This document shows, piece by piece, positions 1-53,015 of a stretch of 53,015 nucleotides of DNA; the stretch's first letter is position 1, and the number at the start of each line of letters is the position of its first letter. The stretch lies in the NCBI GenBank assembly GCA_902511755.1, contig CABXGL010000009.1, positions 1-53,015 of the forward strand, read 5' to 3'. The stretch comes from an uncultured Bacteroidota bacterium (GTDB lineage: Bacteria; Bacteroidota; Bacteroidia; Flavobacteriales; Flavobacteriaceae). The position numbers were made by a program, and so were the translations under genes. The notes under the pieces are model-generated. The model was not told the DNA's origin. It did no database searches and saw nothing but the letters and a program-made list of their open reading frames with translations.

Positions 1-1
1 A

Positions 2-109
2 AGTCATTATTCAAATTCTAAAATTACATCAAAAATTAATTATAATTTTAGAAAAATTGAGAAATCAATTGAAGAAACATGCTTAATATTTAAAAATCAA
101 TTTAATTGA
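2..109 (+). CDS. 3' end of an upstream gene, possibly an NAD-dependent epimerase/dehydratase (partial)
   Basis: A frame is open from the window edge to a TGA at 107-109 and gives 35 residues. The tail is rich in Lys, Ile and Glu, with the pattern NYNFRKIEKSIEETC followed by IFKNQF. This resembles the C-terminal helices of Bacteroidota NAD-dependent epimerase/dehydratases, but it is too short to be sure. It would converge on the DUF4296 gene and overlap its 3' end by 8 bases. A second frame is open from position 3 to a TAA near 86 and could be the real one. The family assignment is inference only. Confidence 0.4.
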   Translation, partial: SHYSNSKITSKINYNFRKIEKSIEETCLIFKNQFN

Positions 110-485
110 TTTTATTTAATGAATCTACTCTTTTTTTAGTATGTACTTCCAAATCTTTAGAAAGAGAATCTTTCAGAAGTTTTAATTTTGTTTCTAGTTT
201 TGAATATATTCTTAAATATAGCTTAGGATTAGAAGCGTAATAAAAATTGCTTTCAGAAAAAATTACTGAATCAATTTTATGTTTTTTAAATAGTAAGGAA
301 TCTTTAATGTTATAATAATTTAATTCAGATCTGTTTCTAAAAGCTCTACTTGAATTAATTATATTGATATCAAATAAAAAATTTACCATTTGATCTTCAT
401 TCATTAAATTTTGAGGAACGTTCTTTTCTTTACCACTACAAGAAAATAGTATTGTTAAGACTAATAGGATAATTGTATTTTTCAT
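102..485 (-). CDS. DUF4296 domain lipoprotein
   Basis: This is a 127-residue protein with a lipoprotein signal: a hydrophobic stretch at residues 4-14, then LFSC with the lipid-accepting Cys at about 16. The mature part begins with the NLMNEDQMVNFLFDINII pattern that marks the DUF4296 family of small Bacteroidota lipoproteins, and ends in a charged, Lys-rich helix. The function of the family is unknown. The protein would sit in the cell envelope. Its start overlaps the end of the dihydroorotase gene upstream by 4 bases, so the two are probably co-translated with the glycosyltransferase gene before them. The position next to pyrC and a DPM1-like gene is typical of flavobacteria. Confidence 0.85.
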   Translation of the reverse strand: MKNTIILLVLTILFSCSGKEKNVPQNLMNEDQMVNFLFDINIINSSRAFRNRSELNYYNIKDSLLFKKHKIDSVIFSESNFYYASNPKLYLRIYSKLETKLKLLKDSLSKDLEVHTKKRVDSLNKIN

Positions 486-1819
486 CTTCTAAATGTCAAT
501 TTTTTGCCATGAGGAACTGGATCAAAATTTCCGTCATTATATGCTAGCTTTCCATTAATAAATGTATGTGTGACTTTTGAATCAAATACATAATTCTCAA
601 ATGGTGACCAATTGCATTTATATAGGATATTACTTTTATCCACTTTCCACGACTTATTAAAATCAATTAATACTAAATCTGCAAAATATCCCTTTCTTAT
701 ATAACCTCTATTATTAATTTGAAATAAATCAGCAGGATTATGACACATTTTAGATACAATTTTTTCTAGAGTGATTTTGTTGTTAAAATAATGCTGTATC
801 ATTGAGACTAATCCATGTTGAACTAATGGTCCGCCTGATGGACATTCCAAATATTTTTTTGATTTTTCTTCAATTGTATGTGGGGCATGATCTGTTGCAA
901 TTATATCTATTTTATCATTATTCAAAGCTTCCCATAATGCTTCTCTATCATGTTTTGATTTAATAGCTGGGTTCCATTTTATTAATGATTGTTTTTCATT
1001 ATAATCTTCATCAGAAAACCACAAATGATGAACACAAACCTCTGATGTAATTTTTTTATCTTTTAATGGAACATCATTTCTAAATAAAAGTGATTCACTT
1101 TTAGTAGATAAATGAAAAACATGAAGCCTAGCTCCTGTCTGTTTTGCCAGTTTTATAATTTTTATTGTTGATTCATAACAAGCTTCTTCAGATCTAATTA
1201 TAGGGTGATATTTAAAGGGAATATCATTTCCGTACTTAGATTTATAATGATTTAAATTTTTATTTATAATTTTTTCATCTTCACTATGTACTGCAATTAA
1301 AAGATTTGTTTCTTCAAAAATTTCTTTTAGAATATTTTGATCATCAACTAGCATATTTCCAGTTGATGAACCTAAAAATAGTTTTAATGCAGCTACATTA
1401 TTGGTGTCTAGCTTTTTAATTTCTTCAATATTATCATTTGTTCCACCAAACATAAAAGAGTAATTAGCATATGAATTGTTATTGGCTATTTCAAACTTAT
1501 TATCAAGATCATTAATAGTTGTTGTTTGTGGAATTGTATTTGGCATTTCAATAAAAGATGTCACACCTCCAGCTATTGCTGCCTTTGATTCTGAATTAAT
1601 AGTAGCTTTATGAGTTAATCCTGGTTCTCTAAAGTGTACCTGATCATCTATGACACCTGGAATTAAAACCTTATTATTTGCATCTATTAATTTATATTGA
1701 CTCTCAAACGGAATATCATTTGCTATCTCACTTATTAAGTCTCCTTTTATCAAAATATCAGATTTAAATATCTTGCCTTCATTGACTATTCGAGCATTTT
1801 TTATTAATATATCTGACAT
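482..1819 (-). CDS. pyrC: Dihydroorotase (class I)
   Basis: This enzyme makes dihydroorotate from carbamoyl-aspartate in de novo pyrimidine synthesis and acts in the cytoplasm. The 445-residue protein is an amidohydrolase TIM barrel. The signature VHFREPGLTHKA lies at about residues 61-72, followed by SFIEMPNT, the lysine region ALKLFLGSSTGNM and the metal-binding aspartate in ATDHAPHT. The usual HxH metal pair reads QVH here: the first His is Gln60 and His62 is kept. To my knowledge this variant is common in Bacteroidota dihydroorotases. The start codon overlaps the stop of the glycosyltransferase gene, so the pair forms one operon with DUF4296. Confidence 0.93.
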   Translation of the reverse strand: MSDILIKNARIVNEGKIFKSDILIKGDLISEIANDIPFESQYKLIDANNKVLIPGVIDDQVHFREPGLTHKATINSESKAAIAGGVTSFIEMPNTIPQTTTINDLDNKFEIANNNSYANYSFMFGGTNDNIEEIKKLDTNNVAALKLFLGSSTGNMLVDDQNILKEIFEETNLLIAVHSEDEKIINKNLNHYKSKYGNDIPFKYHPIIRSEEACYESTIKIIKLAKQTGARLHVFHLSTKSESLLFRNDVPLKDKKITSEVCVHHLWFSDEDYNEKQSLIKWNPAIKSKHDREALWEALNNDKIDIIATDHAPHTIEEKSKKYLECPSGGPLVQHGLVSMIQHYFNNKITLEKIVSKMCHNPADLFQINNRGYIRKGYFADLVLIDFNKSWKVDKSNILYKCNWSPFENYVFDSKVTHTFINGKLAYNDGNFDPVPHGKKLTFRR

Positions 1820-2559
1820 TATTTTTTATTTTTTTTATAAAAATAGCTTAAGATTTTTAATTTAATTAATCCAAAAATAGCTTCAAATATTATATCTCCA
1901 CTCATTTTGGATTCTCCATGAATTCTATCTTTAAAAATTATTGGTATTTCTAAGATTCTAAAGTTATTTACAAAAGCCTTGAACTTTAATTCAATCTGAT
2001 ATGCATAACCATTAAAAAGAATTGATTTTAAATCAATCTTATGTAAAACTTCTTTTTTGTAACCAACAAAACCAGAAGTTGCATCATAAACAGGCAAACC
2101 TGTTATTATTCTTGAATAAATAGAAGCAAAATATGAAAGAATTATTCTACTTAATGGCCAATTAACGACATTTATTCCATTAACATATCTTGACCCAATA
2201 ATAACATCACAATTTGAATTATCAAGTTCTTTTTGCATTCTAACTAAATCTTCTGGATTATGAGACAAATCTGCATCCATTTCAAAAATATAATCGTAAT
2301 CTCTTTCTAAAGCCCAATAAAATCCGTGTGTATAAGCCTTTCCTAATCCCTCTTTTTTAATTCTAGATTCTAAAAAAATTCTTGATTTATATTTATTAGA
2401 ATATTCTTTTACAAGTTCAGCAGTACCATCTGGCGAACTGTCATCAACAACCAAAACATGAAAAAAAAAGGACAGATTTATAATTTTATCTAAAAGAATA
2501 GAAATATTTTCTAATTCATTATAGGTAGGAATAATAACTACAGTTCTAGACATCATCAA
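1819..2559 (-). CDS. Polyprenol-phosphate mannose synthase-like glycosyltransferase (GT2)
   Basis: This is a GT-A glycosyltransferase of family 2, similar to dolichol-phosphate mannosyltransferase (DPM1). It would move a sugar from a nucleotide donor to a polyprenyl phosphate at the inner face of the membrane, for later use in glycan or lipid decoration. VVIIPTYNE lies at the N-terminus, VDDSSPDGT at about residue 39, and the metal-binding DADLSHNPEDL at about residue 96. At 246 residues it is the short, soluble form, without the C-terminal membrane helices of longer relatives. It begins with MMM, so the exact start could be any of three adjacent codons. It is first in the operon with pyrC and DUF4296. 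Confidence 0.9.
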   Translation of the reverse strand: MMMSRTVVIIPTYNELENISILLDKIINLSFFFHVLVVDDSSPDGTAELVKEYSNKYKSRIFLESRIKKEGLGKAYTHGFYWALERDYDYIFEMDADLSHNPEDLVRMQKELDNSNCDVIIGSRYVNGINVVNWPLSRIILSYFASIYSRIITGLPVYDATSGFVGYKKEVLHKIDLKSILFNGYAYQIELKFKAFVNNFRILEIPIIFKDRIHGESKMSGDIIFEAIFGLIKLKILSYFYKKNKK

Positions 2560-2669
2560 TTTTTTTACAAAAATACAGTTTTAATAAAGTAATAAATATA
2601 TTTTGAGTTCAATAGACTAAAATAATGCTAATTTTGAATTATGAATCAATGGAATATAAAATATAATTA

Positions 2670-3317
2670 ATGGAAGGTTGGTTAAAAATTCTAATGATTA
2701 TATCAACCATTTTAATGCTTTGGGCACGAATAGTAGCTGGAGAAAAATTTCAATATTTAATTAAATTTTGGAATATCCATAGATATTTTTCATATAAATC
2801 AGGCTATACAATACCTATTTTTAATTCTCTTAATGTCTTAATGTTTTTTTTAAGAGTTATTCTTATTTCAATTTTTATATCTATATATATTTTGCCTAAA
2901 GAATTCTCAGATTTTCCATTATATAATTTTTCTATTATTTCTGGATTAATATCAACCTATATTGCACTAAAATTTTTAATTGAAAAATTTTATTCAGTAA
3001 TAATAAACTACAATAAGCCTTTAATCAAAATCAAACACTATGATTTTGTCGGCAGATATAAAGTTGGATTTAAAAATCTTTTTGCAGTTCATTTATATTT
3101 TTATTTGTTATTAATACTATTTAATCCAATTCCATCTAATTTAATAGTTTTAATAAGTATTATTTTAATTACTATATATCTATTCTTTTTTTCATATTAT
3201 ATAATTAAAAAAATTATAAATACAACACATAAAACTCCTGTTTATTTTATTTTGTACCTTTGCACGTTCGAAATAGCACCAGCATTTTTATTATTCTGGT
3301 ATGCATTTAAATTTTGA
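2670..3317 (+). CDS. DUF4271 integral membrane protein
   Basis: This is a 215-residue membrane protein with several strongly hydrophobic segments, at about residues 5-22, 52-74, 85-105, 139-160, 164-178 and 191-212. The aromatic, Lys-rich loops and the position just before hemD match DUF4271, a Bacteroidota membrane family of unknown role. It reads divergently from the pyrC operon and stops 3 bases before the hemD start, so the two genes are very likely co-transcribed. Base composition is extremely AT-rich. I cannot assign a biochemical role. Confidence 0.8.
   Translation: MEGWLKILMIISTILMLWARIVAGEKFQYLIKFWNIHRYFSYKSGYTIPIFNSLNVLMFFLRVILISIFISIYILPKEFSDFPLYNFSIISGLISTYIALKFLIEKFYSVIINYNKPLIKIKHYDFVGRYKVGFKNLFAVHLYFYLLLILFNPIPSNLIVLISIILITIYLFFFSYYIIKKIINTTHKTPVYFILYLCTFEIAPAFLLFWYAFKF
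3255..3262 (+). promoter_or_regulatory. Possible internal -7 box upstream of hemD
   Basis: TACCTTTG followed by CACG matches the Bacteroidota -7 consensus TAnnTTTG exactly. It sits inside the last part of the DUF4271 gene, about 60 bases before the hemD start. No convincing TTG is visible at the expected distance upstream, so this is weak. It would let hemD be transcribed independently. Confidence 0.3.
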
Positions 3318-3320
3318 ATT

Positions 3321-4067
3321 ATGAAGGTAAAGTCTATTTTAGTTTCTCAACCAAGTCCTACAATTGAAAATTCACCATATTATCAATTAAAAACCAAAAG
3401 AAAAGTAAAAATTGATTTCGTGCCTTTTATTCATGTTGAAGGAGTTGCTGCTAGAGAAGTTCGTCAGCAAAAAATTGATTTGTCTAAATTTTCAGCTATT
3501 ATTTTAACCAGCAGAAATGCAGTAGATCACTTTTTTAGAGTAGCTGAAGAAATGAGGTTTCCGATTCCAAATGCACTTAAATATTTTTGCTTATCTGAAG
3601 CTGTAGCATTCTATTTACAAAAGTATGTTGTTTATAGAAAAAGAAAAATTTATGTAGGTGGTAGAACTTTTGATGACTTATCATTGCAGATAGCTAAATA
3701 TAACGAAGAAAGCTATTTAATTCCTTGTTCTAATGCTTTATCTCCAGCTATTCCTGAAAAACTGGATGATTTAGGAGTCAAATGGGTTCAGGGTACTTTT
3801 TACAAAACGGTTATTAGTGATCTTTCTAGTTTAAAAAATGTTTACTATGATGTTTTGGTTTTCTTCAGCCCTTCAGGAATAGAATCTTTATTTTCAAATT
3901 TTCCCGACTTTAAACAAAATGACACTAGAATAGCAGCCTATGGAAATTCAACTCTGAAAGCAGCTAAAGATGCAGGTTTAAGAATTGATATTTCTGCACC
4001 TGCTCCAAAAGTTTCATCAATGTCTAGAGCATTAGACATCTATATAGAAAAAGTTAATAAAAAATAA
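3321..4067 (+). CDS. hemD: Uroporphyrinogen-III synthase
   Basis: HemD closes and rearranges hydroxymethylbilane to uroporphyrinogen III in haem synthesis and works in the cytoplasm. The 248-residue protein has the two-lobed HemD layout. The first lobe carries ILTSRNAVDHFFR, the link region holds YVGGRTFDDLSLQI, and the second lobe carries VLVFFSPSGIESLF and AYGNSTLKAAKDAGL, the usual Ser/Gly loop near the C-terminus. Sequence conservation is low in this family, but the order of these motifs and the DUF4271 neighbour support the call. The gene starts 3 bases after the DUF4271 stop and converges on the thioredoxin-like gene. Confidence 0.88.
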   Translation: MKVKSILVSQPSPTIENSPYYQLKTKRKVKIDFVPFIHVEGVAAREVRQQKIDLSKFSAIILTSRNAVDHFFRVAEEMRFPIPNALKYFCLSEAVAFYLQKYVVYRKRKIYVGGRTFDDLSLQIAKYNEESYLIPCSNALSPAIPEKLDDLGVKWVQGTFYKTVISDLSSLKNVYYDVLVFFSPSGIESLFSNFPDFKQNDTRIAAYGNSTLKAAKDAGLRIDISAPAPKVSSMSRALDIYIEKVNKK

Positions 4068-4078
4068 ACTTATCTAAT

Positions 4079-4624
4079 CTATAAACTGCTTTTAAAAGAT
4101 TTAATAAATCTATCAAAATCTTCTTGAGACTTTATTAATTTGTATTGATCCTTTTTAAAGAGTTCTAAATATATTTCTAGTTGTTTAGGAATTAAATAGC
4201 CTCTAATAGGAGTAATTAAATTCATCTTATCATCAAAAAAAATAGTGGTTGGGTATGCATTTATTCCTAAAAATTGAGTGAACTGGTGAGAAGAATTCCT
4301 GCTTTGAGACTTGCTTTCATCATAACGGATATTTTCAAATTTTCTTCCCATAAAATTTATTACATCATTACCTTCACCATTAAATTTTACAGCATAATAA
4401 TTTTTGTTAATAAAATCTGCTATAAACTTATTCTGAAAAGTATTTTTTTCCATTAATTTACAAGGACCACACCAATTCGTGTAAACATCCATGATTATAT
4501 TTTTTGGTAAAGTTTTTTGAGCTTCTATAGCTTTTTCAAAACTAATCCAATTAATTTCTTGTGAAGAATTAACAAAAAAACTTAAAAAAAATATTAAAAA
4601 TAAACCTCTATTCAATTTAAACAT
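4079..4624 (-). CDS. Exported thioredoxin-like protein
   Basis: This is a 181-residue protein with a signal peptide (hydrophobic residues 8-18, ending near NSSQ). A thioredoxin fold follows, with the redox motif Cys52-Gly-Pro-Cys55 inside YTNWCGPCKLME. The cis-Pro loop is visible as NAYPTTIFF. It probably reduces or exchanges disulfides of envelope proteins in the periplasm, in the style of the thioredoxin_7/DUF255-like fold. It lies 17 bases after the POT transporter start region on the same strand and could be co-transcribed with it. The redox partner is not evident from the sequence. Confidence 0.85.
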   Translation of the reverse strand: MFKLNRGLFLIFFLSFFVNSSQEINWISFEKAIEAQKTLPKNIIMDVYTNWCGPCKLMEKNTFQNKFIADFINKNYYAVKFNGEGNDVINFMGRKFENIRYDESKSQSRNSSHQFTQFLGINAYPTTIFFDDKMNLITPIRGYLIPKQLEIYLELFKKDQYKLIKSQEDFDRFIKSFKSSL

Positions 4625-4641
4625 TGGAACAATAGTAAAAA

Positions 4642-6144
4642 TTATTCTGCATTATGAACAAGTCTTTTTAATGGTTTTAAAATCAATATTACTAAAAGAC
4701 CAAAAATTGAACAGAAAATTGTTATTCCCGTAAATGTCCAATAATCTCCAACTTCACTAGCATTTTCACCAATTAATCCAGCAACTTTATTGCCAAGACC
4801 AGTTGCAGCAAAATATGCTCCCATCATAAAAGCTCCCCAACGTGCTGGAGCTAACTTAGTTATAAAAGAAAGAGCTACAGGAGATGCGCATAACTCTCCA
4901 ATTGTATGAAACAAGTAAGCCAATACTAACCAATACATGGCCGATTTTTTTATAATCTCTCCTGAAGCATCATAAGTAACTTCATTTGAAGCAATAGACA
5001 TAAAGAAAAAACCAAATCCCATAATAATTACACCTAAAGACATTTTAAAAAGCGAAGAATGTTCATATCCTGATTTTTTCCACCTAATCCAGAAAGAACC
5101 AACTAAAGTTGCGAAAATTAAAATAAAAATTGCATTAACAGATTGAAACCAACTTGCAGGAACCATAAAAGATCCAAGAGCTAAATCTGTCTTTTGAGAT
5201 GCATATAAATTCATTAAACCTCCTGCTTGTTCAAACGATCCCCAAAAAACTATAACAATTAAAAATGCTAAATAAGTAACTAATATTCTATCTTTTTCAA
5301 TCTTATTTCCATCATTATATACTACAATTGCAAATCCAACAGCAAATGCAATTCCAATTAAAAGCAAACCATAATCCCAATCTCCATTTAATCCTAAGTA
5401 CAACCCAAGAATCGCAGTTAGAGAAAACCCTATTAAAGAATTAGTTTTTTTGAAAATCTGTAAAAATAAATTATCTGATTTATTGTCATTTGAAGTTTCT
5501 AATTCAACCTTATTTCCAACATGAGATAAATATTTTTGTCCCTTCCAATAACCTAATTGGCCAATAGCCATTCCTATACCTGCTAATCCAAAACCATAAT
5601 GCCAATTATAGGTTTCGCCAATATATCCCACAAGAAGAGCAGAAACAGCAGCACCAATATTAATTCCCATATAAAATATATAAAATCCCATATCTCTTTT
5701 ATTATGGTCTGTTTTACCGTAAAGTCCTCCAACCATAGTAGAGATATTCCCTTTTAAGCATCCAACTCCCAAAACAATAAATGTCAATCCTGTATAGAAG
5801 GCCCATAGAGCCTCCACTGCTAAAATTCCGTGACCAAAACATAATAAAAGCCCACCAATCATAACTGACTTTTTTTGACCTAAATACCTATCTGCTAGAA
5901 TTCCGCCTGGTATTGTTGCCAAGTAAACAAACATAGTGTACCATCCATATAATTCAAGAGCTGATTTATCACTCCAGCCTAACCCAGGGTTTACTCCAGA
6001 TGTTTCTGAAACTAAATAAAGAACAAGTATTGCTCTCATGCCATAGTAACTAAAGCGTTCCCATAGTTCAGTAAAAAAAAGATAAAAAAGACCTATTGGA
6101 TGTCCAAGAAATGTTTTCTGTTGTAATTCATTTTGATCATTCAT
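4642..6144 (-). CDS. POT/PTR2-family proton-coupled oligopeptide transporter
   Basis: This is a 500-residue major-facilitator protein of the proton-dependent oligopeptide transporter family, which takes up di- and tripeptides across the inner membrane. The family signature FTELWERFSYYGMRAIL is at about residues 24-40, with GGILADRYLGQKK at about 79-91 and DMGFYIFYMGINIGA at about 151-165. Twelve or more hydrophobic helices can be followed. The gene lies 3 bases downstream of cutC, in the same direction. With the dipeptide enzymes at 39.7-47.4 kb it adds to the peptide-scavenging capacity of this organism. Substrate range cannot be read from the sequence. Confidence 0.93.
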   Translation of the reverse strand: MNDQNELQQKTFLGHPIGLFYLFFTELWERFSYYGMRAILVLYLVSETSGVNPGLGWSDKSALELYGWYTMFVYLATIPGGILADRYLGQKKSVMIGGLLLCFGHGILAVEALWAFYTGLTFIVLGVGCLKGNISTMVGGLYGKTDHNKRDMGFYIFYMGINIGAAVSALLVGYIGETYNWHYGFGLAGIGMAIGQLGYWKGQKYLSHVGNKVELETSNDNKSDNLFLQIFKKTNSLIGFSLTAILGLYLGLNGDWDYGLLLIGIAFAVGFAIVVYNDGNKIEKDRILVTYLAFLIVIVFWGSFEQAGGLMNLYASQKTDLALGSFMVPASWFQSVNAIFILIFATLVGSFWIRWKKSGYEHSSLFKMSLGVIIMGFGFFFMSIASNEVTYDASGEIIKKSAMYWLVLAYLFHTIGELCASPVALSFITKLAPARWGAFMMGAYFAATGLGNKVAGLIGENASEVGDYWTFTGITIFCSIFGLLVILILKPLKRLVHNAE

Positions 6145-6147
6145 ATA

Positions 6148-6774
6148 TTATTTTATTTTAATTATTTTTTTTCCGTGATAATATTTTCCTTGAATTAAAG
6201 AATGCAATTCATTAAAATTTTTATATGTAATTCCACCTGCATTAATAATTTCAAAATTATCTGGCACTAAATCTAACATTTTTTTTAGAGTTTCTGTAGC
6301 ATCTATCGCAAAAGTCTTACCTCCAGATGATAAAACCCCATTTATATTTTTATTTTTTAACAATAATAAAAGAGAATTCAGTACAGAATCTGTCTTATCC
6401 ATTGCTTTGTGAATAATAACATTCAAAGGCTTAGCTATATCTGACAATAAATTAATTTGACTCATATTTAAATTTGAATCTTTATTCAAACAACCGAGAA
6501 CAACTCCATCAACCCCCAATTCTTTACAATAATTAATATCCTCAATCATTATTCTAATATCTTCATTAGAATATATAAATGAAGGATGTTTAGGTCTAAT
6601 TATTACTCTTATTGGAATATTCAAATTTAAAAACACCTTCTTTATAAGTTTTTTAGAAGGGGTCAAACCATCCAGATCAAGTCTTCCGCAAAGTTCAATT
6701 CTATTTGCACCTTTTTTTTCAGCATTAACTGCATCTGAAAATGAGTCAACACATGCTTCTTTAATAATTTGCAT
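6148..6774 (-). CDS. cutC: CutC family protein
   Basis: This is a 208-residue TIM-barrel protein of the CutC family, named for copper homeostasis, although a direct copper role is disputed for many members. The family patterns EACVDSFSDAVNAEKKGANRIELCGRL (read as two halves, residues 6-20 and 21-32), IRVIIRPKH and VDGVVLGCL are all present, with VLSSGGK later. It is a little shorter than the roughly 240-residue E. coli protein. It sits between nagB-PIG-L and the peptide transporter, with 12 and 3 bases of spacing, so it belongs to that minus-strand operon. In Bacteroidota it is often found beside amino-sugar genes, which leaves room for a sugar-related role. Confidence 0.88.
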   Translation of the reverse strand: MQIIKEACVDSFSDAVNAEKKGANRIELCGRLDLDGLTPSKKLIKKVFLNLNIPIRVIIRPKHPSFIYSNEDIRIMIEDINYCKELGVDGVVLGCLNKDSNLNMSQINLLSDIAKPLNVIIHKAMDKTDSVLNSLLLLLKNKNINGVLSSGGKTFAIDATETLKKMLDLVPDNFEIINAGGITYKNFNELHSLIQGKYYHGKKIIKIK

Positions 6775-6786
6775 ATAAAAAGTTAA

Positions 6787-8688
6787 CTAAAAGTGGTGTC
6801 TTTTAAAAGTCTCTAAAGCTGAGTAATCTGACATCCCTAAATCATGAAAAGTTTTAGCAATTGCTCTATTTCTATCTTCCGTTCTAACCCAAAACTCCCT
6901 ATTATCATCTCCTTGAAACATTACATTATCTTTTTGAGTTTGATGGTAAAAAATAGCTTTCCTTTTCTTCAAAACTTGATTGGGACTCATTGGAATCGAC
7001 ATATCAATTTCATGAACCTCCCATTCATGCCAAGCTCCTCTATAAAGCCAAACCCAGCAGTTTTTCATAAAACTTTTTTCTTTAATACTTTTCAGAACAT
7101 CAAAAAGAATATCTAAGCAAACTTTATGAGTACCATGTGGGTCAGCAAGATCACCAGCAGCATAAATTTGGTGAGGTTTTAGATTAGAAATTATATTCCT
7201 AATAATTTTTGAATCTAGGCTAGTAGGTCGAGATTTTTTTATAGTTCCTGTTTCATAAAATGGAAGTCTTAAAAAATGCACATTAGAATCAGGTATTCCA
7301 ATAAATCTAGTGGCGGCTAAAGATTCTTTTTCTCTTATTAATGATGCAATATTTCTTATTTCTTTATTGTCTAAAATTTCATTAGATTTTTTTAAAATAT
7401 CTATTAACTCTTGATATCTATTTTTAACATTTTTGGAAGTCTCAGAAAAAACTTCTAAAAATTTAAGAACATCAGAATTACTTACAGCAATATTACCAGA
7501 AGTTTGGTAAGCAACATGTACATCATGGCCTTGAGAAACCAATCTATCAAAAGTAGCCCCCATAGAAATTACATCATCATCAGGATGAGGACTAAAAATA
7601 AGCACTCTTTTTTTAGCTGGGCTAGCTCTTTCAGGCCTATATTTATCATCCACATTAGGCTTTCCACCAGGCCAGCCAGTAATAGTTCTATCAATTTTAT
7701 TAAAAACTTCTAAATTAATCTTATATGGGGATTGATGAATCAATAATTCTGACATATAATTTTCATTATAATCAGACTCGGTCAAATTTAATATTGATTT
7801 ATTGGTTTTTTTACAAAGCCAAATCACTGCTTTAGCTTTTGACTCCAACGTTAATTTAACATCCCCTACTTTCCAAGGTGATTGAATCCTTGTCAAATTA
7901 GATGCTGCATTTTTATCTAAAACAAATGTTGCATTTTTATGATTTTGTAAAAAACTTGCTGGAACATTTGGATCAACCCTTCCCTCTATTGCTTTACTAA
8001 TGGCTTTCGACTTATTTTGCCCCCACGCTAAAAGAACCACTCTTTTGGATTTTCTTATAGTATTAATTCCCATTGTAATTGCCTTTGTAGGAACATTTTC
8101 AATTCCATAAAAAGCTTTTCTTGCATCATTTCTCGTTGTGTAATCAAGGTGAACAAGTCTTGTTAATGAACTATAATTTGAACCTGGCTCATTAAAACCT
8201 ATATGACCAGTACTTCCGATGCCTAAAAGTTGAATGTCAATTCCTCCTAATTTCTTAATTTTCTTTTCATATTCATTACAATGACTATTAACTTTATTAA
8301 AATCTAATTCACCATTTGGAATATTAATATTTTTAGGTTTAATATCTATATGAGAAAATAAATGAATATGCATGAAATGATGATAACTTTGTGTATCAAC
8401 TTTTTTCATTGGAAAATATTCATCTAAGTTAAATGTAATTACATTTGAAAAGCTAAGCCCTTCTTCTTTATGCAATCTTACAAGCTCCTCATAAACAGAA
8501 ATGGGCGAAGAACCTGTGGCTAAACCTAAAATACAACTTTCATTTTCTTTTTGTTTTTTTCTGATTAAAATTGCTATCTCGTTAGCTACAATCCTTGAAG
8601 CTTCTTTAGACTCATCAAAAATTACACTATGAATTTTTTCATACCTAGTCTGTTCTAAAGTTCCCGGGGATTTATAATCAATTATCAT
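6787..8688 (-). CDS. nagB: Glucosamine-6-phosphate deaminase fused to a PIG-L (LmbE) deacetylase-like domain
   Basis: The N-terminal half (about residues 20-270) is NagB, which converts glucosamine-6-phosphate to fructose-6-phosphate and ammonia. ATGSSP is at about 57, the catalytic Asp is in FNLDEYF (about 86-92), and GIGSTGHIGFNEPGS is at about 156-170. The C-terminal half (about 360-560) is a PIG-L/LmbE fold with the metal motif HPDDD at residues 368-372 and a second site in GDLADPHGTH. PIG-L domains remove acetyl groups from GlcNAc-type substrates, so the fusion could couple deacetylation and deamination. At 633 residues this matches the long NagB form known in Bacteroidota. The neighbouring symporter and nucleotidyltransferase point to amino-sugar use. 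Confidence 0.92.
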   Translation of the reverse strand: MIIDYKSPGTLEQTRYEKIHSVIFDESKEASRIVANEIAILIRKKQKENESCILGLATGSSPISVYEELVRLHKEEGLSFSNVITFNLDEYFPMKKVDTQSYHHFMHIHLFSHIDIKPKNINIPNGELDFNKVNSHCNEYEKKIKKLGGIDIQLLGIGSTGHIGFNEPGSNYSSLTRLVHLDYTTRNDARKAFYGIENVPTKAITMGINTIRKSKRVVLLAWGQNKSKAISKAIEGRVDPNVPASFLQNHKNATFVLDKNAASNLTRIQSPWKVGDVKLTLESKAKAVIWLCKKTNKSILNLTESDYNENYMSELLIHQSPYKINLEVFNKIDRTITGWPGGKPNVDDKYRPERASPAKKRVLIFSPHPDDDVISMGATFDRLVSQGHDVHVAYQTSGNIAVSNSDVLKFLEVFSETSKNVKNRYQELIDILKKSNEILDNKEIRNIASLIREKESLAATRFIGIPDSNVHFLRLPFYETGTIKKSRPTSLDSKIIRNIISNLKPHQIYAAGDLADPHGTHKVCLDILFDVLKSIKEKSFMKNCWVWLYRGAWHEWEVHEIDMSIPMSPNQVLKKRKAIFYHQTQKDNVMFQGDDNREFWVRTEDRNRAIAKTFHDLGMSDYSALETFKRHHF

Positions 8689-8691
8689 ATA

Positions 8692-10500
8692 TCAATTTAA
8701 TTTATTTAATTTTTTCCAGTTATTTTTTAATAAGATAGCAAAAACTATAGCAACAATTAAAAAATAAAATCCATTACTTACTTCTCCATAAATAAAATAA
8801 CCTGTTGAAAATAATACAGAGTATATAGCAAAACATCCAAATAACATACATATTATTCCAAGAGGGACTGACCATGTTTTATCACTTTTATTATTAAAAG
8901 AAATATCTTTTTTTAAGGCTTCTAATCTAATTTTCTCCCATCCAGGACCACCTGGATTGGTTTTTTTACAAAAATTAATTAAAGTTTCCGTTGAATCGGG
9001 TTTAGTTAATAAAGTAACGATTACCCAAACAACTGTAGTAAATAAAACAACCATAGGAAATTTATAATAAGATTCTAAAATTCCTGAATCAGAAAACAAT
9101 AAAGGCCCTAAGCTTGTAAAATTTAATATTATTGATACGAATCCTGAAACGAACATTGCTGCAATTTCACTCCAAGCATTTATTCTCCACCAAAACCATC
9201 TCAAAATAAAAATTAATCCAGTACCTGCTCCAAACATTAAAATAACATCAAACAACTGTAAAGCATTTGTTAATAATAATGCGAAAATAGCACTAAGAAT
9301 AAATAATGTTACTGTTGATATTCTTCCAATGTTTACAAGTTCTTTTTCTGATGCATCTTTTTTAATCTGTTGCTTATAAAAATCATTAACAATATAAGAG
9401 GATCCCCAATTAAGATGTGTAGAAATAGTAGACATATATGCTGCTACAAGTGAAGCAATTACTAATCCTAGTAATCCTGAGGGAAGCATAGTTAGCATAG
9501 CAGGATATGCTAAATCATGTCCTAATTTATCTTCAGAAACATTAGGAAATGCTTCTTGAATACTTGCTAAATCAGGAAAAACTATTAAGGAAGCTAGGGC
9601 AACAATTATCCATGGCCAAGGTCTTAGCGCATAATGCATAACATTAAAGAAAAATGTAGCCCCTATAGCATGATGTTCATCCTTAGCAGCTAACATTCTT
9701 TGAGCAATATATCCTCCTCCTCCTGGTTCAGCCCCTGGATACCAAGAACTCCACCATTGCACAGCAAGAGGAACAATTAGTAGAGGAATATAAATATCTG
9801 GATCGTCTAAACTTGGTGTCATAGATAACATATTACTTGGAGTGTTCGAGATTAAATTTGCCATCCCACCAACTTCAGGAAGATTCACTAAATAATATGC
9901 TGCACCTATTGATCCAGCCATAGCAGCAAAGAATAAAATAAAATCTGTGTATACTACACCTCTAAAACCACCAACTGTACTGAAAACAACAGTTATAGTC
10001 CCAGCATAAAGAATAGTATCCATTGGAGAAAGACCAAGCATGATTTCTCCAATTTTAATTGCAGCTAAAGTTACCCCAGACATAGCCATAACATTAAAAA
10101 TAACTCCTAGATATACAGCTCTAAATCCTCTTAAAAATTTACCTCCCCAACCACTATATCTCAATTCATAAAATTCCATATCAGTATTCACATTTGATCT
10201 TCTCCACAACTTAGCATACACAAAAACTGTCAACAGTCCTGTTAGTAAAAAGGCCCACCAAACCCAATTTCCAGAAACTCCATTTGTTCTAACAATATCA
10301 GTAACAAGATTTGGAGTGTCCGTTGAAAATGTTGTAGCTACCATAGAAATTCCCAATAGCCACCAAGGCATATTTCTGCCAGATAAAAAATATTCAGTTG
10401 AGCTTGAAGAAGATTTTTTTGAAACTAAGAATCCTATAATTAAAGTAATTGAAAAAAAACATAATATTATAGCGTAATCAAATGATGATAAATCAATCAT
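8692..10500 (-). CDS. Sodium:solute symporter (SSS family), probable sugar or amino-sugar carrier
   Basis: This is a 602-residue membrane protein of the SSS family. It starts with an N-terminal helix, then STEYFLSGRNMPWWLLGISMVA near residues 34-55, a sequence shared by sodium/sugar symporters. VGGFRGVVYTDFILFFAA at about 176-193 is the usual helix-5 region. About 13-14 hydrophobic segments can be followed. It lies 3 bases upstream of nagB-PIG-L and downstream of the nucleotidyltransferase gene, which suggests import of a (probably N-acetylated) amino sugar or a small glycoside by sodium coupling. The substrate is inferred from neighbours only. Confidence 0.88.
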   Translation of the reverse strand: MIDLSSFDYAIILCFFSITLIIGFLVSKKSSSSSTEYFLSGRNMPWWLLGISMVATTFSTDTPNLVTDIVRTNGVSGNWVWWAFLLTGLLTVFVYAKLWRRSNVNTDMEFYELRYSGWGGKFLRGFRAVYLGVIFNVMAMSGVTLAAIKIGEIMLGLSPMDTILYAGTITVVFSTVGGFRGVVYTDFILFFAAMAGSIGAAYYLVNLPEVGGMANLISNTPSNMLSMTPSLDDPDIYIPLLIVPLAVQWWSSWYPGAEPGGGGYIAQRMLAAKDEHHAIGATFFFNVMHYALRPWPWIIVALASLIVFPDLASIQEAFPNVSEDKLGHDLAYPAMLTMLPSGLLGLVIASLVAAYMSTISTHLNWGSSYIVNDFYKQQIKKDASEKELVNIGRISTVTLFILSAIFALLLTNALQLFDVILMFGAGTGLIFILRWFWWRINAWSEIAAMFVSGFVSIILNFTSLGPLLFSDSGILESYYKFPMVVLFTTVVWVIVTLLTKPDSTETLINFCKKTNPGGPGWEKIRLEALKKDISFNNKSDKTWSVPLGIICMLFGCFAIYSVLFSTGYFIYGEVSNGFYFLIVAIVFAILLKNNWKKLNKLN

Positions 10501-10563
10501 AAAAATTTGGTTTTAATTTAAAAGTAAGATAATCTAATTAAAATTTAGTAAAAAATAAGAATA

Positions 10564-11403
10564 TTATTCAAGATATTTATAAACCTCGATTATATCGGTT
10601 TTTGATGTAAGATCTAATACATTTTCAGACATAGGAATACCAATAATATTTTTATTGCTTTTTGAAATCAATTTTAAAACATCAGTAATTTCTTTTTCAT
10701 TTCTTTTTTTATTAATAGGACAATTTTTAAAAAAAGAAAAACTCTCTTTACCATGAAATTTAAAAAGATTCATATTAACTCGAATTTTTCCCAAGCTATC
10801 AAGAGATTTATTAATAATTTCTTTATTAGGTTTTTCAATAATGTCTATTAATTTATTTTCTTTATCTAATTTAACAATTGAAAAAGAAGAAATTCTTTCT
10901 TTTGAAAAAATTAGGCCATCTCTATCATAAGCAATAAATGCATTATTTGATTTTGTGGATTTAATTTTTTTCAAAGATTCTATCGAGTAGAAATTATCCC
11001 CATTACAAACACAAAAAGATTTAGATTTCAAATTAGGATATTGTTCCATTGTCTGAAAAATTGCATCAGCAGTCCCAAAAGGCTTAACTCTATTTTCAGA
11101 TAAATATTGAACGGAAAAATTTATATTACATTTTTTTAAATCAATTTTTAAAAGATCAATAAAATTATCTCTAAAATAATTTCCATTTTCACTGGTAACT
11201 ATATATATATTTTTAAACCCTGATTTAATCATATTAGAAATAGAATAACTAATAAACGGCTTTGATTCTTTTCCAAACTCAATTAAAACCTTACTTTTAG
11301 AATTAGCAGATTCTATTTGACTTTCTGTTAAAATTTTTGAATCAATAGGAGCTTTCATCCTTGATGAAGCGCCTGCAGCCATTATAATTATCGAATCGGT
11401 CAT
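10564..11403 (-). CDS. Sugar-phosphate nucleotidyltransferase-like protein
   Basis: This is a 279-residue Rossmann-like nucleotidyltransferase. The N-terminal IIIMAAGASSRMK is the nucleotide-binding signature of the NTP_transferase family. SKVLIEFGKESKPFISYSI continues the fold, and FCVCNGDNFY (near residue 136) carries the metal-binding aspartate. It would join a sugar phosphate to a nucleotide in the cytoplasm. It is transcribed with the symporter and NagB-PIG-L downstream (63 bases apart). No acyltransferase or left-handed helix domain is present, so it is not GlmU. The sugar is unknown; an amino-sugar or sugar phosphate from the same pathway is the simplest guess. Confidence 0.8.
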   Translation of the reverse strand: MTDSIIIMAAGASSRMKAPIDSKILTESQIESANSKSKVLIEFGKESKPFISYSISNMIKSGFKNIYIVTSENGNYFRDNFIDLLKIDLKKCNINFSVQYLSENRVKPFGTADAIFQTMEQYPNLKSKSFCVCNGDNFYSIESLKKIKSTKSNNAFIAYDRDGLIFSKERISSFSIVKLDKENKLIDIIEKPNKEIINKSLDSLGKIRVNMNLFKFHGKESFSFFKNCPINKKRNEKEITDVLKLISKSNKNIIGIPMSENVLDLTSKTDIIEVYKYLE

Positions 11404-11461
11404 TAATATTTTATTTTTTAAATATAAAACTTATGTAATAATTTTAAATAATTAAATCTCT

Positions 11462-12979
11462 TTATTCCAAAGAAGGAATTATAAAATTTTCTAAATCCGG
11501 AGTTGAATGAGCTTCCTTTAAATAATCTTCCATTTCAGAAACAATTTCACGAAATTTTGAAGAAAGATCATTAAGTTCTTTTGGGTCTATAGACAGATCA
11601 AAAAGTTTAAGTTCAGATTTTCCCTTCAATAAATCCTTTTTAAGACCTTTCCACTTACCCATTCTAATTGCCTGTAATCCTCCACTCGCTGGATATTCCC
11701 AATATAAATATTTATGTTTTTCTTGTTTTTCTCCTTTTAAAGTTGGGTAAAAACTAATTCCATCCGTATTAAATGGTGACTTTATATCCGCAATATCACA
11801 CGCGGTTTCAAAAAAATCATAAAAAGCAGAAACATGATCTGATGAAGATCCTGCTTTGATTACATTTGGCCAGCTTGCGATCATTGGCACTCTTAATCCT
11901 CCCTCATTTACACTACCTTTCATAGTATATCTAGAGTTCACAAAAATTCCTGTACTATTAAAAAATTTAGTATCTACATGTGGAACATGTGTTGGCCCAT
12001 TATCACTAGTAAAAATAATTAAGGTGTTTTCATATTCTCCAATTTCCTTAAGTTTATTTATAAGATCCCCTACTTGTTCATCTAAATAAGAAATCATTGC
12101 AGCATAAGTTGCTTTAGGTGTCCTATTGGGATAGTAGCTTTTACCAATATAAGGTTCTTCCTCTCCAAATTTTTTATTATAATATTCAACCCAGTATTCT
12201 GGAGCTTGCAATGGTAAATGGGGAAGTGGAGAGGCATAATAGAGAAAAAATGGATCTTTATGATTCTTGTCAATAAAATCTAAAGCCTCATTATGCATTA
12301 GTGTAGGGGCATAATCATTTTGATTAAATTTATTATAAGATTCTTTATTATAAGGATCTTTTCCATCTAAATCTTCTTGTTTAGTAACAATATAATTTTC
12401 AAGAATGTGCCTTTTTTCATTTTTCCATAAATGAGTTGGGTATAGAGTATGGGCTTGTCTTTGACAGTTATATCCATAAAAAAAATCAAAACCTTTCTTG
12501 TTTGGAATACTGTTTGTAAGAGGCGCTCCTAAACCCCACTTTCCAACCATACCGGTTTTATATCCATTATCATTTAAAACCTTCGCAACTGTAACTATAG
12601 AATCTAATAAAGGCCTTTGACCTTCTAAATTGGGATCATCAAACATTGCTTGAAAACTCCAAACATCCCCTCTCTCACTCCATTCCCCATTAGCTCTAAT
12701 ATGAGTATTTCCCATGTGCATTCCAGTCATCAATACACTTCTTGCTGGGGCACAAACTGGAGCTCCACTATAATGATTAGTAAATAGCATTCCTGTTTTA
12801 GCTAAATTATCAATATTAGGAGTTTCAATAAATTTTTGGCCATATATTCCAACCTCTCCGTAGCCTAAGTCATCAGCTAAAATATATATAATATTAGGCC
12901 TCTCCTTTTTGCTGCTTTCACATCCAAAAAAAGAGAAAATCAATAAGAAGAATAATACAGAATTGGCAAGAAATTTCAT
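11462..12979 (-). CDS. Secreted sulfatase lipoprotein (S1 family)
   Basis: This is a type I sulfatase, which removes sulfate esters from sugars using a formylglycine made from Cys76. The motif Cys76-Ala-Pro-Ala-Arg80 lies in GAPVCAPARSVLMTG. Metal ligands are visible in LADDLGYGE (about 34-42) and in TSDNGPTH. The signal peptide ends in SFFGC with Cys20 as a possible lipid anchor, so the enzyme should sit in the outer envelope or be exported. The GYNCQRQAHTLYPTHLW segment resembles arylsulfatase-A-like enzymes of marine Bacteroidota. The FGE at 15417-16517 could activate it. It is at the upstream end of the minus-strand amino-sugar block. Sugar specificity is unknown. Confidence 0.92.
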   Translation of the reverse strand: MKFLANSVLFFLLIFSFFGCESSKKERPNIIYILADDLGYGEVGIYGQKFIETPNIDNLAKTGMLFTNHYSGAPVCAPARSVLMTGMHMGNTHIRANGEWSERGDVWSFQAMFDDPNLEGQRPLLDSIVTVAKVLNDNGYKTGMVGKWGLGAPLTNSIPNKKGFDFFYGYNCQRQAHTLYPTHLWKNEKRHILENYIVTKQEDLDGKDPYNKESYNKFNQNDYAPTLMHNEALDFIDKNHKDPFFLYYASPLPHLPLQAPEYWVEYYNKKFGEEEPYIGKSYYPNRTPKATYAAMISYLDEQVGDLINKLKEIGEYENTLIIFTSDNGPTHVPHVDTKFFNSTGIFVNSRYTMKGSVNEGGLRVPMIASWPNVIKAGSSSDHVSAFYDFFETACDIADIKSPFNTDGISFYPTLKGEKQEKHKYLYWEYPASGGLQAIRMGKWKGLKKDLLKGKSELKLFDLSIDPKELNDLSSKFREIVSEMEDYLKEAHSTPDLENFIIPSLE

Positions 12980-13056
12980 ATAATTATTTTAATAGTTGAT
13001 CATAAAGATCGTAAAAATAAAGAAACTCATCTTCATTAATTAAATAACACAATGAT

Positions 13057-13064
13057 TATCTTTG
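13057..13064 (+). promoter_or_regulatory. Possible -7 box for the HMG-CoA reductase gene
   Basis: TATCTTTG matches TAnnTTTG exactly and lies 4 bases before the GTG start of the reductase gene, so the transcript would begin at or within a few bases of the start codon. No clear TTG at the usual distance is visible. This is a tentative call. Confidence 0.35.
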
Positions 13065-13068
13065 TATA

Positions 13069-14409
13069 GTGAAAAAACAAAACTCAAATAATAAAATTGA
13101 TGGATTTTCTAAATTATCTAAGAATGAGAAAATAGATTGGATTAATAGTAACTATTTTCATAATGATAAATATTCTTATAAACTTCTTACACAATATTGG
13201 AACAGTGATTTAGAGCTTCAAAAGATTCATGATGAATTTGCAGAAAATACAATTTCCAATTTTATACTTCCTCTTGGTGTGGCACCCAATTTTTTAATTG
13301 ATGGAATTGACTATACCATTCCAATGGCAATTGAAGAAAGCTCTGTTGTAGCAGCGGCATGTAAAGCTGCTAAGTTTTGGAAGATAAGAGGTGGTTTTAA
13401 AACAAAGATTATTAATTTTAAAAAAACTGGCCAAGTACATTTTATTTATGATGGAAATGTAGAAACTCTAAAGAAATTTTTTAATAAAATAAAACCTAAA
13501 CTATTAAAAGATTGTGAAAATATTAGTCACAACATGGTTAAAAGAGGAGGTGGAATTTTAAATATTAAACTTTTAGATAAAACAAAAGATATTGAAAATT
13601 ATTTTCAAGTAGAGGCTACATTTGATACAGTAGATTCTATGGGTGCAAATTTTATTAATTCTTGTTTAGAACAGTTTGCAAAATCTATAAAAAAAGAGGC
13701 TAAGTCATTTGATTCTTTTTCAAATACTGAAAAAAACATTGAGATTATAATGAGTATCCTCTCAAATTATGTACCAGACTGTTTAGTTAGAGCTGAAGTT
13801 AGTTGTCCTATTAATGATCTAGGCAATCATGATAGTTTAAGTGCAATTGATTTCGCAAAAAAATTCCAACGGGCAATTAATATTGCTAAAACTCAAAAAG
13901 TTAGAGCAGTAACTCATAATAAAGGAATCATGAATGGAGTAGATTCTGTAATCATTGCAACTGGAAATGATTTTAGAGCTATTGAAGCAGGAATCCATGC
14001 TTATGCATCAAAAGATGGTTATTACAAAAGTCTTTCTGATGTAAATATTAAAAATGGAATTTTTAATTTTTGGATAGAATTACCCATTTCCCTTGGAACA
14101 GTAGGTGGAATTACCAATCTTCATCCTTTAGTAAAATGGTCACTTAATCTTTTGAAAAATCCGACAGGAAAAGAACTAATGAAAATTGTTGCAGTAGCTG
14201 GACTTGCACAAAATTTTGGAGCTCTACAATCTTTAATTACATCGGGAATTCAAAAAGGACACATGAAGATGCATTTGATTAATATTTTGAATTCTCTAAA
14301 AGCATCAGATAGTGAAAAAAAACAATTAATAAAGCATTTCAAAACAAATATTGTTTCATTTAATTCAGTAGAAAAAGAACTATCGAATATTAGAAAAAAT
14401 GGACTTTAA
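13069..14409 (+). CDS. Hydroxymethylglutaryl-CoA reductase, class II
   Basis: This enzyme reduces HMG-CoA to mevalonate. In Flavobacteriia the class II form (often labelled degradative) serves isoprenoid synthesis, because these bacteria use the mevalonate route. The catalytic set is visible: Glu in AIEESSVVAAA (about 87-97), Lys in HNKGIMNG, Asp in ATGNDFRA and His in KGHMKMHL near the C-terminus. The length of 446 is usual for the class. The GTG at 13069 was chosen because the conserved FSKLSKNEKIDW segment begins at residue 13 and no upstream in-frame ATG exists. The gene overlaps the GHMP kinase gene by 11 bases. Confidence 0.93.
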   Translation: MKKQNSNNKIDGFSKLSKNEKIDWINSNYFHNDKYSYKLLTQYWNSDLELQKIHDEFAENTISNFILPLGVAPNFLIDGIDYTIPMAIEESSVVAAACKAAKFWKIRGGFKTKIINFKKTGQVHFIYDGNVETLKKFFNKIKPKLLKDCENISHNMVKRGGGILNIKLLDKTKDIENYFQVEATFDTVDSMGANFINSCLEQFAKSIKKEAKSFDSFSNTEKNIEIIMSILSNYVPDCLVRAEVSCPINDLGNHDSLSAIDFAKKFQRAINIAKTQKVRAVTHNKGIMNGVDSVIIATGNDFRAIEAGIHAYASKDGYYKSLSDVNIKNGIFNFWIELPISLGTVGGITNLHPLVKWSLNLLKNPTGKELMKIVAVAGLAQNFGALQSLITSGIQKGHMKMHLINILNSLKASDSEKKQLIKHFKTNIVSFNSVEKELSNIRKNGL

Positions 14410-15301
14410 AACTTATAGCTCAGGGAAAATATTACTTAGTTCTGAATATGTAATTCTAAAAGGAGCTTTAGCATTAGCAATTCCAACAAGATTTAAACAA
14501 TCATTAACTTTTATAAAAAAAAAATCAAATAAATTAATTTGGGAGAGTTATGATTCAAAAAATAAAATTTGGTTTGATTGTAAATTTAATTTGCCAAATC
14601 TTCAATTCACTAATACTAGCAATAATAAAAAAGCAAAGATTTTACAATCAATTTTATTGTCAGCAAAGAAAATAAATCCATCTTTTTTATCAATTAATTT
14701 TGGTGGTATAGTTAAAACTAAACTTGATTTTCCAAATAATTGGGGTTTAGGTAGTTCATCTACATTAATAAACAATATTTCAAAGTGGGCTAATATTGAT
14801 CCCTATAAATTATTTTGGTCTAATTATAAAGGAAGTGGTTATGATATTGCTTGCGCTAATAGTAAAACTCCTATACTTTATAAACTAGAAAACAGTTTGC
14901 CAATAATTGAAAAGACCCAATTTGATCCAATTTTTTCAGACAATTTATTTTTTATTCACTTGAATAAAAAACAAGACACAAATAATCAAATTAAAATTTT
15001 TAATACAAATAAAATTGCTCAAAAGACTCTACTTGCTTTCTCTGAATTAACTAAAAAATTTCTTGCCTCAAATAATTTAATTCAATTTCAAGATTGCATA
15101 AAAAAACATGAATTACTTCTTTCAAAAGAACTAAAATCAAAGTCTATTAAAGAGCTTTTATTTCCAGATTATCAAGGTGAAATTAAAAGTTTAGGTGCTT
15201 GGGGTGGTGATTTTATTTTAGCTGCCGGTCCTCTAGAATCTCCATCATATTTTTCTAAAAAAGGATTTGAAACAGTTATTCATTTTAAAGAAATGTTTTA
15301 A
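14399..15301 (+). CDS. GYDIA-family GHMP kinase (mevalonate-pathway kinase candidate)
   Basis: This is a 300-residue GHMP-fold kinase that uses ATP to phosphorylate a small alcohol. The ATP loop WGLGSSSTLINN is at about residues 116-127, and GSGYDIACANS at about 142-152 is the motif that names the GYDIA group of Bacteroidota. The overlap with HMG-CoA reductase makes mevalonate or phosphomevalonate the best guess for the substrate. It is cytoplasmic, with no signal. The last residues, including GAWGGDFILAAG, match the C-terminal GHMP motif. Which step it catalyses cannot be decided from the sequence. Confidence 0.88.
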   Translation: MDFKTYSSGKILLSSEYVILKGALALAIPTRFKQSLTFIKKKSNKLIWESYDSKNKIWFDCKFNLPNLQFTNTSNNKKAKILQSILLSAKKINPSFLSINFGGIVKTKLDFPNNWGLGSSSTLINNISKWANIDPYKLFWSNYKGSGYDIACANSKTPILYKLENSLPIIEKTQFDPIFSDNLFFIHLNKKQDTNNQIKIFNTNKIAQKTLLAFSELTKKFLASNNLIQFQDCIKKHELLLSKELKSKSIKELLFPDYQGEIKSLGAWGGDFILAAGPLESPSYFSKKGFETVIHFKEMF

Positions 15302-15322
15302 ATAAAATATTTAAACTGAGTT

Positions 15323-15338
15323 TGGCACGATTAATGCT
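15323..15338 (+). promoter_or_regulatory. Sigma-54 (RpoN) promoter
   Basis: TGGCACGATTAATGCT matches the sigma-54 consensus TGGCACG-N4-TTGCW with one difference in the core. The GG at 15324-15325 and the GC at 15336-15337 are separated by exactly 10 bases, as required at -24/-12. The start of transcription would fall near 15349. No open reading frame follows before the terminator at 15377-15417. Confidence 0.65.
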
Positions 15339-15348
15339 ATACCATTAG

Positions 15349-15417
15349 TACATAATATTTTTGGTTAGTTGTTGTTAAAACACCTCCGCGTTCCAAAACC
15401 GGGGGTGTTTTGTTTTT
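15349..15417 (+). ncRNA. Predicted small RNA under sigma-54 control
   Basis: Between the GHMP kinase gene and the converging FGE gene there is a complete small transcription unit. A -24/-12 promoter is followed by about 28 unstructured U-rich bases and then a strong intrinsic terminator hairpin. The RNA would be about 65-70 bases long. It contains no start codon. The left arm of the hairpin carries CACCTCC, which is complementary to Shine-Dalgarno-like GGAGGTG. The start is estimated from the promoter and could be off by a few bases. I do not recognise the RNA as a named family. Confidence 0.5.
15377..15417 (+). terminator. Intrinsic terminator
   Basis: A 12-bp stem is formed by 15377-15388 (AAAACACCTCCG) and 15400-15411, with one G-T pair and an 11-base loop, followed by TGTTTTTT. 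The opposite strand has only four T after the stem, so it ends minus-strand transcripts less well. The FGE stop codon begins right at its edge. Confidence 0.85.
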
Positions 15418-16517
15418 TAAGACTTCACATCCATTACAGTTCTAAATCCAGTATGAATTGAACTTGAGTCTGGAGTGCTTTTCATTCTCATAGAATTTCG
15501 AAAACCACTACAATAAGAATCATTACATAAAAAACTTCCTCCTCTCATAACTTTTTTTGGACTATAAGGTTCCATAGGATCATAACTATTTTTTGGACCT
15601 TTAGGATTTACAGCTATTTTTTTTGAACTCATATTATAGTAATCTGAGTGATACCAATCAGAACACCATTCCCAAACATTTCCTCCAAGATCATAAAATC
15701 CAAATCCATTAGGATCAAAAGATTTAACAGGTGCTGTATAATAAAACTTGTCTTTCATTTTATTATTTGAAGGGAATTTCCCCTCCCAAGTGTTAGCTTT
15801 TAATTTCCCTTGATTAATAGGTTCATTCCCCCAACTATATAAATTGTTTTTTAAACCTCCTCTTAATGCATATTCAAACTCCGCTTCTGTTGGTAATCTT
15901 TTACCTGCCCATTTACAATATGCAATTGCATCATCCCAACTAATATGAATTACTGGGTGATTACCCTTATTTTTTATATTACTATCTTTTCCATAGGGAC
16001 TTCGCCAATTTGTATTTTTTTCTAATCTCCACCATTGAGTAAAATCATTCAAATTTGTAACTTCTGTTTCATAAAAAATTAATGAAGCTGGAGCTAAAAG
16101 GCTATCATGAGGTTTTGGCGTACCGGGTGGAACTATCTTTTTAATTTCATTCCAATCTATTGCCTTTTCAGCAGTTGTTATATAGCCGGTAGCATCTACA
16201 AATTCTTTAAACTGATCATTTGTAACTTCTGTTTCATCCATCCAGAATGAATTTACTACAACTGGATGTTTTGGAAATTCATCTTGTTTCGCTTCATTAT
16301 TGTCTCCCCCCATTTCAAACTCTCCACCTTCAACATAGATCATTCCTTTAGTATTTCCTGACAAGGCAAATTCTATATCATTTGAATCTTTTGACAAATT
16401 TTTTGTGATCGTATTACTTGGCATGCAATTATGATCTGATGATATTTTTGACTTTTTTGTAACTGTGTCACAGGAAAAATAACATAATAGAAAAAAAATA
16501 ATAATTCTATATTTCAT
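15417..16517 (-). CDS. Formylglycine-generating enzyme (SUMF1/FGE), exported lipoprotein
   Basis: FGE converts the sulfatase active-site Cys to formylglycine. The 366-residue protein has a lipoprotein signal (FLLCYFSC, Cys16) and a SUMF1/C-type-lectin-like fold from about residue 58. EGGEFEMGGD, DETEVTNDQF, LPTEAEFEYALRGG and LGGNVWEWCSDWY appear in order. The C-terminal RGGSFLCNDSYC holds the catalytic pair Cys331/Cys336 in the spacing of human SUMF1 (Cys336/Cys341), followed by the substrate-site stretch TPDSSSIHTGFR. This distinguishes it from GldJ/GldK-type relatives. It is the probable activator of the Cys-type sulfatases at 11.5 and 36.2 kb. An envelope location fits maturation after export. 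Confidence 0.9.
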   Translation of the reverse strand: MKYRIIIFFLLCYFSCDTVTKKSKISSDHNCMPSNTITKNLSKDSNDIEFALSGNTKGMIYVEGGEFEMGGDNNEAKQDEFPKHPVVVNSFWMDETEVTNDQFKEFVDATGYITTAEKAIDWNEIKKIVPPGTPKPHDSLLAPASLIFYETEVTNLNDFTQWWRLEKNTNWRSPYGKDSNIKNKGNHPVIHISWDDAIAYCKWAGKRLPTEAEFEYALRGGLKNNLYSWGNEPINQGKLKANTWEGKFPSNNKMKDKFYYTAPVKSFDPNGFGFYDLGGNVWEWCSDWYHSDYYNMSSKKIAVNPKGPKNSYDPMEPYSPKKVMRGGSFLCNDSYCSGFRNSMRMKSTPDSSSIHTGFRTVMDVKS

Positions 16518-16618
16518 TTAGTTTTATTTATTAATTAAAAATAGTTGATTTGTTTTTAAATTTATCAATATTGATCTTTTTTAATTTATTAAATGATTTA
16601 AAAAAACCTAAATTGTGG

Positions 16619-16648
16619 TTGTCCTAAAATAATAATTAAATACTTTTA
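16619..16648 (+). promoter_or_regulatory. Promoter for the DUF4212-symporter operon
   Basis: TTG at 16619-16621 and TACTTTTA at 16641-16648 are separated by 19 bases, the usual Bacteroidota -33/-7 spacing. The -7 box differs from TAnnTTTG only in its last base. The predicted start of transcription falls at about 16653, next to the ATG at 16654, so the mRNA would be nearly leaderless. Confidence 0.45.
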
Positions 16649-16653
16649 TAATT

Positions 16654-16905
16654 ATGAATAAAAAACTCGCTCAACAATATTGGAAAGAAAATTTAAAATA
16701 CCTTGTTATATTATTATCAATTTGGTTTACAGTTTCATTTGGATTTGGAATTTTATTAGTTGATGAATTAAATCAAATTAAGATAGCTGGATTTAAATTA
16801 GGCTTTTGGTTTGCTCAACAAGGTTCTATTTATGTGTTTGTATTACTAATATTTGTCTACATATATCTAATGAATAGGTTAGACAAAAAATATAATTTAA
16901 ACTAA
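16654..16905 (+). CDS. DUF4212 small symporter subunit
   Basis: This is an 83-residue protein with two membrane helices (about residues 17-37 and 50-73). QYWKENLKYLVILLSIWF and the Gly-rich FGFGILLVDELN segment are characteristic of DUF4212, the putative small partner of VC_2705-type sodium:solute symporters. The large subunit gene begins 5 bases later. The pair is thought to act as one transporter in the inner membrane. GFWFAQQGSIYVFV in the second helix is the most conserved part of the family. Confidence 0.9.
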   Translation: MNKKLAQQYWKENLKYLVILLSIWFTVSFGFGILLVDELNQIKIAGFKLGFWFAQQGSIYVFVLLIFVYIYLMNRLDKKYNLN

Positions 16906-16910
16906 TTATT

Positions 16911-18581
16911 ATGACATTACAACTTTGGATATGGTTAATGATCGGGTTAACTTTTTCACTATATATAGGAATAGCCATTTGGTCTAAAGCAGGATCAACA
17001 AAAGATTTTTATGTAGCTGGCACTGGAGTATCTCCTATTGCCAATGGAATGGCAACTGCGGCAGATTGGATGTCTGCTGCTTCTTTTATTTCAATGGCTG
17101 GCCTAATCTCTTTTATGGGATACGATGGTTCAGTTTTTCTAATGGGTTGGACAGGTGGATATGTTTTATTAGCTCTGCTTTTAGCTCCTTATCTAAGAAA
17201 ATTTGGAAAATTTACTGTTCCTGATTTTATAGGTGATAGATATTATTCTAATACTGCGAGATTAGTTGCCGTTTTATGTGCGTTAATTATATCATTTACT
17301 TATGTAGCAGGGCAAATGAGAGGTGTAGGTTTAGTTTTTTCACGTTACTTAGAAGTGGATATTAATACTGGTGTTATAATTGGAATGGCGATAGTATTAT
17401 TTTATGCTGTATTGGGAGGAATGAAGGGAATTACATATACTCAAGTTGCACAATATTGTGTGTTAATTTTTGCTTTCATGGTCCCAGCTATTTTTATTTC
17501 TATTCAAATGACTGGCAATCCAATTCCTCAACTTGGTTTTGGTTCCCAAGGTGCTGATGGGATTTATCTTTTAGACAAACTCGATGGTCTAAGTATGGAT
17601 TTAGGTTTTCATGAATATACATCAGGATCTAAATCTATGTTAGATGTATTTTTTATAACAGCTGCGCTTATGATTGGTACGGCAGGGCTTCCACATGTAA
17701 TCGTTAGATTTTTTACAGTTAAAAAAGTTAGTGATGCTAGAAAGTCTGCTGGTTGGGCACTTTTATTTATTGCTATTTTATATACTACTGCACCAGCAAT
17801 AGCAGTATTTGCTAGAACTAATTTAATTGAAACAGTTAGTGAAAAAAAATATGATGAATTACCTGGTTGGTTTGATAATTGGGAAAAAACAGGTTTATTA
17901 ACGTTTGATGACAAAAATAAAGATGGTATAGTACAATATGTAGCTGATCCACAAATAAATGAACTTACTATTGATAGAGACATAATGGTAATGGCAAATC
18001 CAGAAATAGCTGAATTACCAAATTGGGTAATTGCTCTTTTAGCAGCAGGTGCCTTAGCTGCTGCACTCTCAACCGCAGCAGGATTACTTTTAGTAATTTC
18101 ATCTTCAATATCACATGATCTTATAAAAAAAATAATTAAACCTGACGTTTCTGAAAAAGGAGAGCTAATTGCTGCTAGAATTTCTGCCTTTTTTGCAGTT
18201 GTTATGGCTGGATATTTTGGAATTAATCCTCCAGGATTTGTTGCTGCAGTTGTAGCGCTTGCTTTTGGTCTAGCTGCGGCTTCTTTTTTTCCCGCAATTG
18301 TAATGGGTATTTTCTATAAAAGGATGAATAAAGAAGGAGCTGTTGCAGGAATGTTAACTGGGCTTTTCCTTATGCTTTTTTATATGACAAAATTTAAGTT
18401 TGGATGGTTTGGTGGTGGAACAAGTGAAGATTGGTGGTTTGGGATTTCTCCTGAAGGGTTTGGAACTTTTGCAATGTTAACTAATTTTATAGTTTCACTT
18501 ATTATTTGCCATACAACAAGTAATCCTCCAAAAGAAATACAAGATTTAGTTGAAAAAATAAGAATACCTTCGAAAGAATAA
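16911..18581 (+). CDS. Sodium:solute symporter, VC_2705/ActP-like, large subunit
   Basis: This is a 556-residue SSS transporter with about 13 helices, in the subfamily that pairs with DUF4212. STKDFYVAGTGVSPIANGMA (about 29-48) is followed by ATAADWMSAASFISMAGLI, typical of acetate/propionate permeases. FVAGQMRG-like YVAGQMRGVGLVFSRYL and the helix with AAALSTAAGLLLVISSSISH are also present. Compared with ActP it has an insert at about 310-360 rich in acidic residues (DDKNKDGIVQY). It probably imports a short carboxylate such as acetate with sodium. It lies 7 bases before the DenV-esterase gene. Confidence 0.88.
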   Translation: MTLQLWIWLMIGLTFSLYIGIAIWSKAGSTKDFYVAGTGVSPIANGMATAADWMSAASFISMAGLISFMGYDGSVFLMGWTGGYVLLALLLAPYLRKFGKFTVPDFIGDRYYSNTARLVAVLCALIISFTYVAGQMRGVGLVFSRYLEVDINTGVIIGMAIVLFYAVLGGMKGITYTQVAQYCVLIFAFMVPAIFISIQMTGNPIPQLGFGSQGADGIYLLDKLDGLSMDLGFHEYTSGSKSMLDVFFITAALMIGTAGLPHVIVRFFTVKKVSDARKSAGWALLFIAILYTTAPAIAVFARTNLIETVSEKKYDELPGWFDNWEKTGLLTFDDKNKDGIVQYVADPQINELTIDRDIMVMANPEIAELPNWVIALLAAGALAAALSTAAGLLLVISSSISHDLIKKIIKPDVSEKGELIAARISAFFAVVMAGYFGINPPGFVAAVVALAFGLAAASFFPAIVMGIFYKRMNKEGAVAGMLTGLFLMLFYMTKFKFGWFGGGTSEDWWFGISPEGFGTFAMLTNFIVSLIICHTTSNPPKEIQDLVEKIRIPSKE

Positions 18582-18588
18582 AAGGTTT

Positions 18589-19755
18589 ATGACAAGAATA
18601 AATTTGGTGAATCCTTCAGAGCTACAAGACCAACATCTTATAGCAGAGTATAGAGAGATAACTATGGTTCCCGCAGCGCTAAACCGCACATTAAATAGTA
18701 AGATTGGTTTAAGGAGAGAAAAAATAAGCGCAAAATATACTCTTAATTCAGGTCATGTATATTTCTTTTATGATAAAGGGAAATATCTATATAATAGATA
18801 CCAAGATATTATAACAGAAATGAAAAATAGAGGTTTCAAACCAGATATTAACAGAAAATTTCCAATTAAGATTTTTATGGATAATAATCTATACAATGAT
18901 TGGATGCCAAGTCTAGATGATTTAAAAATAATACGGAAAAGGATATCAGAGAAAATTGCTATGAAACCAAGTTGGTATAAAAAAACAAAAAGTATTCTTA
19001 AAATACCTATAATATTAATATTCTTCTTTTGGAATACATTAAATTCTCAAAATTTAGATTTATTTGAAAAAGAATTTTTTATTGAGGGAAAAGACACGCT
19101 GAATTACAGAATTTTAAAACCTCATAATTATGATTCCAAAAAAAGTTATCCATTACATCTTTTTTTACATGGAGCTGGAGAAAGAGGAAATGATAATGAA
19201 TTACAGCTTGTTCATGGAGCTAAATTGTTTTTAAAAAAAGAAAATAGAGAAAAATATAAGTCTTGGGTAATTTTTCCGCAATCTCCAATAAATGATTGGT
19301 GGGGGGGGTATTATGCACCCTATGAATATGATTATAAAGTTGAAAAATCTGATGCTCTAGGTTTAGTTATTAAGCTCATGGATCATTTTGTTACTCGAAA
19401 AGATGTTGATAAAGATAAAGTATATATAAGCGGATTATCCATGGGGGGTTTAGGAACTTTTTCAATATTAAATCAAAGGCCTAATATGTTCGCTGCCGCA
19501 ACTCCAATTTGCGGGGATGGTGATCCAAATGCAGTCGATAATTTTGCAAAAAAAGTTAATATTTGGATTTTTCATGGTTCTGCAGATAAGGTTGTTAATC
19601 CAAATCAATCTTTAAAAATGGCCCAAGCGATAATTAATGCTGGAGGAAATCCAAAAGTTAGCATTTATGAAAATGTAAAACATAATAGTTGGGATGTAGC
19701 ATTTGCAGAAAAAGATTTTTTAAAATGGATACACTCAAAAACTAAAAAAAATTAA
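18589..19755 (+). CDS. DenV-like pyrimidine-dimer DNA glycosylase fused to a secreted esterase-like domain
   Basis: Residues 1-130 are a T4 endonuclease V (DenV) homologue, which cleaves at UV dimers. It begins MTRINLVNPSELQDQHL and keeps Thr2, Arg3, His16, Arg22 and Glu23 (Glu23 is the catalytic acid), but the usual Arg26 is Met. The domain ends in PSWYKK, matching the WYK DNA-contact tail of T4. Residues 125-150 look like a signal peptide (ILKIPIILIFFFWNTLNSQ). An alpha/beta hydrolase with LHGAGERG, the nucleophile Ser in SGLSMGGLG, and HGSADKVV fills the rest. An internal ATG at 18961 (residue 125) could start the esterase alone. No stop separates the parts. G8 tract at 19311-19318. Length 388. 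Confidence 0.85.
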   Translation: MTRINLVNPSELQDQHLIAEYREITMVPAALNRTLNSKIGLRREKISAKYTLNSGHVYFFYDKGKYLYNRYQDIITEMKNRGFKPDINRKFPIKIFMDNNLYNDWMPSLDDLKIIRKRISEKIAMKPSWYKKTKSILKIPIILIFFFWNTLNSQNLDLFEKEFFIEGKDTLNYRILKPHNYDSKKSYPLHLFLHGAGERGNDNELQLVHGAKLFLKKENREKYKSWVIFPQSPINDWWGGYYAPYEYDYKVEKSDALGLVIKLMDHFVTRKDVDKDKVYISGLSMGGLGTFSILNQRPNMFAAATPICGDGDPNAVDNFAKKVNIWIFHGSADKVVNPNQSLKMAQAIINAGGNPKVSIYENVKHNSWDVAFAEKDFLKWIHSKTKKN

Positions 19756-19759
19756 TAAA

Positions 19760-20470
19760 ATGAATTTAAAAAAATTAACATTTCTAATATTAATACTAAA
19801 TTTTATTATGGACAATAATTACTCACAGGATATAAATATTGCTGGAGGTGGGAATTTACAGGATTGGGCTAACCTAAATAAATACCAAAAGAACAATGAA
19901 GAATTAAAGGAAATAATTGAACCTAATAGAGTAGTCTTTATGGGGAATTCCATTACAGAAGGATGGAGTTTTTTTAATAAAAACTTTTTTATTGAAAATC
20001 CTTTTGTAAATAGAGGAATTAGTGGTCAAACTACTCCACAAATGTTAATTAGATTTAAATCTGATGTTGTAAACTTATCCCCTAAGAGTGTTGTTATTTT
20101 AGCTGGAATAAATGATATAGCAGGAAATACTGGGTCAATTTCGATTGAAAATACTGCAGAAAATATAATTTCTATGGCAGAAATTGCATTGGCTAACAAT
20201 ATTAGAGTTTTTATATGCTCTACACTTCCAGCATTAGATTTTCCTTGGTCTCCTGGATTAAATCCTTCTTCAAAAGTAATTAAACTTAATAAGATTTTGC
20301 AAGATTACTGCAAAAACAAAAACCTTGAATATGTCGATTATTATTCATTTATGTCTGATGAAAATGGCGGTTTAAAAGTTCCTGAATATACTTCAGCTGA
20401 TGATCTAGTTCATCCAAATAAAGCAGGATACAATGTTATGGAAAAAATTATTTTAAAAGCTTTAAAATAA
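19760..20470 (+). CDS. Secreted SGNH/GDSL hydrolase
   Basis: This is a 236-residue exported esterase or acetyl-hydrolase. It has a signal peptide ending near NNYSQ. The four SGNH blocks are visible: MGNSITEGW (block I, Ser), RGISGQT (Gly), LAGINDIAG (Asn) and DLVHPNKAGY (Asp and His). Such enzymes remove acyl groups from glycans or lipids in the periplasm or outside the cell. It lies 4 bases after the DenV-esterase gene, so two secreted hydrolases are made together. The GNSIT...GINDIAG pattern is shared with the platelet-activating-factor acetylhydrolase-like group. The substrate is unknown. Confidence 0.88.
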   Translation: MNLKKLTFLILILNFIMDNNYSQDINIAGGGNLQDWANLNKYQKNNEELKEIIEPNRVVFMGNSITEGWSFFNKNFFIENPFVNRGISGQTTPQMLIRFKSDVVNLSPKSVVILAGINDIAGNTGSISIENTAENIISMAEIALANNIRVFICSTLPALDFPWSPGLNPSSKVIKLNKILQDYCKNKNLEYVDYYSFMSDENGGLKVPEYTSADDLVHPNKAGYNVMEKIILKALK

Positions 20471-20527
20471 ACTCTAATAAGATTCAAATATTTAATTAAA
20501 AAAAAAAAATTATACCTTTAAATTATT

Positions 20528-22846
20528 GTGGACAATAATTTAAAAAAATATAGGTTGCTTGGATATTTTATAATTCCATTTCTAGCAGCATTATTATTCA
20601 AAGGTTTATCTAATATTCCTAATGAGAGCACAACTGTAATTTCCAAAGAGGATGGTGCTTTCTCAAATTCTAATTTTTCGGATGAAGAAATAAACTTAGT
20701 TGATTTTAATTTTGATGTAAAACCAATTATTTCAGATAAATGTTATGCTTGTCATGGTCCAGATGAAAAGGCAAGAAAAGCCAATTTAAGACTTGATATT
20801 GAAGATGGTTTTTATGCTTCTTTAAAAGATAGTGAAAGTCATTTTATTGTAGATAGGAATAATCCAAATGAAAGTGAAATTCTTAAAAGAATAAATAGTG
20901 AAAAAATTGATTATTTGATGCCGCCACCTGATTCTAATTTAAAACTTTCAGAAAAGGAAAAAAATATTTTGAAAAAATGGATTGATCAAGGTGGAAAATG
21001 GGAAAAACATTGGTCCTATAATAAACCTAAGCTATCCGAAATTCCTTCAACTATTTTTGAGGATTGGACTTCAAATGAAATAGATTATTTTATAGCAAAA
21101 AATTTAGAATTAAAAGGATTAGAGCCTTCCGAAATGGAAAAAAAAGAAATTTTATTGCGTAGAGTTTCTTTTGATCTTATAGGTCTTCCTCCATCAATTG
21201 AACAGATAGATTCTTTTTTATTAGACAAATCTGAGAATGCCTATGAGAAGGTGGTTAATAAATTACTAGCATCTGATTCATATGGTGAAAGAATGGCATC
21301 TATTTGGATGGATTTGGCAAGATATGGTGATAGCCATGGGTATCAAGATGATCAAGAAAGAATTATGTGGCCATGGAGAGATTGGGTTATTCATGCTTAT
21401 AATAAAAATTTACCTTATGATAAATTTATGAAGTGGCAAATAGCTGGAGATATGTTGCCAAATGCTTCTAAAGAACAAATACTTGCATCAGGATTTAATA
21501 GAAATCATAAAATTACTCAAGAAGGAGGAGTTATTCCTGAAGAATATAGGGTTGAATATGTTGCAGATAGAACCATTACAACATCTACAATAATGATGGG
21601 ATTAACAGTTGAATGCGCAAGATGTCATTCTCATAAATATGATCCTGTTTCACAGAAAGAATTTTTTAACTTATTCAGTTTCTTTAATAATGTAGATGAA
21701 AATGGAATTATTGCTTATGGGGATACTGCACCAAAACCAAATTTAACAATTAAAAAAGGTGAAACAGAAAGTGAACTCAGTTTTGTAAATCTTCCTGATA
21801 GTATAAATAAAGTGACACTTATGGTTATGAAGGAATCTGAAAATCTTCGAAAAACTTATGTTTTAAATAGAGGAAGTTATGATGCCCCAACATATGAAGT
21901 AGAACCTGGAACACCTAAAATTATACTACCATTTGATGAAAAAAAATATCCAAAAAACAGAATTGGTTTAACTAAATGGTTTTTTCAAAAAGATAATCCT
22001 TTAACCTCCAGGGTAGCAGTAAATAGAATTTGGCAACAATTTTTTGGAGTAGGAATAGTCTCCACACCAGATGATTTTGGAAGTCAAGGAAGTAAACCTG
22101 TCAATCCGGAGCTTTTAGATTGGTTGGCATATACATATCAAAATTCTGATAAGTGGAATACCAAAAAGTTTATTAAAAGAATAGTTATGTCCTCAACTTA
22201 CAGACAATCTAGTAAAATTAAAACTGAAAATTTAGTCTTAGATCCGGATAATACTTATTTAGCACAATATCCTAGACAAAAACTTTCAGCAGAAATGGTT
22301 AGAGATAATGCCTTAGCTTCTAGTGGAATGTTAGTTAAAAGGATTGGTGGCCCTAGTGTGAAACCTATGCAACCGGAAGGTTTATGGGATGAAGTAACGG
22401 GGGGGGGTGGTGGAAGTTTAGCTTTCTATGTTCCTGACACTGGAGAAAATTTATATAGAAGAAGTCTTTATACGTTTTGGAAAAGAACAGTTCCTCCTCC
22501 TTCAATGATGATATTCGATGCTCCCACAAGAGATTTTTGTGTTACTGTTAGACAAAAAACAAGCACTCCATTACAATCTTTAGCATTAATGAATGATCCA
22601 CAATATCTATTGGCAGCTGAAACCCTTTCAAATAAAATTTTTGAAGAATCCTCTTTAGAAATAGAAGATAAAATCATAAAACTATATAGGAGTATCACAG
22701 CAAGACTACCAAATAATGTAGAATTAAACAAATTAATTAAGTACCTTGAAGAGGTAGGGAATATTAACAATATAACTGAAAAAGAAGCTTTTGTTTCATT
22801 AGCTGTATTAGTTTACAATTTAGATGAAACAACACAAAAAAGTTAA
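20528..22846 (+). CDS. Exported c-type cytochrome with PSCyt1, DUF1549 and DUF1553 domains
   Basis: This is a 772-residue protein of the type best known from Planctomycetes. After a membrane segment (about residues 9-25) comes a PSCyt1 haem motif Cys72-Tyr-Ala-Cys75-His76 (SDKCYACHGPDEKARKANLR). DUF1549 follows with ASIWMDLARYGDSHGYQDD, and ECARCHSHKYDP is a second CxxCH. DUF1553 forms the C-terminal third, with SRVAVNRIWQQFFG and YRRSLYTFWKRTVPPPSM. The family is of unknown function; the haem motif suggests electron transfer or oxidation outside the cytoplasm. The start is GTG. It has a G9 tract at 22399-22407. A DUF1501 gene follows 5 bases later, the usual partner. Confidence 0.9.
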   Translation: MDNNLKKYRLLGYFIIPFLAALLFKGLSNIPNESTTVISKEDGAFSNSNFSDEEINLVDFNFDVKPIISDKCYACHGPDEKARKANLRLDIEDGFYASLKDSESHFIVDRNNPNESEILKRINSEKIDYLMPPPDSNLKLSEKEKNILKKWIDQGGKWEKHWSYNKPKLSEIPSTIFEDWTSNEIDYFIAKNLELKGLEPSEMEKKEILLRRVSFDLIGLPPSIEQIDSFLLDKSENAYEKVVNKLLASDSYGERMASIWMDLARYGDSHGYQDDQERIMWPWRDWVIHAYNKNLPYDKFMKWQIAGDMLPNASKEQILASGFNRNHKITQEGGVIPEEYRVEYVADRTITTSTIMMGLTVECARCHSHKYDPVSQKEFFNLFSFFNNVDENGIIAYGDTAPKPNLTIKKGETESELSFVNLPDSINKVTLMVMKESENLRKTYVLNRGSYDAPTYEVEPGTPKIILPFDEKKYPKNRIGLTKWFFQKDNPLTSRVAVNRIWQQFFGVGIVSTPDDFGSQGSKPVNPELLDWLAYTYQNSDKWNTKKFIKRIVMSSTYRQSSKIKTENLVLDPDNTYLAQYPRQKLSAEMVRDNALASSGMLVKRIGGPSVKPMQPEGLWDEVTGGGGGSLAFYVPDTGENLYRRSLYTFWKRTVPPPSMMIFDAPTRDFCVTVRQKTSTPLQSLALMNDPQYLLAAETLSNKIFEESSLEIEDKIIKLYRSITARLPNNVELNKLIKYLEEVGNINNITEKEAFVSLAVLVYNLDETTQKS

Positions 22847-22851
22847 AATAA

Positions 22852-24318
22852 ATGGAAGAAATTCATAAACATTTTTTAAATAATAACAGAAGAAATTTTT
22901 TAAAAAAGGCTGGTTTAGGGATTGGAGGGTTAGCTCTAGGAACATTAATGGATCCTTTTAACTTTGGGAAAAATACAGATCCTTTTTCTTCGCTAGGAAA
23001 TAAGTCATTAAACCTTCCTCATTTCGCGCCAAAAGCAAAAAGAATTATTTATTTATTTCAAAGTGGTGGTCCATCTCAATTAGATCTGTTTGATTATAAA
23101 CCTAAACTAACTACAATGAGAGGTATAGATTTACCTGAATCTATAAGAAAAGGGCAAAGATTAACAGGAATGACTTCTGGCCAATCTAACTTTCCTCTTG
23201 TAAACAGTCTATATAGTTTTAATCAATATGGAGAATCTCGAGCTTGGGTAAGTGAATTAATGCCATATATTGGAAAAATAGCAGATGAATTATGCTTTGT
23301 CAAATCAATGCATACCGAAGCAATTAACCATGATCCAGCCATTACTTTTTTTCAAACAGGATCACAACAACCAGGAAGACCAAGCATGGGGTCTTGGATG
23401 AGTTATGGATTGGGAAGTCTAAATAATAATCTACCATCTTTTGTTGTTTTATTATCAAATGGAACTGGCAGACCAAAAGGTCAACCCTTATATTCAAGAT
23501 TATGGGGAAATGGTTTTTTAAGTTCCCTTCACCAGGGAGTTCAATTTCGATCAGCAAAAGATCCTGTTTTATATTTAAAAAATCCTGATGGTGTTTCACC
23601 AAGTGAGAGAAGAAAAATGTTAGATTATTTAGCAGAATTAAATGAAGAACAAGAAGCTACATTTGGAGATCCTGAAATAAGCAGTAGAATTGCTCAATAT
23701 GAAATGGCATATAGAATGCAAACCTCTGTCCCTGAAACTATGGATATATCAAATGAACCGGATCACATTCTTCAAATGTATGGTCCAAATGCACAAAAGC
23801 CTGGAACCTATGCGGCTAACTGCATCCAAGCTAGAAGACTAATTGAAAAAGATGTAAGGTTTGTACAATTATATCATATGGGCTGGGATCAGCACGAAAA
23901 TCTACCTACTCAAATAAAAGGACAGTCTAGTGATGTAGATCAACCTACCGCAGCATTAATTATGGATCTAAAGCAAAGAGGATTGTTGGAAGATACTTTA
24001 GTGGTTTGGGGAGGAGAATTTGGAAGAACAAACTATTGTCAAGGGAAATTAACTGATATGGTTTATGGGAGAGATCATCATCCAAGATCATTTACTATTT
24101 TCATGGCTGGTGCAGGTGTAAAACCTGGGTTTAGTTATGGAGAAACTGATGATATAGGTTATAATATTGTTAAAGACCCTGTCCATGTTCATGATTTACA
24201 AGCAACCATCCTACATCAATTTGGAATTGATCATACAAAAATGATATATAAACATCAAGGCAGGAGATTTAGACTAACTGATGTTCATGGTGAGGTTAAT
24301 AAAAACCTATTGATCTAA
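22852..24318 (+). CDS. DUF1501 family exported protein
   Basis: This is a 488-residue protein with a twin-arginine style signal (NNRRNFLKKAGLGIGG at about 12-27). The body is DUF1501, an alkaline-phosphatase/sulfatase-like fold of unknown function, found almost always beside PSCyt/DUF1549/DUF1553 proteins. LFQSGGPSQLDLFDYKP (about 67-83), HMGWDQHENLP, WGGEFGRTNYCQGK and the C-terminal GRDHHPRSFTIFMAGAGVKPG carry the metal-site-like residues of the fold. The RR signal implies export of a folded protein. It converges on the esterase gene at 24321, 3 bases away. Confidence 0.9.
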   Translation: MEEIHKHFLNNNRRNFLKKAGLGIGGLALGTLMDPFNFGKNTDPFSSLGNKSLNLPHFAPKAKRIIYLFQSGGPSQLDLFDYKPKLTTMRGIDLPESIRKGQRLTGMTSGQSNFPLVNSLYSFNQYGESRAWVSELMPYIGKIADELCFVKSMHTEAINHDPAITFFQTGSQQPGRPSMGSWMSYGLGSLNNNLPSFVVLLSNGTGRPKGQPLYSRLWGNGFLSSLHQGVQFRSAKDPVLYLKNPDGVSPSERRKMLDYLAELNEEQEATFGDPEISSRIAQYEMAYRMQTSVPETMDISNEPDHILQMYGPNAQKPGTYAANCIQARRLIEKDVRFVQLYHMGWDQHENLPTQIKGQSSDVDQPTAALIMDLKQRGLLEDTLVVWGGEFGRTNYCQGKLTDMVYGRDHHPRSFTIFMAGAGVKPGFSYGETDDIGYNIVKDPVHVHDLQATILHQFGIDHTKMIYKHQGRRFRLTDVHGEVNKNLLI

Positions 24319-24320
24319 AT

Positions 24321-25220
24321 TTATTTTAAGTGTTGTTTAAAGAACTTCCAAATTTCTTGACTGGCACTAATATCCTTATTTCCAAATGATCCAGGCCAAT
24401 CATGACCTCCACCAGTAACAGTATAAAGCCATACTTCATTATTATTAGGACTCCCTTTTTGTTTAGTTAAAGAAACAGTAGATTTATCTGACGTATTTAT
24501 ATCAGGAAAATCTATTTTTTCATTGCTAGTACAACCATTTAAATTTGCCCAATAATCCATCACCTTTATAATGTGAGGAGCACCTCCCCATCCATAACTA
24601 GTTGACATTGTTCCGTCCCAAGGTACAGTTTCATCATCAGTCCCAGATATCTGCATTATTGGAATTTTATTAGAGGGATCACATGTAAGCCAATCTTTAC
24701 CACTCATTGTCCCCGTAACTGATGCAATAGCTTTGAAAATATTTGATTTGTTACAAGCTAAAGTATAACTCATAAATCCTCCATTTGACATTCCACTAAC
24801 AAATGTGTTATTTGGATTTGTTTTAAAAGAAGTTTGAATTTTGCTAACCAATTGAGATAAAAAACCAATATCATCAATTGAGCTCATCTCAAGGTTTGCA
24901 TTCCAATGAGTTTGTCCAGTTGACAAGGCAGTGCCTTGAGGATAACAAACCATAAAACCATTTTCATCTGCTATTTTATTCATTTGAGAATAACTCATTA
25001 TACTGCTTGCAGAACTAGTAAATCCATGTAATACAAAAATTAAAGGAGAATTTTCTGCAAAATTTTCGGGTTTATGCAAAATATATGATCTAACAAGCCC
25101 ATTATGATTAAAATCAAATTGTTTTGTTTTCCAAACAGGTTCGGTCGTCTGGTCATCATTTTCTTCTTTTTGACAACTAGTAACTAAAACAAAAAATATT
25201 AATAAAAAGTATTTTTTCAT
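24321..25220 (-). CDS. Secreted alpha/beta-hydrolase esterase lipoprotein (PHB depolymerase/feruloyl esterase-like)
   Basis: This is a 299-residue lipoprotein (VLVTSC with Cys16). The catalytic region is that of the LpqC/esterase_PHB group: VLHGFTSSASS oxyanion loop, Ser in SGMSNGGFMSY, Asp in SGTDDETVPWDG and His in GGGHDWPGS. It would cleave ester bonds, for example acetyl or feruloyl groups on polysaccharides, outside the inner membrane. It is the last gene of the long minus-strand glycan block, 3 bases after the Gfo/Idh/MocA gene. The exact ester is not known. Confidence 0.88.
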   Translation of the reverse strand: MKKYFLLIFFVLVTSCQKEENDDQTTEPVWKTKQFDFNHNGLVRSYILHKPENFAENSPLIFVLHGFTSSASSIMSYSQMNKIADENGFMVCYPQGTALSTGQTHWNANLEMSSIDDIGFLSQLVSKIQTSFKTNPNNTFVSGMSNGGFMSYTLACNKSNIFKAIASVTGTMSGKDWLTCDPSNKIPIMQISGTDDETVPWDGTMSTSYGWGGAPHIIKVMDYWANLNGCTSNEKIDFPDINTSDKSTVSLTKQKGSPNNNEVWLYTVTGGGHDWPGSFGNKDISASQEIWKFFKQHLK

Positions 25221-25222
25221 TT

Positions 25223-26536
25223 TTAAATAATTTTAGTAACACCTGGAATAGGAACAGGATATTTTCCGTTTTCATCTGGGATTACAGGTGGGTTTGAATC
25301 CCAATCCAGATCATCAGGCACTAAAATATGATTCGAATTTAATGCTTGTTCCCATGTTATTTCTTTTCCTGTATAAGTAGCCATTCTTCCCATAATAGCC
25401 GTTAGAGTAGTTTTAGCACCATACTCCGCATTATTAATTACTCCACCATTTCTAATAGATTTGAATAATTCATCATGTTCAATTTGATATGGGCTTTTAT
25501 CTCCCTTACCATCATAAATAAATAAATCATTTCCATTATGATCAACAATTTTACTTTTTGCTTTAGTATAAATATTTGATTTAGTGCCTTGGAAAACTTC
25601 ACTAACATTTCTATCAGTTCCAGGTTGGTGTCTACATTGACTAGATATAACAGCTCCTCCAGGATAACTAAATTCTACGTAATGATGATCAAAAATTTGA
25701 CCATGATCAATTCCTTTTCTTACTTCTCTTCCTCCCATTCCACTTGCAGATTTTGGATATTCACCAATAAACCAGTTAGCAACATCAATATTATGAATAT
25801 GTTGTTCAACAATATGATCACCACATATCCAATTAAAATAATACCAATTTCTCATTTGATATGCCATTTCAGTTTGACCAGATTCTCTTTTCCTAACCCA
25901 TACTCCTGCACCATTCCAATATACCTGTCCTGAAACAATTTTTCCAACATGTCCTTTTTGTATTCTATCATAAAGAGCTAAATATTTTTTTTCATATCGT
26001 CTTTGAAGACCAACTACTACATTCAATTTTTTTTCATCTGCTAATTTTGCGGCTTTCAAAACCCTTCTAACTCCATAAGAGTCAGTTGCTAAAGGCTTTT
26101 CCATAAAAACATGTTTATCATTATTTACTGCGTATTCAAAATGTTGAGGTCTAAAGCCTGGTGGAGTTGCTAGAATTACTACATCTGCCAAATCTATAGC
26201 TTTTTGATAGGCATTAAATCCCGAAAATCTATTTTTTTGTTTTACATTAATTTTAATTTCTCCATCTAATTCCTCAGAAATATATTTTAAACTACTTTCA
26301 ACTTTATCCCCAAATGCATCTGCCATGGCCACTAGTTCGACATCTTTATCCGCTCTTAATGCTTGAACAGCAGCTCCAGTTCCTCTTCCACCACAACCAA
26401 CTACGGCAAGTTTAAGTTTTTTACTATTTGAATTGTTCGCCATTGCTTCCAAAGAAAATGGAGTTGTTAATAATACTCCTGTTCCAATTGTAGCATTTTT
26501 TACAAAAGACCTTCTATTTATATTTTTTTGTTTCAT
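25223..26536 (-). CDS. Gfo/Idh/MocA-family oxidoreductase with RR signal
   Basis: This is a 437-residue NAD(P)-dependent dehydrogenase-like protein. An RR signal (INRRSFVKNATIGTGVLL) at about 4-21 suggests Tat export, which would let it carry its cofactor out folded. The Rossmann motif VVGCGGRGTG is at about 46-55. The catalytic EKP motif (MEKPLATDS) is intact. A C-terminal domain follows with the NWYYFNWICGDHIVEQHIHN stretch seen in planctomycete-type Gfo proteins. It probably oxidises or reduces a sugar hydroxyl. The TIM-barrel isomerase gene is 4 bases upstream and the esterase gene 2 bases downstream. Confidence 0.9.
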   Translation of the reverse strand: MKQKNINRRSFVKNATIGTGVLLTTPFSLEAMANNSNSKKLKLAVVGCGGRGTGAAVQALRADKDVELVAMADAFGDKVESSLKYISEELDGEIKINVKQKNRFSGFNAYQKAIDLADVVILATPPGFRPQHFEYAVNNDKHVFMEKPLATDSYGVRRVLKAAKLADEKKLNVVVGLQRRYEKKYLALYDRIQKGHVGKIVSGQVYWNGAGVWVRKRESGQTEMAYQMRNWYYFNWICGDHIVEQHIHNIDVANWFIGEYPKSASGMGGREVRKGIDHGQIFDHHYVEFSYPGGAVISSQCRHQPGTDRNVSEVFQGTKSNIYTKAKSKIVDHNGNDLFIYDGKGDKSPYQIEHDELFKSIRNGGVINNAEYGAKTTLTAIMGRMATYTGKEITWEQALNSNHILVPDDLDWDSNPPVIPDENGKYPVPIPGVTKII

Positions 26537-26540
26537 CTTG

Positions 26541-27458
26541 TTAAATTAAAAAATTATCTACTTTTTTATATGCTTCTATAACAGCTTTTTCTCCTTCTTT
26601 TTTAGTTTTAGAGTTTCCATGTTCCATTCCTAAAATACCATCATATCCTTTACTATGAATATACTTAAAAATATTCCTATAATTGATTTCTCCTGATGTT
26701 GGTTCATTTCTTCCTGGATTATCTCCAATTTGGAAATAAGCAATTTCATCCCAGCAAGCTTCAATATTTGGAATTAAATTCCCCTCTTCAATTTGTTGAT
26801 GGTAAATATCGAATAATATTTTACATGAAGGAGAATTAACAGCTTTACAAATTTCAAAGGCTTGTGGACTTTTAGAAAGGAATAATCCAGGGTGGTTTCT
26901 AAAATTAAGAGGCTCTAAAACCATAGAAATTCCATGTGGTTCTAAAATATCACTAGCTAACTTTAAAGACTCTACAACATTAGCAGTTTGATAACCGATG
27001 TTTAATCTTAAATCTAAGTGCCCAGGCACTACAGTCATCCATTTTGCATTTACTCTTTTAGCTACTTCAACAGATTCATTGATTTCTTTTAAAAATTCTT
27101 CTCTTTTATCTTTTTTCCCACTAGCTAGATTTGGTTCTTTCCAATAGATAGTATGGGCAACAAAAACACCCATTTGCATATTGTTATTAATCATAAAAGA
27201 AGCCATTTTTTTTTGAGTTTCAACATCTCTTTTTTTCATACCATTATCCTCAAAAGCAGTAAAGCCCTGTTCAGCCATAAAACGCAATTGATTTATTGGA
27301 TCATTTCCAGCATGATGTTTAAACATCCCCAAGTGTGGAGCATAATTTAAATTAAATTTATATTTATTATAAAATTTTGTACTAGGGTATATTGAATTAA
27401 TTGCAAATAAAGCACTAGATGCAATAGATGCGTTTCGTATAAAATTTCTTCTTTTCAT
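26541..27458 (-). CDS. TIM-barrel sugar isomerase/epimerase (hydroxypyruvate isomerase-like) with RR signal
   Basis: This is a 305-residue xylose-isomerase-like TIM-barrel protein (AP_endonuc_2 superfamily). It starts with a twin-arginine-like signal (MKRRNFIRNASIASSALF). FNLNYAPHLGMF opens the barrel, and MVLEPLNFRNHPGLFLSK (about 180-197), ILFDIYHQQIEEGN and GILGMEHGNSK carry the metal and acid residues of hydroxypyruvate isomerase-type enzymes. Such proteins often sit beside Gfo/Idh/MocA genes, where they may isomerise or cleave the keto-sugar product. Here the Gfo gene follows 4 bases later. Periplasmic action is inferred from the signal. Confidence 0.82.
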   Translation of the reverse strand: MKRRNFIRNASIASSALFAINSIYPSTKFYNKYKFNLNYAPHLGMFKHHAGNDPINQLRFMAEQGFTAFEDNGMKKRDVETQKKMASFMINNNMQMGVFVAHTIYWKEPNLASGKKDKREEFLKEINESVEVAKRVNAKWMTVVPGHLDLRLNIGYQTANVVESLKLASDILEPHGISMVLEPLNFRNHPGLFLSKSPQAFEICKAVNSPSCKILFDIYHQQIEEGNLIPNIEACWDEIAYFQIGDNPGRNEPTSGEINYRNIFKYIHSKGYDGILGMEHGNSKTKKEGEKAVIEAYKKVDNFLI

Positions 27459-27474
27459 AATTATTTTATTTAAA

Positions 27475-28440
27475 TTATTCCCAATATGCTAATTGTTCTT
27501 CTGGCTTAGGCACTTTTAATGGCCTTACGATTCTAAATCCAACAAACTGAGCATCTGTATGCCACCAAATACTTCTTGGTATTTGAGGATCTTGCTTTTT
27601 CCATTGCTTGGAAGATGCTTGTCTTGATGCGCTTCTTAATTTAAAATTTGAATTCATCCATGAACCTCCTCTTACCACACGAGGATATAGCTGTGATGGT
27701 TTTTCATATGGATTCATTGCAACAGAATTAGAATATTTTTGATAAGATCTCACATCATGTTTGTCCAATGTCCACTCTGAAACATTCCCATACATATCAT
27801 ATAAACCCCATGGATTAGGTTTTTTCTTTCCAACTTTTTGATAAGACTCATTACTGTTATTTTTATACCAAGCATAATCATCAAGTAACTTAGGGTCATC
27901 TCCAAATGAATATGCTGTAGTAGTTCCTGCCCTACATGCATATTCCCATTCAGCTTCAGTTGGAAGTCGATAAAAATTTCCTGTCATTGATGATAACCAT
28001 TGACAAAATTTCTTAGCTGCAAGTTGAGTCATAGAAATAGCCGGATAGCCATCTATACCCATTCCAAAACTCATTTCAACATAAGGAGTCGTAGCACCAG
28101 AAATTCCATCAACATCAATATTTACTTCATTTTTAGAATCAAATTTTGGTTGATTTTCATCAATATTTCTTTCCATAAAAAGATGATATAAATCCCATGT
28201 AGTTTCATGTTTAGCCATCCAAAATGCTTCTATTTTTACTTTATGAATTGGACCCTCATCTGCCATTCTGTTTTTTTCATTATAAGGACTCCCCATTTGA
28301 AATTCACCTTCAGGAATTGCAATCATTTCTAGTCCATAGTTTTTTTCAATTATTTTCTGATTATATGATTCAAATAAATTATTTTGAGCAAATACAAAAA
28401 AAGGAATTAATAACAATAAATTAATAGTCCTTTTCATCAT
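27475..28440 (-). CDS. SUMF1-fold protein without the FGE cysteine pair
   Basis: This is a 321-residue secreted protein (signal INLLLLIPFFVFAQ). The SUMF1/C-type-lectin fold is clear: IPEGEFQMGSPYNEKNRMADEG, KHETTWDLY, LPTEAEWEYACRAGT, GLYDMYGNVSEW and VVRGGSWMNSNF. Where true FGE has its two Cys, this protein reads GGSWMNSNFKLRSASRQ, with no cysteine. It therefore should not make formylglycine by the known copper/cysteine mechanism. It is better read as a binding or non-catalytic relative, or as an enzyme with another chemistry. It lies between two Gfo/TIM genes, so a link to sugar processing is possible. Confidence 0.85.
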   Translation of the reverse strand: MMKRTINLLLLIPFFVFAQNNLFESYNQKIIEKNYGLEMIAIPEGEFQMGSPYNEKNRMADEGPIHKVKIEAFWMAKHETTWDLYHLFMERNIDENQPKFDSKNEVNIDVDGISGATTPYVEMSFGMGIDGYPAISMTQLAAKKFCQWLSSMTGNFYRLPTEAEWEYACRAGTTTAYSFGDDPKLLDDYAWYKNNSNESYQKVGKKKPNPWGLYDMYGNVSEWTLDKHDVRSYQKYSNSVAMNPYEKPSQLYPRVVRGGSWMNSNFKLRSASRQASSKQWKKQDPQIPRSIWWHTDAQFVGFRIVRPLKVPKPEEQLAYWE

Positions 28441-28476
28441 ATTAAATTAATAAAGCACATGGTGCAGAGCAATAAT

Positions 28477-29826
28477 TTAAAAATCTCTATATGGAGAATC
28501 AAGGAATTCATTAGCCTTTTCTTCTTTAAATCTTGCTGTCTTATTATCCCAATGAAGTGTTTTTCCAGGAAATCTTCCAGCAATAACCCCTAATAAAATT
28601 GTTTCCGTCAGTCTTGCTGAATAAGAAAATGGAGCTGTACATACATCTCTTCCTAAACATGCATCCACAAATTGATGGTAATGGAGATAGGATTCCCCTT
28701 GATAATCCCTTATAGGTTTGTTAGTTATTTTTCCTGAACTCTCTAAAATGGAAAGATCTAATTTTTGATATTTTTCATCAACTATCAGCCTAGGAAGTTC
28801 CATAAAATGAGGCAAAAGCAGTCTTCCTTTTTCACCAATAAACATAGCTCCTTGTAATGGAAGTTTTTCATTATTTGGCAATTTTAAATCCTTGTGTTTT
28901 TTAGGTGAACCTGCGCCATCATTCCAAATCCATTTGAATGATTCTGTAGTATATTTTGTTCCTGGAAATTCATATGTAACTGTATTTTTTTCCGGAAACC
29001 CAAAGCCATTAGGTCTTCTGCAATTATTTTTAATTGTTATTGGAACATCTAAATCAAGAGCATTATAAGGAGTATCAAAGATATGAACCCCCATATCGCC
29101 TAAAGTTCCACATCCAAAATCTAGTATTTTTCTCCAATTACCTGGATGATAAACTTTTTTCTTAAAAGGTCTTTCCTTTGCGGTTCCCAGCCATAAATTC
29201 CAATCTAGGTTTTCTGGAATTGGATCAGAGCCATTTGGTTTAGGCCCATCAAATCCCCAATTCTTAGGAGACCATGCCCTTACTTTGCTAACTTTACCAA
29301 CAATCCCAGATTGTATTAATAGGGTTGCAAGTTTATAATCATAAAAAGAATGAACCTGAATTCCCATTTGAGTTATAAGATTCTTTTCTTCTGCTATTTT
29401 TCTCATAGCTCTAGCTTCAGAAACGTGATGTGTTAATGGTTTTTGACAATAAACAGCTTTATTAATTTCCATAGCCATCATTGAAGCAGGAGCATGTGTA
29501 TGGTCGGGAGTAGAAATAATAACAGCATCAAATTGATCCTCCATTTCTTTCATCATAACTCTATAATCTTTATAAGTTTTTGCCTTTGGGTGTAATTTAC
29601 TAGCTGAAATTAAAGCATTTGAATCAACATCACATAAAGCTACTACATCAACATCTTTGTGAGATGAAATATCTTTTAAGTCAGCTGAGCCCATTCCGCC
29701 GACTCCAATATGAGCCGTTCTAAGTCTATTTTTATTGGTGCTTGACCAAATATTAGAAGGAATTAGGGGTAATGAGGCCAAAGTTGCTGTTGTTTTTAAA
29801 AAGTTTCTTCTATTACTTCTTTTCAT
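28477..29826 (-). CDS. Gfo/Idh/MocA-family oxidoreductase with RR signal
   Basis: This is a 449-residue protein with an RR signal (SNRRNFLKTTATLASLPLI) and a Rossmann motif IGVGGMGSADLK at about 38-49. The catalytic region reads QKPLTHHVSEA, so the Lys and Pro of the EKP motif are kept and Glu is Gln. Residues around KNWGFDGPKPNGSD and NWRKILDFGCGTLGDMGVH match a distinct Gfo subgroup common in Planctomycetes and marine Bacteroidota. It differs clearly from the proteins encoded at 25223 and 32548, so three separate subgroups are present. Its probable role is redox chemistry on a sugar in the periplasm. A 107-base gap precedes it, with a possible promoter. Confidence 0.9.
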   Translation of the reverse strand: MKRSNRRNFLKTTATLASLPLIPSNIWSSTNKNRLRTAHIGVGGMGSADLKDISSHKDVDVVALCDVDSNALISASKLHPKAKTYKDYRVMMKEMEDQFDAVIISTPDHTHAPASMMAMEINKAVYCQKPLTHHVSEARAMRKIAEEKNLITQMGIQVHSFYDYKLATLLIQSGIVGKVSKVRAWSPKNWGFDGPKPNGSDPIPENLDWNLWLGTAKERPFKKKVYHPGNWRKILDFGCGTLGDMGVHIFDTPYNALDLDVPITIKNNCRRPNGFGFPEKNTVTYEFPGTKYTTESFKWIWNDGAGSPKKHKDLKLPNNEKLPLQGAMFIGEKGRLLLPHFMELPRLIVDEKYQKLDLSILESSGKITNKPIRDYQGESYLHYHQFVDACLGRDVCTAPFSYSARLTETILLGVIAGRFPGKTLHWDNKTARFKEEKANEFLDSPYRDF

Positions 29827-29906
29827 GATAAATATACTCTTTTACTAAAGTTAACTAAAATCAAAATACTCGATAAAAAGATAAACTAAATTATTTGAGT
29901 TACCAA

Positions 29907-29914
29907 CAAAACTA
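29907..29914 (-). promoter_or_regulatory. Possible -7 box for the Gfo gene at 28477-29826
   Basis: On the minus strand the sequence reads TAGTTTTG, an exact TAnnTTTG. It sits in the 107-base gap after the GH2 gene. No good TTG at the right spacing is seen, so this is weak. It would give a leader of about 75 bases. Confidence 0.28.
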
Positions 29915-29933
29915 CTTTGAATACAAAAATTTA

Positions 29934-31772
29934 TTATAAATTAGGTGGAATTCTAATAAACTTAGCTGGCAAAGCTGAGATTACTTTTAGATTAATTTTT
30001 TTTACTCTTTCTACATCAAGTTTTAATATTTTTCTATCATAGGTCATCAAACCATTAACTTCTCCTTCCACGTCCGTTGTTTGAGTATATATAGCTCCAG
30101 AAAAACCCCTTGGCACCATTTCAAATAATTGATTTCCAAAATTTACATATTCATCTGTGGCTTCTTTAGAATTTGAATATTTTACATAACCCCAGTTCTT
30201 ATTTTTTTGCCAAAGATGACCATCTATAGCTAATCCAATTCCTCCATATTCACCAAGGACATTTGACCTTTCCGGATCATAAAATTTCATTTTTGGATCC
30301 GGATAATTATGAACATCTGTTATGTCTCCTATTTTATAGTGATTCCCCCCACTTGCTGGGTTTACCAATCTATATGGATCATATTTTTTTGTCCAATTTG
30401 TTATCTCTATTGTATTAAATTGTCCCCAACCTTCATTAAAGGGAACCCAGCAAACTATTGATGGATTTGAATAAAGAAAATCCATAATTCCCTTCCATTC
30501 ATTCATGAAATTTTTTTCAACTTCAGGGGAAGGAATATATTCTTTACCATCAAAAAATTTATTTCTAATCCATGTAGGTGGATTAGTTTTTCCAGGATTA
30601 GGCATATCCTGCCATACTAACATCCCTATTCTATCTGCATGATAATACCATCTTGCCGGCTCTACCTTAACATGTTTTCTTATCATATTAAATCCATATT
30701 CCTTGGTTTTAATAATATCAAACTTTAATGCATCATCACTAGGTGCAGTATATAATCCGTCAGGCCACCAACCCTGATCTAATGTCCCAAACTGGAAATA
30801 TTGTTTATTATTTAGATGAAGTCTTTTTGTGCCATTTATATCTTTTCTTATTGAAATTTTACGCATTCCAAAATAAGTTTTAACTACATCAATTATTTTT
30901 CCTTTAGAAATAAGATTAATTTCTAAATCATATAAAAAAGGATTTTCTGGAGTCCATAATTTTGGCTGATTAATAGCAATTTTAATTTCTGAATCAAATT
31001 TTTGTTGAATTTTAGAAATAATCTTATCACTATCTGTAATTGTTAATTCTAAAAAATCTTTTTCAGAATTATAAGATGTAAATGTTTTTATAGTTACACT
31101 TGGAATATCAATATTAGTAGTAGTATATAGATTACTAATATGTTTAGTGTTTAAAGGCTCAATCCATACTGTTTGCCATATTCCAGAAACAGGACTATAC
31201 CAAATTCCTCTAGGATTTTTAACCTGCTTACCTCTAGGCTGAAAACCTTCATCTGTTGGATCCCAAACTCTAAGTTCTATTTTTTGATTTTTTCCTTTTT
31301 TTAAATAGGGAGTAATATTAAAAGAAAATGGATCATAACCCCCTTTGTGAATACCTACTTTTTTATCGTTTATCCAAAGTTCCGATTCCCAATCAACAGC
31401 ACCAAAATGAAGTATAATTTCTTTTTTTTTCCATTTCCTTGGAATTTGAAAATTTTTGTGATACCACAATTCTTGTTCTTTTGAAATTCTTTTTTTAACT
31501 CCAGAAAGACTTGATTCAATTGCAAATGGAACTAAAATTTCTCCGTCATAATTTTTTGGTTTGTTTTCTCCTTTTCCAGTAATTGTATAGTCCCACAATC
31601 CATTTAAATTTTTCCAATCTTTTCTAACTAAAATTGGTCTTGGATATTCTTGTAATACATTGTCAGGATTAATATTTTCTCCCCAATCTGTTTTAATATT
31701 ATCTCCAATTGGTTTCCATTGAGAATGTATATTTAAAGAAATAAAAAATATTATAAATAAAATGTTTTTCAA
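29934..31772 (-). CDS. Glycoside hydrolase family 2 enzyme, secreted
   Basis: This is a 612-residue GH2 enzyme (beta-galactosidase, beta-glucuronidase and similar activities) with a signal peptide (ILFIIFFISLNIHSQ). The sugar-binding jelly roll spans about 40-205, with WYHKNFQIP and GAVDWESELWINDKKVG. A short immunoglobulin-like domain follows, then the TIM barrel from about 310. The acid/base Glu447 lies in VPFNEGWGQF, and the likely nucleophile is Glu508 in VLGEYGG. It is shorter than LacZ. It lies between Gfo and DUF1080 genes in the same direction. The exact glycan cannot be read from the sequence; a galactoside or uronide is typical. Confidence 0.9.
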   Translation of the reverse strand: MKNILFIIFFISLNIHSQWKPIGDNIKTDWGENINPDNVLQEYPRPILVRKDWKNLNGLWDYTITGKGENKPKNYDGEILVPFAIESSLSGVKKRISKEQELWYHKNFQIPRKWKKKEIILHFGAVDWESELWINDKKVGIHKGGYDPFSFNITPYLKKGKNQKIELRVWDPTDEGFQPRGKQVKNPRGIWYSPVSGIWQTVWIEPLNTKHISNLYTTTNIDIPSVTIKTFTSYNSEKDFLELTITDSDKIISKIQQKFDSEIKIAINQPKLWTPENPFLYDLEINLISKGKIIDVVKTYFGMRKISIRKDINGTKRLHLNNKQYFQFGTLDQGWWPDGLYTAPSDDALKFDIIKTKEYGFNMIRKHVKVEPARWYYHADRIGMLVWQDMPNPGKTNPPTWIRNKFFDGKEYIPSPEVEKNFMNEWKGIMDFLYSNPSIVCWVPFNEGWGQFNTIEITNWTKKYDPYRLVNPASGGNHYKIGDITDVHNYPDPKMKFYDPERSNVLGEYGGIGLAIDGHLWQKNKNWGYVKYSNSKEATDEYVNFGNQLFEMVPRGFSGAIYTQTTDVEGEVNGLMTYDRKILKLDVERVKKINLKVISALPAKFIRIPPNL

Positions 31773-31777
31773 TCTAT

Positions 31778-32530
31778 TTACAGTTTTCTAATTTTTATAT
31801 TTTTAAACCAAAGAGAGCTACCATGATCCTGAAATCCAATATACCCTTTTCTAAATTTTCCATAATCTGGAGCATTATTCCATTTGCCTGAATTTCTTTT
31901 TGTATACCAATCCTCAGACCAAGGGACAAAAGAAACAACTACTTTCCCATTAAGCCAATGTTCTACCTTTTCAGGTGTAAATACAATCTTTGAAGAATTC
32001 CATTCTCCTGCAGGATTTAGTATTTTTTTTGTTTCATCTGCTATATGCATTGCATAATCTGCGGCAGTCTTTTGCCAATCCTGAAGTTTCTCAGGTTCCA
32101 TTGATCCAAATTGTTCATTATAAGATTTTAAATCGTGAATTTTTGCATAATTTAAATCATCAATTAATTGATATTCTGGAGAAATTTGAGGAGGCCCACC
32201 ATACCCTTCCTTAATATGATAAAAAATACCACTATTCCCTCCAACTGGGATTTTCCATTCTACATATAATTCAAAATTTTCAAATTCTTCTTTTCCATAA
32301 ATAATATCTCTTCCACCCTTATAATTTTGTTCTAATTCCAGTTCAGTGTCAAACATTAACATTCCATCTTTAGCAGTCCAGCCTGGTGGCATAATTTCAG
32401 AATTATAACCACGCCAACCATCTGTAGTTTTACCATCAAATAGATAAATCCATTCACTTTCATTATTACACGAAATGAAAAGCGATGTTAAACACAGAAT
32501 TGCAAAAAATTTAATTATTACCTTTTTCAT
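31778..32530 (-). CDS. DUF1080 (3-keto-disaccharide hydrolase domain) lipoprotein
   Basis: This is a secreted protein of about 250 residues with a lipoprotein signal ending in SLFISC. The DUF1080 fold shows WIYLFDGKTTDGWRGYN, GNSGIFYHIKEGYGG, EYQLIDD and the closing GYIGFQDHGSSLWFKNIKI. DUF1080 domains are beta-sandwich (concanavalin-like) proteins, and members act on 3-keto sugars. I chose the ATG at 32530 because MKKVIIKFFAILC gives a normal signal; an upstream in-frame ATG at 32551 adds MILKFFN and overlaps the previous gene by 4 bases. The GH109-like gene is upstream and GH2 downstream. Together with the Gfo proteins this supports an oxidative glycoside pathway. Confidence 0.88.
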   Translation of the reverse strand: MKKVIIKFFAILCLTSLFISCNNESEWIYLFDGKTTDGWRGYNSEIMPPGWTAKDGMLMFDTELELEQNYKGGRDIIYGKEEFENFELYVEWKIPVGGNSGIFYHIKEGYGGPPQISPEYQLIDDLNYAKIHDLKSYNEQFGSMEPEKLQDWQKTAADYAMHIADETKKILNPAGEWNSSKIVFTPEKVEHWLNGKVVVSFVPWSEDWYTKRNSGKWNNAPDYGKFRKGYIGFQDHGSSLWFKNIKIRKL

Positions 32531-32547
32531 ATTAAAAAATTTTAAAA

Positions 32548-33945
32548 TCAAGTTATTATTTCAAGTGGGTTAGTTGTTTCCCATCTTCCTCTTGTAAAAT
32601 CAGGAAATTTTTGAGGCATTCCTCCTTCTGAAATTGATTTACCACTTAAAGGAGTTACAGCACTCCAAAAACATCCTTCATAAACGTTTTGATCTAAAGG
32701 AAGGCCATTTCTTAAACATTCAACTATTCTATATCTCATTATACCATCCATTCCTCCATGACCACTATTTTTTGTCTTTTTATTTAATCTTTTATAAAGT
32801 GGATGATCATACTTCTCATACAATTTTTCTAGCTTTTCACCCTGAATCCAAGAATGGTGATCTTTGGCAACATCTTCAAATCCACCTTCTAGAGCTACCC
32901 TTGTTGGGAAACCAGCTAAAGTCCCTTTAGTACCTTGAATTAGATTATGTCTAGTATATGGTCTTGGACTTGTTTCATCCCATTGAACCATTACAGTTCT
33001 TCCTTTATTTGTTTTTATGATAGAAGTATTCAAATCTCCATTTTGATAATCTAATTGATTCCATTTATGATCTGAAGAATAATTCTTTTCAGCATATAAT
33101 TTCCTGCCTAATGCAGGGGTTGAATAAGAAATTATACTTTTAAATGTATCTTCTTTTCTTCCTAAATTCATATATTGCGCTACTGGACCAAGACCATGAG
33201 TAGGATACAGATTTCCTTTTCCATTAGCATAATGGTGAGTTCTCCAAGATCCAGTTCCTCTATCTTCTTGATTCATTTGAAACCTTAACTCATGAATATA
33301 TGCAGCTTCAGAATGCAATAATTCTCCTATAACCCCTTTTCTACACATATTTAAATACATTAATTCATCTCTGCCATAATTAACATTCTCCATCATCATA
33401 CAATGTTTTTGTGTTTCTTCGGAAGTATTTACTATTTTCCACATATCTTCCATTGAAACAGCAATAGGGACTTCAACAAAAGCATGAGTTCCATTTTCCA
33501 TTGAATAAATAGCCATTGGAGCATGATTATTCCAATTTGTAGAAATAAATACTGCATCCGGTTTAACTTCTTGAAGCATTAATTTCCATTTATCATCTTC
33601 TCCCCAATATTGAGCAATATTTTTATGCCTTTCTCCATTACCTATTTCTTCTGCTACTTTGGTGCTCCTTAATACATTGTCTTCAAACAAATCACTTATT
33701 GCAACAACATCTACTCCATCTAGCTTTGAAATTGATTTCAAATGTCCACTTCCTCTTGCTCCAACTCCAATAAATGCTGTTCTAATAGTTTTTAATTTTG
33801 GAGCAGAGAAATCTCCCATATATATACCTTTTGAATCAGGAATTACTGTTGAATTATCACAATTTGATAAAGTTGAAGCAGCAGTTAATACTGCAGCTGA
33901 CATTGTAGTAGTTTTAATAAATTTTCTTCTGTTATAATTTTTCAT
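32548..33945 (-). CDS. GH109-like, NAD-dependent glycosidase (alpha-N-acetylgalactosaminidase family)
   Basis: This is a 465-residue Gfo/Idh/MocA-fold protein whose details match glycoside hydrolase family 109. The Rossmann motif is FIGVGARGSGHLK (about 58-70). The EKP motif of ordinary family members reads Glu158-Val159-Pro160 (FVEVPIAVSMEDMW), as in GH109. The hallmark NLYPTHGLGPVAQYMNLGR begins at about residue 245. GH109 enzymes remove alpha-linked GalNAc through an NAD-bound oxidised intermediate. An RR signal (NRRKFIKTTTMSAA) suggests Tat export. With the GH20 gene just upstream and NagB elsewhere in the window, a GalNAc/GlcNAc glycan is likely. The exact specificity is inferred from the family. 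Confidence 0.8.
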   Translation of the reverse strand: MKNYNRRKFIKTTTMSAAVLTAASTLSNCDNSTVIPDSKGIYMGDFSAPKLKTIRTAFIGVGARGSGHLKSISKLDGVDVVAISDLFEDNVLRSTKVAEEIGNGERHKNIAQYWGEDDKWKLMLQEVKPDAVFISTNWNNHAPMAIYSMENGTHAFVEVPIAVSMEDMWKIVNTSEETQKHCMMMENVNYGRDELMYLNMCRKGVIGELLHSEAAYIHELRFQMNQEDRGTGSWRTHHYANGKGNLYPTHGLGPVAQYMNLGRKEDTFKSIISYSTPALGRKLYAEKNYSSDHKWNQLDYQNGDLNTSIIKTNKGRTVMVQWDETSPRPYTRHNLIQGTKGTLAGFPTRVALEGGFEDVAKDHHSWIQGEKLEKLYEKYDHPLYKRLNKKTKNSGHGGMDGIMRYRIVECLRNGLPLDQNVYEGCFWSAVTPLSGKSISEGGMPQKFPDFTRGRWETTNPLEIIT

Positions 33946-33954
33946 ATAATATTA

Positions 33955-36024
33955 TTACAATTCATTTTTATAATTATTTTTTATTTTTTCCAAAAGAAAT
34001 ATTTCAGAAAAAAACTGCCAATCAAAATTTTTACTTTGGTTTGCAGGATGATTATGATGGTCCTGATCTAAAATATAACTATCAGGTTTTTCTAAAATTC
34101 TTGTTTTGGAGTATACTTCTTCAATATTTTTTCTTAAAGAATTAAATTTATCTTCAAGATTTCTAATCTCATTCAATTCTGTTTTTTTTGAATAATCTAT
34201 TTCTTTTGAAAGATCCAATTTTTCTAATGCTATTATAATATTTGAAGAAAACTTTACTAATTCATTAACTTGTTTGTATACTTCTAAAGTGAATTTATTT
34301 TTAGGTTCATTTTCCATTATTTTATCAATAGTTTCTTCTATTTCTTTACTAATCAAAAGTGAAGATTTTGCATTTTCGATTTTATTAAAATATTTTTTAG
34401 ACCACATTCCCTTATTCTCTAAATCAGGCAAATCAATAATAAATGTTTCTAAAGGATTTTCTTCTTTAGATATTGCTGCTCTTCTTACTTTATGTTCTAA
34501 TAACATATTAAGCCATAAACCAACAGGTTTTTCTAGTTTATCTATAAATGCATATTCATTATGTGAAAATTCTGAACCATATGTCCTATGTCTATAAATC
34601 TCTTTGAATTCATCAATAGATTTCTTATTTCCAGACCAAGCATATTGCGCAAAAGCAGCAATCCCTCTTTTATATAATTCAAAATGAGGAGAATCATCAT
34701 CCCAAAGGGTTAAAAGCAAACCCTCTAAATTTTTCTCAATTGAACTAATAGCAAATGATCTAATTTGTGGAATGTTACTCTGGTTTTGAGGCATTAGTGT
34801 CCATCTAGTTTGTCCAGCTGTAGCTCCCATTACTTTTAGGTTATTATTTGTATACCAATCCATAGCCTTTTGATTCCCATAAGTATCAGATTTTTGATAA
34901 TTCCATCTCATATAAATCGCATTTTTAGGAAACTTTTCTATAAACTGCATCAAGTTTAATTCATTCTTTTCCCATATTTCATCTACTTTTTCCTTACTAA
35001 TCTCACTATTAAACATAGGTCTATAAACACCAGCATGTTTTAATGGCATATCATCCCAGAAAATTGGAATTCTATTATTTTTTTCTGCAAATTGACAAAC
35101 TTTATTTAACCAAATTAAATTCAGTTCTAATTCACTTTTTCCTTCTCTTTTTAATAGATGAACTTCGTCTCCGCCAACATGCAAATATTTTCCAAAAGGT
35201 GTAGCTTTTATTGCGTCCAAATAAAGATCAAATTGAAGATCATAAGTTTCTGAATTCAATGGATTAAAAGCCCAATCACTGCTAGGGACATCTCTTAAAT
35301 ATTTGTTTTTTTTGTGTTTTAAAATAAAAGAGGCATGGCCTAAGCCTTGTACTAGGGGATTGATCATAATATTTCTCTGATTTGCATATTCACTTAGTTC
35401 AATCCACCATTTAATGGAGAGAGCATCTGGCGCACCAATCTCAGGTCTTAACTCATACTTTAATTTATCCTCAAATTCTACAATAATCCCATTAATTTTT
35501 TGCTTAGCTAAATGATCTATTAAATTGAAATAATAGGATTTTTTCTCCATATGATGTTTTACATCTATATGAATAGGTCGAAATTTAAGTGACGGATAAT
35601 CTTTTATACTAACCATGGGAAGGTTTATATTTTGATCATTACTGTCTTCAATTAATTGATCTAAAGTTATAAACGCATAAAACAATCCTTTTTCATCTTT
35701 TGCTACAATGGATATTTTATTTTTAGTAATATTTAATGTATATCCTTCTTGATTTAAATTTAAGCTAGAATCGATAGAGTAGTCTATGATAGATTCACTT
35801 GGTTTATTGTTTTCAATATGATTAGTAAATTCAAATCGAATTGGAAGCTCAGTATTGTTAGTAGAATGAGCAAATTTTATATTCTCAAAGTTCAGATTTG
35901 AAAAATCGTTGTTATATTCTAGCTCTTGAACTGAAGGCAATAATTTAAATCCATCTAAATTTTCAATTTTATTTGAACATCCAATTAATAAAAAAGTTAT
36001 AAGGAAAATTACAAGTTGTCTCAT
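33955..36024 (-). CDS. Glycoside hydrolase family 20 (beta-N-acetylhexosaminidase-like) lipoprotein
   Basis: This is a 689-residue lipoprotein (LLIGC, Cys16) of the hexosaminidase group, which removes terminal beta-GlcNAc or GalNAc. A GH20b-type N-terminal domain covers about 25-142. The TIM barrel begins at about 147 (KFRPIHIDVKHHM), and the catalytic pair Asp286-Glu287 is in HVGGDEVHLL. Trp and His residues appear further on in PIFWDDMPLKHAG and TRWTL. A charged helical C-terminal part (about 560-660) is unusual for the family and may be a coiled coil. It is the first gene of the minus-strand glycan operon and precedes the GH109-like gene by 9 bases. Confidence 0.88.
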   Translation of the reverse strand: MRQLVIFLITFLLIGCSNKIENLDGFKLLPSVQELEYNNDFSNLNFENIKFAHSTNNTELPIRFEFTNHIENNKPSESIIDYSIDSSLNLNQEGYTLNITKNKISIVAKDEKGLFYAFITLDQLIEDSNDQNINLPMVSIKDYPSLKFRPIHIDVKHHMEKKSYYFNLIDHLAKQKINGIIVEFEDKLKYELRPEIGAPDALSIKWWIELSEYANQRNIMINPLVQGLGHASFILKHKKNKYLRDVPSSDWAFNPLNSETYDLQFDLYLDAIKATPFGKYLHVGGDEVHLLKREGKSELELNLIWLNKVCQFAEKNNRIPIFWDDMPLKHAGVYRPMFNSEISKEKVDEIWEKNELNLMQFIEKFPKNAIYMRWNYQKSDTYGNQKAMDWYTNNNLKVMGATAGQTRWTLMPQNQSNIPQIRSFAISSIEKNLEGLLLTLWDDDSPHFELYKRGIAAFAQYAWSGNKKSIDEFKEIYRHRTYGSEFSHNEYAFIDKLEKPVGLWLNMLLEHKVRRAAISKEENPLETFIIDLPDLENKGMWSKKYFNKIENAKSSLLISKEIEETIDKIMENEPKNKFTLEVYKQVNELVKFSSNIIIALEKLDLSKEIDYSKKTELNEIRNLEDKFNSLRKNIEEVYSKTRILEKPDSYILDQDHHNHPANQSKNFDWQFFSEIFLLEKIKNNYKNEL

Positions 36025-36081
36025 CTATCTAATTTAACAAAATTCTCGGCTATATTTCAAGATTTATTGGAAGAGTATTCG

Positions 36082-36089
36082 TAAATTTG
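36082..36089 (+). promoter_or_regulatory. -7 box upstream of the 32-residue ORF
   Basis: TAAATTTG is an exact TAnnTTTG and lies 15 bases before the ATG. A TTG at 36067-36069 is only 12 bases upstream, closer than the usual 17-23, so the -33 part is doubtful. Confidence 0.35.
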
Positions 36090-36104
36090 ATTAAAACAAT
36101 TATT

Positions 36105-36203
36105 ATGACTATTAAAAAATCAAAATCATGGATTATTGGTACGATTGTCGTATTAATAGCATTACTGATAGATTATTATCTAATTGGGTGGTTCCTTAGT
36201 TGA
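36105..36203 (+). CDS. Predicted 32-residue membrane protein
   Basis: An ATG at 36105 opens a 32-codon frame ending at TGA 36201-36203, in a 191-base gap that otherwise has no gene. It starts with a short basic N-terminus (TIKKSKS), then residues 9-31 form one hydrophobic span with an Asp-Tyr-Tyr at 23-25 and Trp29 near the end, like a single-pass small membrane protein. A TAAATTTG at 36082-36089 is an exact -7 box. It converges on the sulfatase gene, whose stop is 12 bases away. I do not recognise a family. It could be a regulator or an accessory subunit of a membrane complex, or chance. Confidence 0.5.
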   Translation: MTIKKSKSWIIGTIVVLIALLIDYYLIGWFLS

Positions 36204-36215
36204 AATCAGACCTAA

Positions 36216-37643
36216 TTACTTTTCTATTTTTATCCAATTTTTATATTCTGGACGTTTGGACCATTGATTAAAATAGGGCTTATATCGTTCATCCGTATTC
36301 CATACTTTGGGGAAAGAATCGTTAGACACTTCTGAATTGCTGTAATCATTTCCTTTAATACTGTTTTCGACACTCATATTCCAATCTAAATAATCTTTTT
36401 TCATAACTTCAAAAACCTCCTGATTTTCATCGGAAATATCATTAGATTCTTTAGGATCCCTACCTAAATTATATAATTCAAATTGAGAATCTTTTATACT
36501 TCTTACAACCAGCTTAATATTATTATCAATCATTGCTCCTCTATCATCAAAACGAAACGGTATTTTAACTGATCTATTTTCTTTTTCAGAATTAAATATT
36601 GGCTTAATGCTTATCCCATCAATAGGATTTAGTATCTCAGATTCAGAAATTCCCACTATATCTAAAATTGTAGGAAATATATCCATAGTTGAAGTAGGAT
36701 AATTTGAGACTCTTGATTTAATTACTGCAGGCCATTCAATAATTGCTGGAACTCTTAATCCTCCCTCCCACATTGTATTTTTAAATCCTTTTAATTCTCC
36801 TACAGTAGAAGGTGAAATTTTATTTAAACCACCATTATCACTACAAAACCATAAAATAGTATTATCAGAAATTCCCAATTCTTTTAGTTCTTTACGCAAA
36901 ACCCCTAAACTTCTATCAAAAGCAACTAATTCACCATAATGATTTTGACTACGTTCATCTAAATCTTTAAATTCACTACGATCTTCTTCGCTAGCTAACA
37001 TGGGAGTATGGGGAGAACCATCCCAAATGACGGTAAAAAAAGGTAAGTTAATAGCATTATTTTCTTTTATAAACTTTAATGCTTCACCGACGATAATTTC
37101 TGATGAGCTTCCTTTAAATTCAATAAATTCTCCATTATAACTCATTATAGGATCAATATCAAAAAAATTTGTTACACTTAACCATCGATCGAATCCAAAA
37201 ACTCCAGGACTATATCTATCATCCTTAAAAATTGGAACACCCGGGCCACGCAATCCATTTAAATGCCATTTTCCAAAATGTCCCGTAGCATATCCTATTT
37301 TTTTTAATGCTTGAGCTATTGTTTTTTCATTTTTATTTAATGCATATCCATGATAAAAAACACCTGTTCGATCATTATTTCTCCCTGTTAGTATACTTGC
37401 TCTTGTAGGTGAACACTGAGGTGCTCCAGCATAAAATCTATCCAAACGCAAACCATTCTCTGCCATTGCATCTAGATTAGGTGTTTTTAAAATAGGATGA
37501 TCATAATATCCCGTTTGACCCCAACCTTGATCATCAGTCATTATCAATATAATATTGGGCATTTCATTTTCTTTCTCTTTTTTACAGGAAAGCAAAACAA
37601 AAAAGAATGAAAGAAAAATTAAAACTCTAAAATTATTTTTCAT
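36216..37643 (-). CDS. Secreted sulfatase lipoprotein (S1 family)
   Basis: This is a 475-residue type I sulfatase. The formylglycine site is Cys77-Ser-Pro-Thr-Arg81 in GAPQCSPTRASILTGRN. Metal ligands are in IMTDDQGWGQ (about 34-43) and FCSDNGGLNK. A lipoprotein signal ends in LLSC (Cys20). GHFGKWHLNG and EGGLRVPAIIEWP are standard sulfatase motifs. It differs from the sulfatase at 11.5 kb (CAPAR rather than CSPTR), so two sulfate linkages may be handled. It is preceded by a predicted leader/small RNA with its own terminator at 37677-37709, so expression may depend on read-through. The FGE at 15.4 kb is the likely activator. Confidence 0.93.
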   Translation of the reverse strand: MKNNFRVLIFLSFFFVLLSCKKEKENEMPNIILIMTDDQGWGQTGYYDHPILKTPNLDAMAENGLRLDRFYAGAPQCSPTRASILTGRNNDRTGVFYHGYALNKNEKTIAQALKKIGYATGHFGKWHLNGLRGPGVPIFKDDRYSPGVFGFDRWLSVTNFFDIDPIMSYNGEFIEFKGSSSEIIVGEALKFIKENNAINLPFFTVIWDGSPHTPMLASEEDRSEFKDLDERSQNHYGELVAFDRSLGVLRKELKELGISDNTILWFCSDNGGLNKISPSTVGELKGFKNTMWEGGLRVPAIIEWPAVIKSRVSNYPTSTMDIFPTILDIVGISESEILNPIDGISIKPIFNSEKENRSVKIPFRFDDRGAMIDNNIKLVVRSIKDSQFELYNLGRDPKESNDISDENQEVFEVMKKDYLDWNMSVENSIKGNDYSNSEVSNDSFPKVWNTDERYKPYFNQWSKRPEYKNWIKIEK

Positions 37644-37676
37644 TTACACTAACATAACAATAATAAGGGTTTAAAC

Positions 37677-37709
37677 AAAAAAAGCTCCCCATTTTCAGGA
37701 AAGCTCTTC
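37677..37709 (-). terminator. Intrinsic terminator
   Basis: On the minus strand AGCTTTCC (37706-37699) pairs with GGGGAGCT (37691-37684) through 8 bp with two G-T pairs and a 7-base loop, with a further AAG/TTT extension. It is followed by a T run ending at 37677. It lies between the predicted small RNA and the sulfatase start. Confidence 0.75.
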
Positions 37710-37760
37710 ATCGGTTTTCTACAAACCTCTTATAAACAAAAAGTTTATAAGTAACACAAC
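37677..37760 (-). ncRNA. Predicted three-hairpin small RNA or leader
   Basis: On the minus strand a possible -7 box TATATTTG (37766-37773) is followed by about 84 bases that fold into three hairpins. First, a perfect 9-bp stem of CTTATAAAC and GTTTATAAG (37743-37751 with 37730-37738, 4-base loop). Second, a 5-bp GGTTT/AAACC stem (about 37714-37728). Third, a G-rich terminator stem (37684-37706) followed by a T tract. No open frame of useful length is inside. It could be an independent small RNA, or a leader that controls the sulfatase gene, which starts 34 bases beyond the terminator. I cannot name a family. Confidence 0.5.
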
Positions 37761-37765
37761 GGGTG

Positions 37766-37790
37766 CAAATATAGCGTATTGTTTATAAAC
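37766..37790 (-). promoter_or_regulatory. Promoter region with GTTTATAAAC palindrome
   Basis: The minus strand has TATATTTG at 37766-37773, an exact -7 box. Immediately upstream lies the perfect 10-base palindrome GTTTATAAAC (37781-37790). The same TTTATAA core forms both arms of the first hairpin downstream. A TTG is present only at a longer than usual spacing (27 bases). The palindrome could be an operator. Confidence 0.4.
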
Positions 37791-37850
37791 TATAAAAAAA
37801 CAACCTGATTTAATTAAAAATTTCTAATTTGTATATGTAAAATCATAAAT

Positions 37851-38771
37851 ATGCTTCACGCCAGATTAATTTTTTGCTCTTTTGCTTTAATTCTTTTAAG
37901 CACATCAATTAATGCTCAGAAAACTAGCTTCAAAGTAATGGCATGGAATATTTTACATGGTGGTAATGATATTGAAAATGGTCAAGAAAATGTTGCAAAA
38001 ATAATTAAGGAAATAAATCCAGATGTGATTTTAATGGTAGAGACATATGGATCTGGTCCATTTATTGCAGATTATTTAGGATATAATTTTCACTTAATTG
38101 CTTCTGAAGAAACTCCTTTAGATGATACTTCAGTTAACTTATCTATTTATTCTAAATATCCTTTTGGAAAGAGAATTGATACAAATTTCCCGTTTTATTT
38201 AGGAGGAATTGAAATTCCTATAAATGGGCAAACAATTCGTTTTTTTTCAAATTGGTTTCATTATTTGCCTTGGGATAATGAACCCGAAAAAATGGGAAAA
38301 TCTGTAGAAGAATTATTAGAATGGGAAAAAACAGAATCTAGACACAAAATGATTCAAAAAGTTCTACCATATTTAAAACAGTTTGCTAATGAAACTGACT
38401 CTATTCCTATGATATTTGGAGGAGATATGAATTCACTATCACATCTAGATTGGACAAAAAAAACAAAAAAAAATCATAATAATTTAATAGTTCCTTGGAA
38501 TGCAACTAAAATTTTGGATGATTTAGGTTTAATTGACTCATATAGAAAAGAAAATCCTAATCCAATAACTCATCCTGGCGTTACCTGGGATAAAAAAGGA
38601 AGAAAAGACTCTCATAGGATTGATTATATCTTTTATAAAGGAAAATCAATAAAATCTACAGAATCAAATTCCTATAATGCTTTCTTTAATGAGCCTATAA
38701 TTCTTAATGGTAAAGAAATCATTTACCCATCTGATCATGGCATTGTTGTTACATCATTTAAATTGAGATAA
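37851..38771 (+). CDS. Secreted endonuclease/exonuclease/phosphatase (EEP) family protein
   Basis: This is a 306-residue exported EEP-fold hydrolase (signal FCSFALILLSTSINAQ). VMAWNILHGGNDIENGQENV (about 29-48), VILMVETYGSG with the metal-binding Glu, FGGDMNSLSH and the terminal SDHGIVVTSF give the standard active site. EEP enzymes split phosphodiesters or phosphomonoesters in nucleic acids, sphingolipids or inositol phosphates. The secreted form suggests phosphate or nucleoside scavenging. A metallophosphoesterase gene follows 11 bases later in the same operon. The substrate cannot be assigned. Confidence 0.88.
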   Translation: MLHARLIFCSFALILLSTSINAQKTSFKVMAWNILHGGNDIENGQENVAKIIKEINPDVILMVETYGSGPFIADYLGYNFHLIASEETPLDDTSVNLSIYSKYPFGKRIDTNFPFYLGGIEIPINGQTIRFFSNWFHYLPWDNEPEKMGKSVEELLEWEKTESRHKMIQKVLPYLKQFANETDSIPMIFGGDMNSLSHLDWTKKTKKNHNNLIVPWNATKILDDLGLIDSYRKENPNPITHPGVTWDKKGRKDSHRIDYIFYKGKSIKSTESNSYNAFFNEPIILNGKEIIYPSDHGIVVTSFKLR

Positions 38772-38782
38772 TTTATTATAAA

Positions 38783-39745
38783 ATGAAAAGAAGAAATTTT
38801 ATAATTAAAGCTTTAAAGGGTAGTGTTATAGCTTCACTTCCTATATCCTTATCATCTTTTAATTTAAAAAATAAAAAAGTAGAGATTGGTATAGTTGCTG
38901 ATGTTCATCAAGATATAATTCATGATGGATTTTCTCGATTGAGTTTTTTTATTAATGCAATGAAAAAAAGAAACCCTGATTTTATTATCCAGTTAGGAGA
39001 TTTTTCATTACCGAGAGAACAAAATCAACCTTTTATTGATAAATGGAATTCATTTAATGGCCCTAAATATCATGTTTTAGGCAATCATGATATGCGAGAT
39101 TTTGGATATAAAAAAGAAGAAACTATGAAATGGTGGAAAATGGAGAAAAGGTATTATTCATTCGATTATAATAATTTTCATTTTATTGTATTAGATGGTA
39201 ATGATAAAAATCCTGAACCATGGAATGGATATGTCCGCTATATTGGATCAGAGCAAAAACTGTGGTTAAAAGATGATTTAAGCAAAACTATAAAGCCTAC
39301 AATATTATTTAGTCACCAAAGTTTAGAAGCAAAAGGAGGCATCTCTAATCGAAAAGAAATTAGAGATATTTTGGAGGAATACACAAATAAAAATGGAGAA
39401 CCAAAGGTTGTTGCATGTCTCAGTGGACATCACCATACAGATTACGTAAAATCAATAAATAAAATTCCTTATATCCAAATAAATAGTATGTCATACAAAT
39501 GGGTAGGAGATAAATTCCAATACAAACGATTTTCTCCGCAGATTGAAGAAGCTTTTCCTAATCTGTCAAAGACATGTCCTTATAAAGAACCATTATATGC
39601 TGTATTAACTCTAGATTCAGAACAAGAAATGTTGCATATTGAAGGAAGAAAAACTTCTTTTATAGGTCCAACACCAAATGAATTAAAAATTCCTGATGCA
39701 GAAAAAATGAATCCAACAATTTCAGAAAGAAATTTAAAAATTTAA
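38783..39745 (+). CDS. Exported metallophosphoesterase
   Basis: This is a 320-residue calcineurin-like phosphoesterase. Metal motifs are visible in order: IVADVHQDI (about 38-46), IQLGDFSLP, LGNHDMRD, and SGHHHTDYVK near residue 213. The N-terminus MKRRNFIIKALKGSVIASLP resembles a twin-arginine signal, so it should act outside the cytoplasm. It is co-transcribed with the EEP protein, and the two could release phosphate from the same organic source. Its 3' end overlaps the DUF1611 gene (opposite strand) by 4 bases. Confidence 0.88.
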   Translation: MKRRNFIIKALKGSVIASLPISLSSFNLKNKKVEIGIVADVHQDIIHDGFSRLSFFINAMKKRNPDFIIQLGDFSLPREQNQPFIDKWNSFNGPKYHVLGNHDMRDFGYKKEETMKWWKMEKRYYSFDYNNFHFIVLDGNDKNPEPWNGYVRYIGSEQKLWLKDDLSKTIKPTILFSHQSLEAKGGISNRKEIRDILEEYTNKNGEPKVVACLSGHHHTDYVKSINKIPYIQINSMSYKWVGDKFQYKRFSPQIEEAFPNLSKTCPYKEPLYAVLTLDSEQEMLHIEGRKTSFIGPTPNELKIPDAEKMNPTISERNLKI

Positions 39746-40770
39746 TTTATTGCTAGACCTAGTTTTTCAGGTCCATAACGAACAACATCAGTAACAGGCA
39801 AGTTTGTTAAAGATTCTAAAGAATCCACCGCTTTTTTAGCTTCAATTGAGTTTAATTTAAATGTGTTTAATGCAATCCCTATTACTTTAGCATTTGGGTA
39901 ACTTCCACAAGCACTAGCTAGATTTTCATATAGATTAATTACTTCATTTAAATTGGGAATTTTTATATGGTTATAATCCCTTAAAGTTACAAGATCTGCA
40001 CGGTGGCAAAGAATCATATGAGTAGTGCAACTACCTCTTATTAATGGCAAACTAGCTGTACTTCCAGGATTCAATAATGACCCTTGTCCTTCAATAAAAA
40101 CCCAATCATCATTTGATTTTTCTAAAACCATCTTTTCAACAGCACCACATGCATGATCTACTTTATATGCATCTAGAGGAATACCATTTCCTGTTATTGT
40201 TATTCCAATCTGACCCGTTGCTATAAATGAACTTTTGATTTTATTTTCCATTGCCCATTTATAAATTTCAAGACTTGTTGTCATTTTACCTACAGCCATA
40301 TCGGTACCAACACACAAAATTCGTTTGTTATTTAATTTAGCAGCTTTTCCGCTAGCTATTTCAGGAATAAATTGTGGAACCCTAACATCCCAAATCCATT
40401 GATTTTCTGTAAGCTTATCATTATATTTTGAATACAATGTATCATGAAGGCCATTAATTATTGAAAGGTTTTTAGATATTGCTTCATCTATTATTAAAAA
40501 CCACGATTTTGGAATTTTTCCTCCAGAAGGAGCAATTCCTAAAATAAGGACTTCAGCTCCTTTTGAAATAGCTAACTCTAGACTTCTAACTATAGGAACA
40601 CTTCTTTCAATAGAAAGGCATTCTCTTGTGTTTTTACCATGATTTTCTGAATCAATAACAGCAACAATTCTATTAGGTAAATATCTTAAAACACCTAAAC
40701 CCATTTTTCCATAATCAGTGGAAATATGACCTTCCATATATAGGGCAACCTTTTTAGAATCTTCTAACAT
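39742..40770 (-). CDS. DUF1611 family protein (P-loop, partner of dipeptide epimerase)
   Basis: This is a 342-residue cytoplasmic protein with an N-terminal DUF1611_N Rossmann-like part (RIVAVIDSENHGKNT, LILGIAPSGGKIP) and a C-terminal P-loop domain. The Walker-A-like motif is CVGTDMAVGKMTTSLE at about 188-203, and DWVFIEGQGSLLNPG and VTLRDYN follow. Genes of this family lie next to dipeptide epimerases in many bacteria, and a role in cell-wall peptide or D-amino acid use has been proposed without proof. It overlaps the epimerase gene by 7 bases, so the two are translated together. Its reaction is unknown. Confidence 0.85.
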   Translation of the reverse strand: MLEDSKKVALYMEGHISTDYGKMGLGVLRYLPNRIVAVIDSENHGKNTRECLSIERSVPIVRSLELAISKGAEVLILGIAPSGGKIPKSWFLIIDEAISKNLSIINGLHDTLYSKYNDKLTENQWIWDVRVPQFIPEIASGKAAKLNNKRILCVGTDMAVGKMTTSLEIYKWAMENKIKSSFIATGQIGITITGNGIPLDAYKVDHACGAVEKMVLEKSNDDWVFIEGQGSLLNPGSTASLPLIRGSCTTHMILCHRADLVTLRDYNHIKIPNLNEVINLYENLASACGSYPNAKVIGIALNTFKLNSIEAKKAVDSLESLTNLPVTDVVRYGPEKLGLAIN

Positions 40771-41816
40771 ACTGGTTCATTTTTTAAAAAGGCTCCATGT
40801 CCATGGGCTATTCTTGGCATTGTAACGCCATTTATCATAGTAGCACCAGAGGCAGGATCAGGATCTAAATTATAATGAGAGTCAAGGTCAATATGGTCAA
40901 TTTGTCCAGAAATTGAAGCTCCTGCTGAAATTGAAATGGAAGATTCACTCATACAACCTATCATTGATTCTAATCCAAATGCCTTCGCTGTTGACAAAAT
41001 TCTTAGGCCCTCTGTTATTCCTCCACATTTCATTAGTTTTAAATTAACTCCATCAACATATTCATAATATGTAATGATATCTTGAGAATAACGACAAGAT
41101 TCATCAACAAATATTGGAAGTGATCTACTTTTATATAGAGTTTTTAAATCTTTCTCCTTTCCTTCAACTATAGGCTGTTCAACATAATCACATTTTCTTT
41201 TAGATAGCCAATCGATCATATACTTTGCTTCTTCTGTACTCCATCCTCCATTTGCATCTACTCTAAGTTTAATATCATAAGGTTTTATGCTTTCCAAAAC
41301 TTGGTTATACATAGCTTTATCAGCTTCTAATCCTTTATTAGATCCTAATTTTACTTTAATGAATTTTGCTGAACTCCCTTCAAATAAAAGAGGAATTCTT
41401 TCTTTAACTGAATCAGGGCTCATTATTCCAATTGTAAGAGATGTCTTTGATTTTGGAAGAGGCAAACCTAACAGTTTATGTAGAGGCATTTTTGCTTTTT
41501 TAGCTTTTAAATCCCATAGTGCAATATCTAACCCGGCAAATGCACATGGAGATATTTTCATTTCACGAGCAATCTTCTCTATTTCATAGATTGATTTGTC
41601 CTTAATATTTATATCTATCAGCTGTTGAAGTTGTGCAATAACTTCCTTTGTATTTGTTGCTCCTTCTGTATTGCCAGGAGCCGATTCACCCCAACCTATT
41701 AAACCATTTTCTTCAACCCTAACAAAAACATTAGAGCTTTCTGAATTTACCCCTCTACTAATTTCTAGTGGAAATCTTTTTTTTAATAAAACTTCATGAA
41801 AACTAATCTTCATCAA
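40764..41816 (-). CDS. Dipeptide epimerase (enolase superfamily, L-Ala-D/L-Glu epimerase-like)
   Basis: This is a 350-residue enzyme of the muconate-lactonising subgroup of the enolase superfamily. The acid/base Lys pair is in FIKVKLGSNKG (KxK, about 154-164), the metal ligands follow in LRVDANGGW, EQPIVEG and VDESCRYS, and the second Lys is in VNLKLMKCGG. The length and loops match L-Ala-D/L-Glu epimerases, which invert the Glu of murein-derived dipeptides so that they can be hydrolysed and used. The membrane dipeptidase and AGCS symporter in the same block fit this. The start was taken as the MMK pair. It overlaps DUF1611. Confidence 0.9.
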   Translation of the reverse strand: MMKISFHEVLLKKRFPLEISRGVNSESSNVFVRVEENGLIGWGESAPGNTEGATNTKEVIAQLQQLIDINIKDKSIYEIEKIAREMKISPCAFAGLDIALWDLKAKKAKMPLHKLLGLPLPKSKTSLTIGIMSPDSVKERIPLLFEGSSAKFIKVKLGSNKGLEADKAMYNQVLESIKPYDIKLRVDANGGWSTEEAKYMIDWLSKRKCDYVEQPIVEGKEKDLKTLYKSRSLPIFVDESCRYSQDIITYYEYVDGVNLKLMKCGGITEGLRILSTAKAFGLESMIGCMSESSISISAGASISGQIDHIDLDSHYNLDPDPASGATMINGVTMPRIAHGHGAFLKNEPVC

Positions 41817-41887
41817 ACAAAATATCTATGAAATAAATTTAACTAAATATTGACAAACTTTTAGTTATAAAAAAATATATAATTAGT

Positions 41888-43156
41888 TTAATTAATATTT
41901 CTCATTGCAATCTCCTTAATACTTGAAACGAAATGATCTAAATCTTGGAAATTAGTATAAATATTTGGACTAATTCTGCATCCTTTTACATTTTCATGAT
42001 TTATTGCAACAGTAAATATATTATAGTCATCAAATAATATTTTTTCCAATTTAGAAGGATCTAAACCTTTAATTCCAACATTAGCAATCCCACAACTTTT
42101 AAAAGACTCTAATGGTGTATTAATTACTACATTTTTAAAATTTCTTAATTGATCTGACCAATATCTTTGAATCTTTCGAAGTCTTTCTTCCTTTCTCTTT
42201 ATACCAATCATATCTATGTAATCAATCGCATTCTCAATTGCTAAATCAGTATGAACGGGGTGAGTGCCAATATGATTAAGTCTTAAAATATTGTCTTTCT
42301 CATTAACATGAGACCCTAATAATGGCCAAATTTTGGACACTTTACTTTTAGAAATGTAAAGCAGCCCTGCACCTAAAGGTGTGCTGAGCCATTTATGTAG
42401 ACTAGAACCATAATAATCACAATTTAATTCTGAAATATTCACATCAAAATGTCCTATACAGTGAGCTCCATCAACTAATACTTCAACTCCATATTTATGA
42501 GCCATATCAGATATTTTTCTTACAGGCAAAATATGACCCGTAATATTTATCATATGACTAACCATAATGAGTTTAGTCTTTGGAGTAATTTGATCTTCAT
42601 AAATAGAAACTATTTGTTCATCAGAAATTGGATGATTTGGTATTGAAACTATTTTGTTTAAAACCCCATGACGTCTTGATACAAGTTTAAACATTTGTTG
42701 CATAGCTCCATAATCTTGAGTAGCATAAATTGCTTCATCTCCTTTTTCCCATGGAAATCCTCCGATTATTAAATCTAATGACTCAGTTGTATTTCTTGTA
42801 ATTACAAGCTCGTCATCACTACATCCAACTAATTTCGCAAGACGACTTGCAACTCTTCTGTTATCAATTGTTCTTTTAGTTCTCATATAGTAAGAACCCT
42901 CAAAATTTACAGTTTTTACATGTTCGATGAATTTTTTTAGAGTTGGGTTGGGAATAATATTATAATATCCGTTTTCTAAATTTATATAATCCTTTTTAAG
43001 TGAATAATCTTTTCTGATTCTTTTCCAAAATTCCTCATCATTAAGTGAAATTCGGTCAGAATATGACTGATCTTCATGATTTTCTAAATCAAATGAAAAA
43101 AATGGAGAAATCATTAAAGCATTACCAAAACTTTTTATGAATTGTCTTTTTTTCAT
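41888..43156 (-). CDS. Class V aminotransferase-fold PLP enzyme (isopenicillin-N epimerase-like)
   Basis: This is a 422-residue PLP-dependent enzyme of the aminotransferase V family. The PLP Lys is in SSLHKWLSTPLGAG (about 258-271), and VDGAHCIGHFDVN holds the Asp and His of the cofactor site. The N-terminus MKKRQFIKSFGNALMIS has a KR motif and a hydrophobic run like a weak Tat signal, which suggests export of a folded PLP protein. Members include cysteine desulfurase-like and isopenicillin-N epimerase-like enzymes. The neighbouring dipeptide genes suggest amino acid or D-amino acid chemistry, but the substrate is not known. Confidence 0.85.
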   Translation of the reverse strand: MKKRQFIKSFGNALMISPFFSFDLENHEDQSYSDRISLNDEEFWKRIRKDYSLKKDYINLENGYYNIIPNPTLKKFIEHVKTVNFEGSYYMRTKRTIDNRRVASRLAKLVGCSDDELVITRNTTESLDLIIGGFPWEKGDEAIYATQDYGAMQQMFKLVSRRHGVLNKIVSIPNHPISDEQIVSIYEDQITPKTKLIMVSHMINITGHILPVRKISDMAHKYGVEVLVDGAHCIGHFDVNISELNCDYYGSSLHKWLSTPLGAGLLYISKSKVSKIWPLLGSHVNEKDNILRLNHIGTHPVHTDLAIENAIDYIDMIGIKRKEERLRKIQRYWSDQLRNFKNVVINTPLESFKSCGIANVGIKGLDPSKLEKILFDDYNIFTVAINHENVKGCRISPNIYTNFQDLDHFVSSIKEIAMRNIN

Positions 43157-43205
43157 TAAACTAAATTTACGAAACTTTAATTCAATTTGATGACTCTTTA
43201 AATTT

Positions 43206-44555
43206 TTACCAACCTCTTTTTTTCATTTCTTGATTAACATGAGGAGCTAAAATTAAAAGAGCTATCATATTAGGAATGCACATTAAAGCAAAGGATATAT
43301 CAATAATTCCAATAACAATATCTACTGTAACTAAAGCTGAAATTATTATGCTTAATACATATATATAATTATAATATTTTCCCCATGAAGGTTTTGTTAA
43401 AAACCCAAGACATTTTACTCCATAATATGAATATGTAAAAAGAGTTGAAATTCCAAAAACAAAAACCATTATCATAAGTAATATGTCTCCAAATCCAAAA
43501 AATAGTGTTCTGAAAGCTTCCAATGTTAATGAAATTCCATTTAAGTCATTCCCAATATAAGCTCCACTAATTAATACTATAAGCCCTGTAATTGTACAAA
43601 CAAGAATAGTATCAAAAAAAGGTCCTAACATTGCAACCAAACCTTCATCTGTACCTAATTTTGTTTGAGATTGACCATGATACATTGGTGCATTCCCTAC
43701 TCCACTTTCATTAGAGAAAACAGCCCTTCTAACTCCTAAAATCAAAAGGCCCCAAAAACCACCTGAAGCTACAGCATTTAGATTAAATGCCTCACTAAAT
43801 ATTAAGGAGAAAGTTGGAATAATTTTATCATTATTTATAGTCAAAATTATAATTCCAATTGCCAAATAAATTACTACCATTAACGGTACTAAACTTGAAC
43901 TTGCTTTAACAATTGAATTAAGCCCTCCAAAAATGACAAATGATGTGATTAAGGCAAGAAATATTCCAAAAACTAATTTCCAATTAAAATCTCCAATATT
44001 TAACAATTCATTTGAAGGATCAACAACATTTACAAAAGTTTCAGTCAATTGATTAGCAGTAAAAGCTGGTAATACTCCAAAAAGTCCTGCAATTGAAAAC
44101 CATATAGCCATAGGTTTACCCCATTTTTTGATTCCATTTGTCATATAATACATTGGACCTCCTAGAATAGTGCCATCATTATTATAAGTTCTAATATTTA
44201 CTGCTAAAGAACAGGAATAAAATTTAATTGTAGAACCAATAATTGCAGTTAACCACATCCACACTAAAACTCCAGGACCACCCATATGAATTGCAATTGC
44301 TACACCAGAAATATTTCCTAAACCAACAGTAGCGGCTAAAACAGCAGAAAGTGCTTGAAACCTAGAAATTCCAACATTATCATCTTTACTAAATAAAAGC
44401 CTAAAAGAATCTTTAATTTTTAATATAGGATAACCTCTTGAATAAATAGTTAAATAAATTCCCCCTCCAATAACTAGGAAAAGCATAATCCATTCCAAAG
44501 GTCCTATAAGATTATCTAAAACTATTTGAAATTTTTCTAGGAATTTAACTGCCAT
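43206..44555 (-). CDS. Sodium:alanine symporter (AGCS family)
   Basis: This is a 449-residue inner-membrane amino acid carrier of the alanine/glycine:cation symporter family. The family motifs AVLAATVGLGNISGVAIAIH (about 68-87), GGPGVLVWMW and GGPMYYM are followed by AVFSNESGVGNAPMYHGQ (about 279-296). Eight to eleven helices can be followed. It probably imports alanine or glycine released by dipeptide cleavage. A 38-base segment of this gene (44192-44229, coding for KFYSCSLAVNI) is nearly repeated just upstream of the GH51 gene. The gene appears intact. Confidence 0.93.
   Translation of the reverse strand: MAVKFLEKFQIVLDNLIGPLEWIMLFLVIGGGIYLTIYSRGYPILKIKDSFRLLFSKDDNVGISRFQALSAVLAATVGLGNISGVAIAIHMGGPGVLVWMWLTAIIGSTIKFYSCSLAVNIRTYNNDGTILGGPMYYMTNGIKKWGKPMAIWFSIAGLFGVLPAFTANQLTETFVNVVDPSNELLNIGDFNWKLVFGIFLALITSFVIFGGLNSIVKASSSLVPLMVVIYLAIGIIILTINNDKIIPTFSLIFSEAFNLNAVASGGFWGLLILGVRRAVFSNESGVGNAPMYHGQSQTKLGTDEGLVAMLGPFFDTILVCTITGLIVLISGAYIGNDLNGISLTLEAFRTLFFGFGDILLMIMVFVFGISTLFTYSYYGVKCLGFLTKPSWGKYYNYIYVLSIIISALVTVDIVIGIIDISFALMCIPNMIALLILAPHVNQEMKKRGW
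44192..44229. repeat. 38-bp direct repeat, copy 1 (inside AGCS symporter gene)
   Basis: This segment, inside the AGCS gene, matches 46181-46218 at 36 of 38 positions, in the same orientation. The differences are at the 11th (T/A) and 23rd (G/A) base. The two copies lie 1,989 bases apart. Because it codes for conserved symporter residues here, this copy is likely the source. Confidence 0.9.
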
Positions 44556-44615
44556 AAATAGATTTTCTAATTATTATTTCTTGAAATAAAATTAATGATT
44601 TTTTATTATGCAAAT

Positions 44616-46181
44616 CTATACTTCACCCTTAATATAAACAATTGTCAATGAGTGAGGTGGTAGGTGGACGACACCATTTTTAAACTTTAGTTCCACCTCT
44701 TTTGGAACCACGCGATTAGGGTGTTCAATATCATTGTAACTATCGGTTGATTCACCGGTGAGGATCTTTGCCTTATATGTGCCATTTAATAGTTTATTTC
44801 CCATCGTAACTTTACACTCGAGTTTGTCCGAAGGATGACGGTTCACCAATGAAATAGCCCAGTTTTCTCCTTTTTTGTCAACGGTGGCAATAGCATCAAT
44901 TACAGAAACTGAATCTTTACCATCGGAAAGTTTGCTTCCTTTTATCTCTGCATTGCTGACATATTCTTCAAGTTCATTCGCGTACATCGCTATTGTATGG
45001 AAATGACTACGCTTAACAATTCCTTTAGGATGGACATAAAGAGGTCCGGTCTGGTTTACCAGCGGTGCAATATTAGCCATAGTAATATATTCAGAATGAC
45101 GGAGGCATGAATTAAGAAATGAGGCGGAAAATAATGCGTCTGAGAGATTATAAATTGAAGGATTCAGGCTTTTATCCCTGGATTTTATTAATTTTTTTAT
45201 TTCTGGGTCGTTGTAATCCACTTTTTCAAAACGTTGAAACCCTGGATGATGCCATGAACGTAAGTTCCATTCGTCAAACGCAATTTTAATTTGCCCTTTA
45301 TTAATATGTCCTTCTGTTTCTGCTGTTTGGATTTGATTTATTACCTTTTTAATATATAATTCCGGTTTCTCAGAAAGCATCATACATGACAAGTAGTTCG
45401 GTGTATAATGTTTTTGAAAGTTTTCAATCCAGTATTGATGTGCCGATATGTAATCCAAATATTCTCCCGCTGCTTCAAATAGATATGGATCTATACTAGA
45501 ACTCCCATGAATCCCCGAGCAAGTTACAAGAATACTTGAATCTAACTCCTTCATTGCTAAACCTGCATCACGTACTTTATGAATATAATCGCGACCTGAC
45601 CGTTCATTTCCGACACTCCATATCTTGACATTGAGTGGAACAGGATGTCCATTTTTTTTGCGCATGTTAGCAAACTTACCTTCAGTTGCATTACTGTATT
45701 CAACCCAATCAGTCATTTCTTGAACATCCGCCAAACCATTATGGCAGATATATGGTTCTGCATTCAGTAGTCTACAAAGCTCAACAAATTCATGGGTTCC
45801 AAACGTGTTTGGTTCAATTACTCCCCATCGAATATCATCTTTGGGTTGACGATTCTCACCAACTCCATTTATCCAATGATAGCTATCAACGAAACATCCT
45901 CCTGGCCAACGAATAACGGGTACTTTAAGTTCCTTTAATGCGTTGATGACATCAGTACGAAATCCGTTGTTATCTGATAGTGGAGAACCAGGATCAAATA
46001 CACCACCATAAATTTGCTTCCCGAAATGTTCAAGAAACCCTCCGAAAATCATAGGGTTGTAAGGTTTGGCAGTCACATCTGTGTTAATCGTTACATTTGC
46101 CTTGATGGAATTAGGTTGCCGTGTGTTACAGGATGAAACACAACACAGCAGGCTCAAGAGTATTATTATTGAATTCTTCAT
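44616..46181 (-). CDS. GH51 alpha-L-arabinofuranosidase lipoprotein, compositionally foreign
   Basis: This is a 521-residue secreted GH51 enzyme, which releases arabinofuranose from arabinan or arabinoxylan. The lipoprotein signal ends in CCVSSC (Cys18). The TIM-barrel signature PVIRWPGGCFVDSYHW is at about 88-103. The acid/base Glu193 lies in WSVGNERSG and the nucleophile Glu304 in AFDEWNL; a C-terminal beta domain closes the protein. Base use differs sharply from its neighbours: 60-base rows at 45841 and 45901 hold 24 and 26 G+C, against 15 in the row at 46921. It breaks up a peptide operon, and its start codon touches a 38-bp copy of the AGCS gene. Recent transfer is likely. Confidence 0.92.
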   Translation of the reverse strand: MKNSIIILLSLLCCVSSCNTRQPNSIKANVTINTDVTAKPYNPMIFGGFLEHFGKQIYGGVFDPGSPLSDNNGFRTDVINALKELKVPVIRWPGGCFVDSYHWINGVGENRQPKDDIRWGVIEPNTFGTHEFVELCRLLNAEPYICHNGLADVQEMTDWVEYSNATEGKFANMRKKNGHPVPLNVKIWSVGNERSGRDYIHKVRDAGLAMKELDSSILVTCSGIHGSSSIDPYLFEAAGEYLDYISAHQYWIENFQKHYTPNYLSCMMLSEKPELYIKKVINQIQTAETEGHINKGQIKIAFDEWNLRSWHHPGFQRFEKVDYNDPEIKKLIKSRDKSLNPSIYNLSDALFSASFLNSCLRHSEYITMANIAPLVNQTGPLYVHPKGIVKRSHFHTIAMYANELEEYVSNAEIKGSKLSDGKDSVSVIDAIATVDKKGENWAISLVNRHPSDKLECKVTMGNKLLNGTYKAKILTGESTDSYNDIEHPNRVVPKEVELKFKNGVVHLPPHSLTIVYIKGEV

Positions 46182-46218
46182 AATATTTACAGCTAAAGAA
46201 CAAGAATAAAATTTAATT
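46181..46218. repeat. 38-bp direct repeat, copy 2 (leader of GH51 gene)
   Basis: This copy covers the last Asn codon and stop of the dipeptidase gene (46213-46218) and ends on the first base of the GH51 start codon. It therefore forms the whole space between these genes. It matches 44192-44229 with two substitutions. Confidence 0.9.
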
Positions 46219-47400
46219 ATTAGTCTTTAGGTTAGCATTCCAAACTCTAAAAAAATTTTTGTAACATATTTTTTCTATGCTTTCTTTTGAGTAACCTCTA
46301 TTTAATAATCCTTCAATTATTTTTGGGTATTTTGATACATCCTTAAGATTATTTGGCAAGGAATTTCCTAAACCATCAAAATCAGATCCAAAACCAATAT
46401 GATTATCCCCTACTAAATTATTTACATGATCTATTGCGTCTAAAACATCATCAATACTTGCAAATGGTTTTTTTTCATTAATCAAAATTTCTCTTCTTTC
46501 AGCAACTAATTTATCATCAATATCATAGTTATTATCAATTCTCCATTTCTCAACTTCATTATCAATTTCAGCGAATGCTATATTTGAGTTTTTATTAACA
46601 AAAGTTGATCCAAAATTTATAAGTATAACACCATTATTTTTAGCAAGTTCAACTATCATGTCATCACTCATATTTCTTTCAAAATTTGGAGTAAATTTCC
46701 TAGGAGATGAATGAGATGCTATTAAAGGTTTTTTTGCAATTTTAATAATATCATAAAATGCTTTATCGGAAACATGTGAGATATCAATCATCACCCCAAC
46801 TTTATTCATCTCTTTAACTAAATCATGTCCGAACTCACTTAACCCATTCCACTTTCTATCAGTATCATATGATGAATCACAAATTTGATTATTTTTAGCA
46901 TGAGTTAGAGTTATATATCTTATGCCTCTATCAAAAAAAAATTTAATATTATCCAATTTTTCACCTATTGGTGATCCATTTTCCATTCCCATTGGAAGTG
47001 AAATCTTCCCATTATTGAAATTATTAATAACATCATCAGGTGTTAAGGCCAACTCCAAATAATCCTTATTGGATTTCACAACATTTTCAACTAAATCTAT
47101 TAATGAATTTGCAAGATCAAATCCTTCTGAAAATGTTTTTTCAGATGGAATATAAATTGACATAAAAGGACTATTTAAACCACCTTCTTTTGCCTTTGGA
47201 ATATCAAAATTACCGTTTGTATTATAATTCAAATCAATATGATTATTATTAATAAGTCCTTCTTGATATAGTCTATATGGAAGATCTACATGACCATCTG
47301 CAATAATTGTTTCTTGAGATAAAATTTTTGATTTCTCTCTAATCTCATTTTTACAGTTAATTAATAAAAGACAAATTGCTAAAAAGTAATAATTTCTCAT
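46213..47400 (-). CDS. Membrane dipeptidase (renal dipeptidase, M19 family) lipoprotein
   Basis: This is a 395-residue zinc peptidase of the M19 family that cleaves dipeptides, including those with a D-residue at the C-terminus. The metal motif ADGHVDLPYRL is at about 34-44, and ASHSSPRKF and FGSDFDGLGN follow in the expected order. A lipoprotein signal ends in LLLINC (Cys16). It fits with the dipeptide epimerase and AGCS symporter in the same direction, from which it is now separated by the GH51 gene. Its last codon and stop lie inside the 38-bp repeat, so its C-terminus may have been altered by the insertion event. Confidence 0.9.
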   Translation of the reverse strand: MRNYYFLAICLLLINCKNEIREKSKILSQETIIADGHVDLPYRLYQEGLINNNHIDLNYNTNGNFDIPKAKEGGLNSPFMSIYIPSEKTFSEGFDLANSLIDLVENVVKSNKDYLELALTPDDVINNFNNGKISLPMGMENGSPIGEKLDNIKFFFDRGIRYITLTHAKNNQICDSSYDTDRKWNGLSEFGHDLVKEMNKVGVMIDISHVSDKAFYDIIKIAKKPLIASHSSPRKFTPNFERNMSDDMIVELAKNNGVILINFGSTFVNKNSNIAFAEIDNEVEKWRIDNNYDIDDKLVAERREILINEKKPFASIDDVLDAIDHVNNLVGDNHIGFGSDFDGLGNSLPNNLKDVSKYPKIIEGLLNRGYSKESIEKICYKNFFRVWNANLKTNN

Positions 47401-47462
47401 TTTGTAATGTTTACTTAAATATATTGATTAAAATTTGAAGTATTGATTCATAGGGCTTAAAA

Positions 47463-47488
47463 CAAAAAATCCTCCAAATTGGAGGATG
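47463..47488 (-). terminator. Terminator of tRNA-Asp
   Basis: ATCCTCC (47469-47475) pairs with GGAGGAT (47481-47487) through 7 bp around a 5-base loop. On the minus strand this is followed by a run of T. It lies 8 bases after the tRNA and is a compact, strong terminator. Confidence 0.8.
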
Positions 47489-47495
47489 ATTTTTG

Positions 47496-47569
47496 CGGTC
47501 TGGACGGGACTCGAACCCGCGACCCCCTGCGTGACAGGCAGGTATTCTAACCAGCTGAACTACCAGACC
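47496..47569 (-). tRNA. tRNA-Asp (GTC)
   Basis: The 74-base minus-strand gene folds into a clover leaf. The acceptor stem is GGTCTGG with CCAGACC, the D-arm carries AGCTGGTTAGA, the anticodon arm CCTGCCTGTCACGCAGG has anticodon GTC (Asp), and the T-arm contains GGTTCGAGTCC. The discriminator is G. CCA is not encoded. Confidence 0.97.
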
Positions 47570-47638
47570 TAGATTAGCGAGTGTAAATATACACTGCATT
47601 TTTAATTCTACAAACAAATAGGGAAATACGATTTTAAA

Positions 47639-47956
47639 CTATAATAAGGCATCTAAACTTTCAGTATAAATATTTTTTGGAGATACTCCAACTTGTCTAT
47701 TTATAAGTTCACCTTTATTAAAAACTAAAACAGTAGGAATATTTCTTACTCCAAATTTTGCTGCAAATTCTTGATTAGAATCAACATCTAATTTACCAAC
47801 TACTGCTCTTCCTTCGTAATCTGTACTAACTTCTTCAATTATTGGTCCTAGCATTCTGCATGGCCCACACCACTCTGCCCAGAAATCAACCATAACAGGT
47901 TTTGTAGATTTCAACACTAATTCATCAAAGTTAGCATCTGTAATTTCTAATGCCAT
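47639..47956 (-). CDS. trxA: Thioredoxin
   Basis: This is a 105-residue cytoplasmic thioredoxin, the general disulfide reductant that serves ribonucleotide reductase and other enzymes. The redox site is Cys30-Gly-Pro-Cys33 in FWAEWCGPCRMLGP. The cis-Pro loop reads VRNIPTVLVF and the buried Asp lies in VDFWAEW. The length is standard and there is no signal peptide, in contrast to the exported thioredoxin-like protein at 4.1 kb. It lies between dnaE (43 bases upstream) and tRNA-Asp, a common flavobacterial order (dnaE-trxA). Confidence 0.96.
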   Translation of the reverse strand: MALEITDANFDELVLKSTKPVMVDFWAEWCGPCRMLGPIIEEVSTDYEGRAVVGKLDVDSNQEFAAKFGVRNIPTVLVFNKGELINRQVGVSPKNIYTESLDALL

Positions 47957-47999
47957 AATTATAATTTTTGTGTAAAAATACAGTTTTTATAAATAAAAA

Positions 48000-50900
48000 T
48001 TACTTTAATTTAAAATGCAAATTATTTTTTTCAATCGAAGAAATTAAATCTTCACTTATTGATATTTTGTGATTCTCACTTGGCATAGTTAATTTTATTT
48101 TTTCATCATTTTCAAAGAAAGAAATCTCTAATTTTTGTTTCCCTTTGTGTTTTTTAAAAATCTTTTTTAATTCATCTATTTTTTGATCATCAAAATCATT
48201 TATGTCCAATTGTAATGTTAATTTTTTAGCATTATTAGCGAGAGTATCTTGTAGTTGTTGAAATGATAAGAAGGTAATTCTTGGTTCGCCTGTAATTCCT
48301 GTATCTCTATCTCGCCATCCTTCTTTTACTAATATTCTTAAAAATAAAAAATTGTTTTCTAATAAGAAATGTTTAAATTTTAAATATTCTTCGCCAAAAA
48401 TTCTAAAATCGTATGAATCTTTATAATCTTCAAAAGTGAACCTTGCCCATCCTTTTCCATTTTTAGAGATTCTATGTTCTACTTCACCTACAATTCCACC
48501 GAGCTTTAGTTCTTTATTAACTAAATCATTTAAATTTTTTAAAACATCTAGAGAAGCATTACAAAAATGATCCATTGGTAATCTAAAATCATCTAAAGGA
48601 TGGCCAGAAATATAAATACCTACTACTTCCTTTTCTTGCTTCAATTGACTTAAAGTAGACCATGGTGTGCAATCAGGAATTTGAGGTTCATTTAATTGTA
48701 TTTCTGAAGAATTTTCAAACAAACTAACTTGAGCAGAATTTTTGTTTTCTTGAAATTTAGAACCAAACTTTAATGCTTTTTCTATAAAAGTAATTCCATC
48801 TCCATTATCATGTAAATATTGAGCTCTATGAACACCTTTAAAAGAATCAAAACCCCCTGCATAAACTAAGCTATCAAATGCCTTTTTATTAGCAGCTCTC
48901 AAATCAATATTTTTTGTCAAATCAAAAATTGATTTATATTTTTTACTGTGTCTTCCTTCAATTATTGAATTAACAGCAGCTGATCCAACCCCTTTAACTG
49001 CTCCCATTCCAAATCTAATTGCATTGTTATCATTTACAGTAAACTTGTAATAAGATTCATTTACATCTGGACCTAAAACACTAATGGACATTCTCTTACA
49101 TTCTTCCATAAAAAAACTAACTTGTTTTATGTCGTTCATATTGTTTGATAATACTGCTGCCATATATTCTGCTGGGTAATGTGATTTTAAATAAGCTGTT
49201 TGATATGCAATCAAAGCATAACATGTTGAATGTGATTTGTTAAAAGCATAGGATGCAAAAGCTTCCCAATCCTTCCAAATTTTTTCAAGGATTTCTCTAG
49301 AATGTCCATTAGATTCTCCTCCATCTAAAAATTTGGGTTTCAGTTTATTTAATAGATCAAATATTTTCTTGCCCATAGCTTTTCTTAATAAATCAGCATC
49401 ACCCTTTGAAAAATTAGCTAGCTTTTGAGAAAGTTGCATCACCTGTTCTTGATATACAGTTATGCCATAAGTTTCTTTTAGAAATTCTTCCATAGCTGGA
49501 ATATCATATGATATATCTTCTTTCCCGTTTTTTCTATTTACAAAAGAAGGAATATAATCTAATGGACCAGGACGATATAAAGCATTCATCGCAATTAAAT
49601 CTTCAAAAATTGTAGGCTTTAAATCTCTAAGATATTTTTGCATTCCTGCACTTTCATACTGAAATATTCCCACAGTATTACCTTTCTGAAACAACTCATA
49701 AGTTTTTTTGTCATCTAAAGGAATTGTATCAATATCTAATTCAATGTTATGTTTGTATTTAATAAGTTTCACTGTATCCTTTATTAAAGTAAGTGTCTTT
49801 AGCCCTAAAAAATCCATTTTTAAAAGACCTGCACTTTCAACTACGGCATTATCATATTGAGTAACATACAAATTAGAGTCTTTAGCAGTAGCAATAGGAA
49901 CAAAATTAGTAATGTCATCAGGTGTAATAATAATACCACATGCATGTGTTCCTACATTTCTAAGGCTACCTTCTAAAACTCTTGCCTGGTTGATAGTCTC
50001 TGCTTGTAAATCATCTCCATTTGATAAAGATTTTAGTTCCATTACATTGCTAAACTCTTCTGATCTTAAATCATCACTTAATTTTTTTTCATCTCTTTCA
50101 AAAATGTCTTTTAATTTTAAATTAGGAATTAATTTAGCTAATCTATCAGCATCACCAAGCGATAAATCGAGCACTCTAGCAGTATCCCTAATTGAAGATT
50201 TAGCAGCCATTTTTCCATATGTTATTATTTGAGCTACTTGATTTGATCCATATTTTTTAATGACGTAGTCAATTACTTTATTTCTGCCTTCGTCATCAAA
50301 ATCAATGTCAATATCTGGCATACTTACCCTATCAGGATTTAAAAATCTTTCAAAAAGCAAATCATATTTTATTGGATCAATTTTTGTTATTTCTAAACAA
50401 TAAGCAACAACTGATCCGGCTGCAGATCCTCTACCAGGACCAACCGAAACTCCCATTTCTCTTGCTGCTTTTATTAAATCTTGTACAATTAAAAAATAGC
50501 CTGGATATCCTGAGCTTTTTATAACATCTAATTCAAATGAAATTCTCTCATCAAGTTCTTTTGAAATTTTATTATAGCACTTTTTTGCGCCTTCATAAGT
50601 TAAATATTTTAAGTATTCATTTTCAATATCTTCTTTAGATTTACTTTTAGAATTAAATTCTTCTGGAATATTAAATTTAGGAAGGAGCACTTCTCTAGCT
50701 AAATCATATTCATCAATTTTATCTACAATATCTAAAATGTTATTGATAGCATTAGGCATATCTTTAAATAAGAATTTCATTTCATTTGGAGATTTGAAAT
50801 AATACTCTTGATTAGGCAATCCATATCTAAATCCTCTCCCTCTACCAATTGGAGTAGACTGTTTTTCTCCATCTTTTACACATAATAAAATATCATGAGC

Positions 50901-52334
50901 ATTAGCATCTTCTTTATTTAAGTAAAAACTATTATTTGTAGGAATTATTTGTATATCATGTTTATGAGCAAACTTTTCTAAAACCACATTTACACGTTTT
51001 TCATCCTCTTGACTGTGCCTCATAATTTCTAAGTAAAAATCTTCATTAAAAATTTCTTTCCACCATAAAAGAGCTTCCTCAGCCTGATTTTCTCCTATAT
51101 TTAAAATCTTTGATGCTATTTCACCATACATGTTACCTGATAAGACTATAAGATCTTCTTTATATTTTTTAACAATTTCTCTATCAACTCTAGGCACATA
51201 ATAAAAACCATCTGTATAGCCCAAAGAACACATTTTCGATAAATTTTGATAACCATTTTTGTTTTTTGCCAAAAAAACGATTTGATATCCATCATCTCTA
51301 TGGCTTTTATCTAAATGGTTACTACATACATTTAATTCACAACCAATTATAGGTTTAATTTTATTAGACTCTGTTTCATTTGTAATTTGACTATTATGAT
51401 TTTTTATAGCTTTTATAAAATGAAAACATCCCATCATATTTGCTCTGTCTGTAATAGCAATTGCAGGCATATTAAATTCAGCCGCTTTTCTTACTAAGTT
51501 AATAACCCTAGATGTTGATTGTAAAACAGAAAATTGTGAATTATTATGAAGATGAACAAAGGGAATAGATTTTAATTTTTCTGGAATTTCTTGAATAATT
51601 TTATTTTCAACTTTATGCTCCTTATTTAAACTTTTATTAATCTTTTCAGATTCTTTTTTAAGATTTAAATGCTTTAATCCTAATAATGGAATTGGAGTAT
51701 CATCTTCATTTTTTAAGTTATTTATTAAGTCTGGATATCCCTTGAAAACAGATTGATCAAAAACACCTTTTCTAACCAATTCAAAAAACACTCTTGAGGT
51801 TGCTTCTACATCTGCAGATGCATTATGTGCCTCATTAAACTTTTCTTTAAATAATAAAGAGTAAATTTCTATTAATGTTGGAAACTTATATTTTCCTCGT
51901 CTTCCTCCTGGGAGTTTACATACATTAGCTGTTAATTCGCTACAGGTATCTAAAACATCTTTTTTAGTAATATCAATTGCATGACCTATTCTAAACAGTT
52001 CTGAACCTAAAATATTTATATCAAATTTTACATTATGACCAACTAAGAAACCTGATTTCTCATAATCAGAAATAAATAATTCCAAAACTTCATTTATATC
52101 TTTTCCAATTTTTAAAGCCAAATCTGTTGAAATACCATGGATTTTTTCGGATTCAAAAGGAATATTAAAGTCTTGTGGAGTTATAAGATAACTGTGATTT
52201 GAGATCAATTTACCTTTAACATCATGTAATTGCCATGCTAACTGAACACATCTAGGCCAATTATCAATATCACTAACAGGTGCATTCCATTTTTTGGGTA
52301 ACCCGGTGGTTTCTGTATCAAAAACTAAAAACAT
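48000..52334 (-). CDS. dnaE: DNA polymerase III alpha subunit with N-terminal proofreading exonuclease
   Basis: This is the replicative polymerase, 1444 residues. Residues 1-190 are a DnaQ-like 3'-5' exonuclease with Asp6/Glu8 (FDTETTG), Asp104 (HNVKFD) and His170/Asp175. The PHP domain starts at about 259, but its metal motif reads HLHNNS where HxHxH is usual, so it is probably inactive. The polymerase active site holds PDIDIDFDD (about 673-681) after GPGRGSAAGS. An HhH and an OB-fold (LGGIVGEVEHRIS) follow in the C-terminal third. An exonuclease fused to DnaE is normal for Flavobacteriia. E. coli DnaE is 1160 residues; the extra length is the exonuclease. trxA follows 43 bases downstream. 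Confidence 0.96.
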   Translation of the reverse strand: MFLVFDTETTGLPKKWNAPVSDIDNWPRCVQLAWQLHDVKGKLISNHSYLITPQDFNIPFESEKIHGISTDLALKIGKDINEVLELFISDYEKSGFLVGHNVKFDINILGSELFRIGHAIDITKKDVLDTCSELTANVCKLPGGRRGKYKFPTLIEIYSLLFKEKFNEAHNASADVEATSRVFFELVRKGVFDQSVFKGYPDLINNLKNEDDTPIPLLGLKHLNLKKESEKINKSLNKEHKVENKIIQEIPEKLKSIPFVHLHNNSQFSVLQSTSRVINLVRKAAEFNMPAIAITDRANMMGCFHFIKAIKNHNSQITNETESNKIKPIIGCELNVCSNHLDKSHRDDGYQIVFLAKNKNGYQNLSKMCSLGYTDGFYYVPRVDREIVKKYKEDLIVLSGNMYGEIASKILNIGENQAEEALLWWKEIFNEDFYLEIMRHSQEDEKRVNVVLEKFAHKHDIQIIPTNNSFYLNKEDANAHDILLCVKDGEKQSTPIGRGRGFRYGLPNQEYYFKSPNEMKFLFKDMPNAINNILDIVDKIDEYDLAREVLLPKFNIPEEFNSKSKSKEDIENEYLKYLTYEGAKKCYNKISKELDERISFELDVIKSSGYPGYFLIVQDLIKAAREMGVSVGPGRGSAAGSVVAYCLEITKIDPIKYDLLFERFLNPDRVSMPDIDIDFDDEGRNKVIDYVIKKYGSNQVAQIITYGKMAAKSSIRDTARVLDLSLGDADRLAKLIPNLKLKDIFERDEKKLSDDLRSEEFSNVMELKSLSNGDDLQAETINQARVLEGSLRNVGTHACGIIITPDDITNFVPIATAKDSNLYVTQYDNAVVESAGLLKMDFLGLKTLTLIKDTVKLIKYKHNIELDIDTIPLDDKKTYELFQKGNTVGIFQYESAGMQKYLRDLKPTIFEDLIAMNALYRPGPLDYIPSFVNRKNGKEDISYDIPAMEEFLKETYGITVYQEQVMQLSQKLANFSKGDADLLRKAMGKKIFDLLNKLKPKFLDGGESNGHSREILEKIWKDWEAFASYAFNKSHSTCYALIAYQTAYLKSHYPAEYMAAVLSNNMNDIKQVSFFMEECKRMSISVLGPDVNESYYKFTVNDNNAIRFGMGAVKGVGSAAVNSIIEGRHSKKYKSIFDLTKNIDLRAANKKAFDSLVYAGGFDSFKGVHRAQYLHDNGDGITFIEKALKFGSKFQENKNSAQVSLFENSSEIQLNEPQIPDCTPWSTLSQLKQEKEVVGIYISGHPLDDFRLPMDHFCNASLDVLKNLNDLVNKELKLGGIVGEVEHRISKNGKGWARFTFEDYKDSYDFRIFGEEYLKFKHFLLENNFLFLRILVKEGWRDRDTGITGEPRITFLSFQQLQDTLANNAKKLTLQLDINDFDDQKIDELKKIFKKHKGKQKLEISFFENDEKIKLTMPSENHKISISEDLISSIEKNNLHFKLK

Positions 52335-52431
52335 TAAATAAAAATTACAAAATTAAATTTAGCTATCTTTTTAATAAAAAACATCAGAATCTTTCTAAGT
52401 TATTAACTCATTTAGTTTTAAAAAAATTGAT

Positions 52432-52461
52432 TTGTTAGTTTAGAAAAATAAATTACATTTG
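52432..52461 (+). promoter_or_regulatory. Promoter of rpsP
   Basis: TTG at 52432-52434 (within TTTG at 52431) and TACATTTG at 52454-52461 are separated by exactly 19 bases, an ideal Bacteroidota -33/-7 promoter. Transcription should start near 52467, giving a leader of about 41 bases before the ATG at 52508. It is the clearest promoter in the window. Confidence 0.8.
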
Positions 52462-52477
52462 CACCTCATTAATAACA

Positions 52478-52492
52478 AAGGTTTCGGACCTT
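52478..52492 (+). promoter_or_regulatory. Hairpin in rpsP leader
   Basis: AAGGTTTCGGACCTT folds into a 5-6 bp stem with a small loop, between the predicted start of transcription and the rpsP ATG. A self-regulatory leader for ribosomal protein S16 is possible. I recall that an S16 leader motif has been reported for Flavobacteria, but I could not check that this sequence belongs to it. Confidence 0.4.
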
Positions 52493-52507
52493 ACAAATTA
52501 ATTTGAT

Positions 52508-53015
52508 ATGGCAGTAAAAATTAGACTTCAAAGACACGGTAAAAAAGGAAAACCTTTTTACTGGATAGTAGCAGCTGATGCTAGAGCAAAAAGAGACGGA
52601 CGTCACTTACAAAAATTAGGAACCTACAATCCAAACACAAATCCAGCTTCAATTGATCTTGATTTAGAAGAATGTGTAAAATGGATTCAATTTGGTGCTC
52701 AGCCAACTAATACAGCTAGAGCTATTTTATCATATAAAGGGGTTCTTCTTAAAAACCATTTGCTAAATGGCATAAAAAAAGGAGCGCTAACAGAAGAAGA
52801 AGCAGAAGAAAAATTCCAAGCATGGATTTCAGAAAAACAATCTGGTGTTGATGGCAAAAAAGCCAAACTCGATAAAGAGGCAACAGATAAAAAGAATAAA
52901 GCTCTTGAATTAGAAAAAGAAGCAAGCGAAAAAAGAAAACTTAAGGCTGAACAAGCACTGATTGAAGAAGAAGCACCTGCTGCTGAAGAAGCGCCTGCTG
53001 CTGAAGAAGCACCTG
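52508..53015 (+). CDS. rpsP: 30S ribosomal protein S16, with long C-terminal extension (partial)
   Basis: Residues 1-80 are typical S16 ([20 protein letters not shown], then [15 protein letters not shown]), which binds 16S rRNA and helps 30S assembly. Beyond the core the chain continues with a charged, Lys/Glu-rich, probably helical part (about 100-155), and then repeats of the type EEAPAA until the window ends at residue 169. Bacterial S16 is usually 80-90 residues; long acidic Ala-rich tails are known in Bacteroidota. The frame has no stop before the edge, so the end is missing. In flavobacteria rimM usually follows. Confidence 0.95.

Follow-up and report, generated by a model that had tools for sequence, protein, structure and literature searches.

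T4 endonuclease V and its relatives in the DenV family (PF03013, phrog_1183) are pyrimidine-dimer glycosylases of a common fold that share Thr2, Arg22, Glu23 and a Trp-Tyr (WY) tail. By homology to the T4 enzyme, we take Thr2, which directly follows Met1, to be the N-terminal nucleophile and Arg22-Glu23 to be catalytic residues; T4 endonuclease V also has an arginine at position 26. The PHB-depolymerase/prolyl-oligopeptidase-like esterases (3doh and 3wyd, LC-Est1C; PF00326, PF02230) carry the motif GLSMGG together with an invariant Asp and His. A third type of protein that bears on the present case is represented by ToxR and CadC, in which a cytoplasmic DNA-binding domain is followed by one membrane span and a periplasmic domain, illustrating that a Sec signal placed after a folded cytoplasmic domain can yield an N-in/C-out protein. 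DenV-type enzymes have been described for jumbo phages and for a roseophage (PMC7824862, PMC11288001), and Glu-23 is named in the title of a reference on this enzyme.

The window, that is, the whole stretch of DNA analysed (53,015 nucleotides of contig CABXGL010000009.1, assembly GCA_902511755.1, from an uncultured member of the Flavobacteriaceae, here genome G000), contains at 18589-19755 (+) a single open frame of 388 codons in which a DenV domain runs into an alpha/beta-hydrolase esterase (Table 1). The DenV-esterase fusion is real. Its novelty is the domain arrangement, the component families being already known, and no report of a DenV-esterase fusion was found among the matches listed from open-licence papers. 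The DenV part shares the fold, Thr2, Arg22, Glu23 and the WY tail with T4 endonuclease V but differs from it in being joined to an apparently exported enzyme and in lying in a bacterial gene row. The esterase part has the GLSMGG motif and the invariant Asp and His of the esterases named above, whereas its signal stretch is internal, behind 130 residues of another enzyme. The predicted product would share the N-in/C-out layout of ToxR and CadC; unlike in those proteins, each half is an enzyme and the hydrophobic stretch has the short length of a cleavable signal, and we claim no homology to them. Located 3' of the GDSL gene, at window positions 20528-24318, are two further genes, which we take to resemble a planctomycete-type cytochrome/DUF1501 pair.

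Table 1. Features of the fusion gene and of its neighbours, in window coordinates
Feature	Position	Strand	Evidence or remark
DenV (T4 endonuclease V type pyrimidine-dimer glycosylase) domain, residues 1-133	18589..18987	+	PF03013, PDB 2end/1eni, AlphaFold2 + Foldseek
Thr2	18592..18594	+	26/26 aligned rows
Arg22-Glu23	18652..18657	+	26/26 aligned rows
ATG of residue 125, candidate internal esterase start	18961..18963	+	conserved in G402; counterpart ATG in G004
Signal-peptide-like stretch, residues 125-153: basic DenV tail and hydrophobic core	18961..19047	+	hydropathy; unfused relatives
Alpha/beta-hydrolase esterase domain, residues 154-388	19048..19752	+	PDB 3doh, 3wyd; Peptidase_S9/DLH/Abhydrolase_2
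Sodium:solute symporter, upstream; stop 7 bases 5' of fusion start	16911..18581	+	PF00474
GDSL lipase/acylhydrolase, downstream; 4 bases 3' of fusion stop	19760..20470	+	PF13472

The PF03013 profile (Pyr_excise) covers residues 1-88 (E 2.8e-14, 53.7 bits; cut-off, 23), in sequence comparison residues 1-132 align with structures of T4 endonuclease V (2end, E 7.4e-22), and the DenV half also matches phrog_1183 (E 1.3e-45). An AlphaFold2 model of residues 1-154, built on a 26-row alignment, has a mean pLDDT of 89; when this model was compared with the PDB using Foldseek, four T4 endonuclease V entries were the only matches at E <= 0.001 (1eni, E 6e-9). A model of the whole fusion, in which the DenV part was covered by two rows only and had mostly pLDDT < 50, was set aside. 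An initial annotation of the contig had described a DenV catalytic set (Thr2, Arg22 and Glu23) with a WYK tail, and these residues are indeed present: Thr2, Arg3, Arg22, Glu23, Trp129 and Tyr130 are invariant in all 26 aligned rows, which include G000 and a second fusion-bearing genome, G402. The same annotation had remarked on a methionine in place of the usual Arg26. Although the fusion lacks the T4-type Arg26, Met26 is neither unusual nor a defect, since a methionine stands at this position in all 14 aligned rows and in 75 of 80 viral DenVs (the best 80 of 123 loci); the residue does not define the family. Met26 as the mark of a dead enzyme is therefore ruled out, methionine being the rule in this subfamily. 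Taken together, the invariant residues, the normal Met26 and a dN/dS of 0.10 (see below) point to a DenV domain that is a working enzyme.

In the esterase half, residues 171-382 match the esterase 3doh, the best solved relative (E 9.5e-36), as well as 3wyd, and there are profile matches to the Peptidase_S9/DLH/Abhydrolase_2 families; with the PHB depolymerase models of NCBIfam, the esterase stayed below the cut-offs. Ser284, Asp333 and His365, invariant in all 14 aligned rows, would form the catalytic triad. Hydropathy peaks at residues 136-150 in both G000 and G402 (mean 1.86 over 15 residues). This hydrophobic stretch comes after the WYK tail, which agrees with the earlier proposal that the DenV tail serves as the basic start of a signal peptide. 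Between residue 125 and the hydrophobic core there are five lysines in G000 and four in G402, and a similar signal-like stretch opens the unfused orthologues of the genus at the same place. A putative signal peptidase site lies before Gln154.

The same fusion was found, in frame, in G402 (JAAZZF010000001, a metagenome-assembled genome titled Flavobacteriaceae, 86% complete, compared with 68% for G000), the sole other genome found with DenV at this locus. Locus, junction and neighbours are the same, DNA identity to G000 is 92.6%, and the frame is uninterrupted, with neither a frameshift nor a stop codon that would separate two genes. The in-frame joining of a cytoplasmic-type repair enzyme to an apparently exported esterase, as described in the initial annotation, is thus borne out in a second assembly. 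By simple counting, the two genomes differ in DenV residues 1-133 by 22 synonymous and 12 nonsynonymous changes (dN/dS 0.103) and in esterase residues 154-388 by 29 synonymous and 14 nonsynonymous changes (dN/dS 0.102). Whereas ∼81% of changes would be expected to be nonsynonymous without constraint, the proportion is 12/34 in the DenV half (binomial p 7e-9); the deficit in the esterase half, with 14/43, has a p of 1e-11. These counts indicate that both halves are under purifying selection, and the deficit in the DenV half argues that the open frame is more than a product of chance. The linker, residues 134-153, has 2 synonymous and 7 nonsynonymous changes (dN/dS 0.79, again by simple counting); as 7/9 gives a p of 0.53, no constraint beyond chance was detected in it, which means that selection is seen on each half but not on the joint itself. 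dS is 0.37 in the DenV half versus 0.25 in the esterase half.

G000 and G402 group together both on DenV (SH-aLRT 93) and on the neighbouring proteins (100/99). Considering also the shared junction, the most economical reading is that the fusion took place once, in their ancestor, and that both halves were retained thereafter. Among the 22 genomes of the genus, DenV occurs in these two. The orthologous esterase stands beside symporter and GDSL genes in 18/22 genus genomes and at five loci that branch outside these. In all 23 loci the symporter lies upstream and the GDSL gene downstream (the latter matched in a short part only, near the contig end, in L046 and L053), with DenV between them in two; at the 21 other loci, the absence of DenV was assessed from gene spacing and from the genus-wide DenV search. 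Sixteen other genus genomes show the order symporter-esterase-GDSL without DenV, and in unfused esterases the frame opens on, or shortly behind, the symporter stop.

A stand-alone gene on a viral contig, L071 (IMGVR_UViG_3300009790_000069), encodes the closest DenV found, with 84% identity. It has its own stop after 141 codons, and its neighbours encode thymidylate synthase and peptide deformylase. Among 1018 records in a collection of isolate phages, the best match to the fusion DenV is 49% identical. In a DenV tree built on 35 distinct viral rows, taken from the first 41 of the 80 loci, and on 6 of 16 intended cellular rows, the window, G402 and L071 group together with an SH-aLRT of 99. Since the nearest DenV is viral and groups with the fusion, a transfer from phage is likely, though its direction depends on how the fusion nests among the viral sequences, and many forks of the tree are weak. 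We propose that a phage-type denV would have been inserted as a single gene between the symporter and secreted-esterase genes in the ancestor of a small, apparently marine, clade of Flavobacteriaceae. With the DenV stop codon missing, its basic WYK tail would then have run into the hydrophobic signal core of the esterase in one frame.

It might be argued that an assembly or sequencing error joined two genes, considering that G402 is a metagenome-assembled genome and that G000 is incomplete (68%). However, two assemblies that are 7.4% apart in DNA have an identical junction and an uninterrupted frame, making such an error exceedingly improbable. A missed indel in G000 is likewise very unlikely, and for practical purposes ruled out, because the corresponding locus of G402 holds an open fusion too. 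A different question is raised by G004 (PACX01000014, 93% complete), the sister of G000 and G402 (100/99), which gave no match to DenV in the search of the 22 genus genomes. Its esterase opens with ITM-NLNWYKKENIS..., a start that is longer than in other genus members and resembles the L071 DenV tail KIAMKPNWYRKSKS. In local alignments, the G004 start region scores 36 against the viral DenV (reached by 3/5000 shuffles), 39 against the G000 DenV (0/5000) and 34 against the G402 DenV (13/5000). Against the viral DenV, the start regions of the other 15 unfused members of the genus reach 17-24, and against the G000 DenV 17-25. In G004, the ATG matching 18961 is the only one upstream of the signal peptide, and the frame opens directly after two stops. 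We interpret the start of the G004 esterase as the probable vestige of a DenV tail, the rest of DenV having been lost. Alternatively, G004 was never fused: MNLNWYKK would have arisen there by chance, and DenV would have recombined into a G004-like gene at that match, so that the fusion would be confined to G000 and G402. This course of events needs no DenV loss, and a short match at the insertion point is also seen at the nqrF-apbE site described below, where the first bases of DenV and of apbE are similar. We nevertheless regard it as improbable, given that G004 matches the viral DenV in frame and at its tail, that so few shuffles reach its score, which none of the 15 other unfused members approaches, and that a WYK-bearing start occurs in 0/15 of those members.

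Whether DenV remnant or not, the start of the G004 esterase also bears on how the two enzymes are made in the carriers. We scored start codons with a start-context model contrasting 163 starts, inferred by rule and unmeasured, with 1100 internal ATGs (AUC 0.979). The start at 18589 scores 4.58 (38th percentile of true starts) and its G402 counterpart 3.58, whereas 18961 scores -2.32 (2nd percentile of true starts, above 85% of internal ATGs), with the same value in G402. Because the context of 18589 is normal and that of 18961 is poor, the main product is most likely one chain. We consider it probable that, after capture of a phage-type denV, this chain is started at 18589, inserted N-in/C-out and cut by signal peptidase, with topology, cleavage and repair activity all predicted from the sequence. 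In such a product, DenV would fold in the cytoplasm, and the internal signal, inserted N-in/C-out, would bring the esterase to the periplasm. Basic residues before a hydrophobic core favour the N-in orientation, which is favoured here because four to five lysines precede the core. Signal peptidase I would probably cut near Ser153/Gln154, freeing the esterase and leaving DenV with a short membrane-binding tail, and some esterase may in addition be started directly at ATG 18961. The claim in the initial annotation that both domains cannot work from one chain thus appears too strict, since an N-in/C-out layout of the ToxR and CadC kind, combined with a signal peptidase cut, would allow both. A less likely, though serious, alternative is that the gene has two products, a DenV-containing chain from 18589 and an exported esterase from ATG 18961, the DenV tail having been taken over as the basic region of the signal peptide. 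A separate esterase start at this ATG had been suggested before. In its favour, the ATG (residue 125) is conserved in G402, and the matching ATG of G004, the sole one before the signal peptide, has a good context (6.19, 59th percentile of true starts). Moreover, the separately inserted DenV of G324 and G1118 (see below) keeps its stop and overlaps the ATG of the next gene by four bases, so that starting a gene at the end of DenV is apparently used elsewhere. On the other hand, the context of 18961 in the fusion lies below that of ∼98% of the 163 starts and nearly equals that of the matching L071 codon (-2.63), which is a DenV codon only. The promoter element TAnnTTTG occurs in the first 512 bases only at base 11, far from ATG 125, in both genomes, and a relaxed match at base 441, seen in G000 only, lies 3' of ATG 18961. 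An ATG within a coding region is bound to score low in the context model, and the internal start is for that reason still a candidate; RNA folding predicted around 18961 (-5.6) is intermediate, the median being -3.5 for true starts and -7.1 for internal ATGs, and favours neither. Two further candidates were rejected: an internal promoter for the esterase, the sole TAnnTTTG match being the one at base 11, and ATG 18877 (residue 97), whose start context is good but whose place is taken by an isoleucine codon in G402.

PF03013 is rare, being present in 5/395 genomes sampled in the order and in 11/395 sampled in the phylum, two overlapping samples that both include G000. In these genomes no other DenV fusion was seen, the PF03013 frames listed besides that of G000 having at most 171 codons. 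Viral DenV fusions were likewise not seen in the best 80 of 123 loci, among which the longest frame, of 200 codons and with a proline-rich tail, is that of L187 (IMGVR_UViG_3300027813_002295). In G424 (L086/L038), DenV lies 3 bases 3' of the upstream gene and has a C-terminal extension to 152 residues.

In another genus of the family, the order nqrF-DenV-apbE is found in G324 and G1118 (L202 and L203, compared with L204; L105:2668-4819). DenV is present in 2/6 genomes of this genus and nqrF in 6/6; of the three in which the site was read (G324, G1118 and G1117), G1117 has nqrF directly followed by apbE and thus an empty site. The DenV insertion coincides precisely with the apbE start codon, and the DenV stop overlaps the start that follows it by four bases. 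The apbE gene of G324, just behind DenV, is split into two frames (4409-4819 and 4821-5396; L105:4409-5396), possibly by a break or an assembly error. In G468, DenV directly follows the stop of a ddl (D-alanine--D-alanine ligase) gene (L209:2437 onward), and no DenV was found after ddl in G419 and G432, the other two genomes of that genus (L210, L211). As in the fusion, a single phage-type gene lies 0-17 bases behind a host gene at both sites, with empty sites in relatives, but at the nqrF-apbE and ddl sites DenV keeps its stop codon.

The photolyase family PF03441 is represented in 0/2 fusion carriers and in 19/20 other genomes of the genus; the chance that both carriers fall among the 3/22 genomes without photolyase is 0.013, this absence being read from incomplete assemblies (G000 68%, G402 86%). 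The photolyase cluster of G004 is adjoined by a gene that we take, from its translation as for its neighbours, to be murA, and is flanked on the other side by a presumed DUF2911 gene. No match to murA was found in G000. G004 also has a second photolyase site, C4. In G402, a contig end truncates murA, and the DUF2911 gene adjoins a different frame, of 617 codons, that also reaches a contig end; in G401, also without a photolyase match, the murA and DUF2911 genes are adjacent. That DenV replaced photolyase in the carriers would be a lead to follow. One could go further and regard phage-type denV as an operon stowaway that has been captured repeatedly in flavobacteria: a bare gene inserted immediately 3' of a host gene (on a start codon at nqrF-apbE) that would use host transcription, replace photolyase for UV repair and, in the present locus, have become a membrane-tied repair enzyme made with an exported esterase. 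This extended reading, which we think unlikely as a whole, draws on the three insertion sites with DenV-free sites in relatives and on the distribution of photolyase between the carriers, whose assemblies are incomplete, and the other members of the genus.

The fusion is a clear example from nature of one gene that encodes both a cytoplasmic-type DNA-repair enzyme and an enzyme of the exported type. The steps that may have led to it can be read from the sequence, namely insertion, stop loss, use of the repair-enzyme tail as a signal peptide and, as seems to be the case in G004, loss with a remnant; their order is readable because the other relatives show no trace of DenV and the sister G004 may have lost it. 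The locus poses a testable question, whether an internal signal can take an enzyme across the membrane when a folded DNA-binding enzyme precedes it, and whether the same ATG serves for both. A further implication is that phage UV-repair genes may be acquired singly beside host genes.
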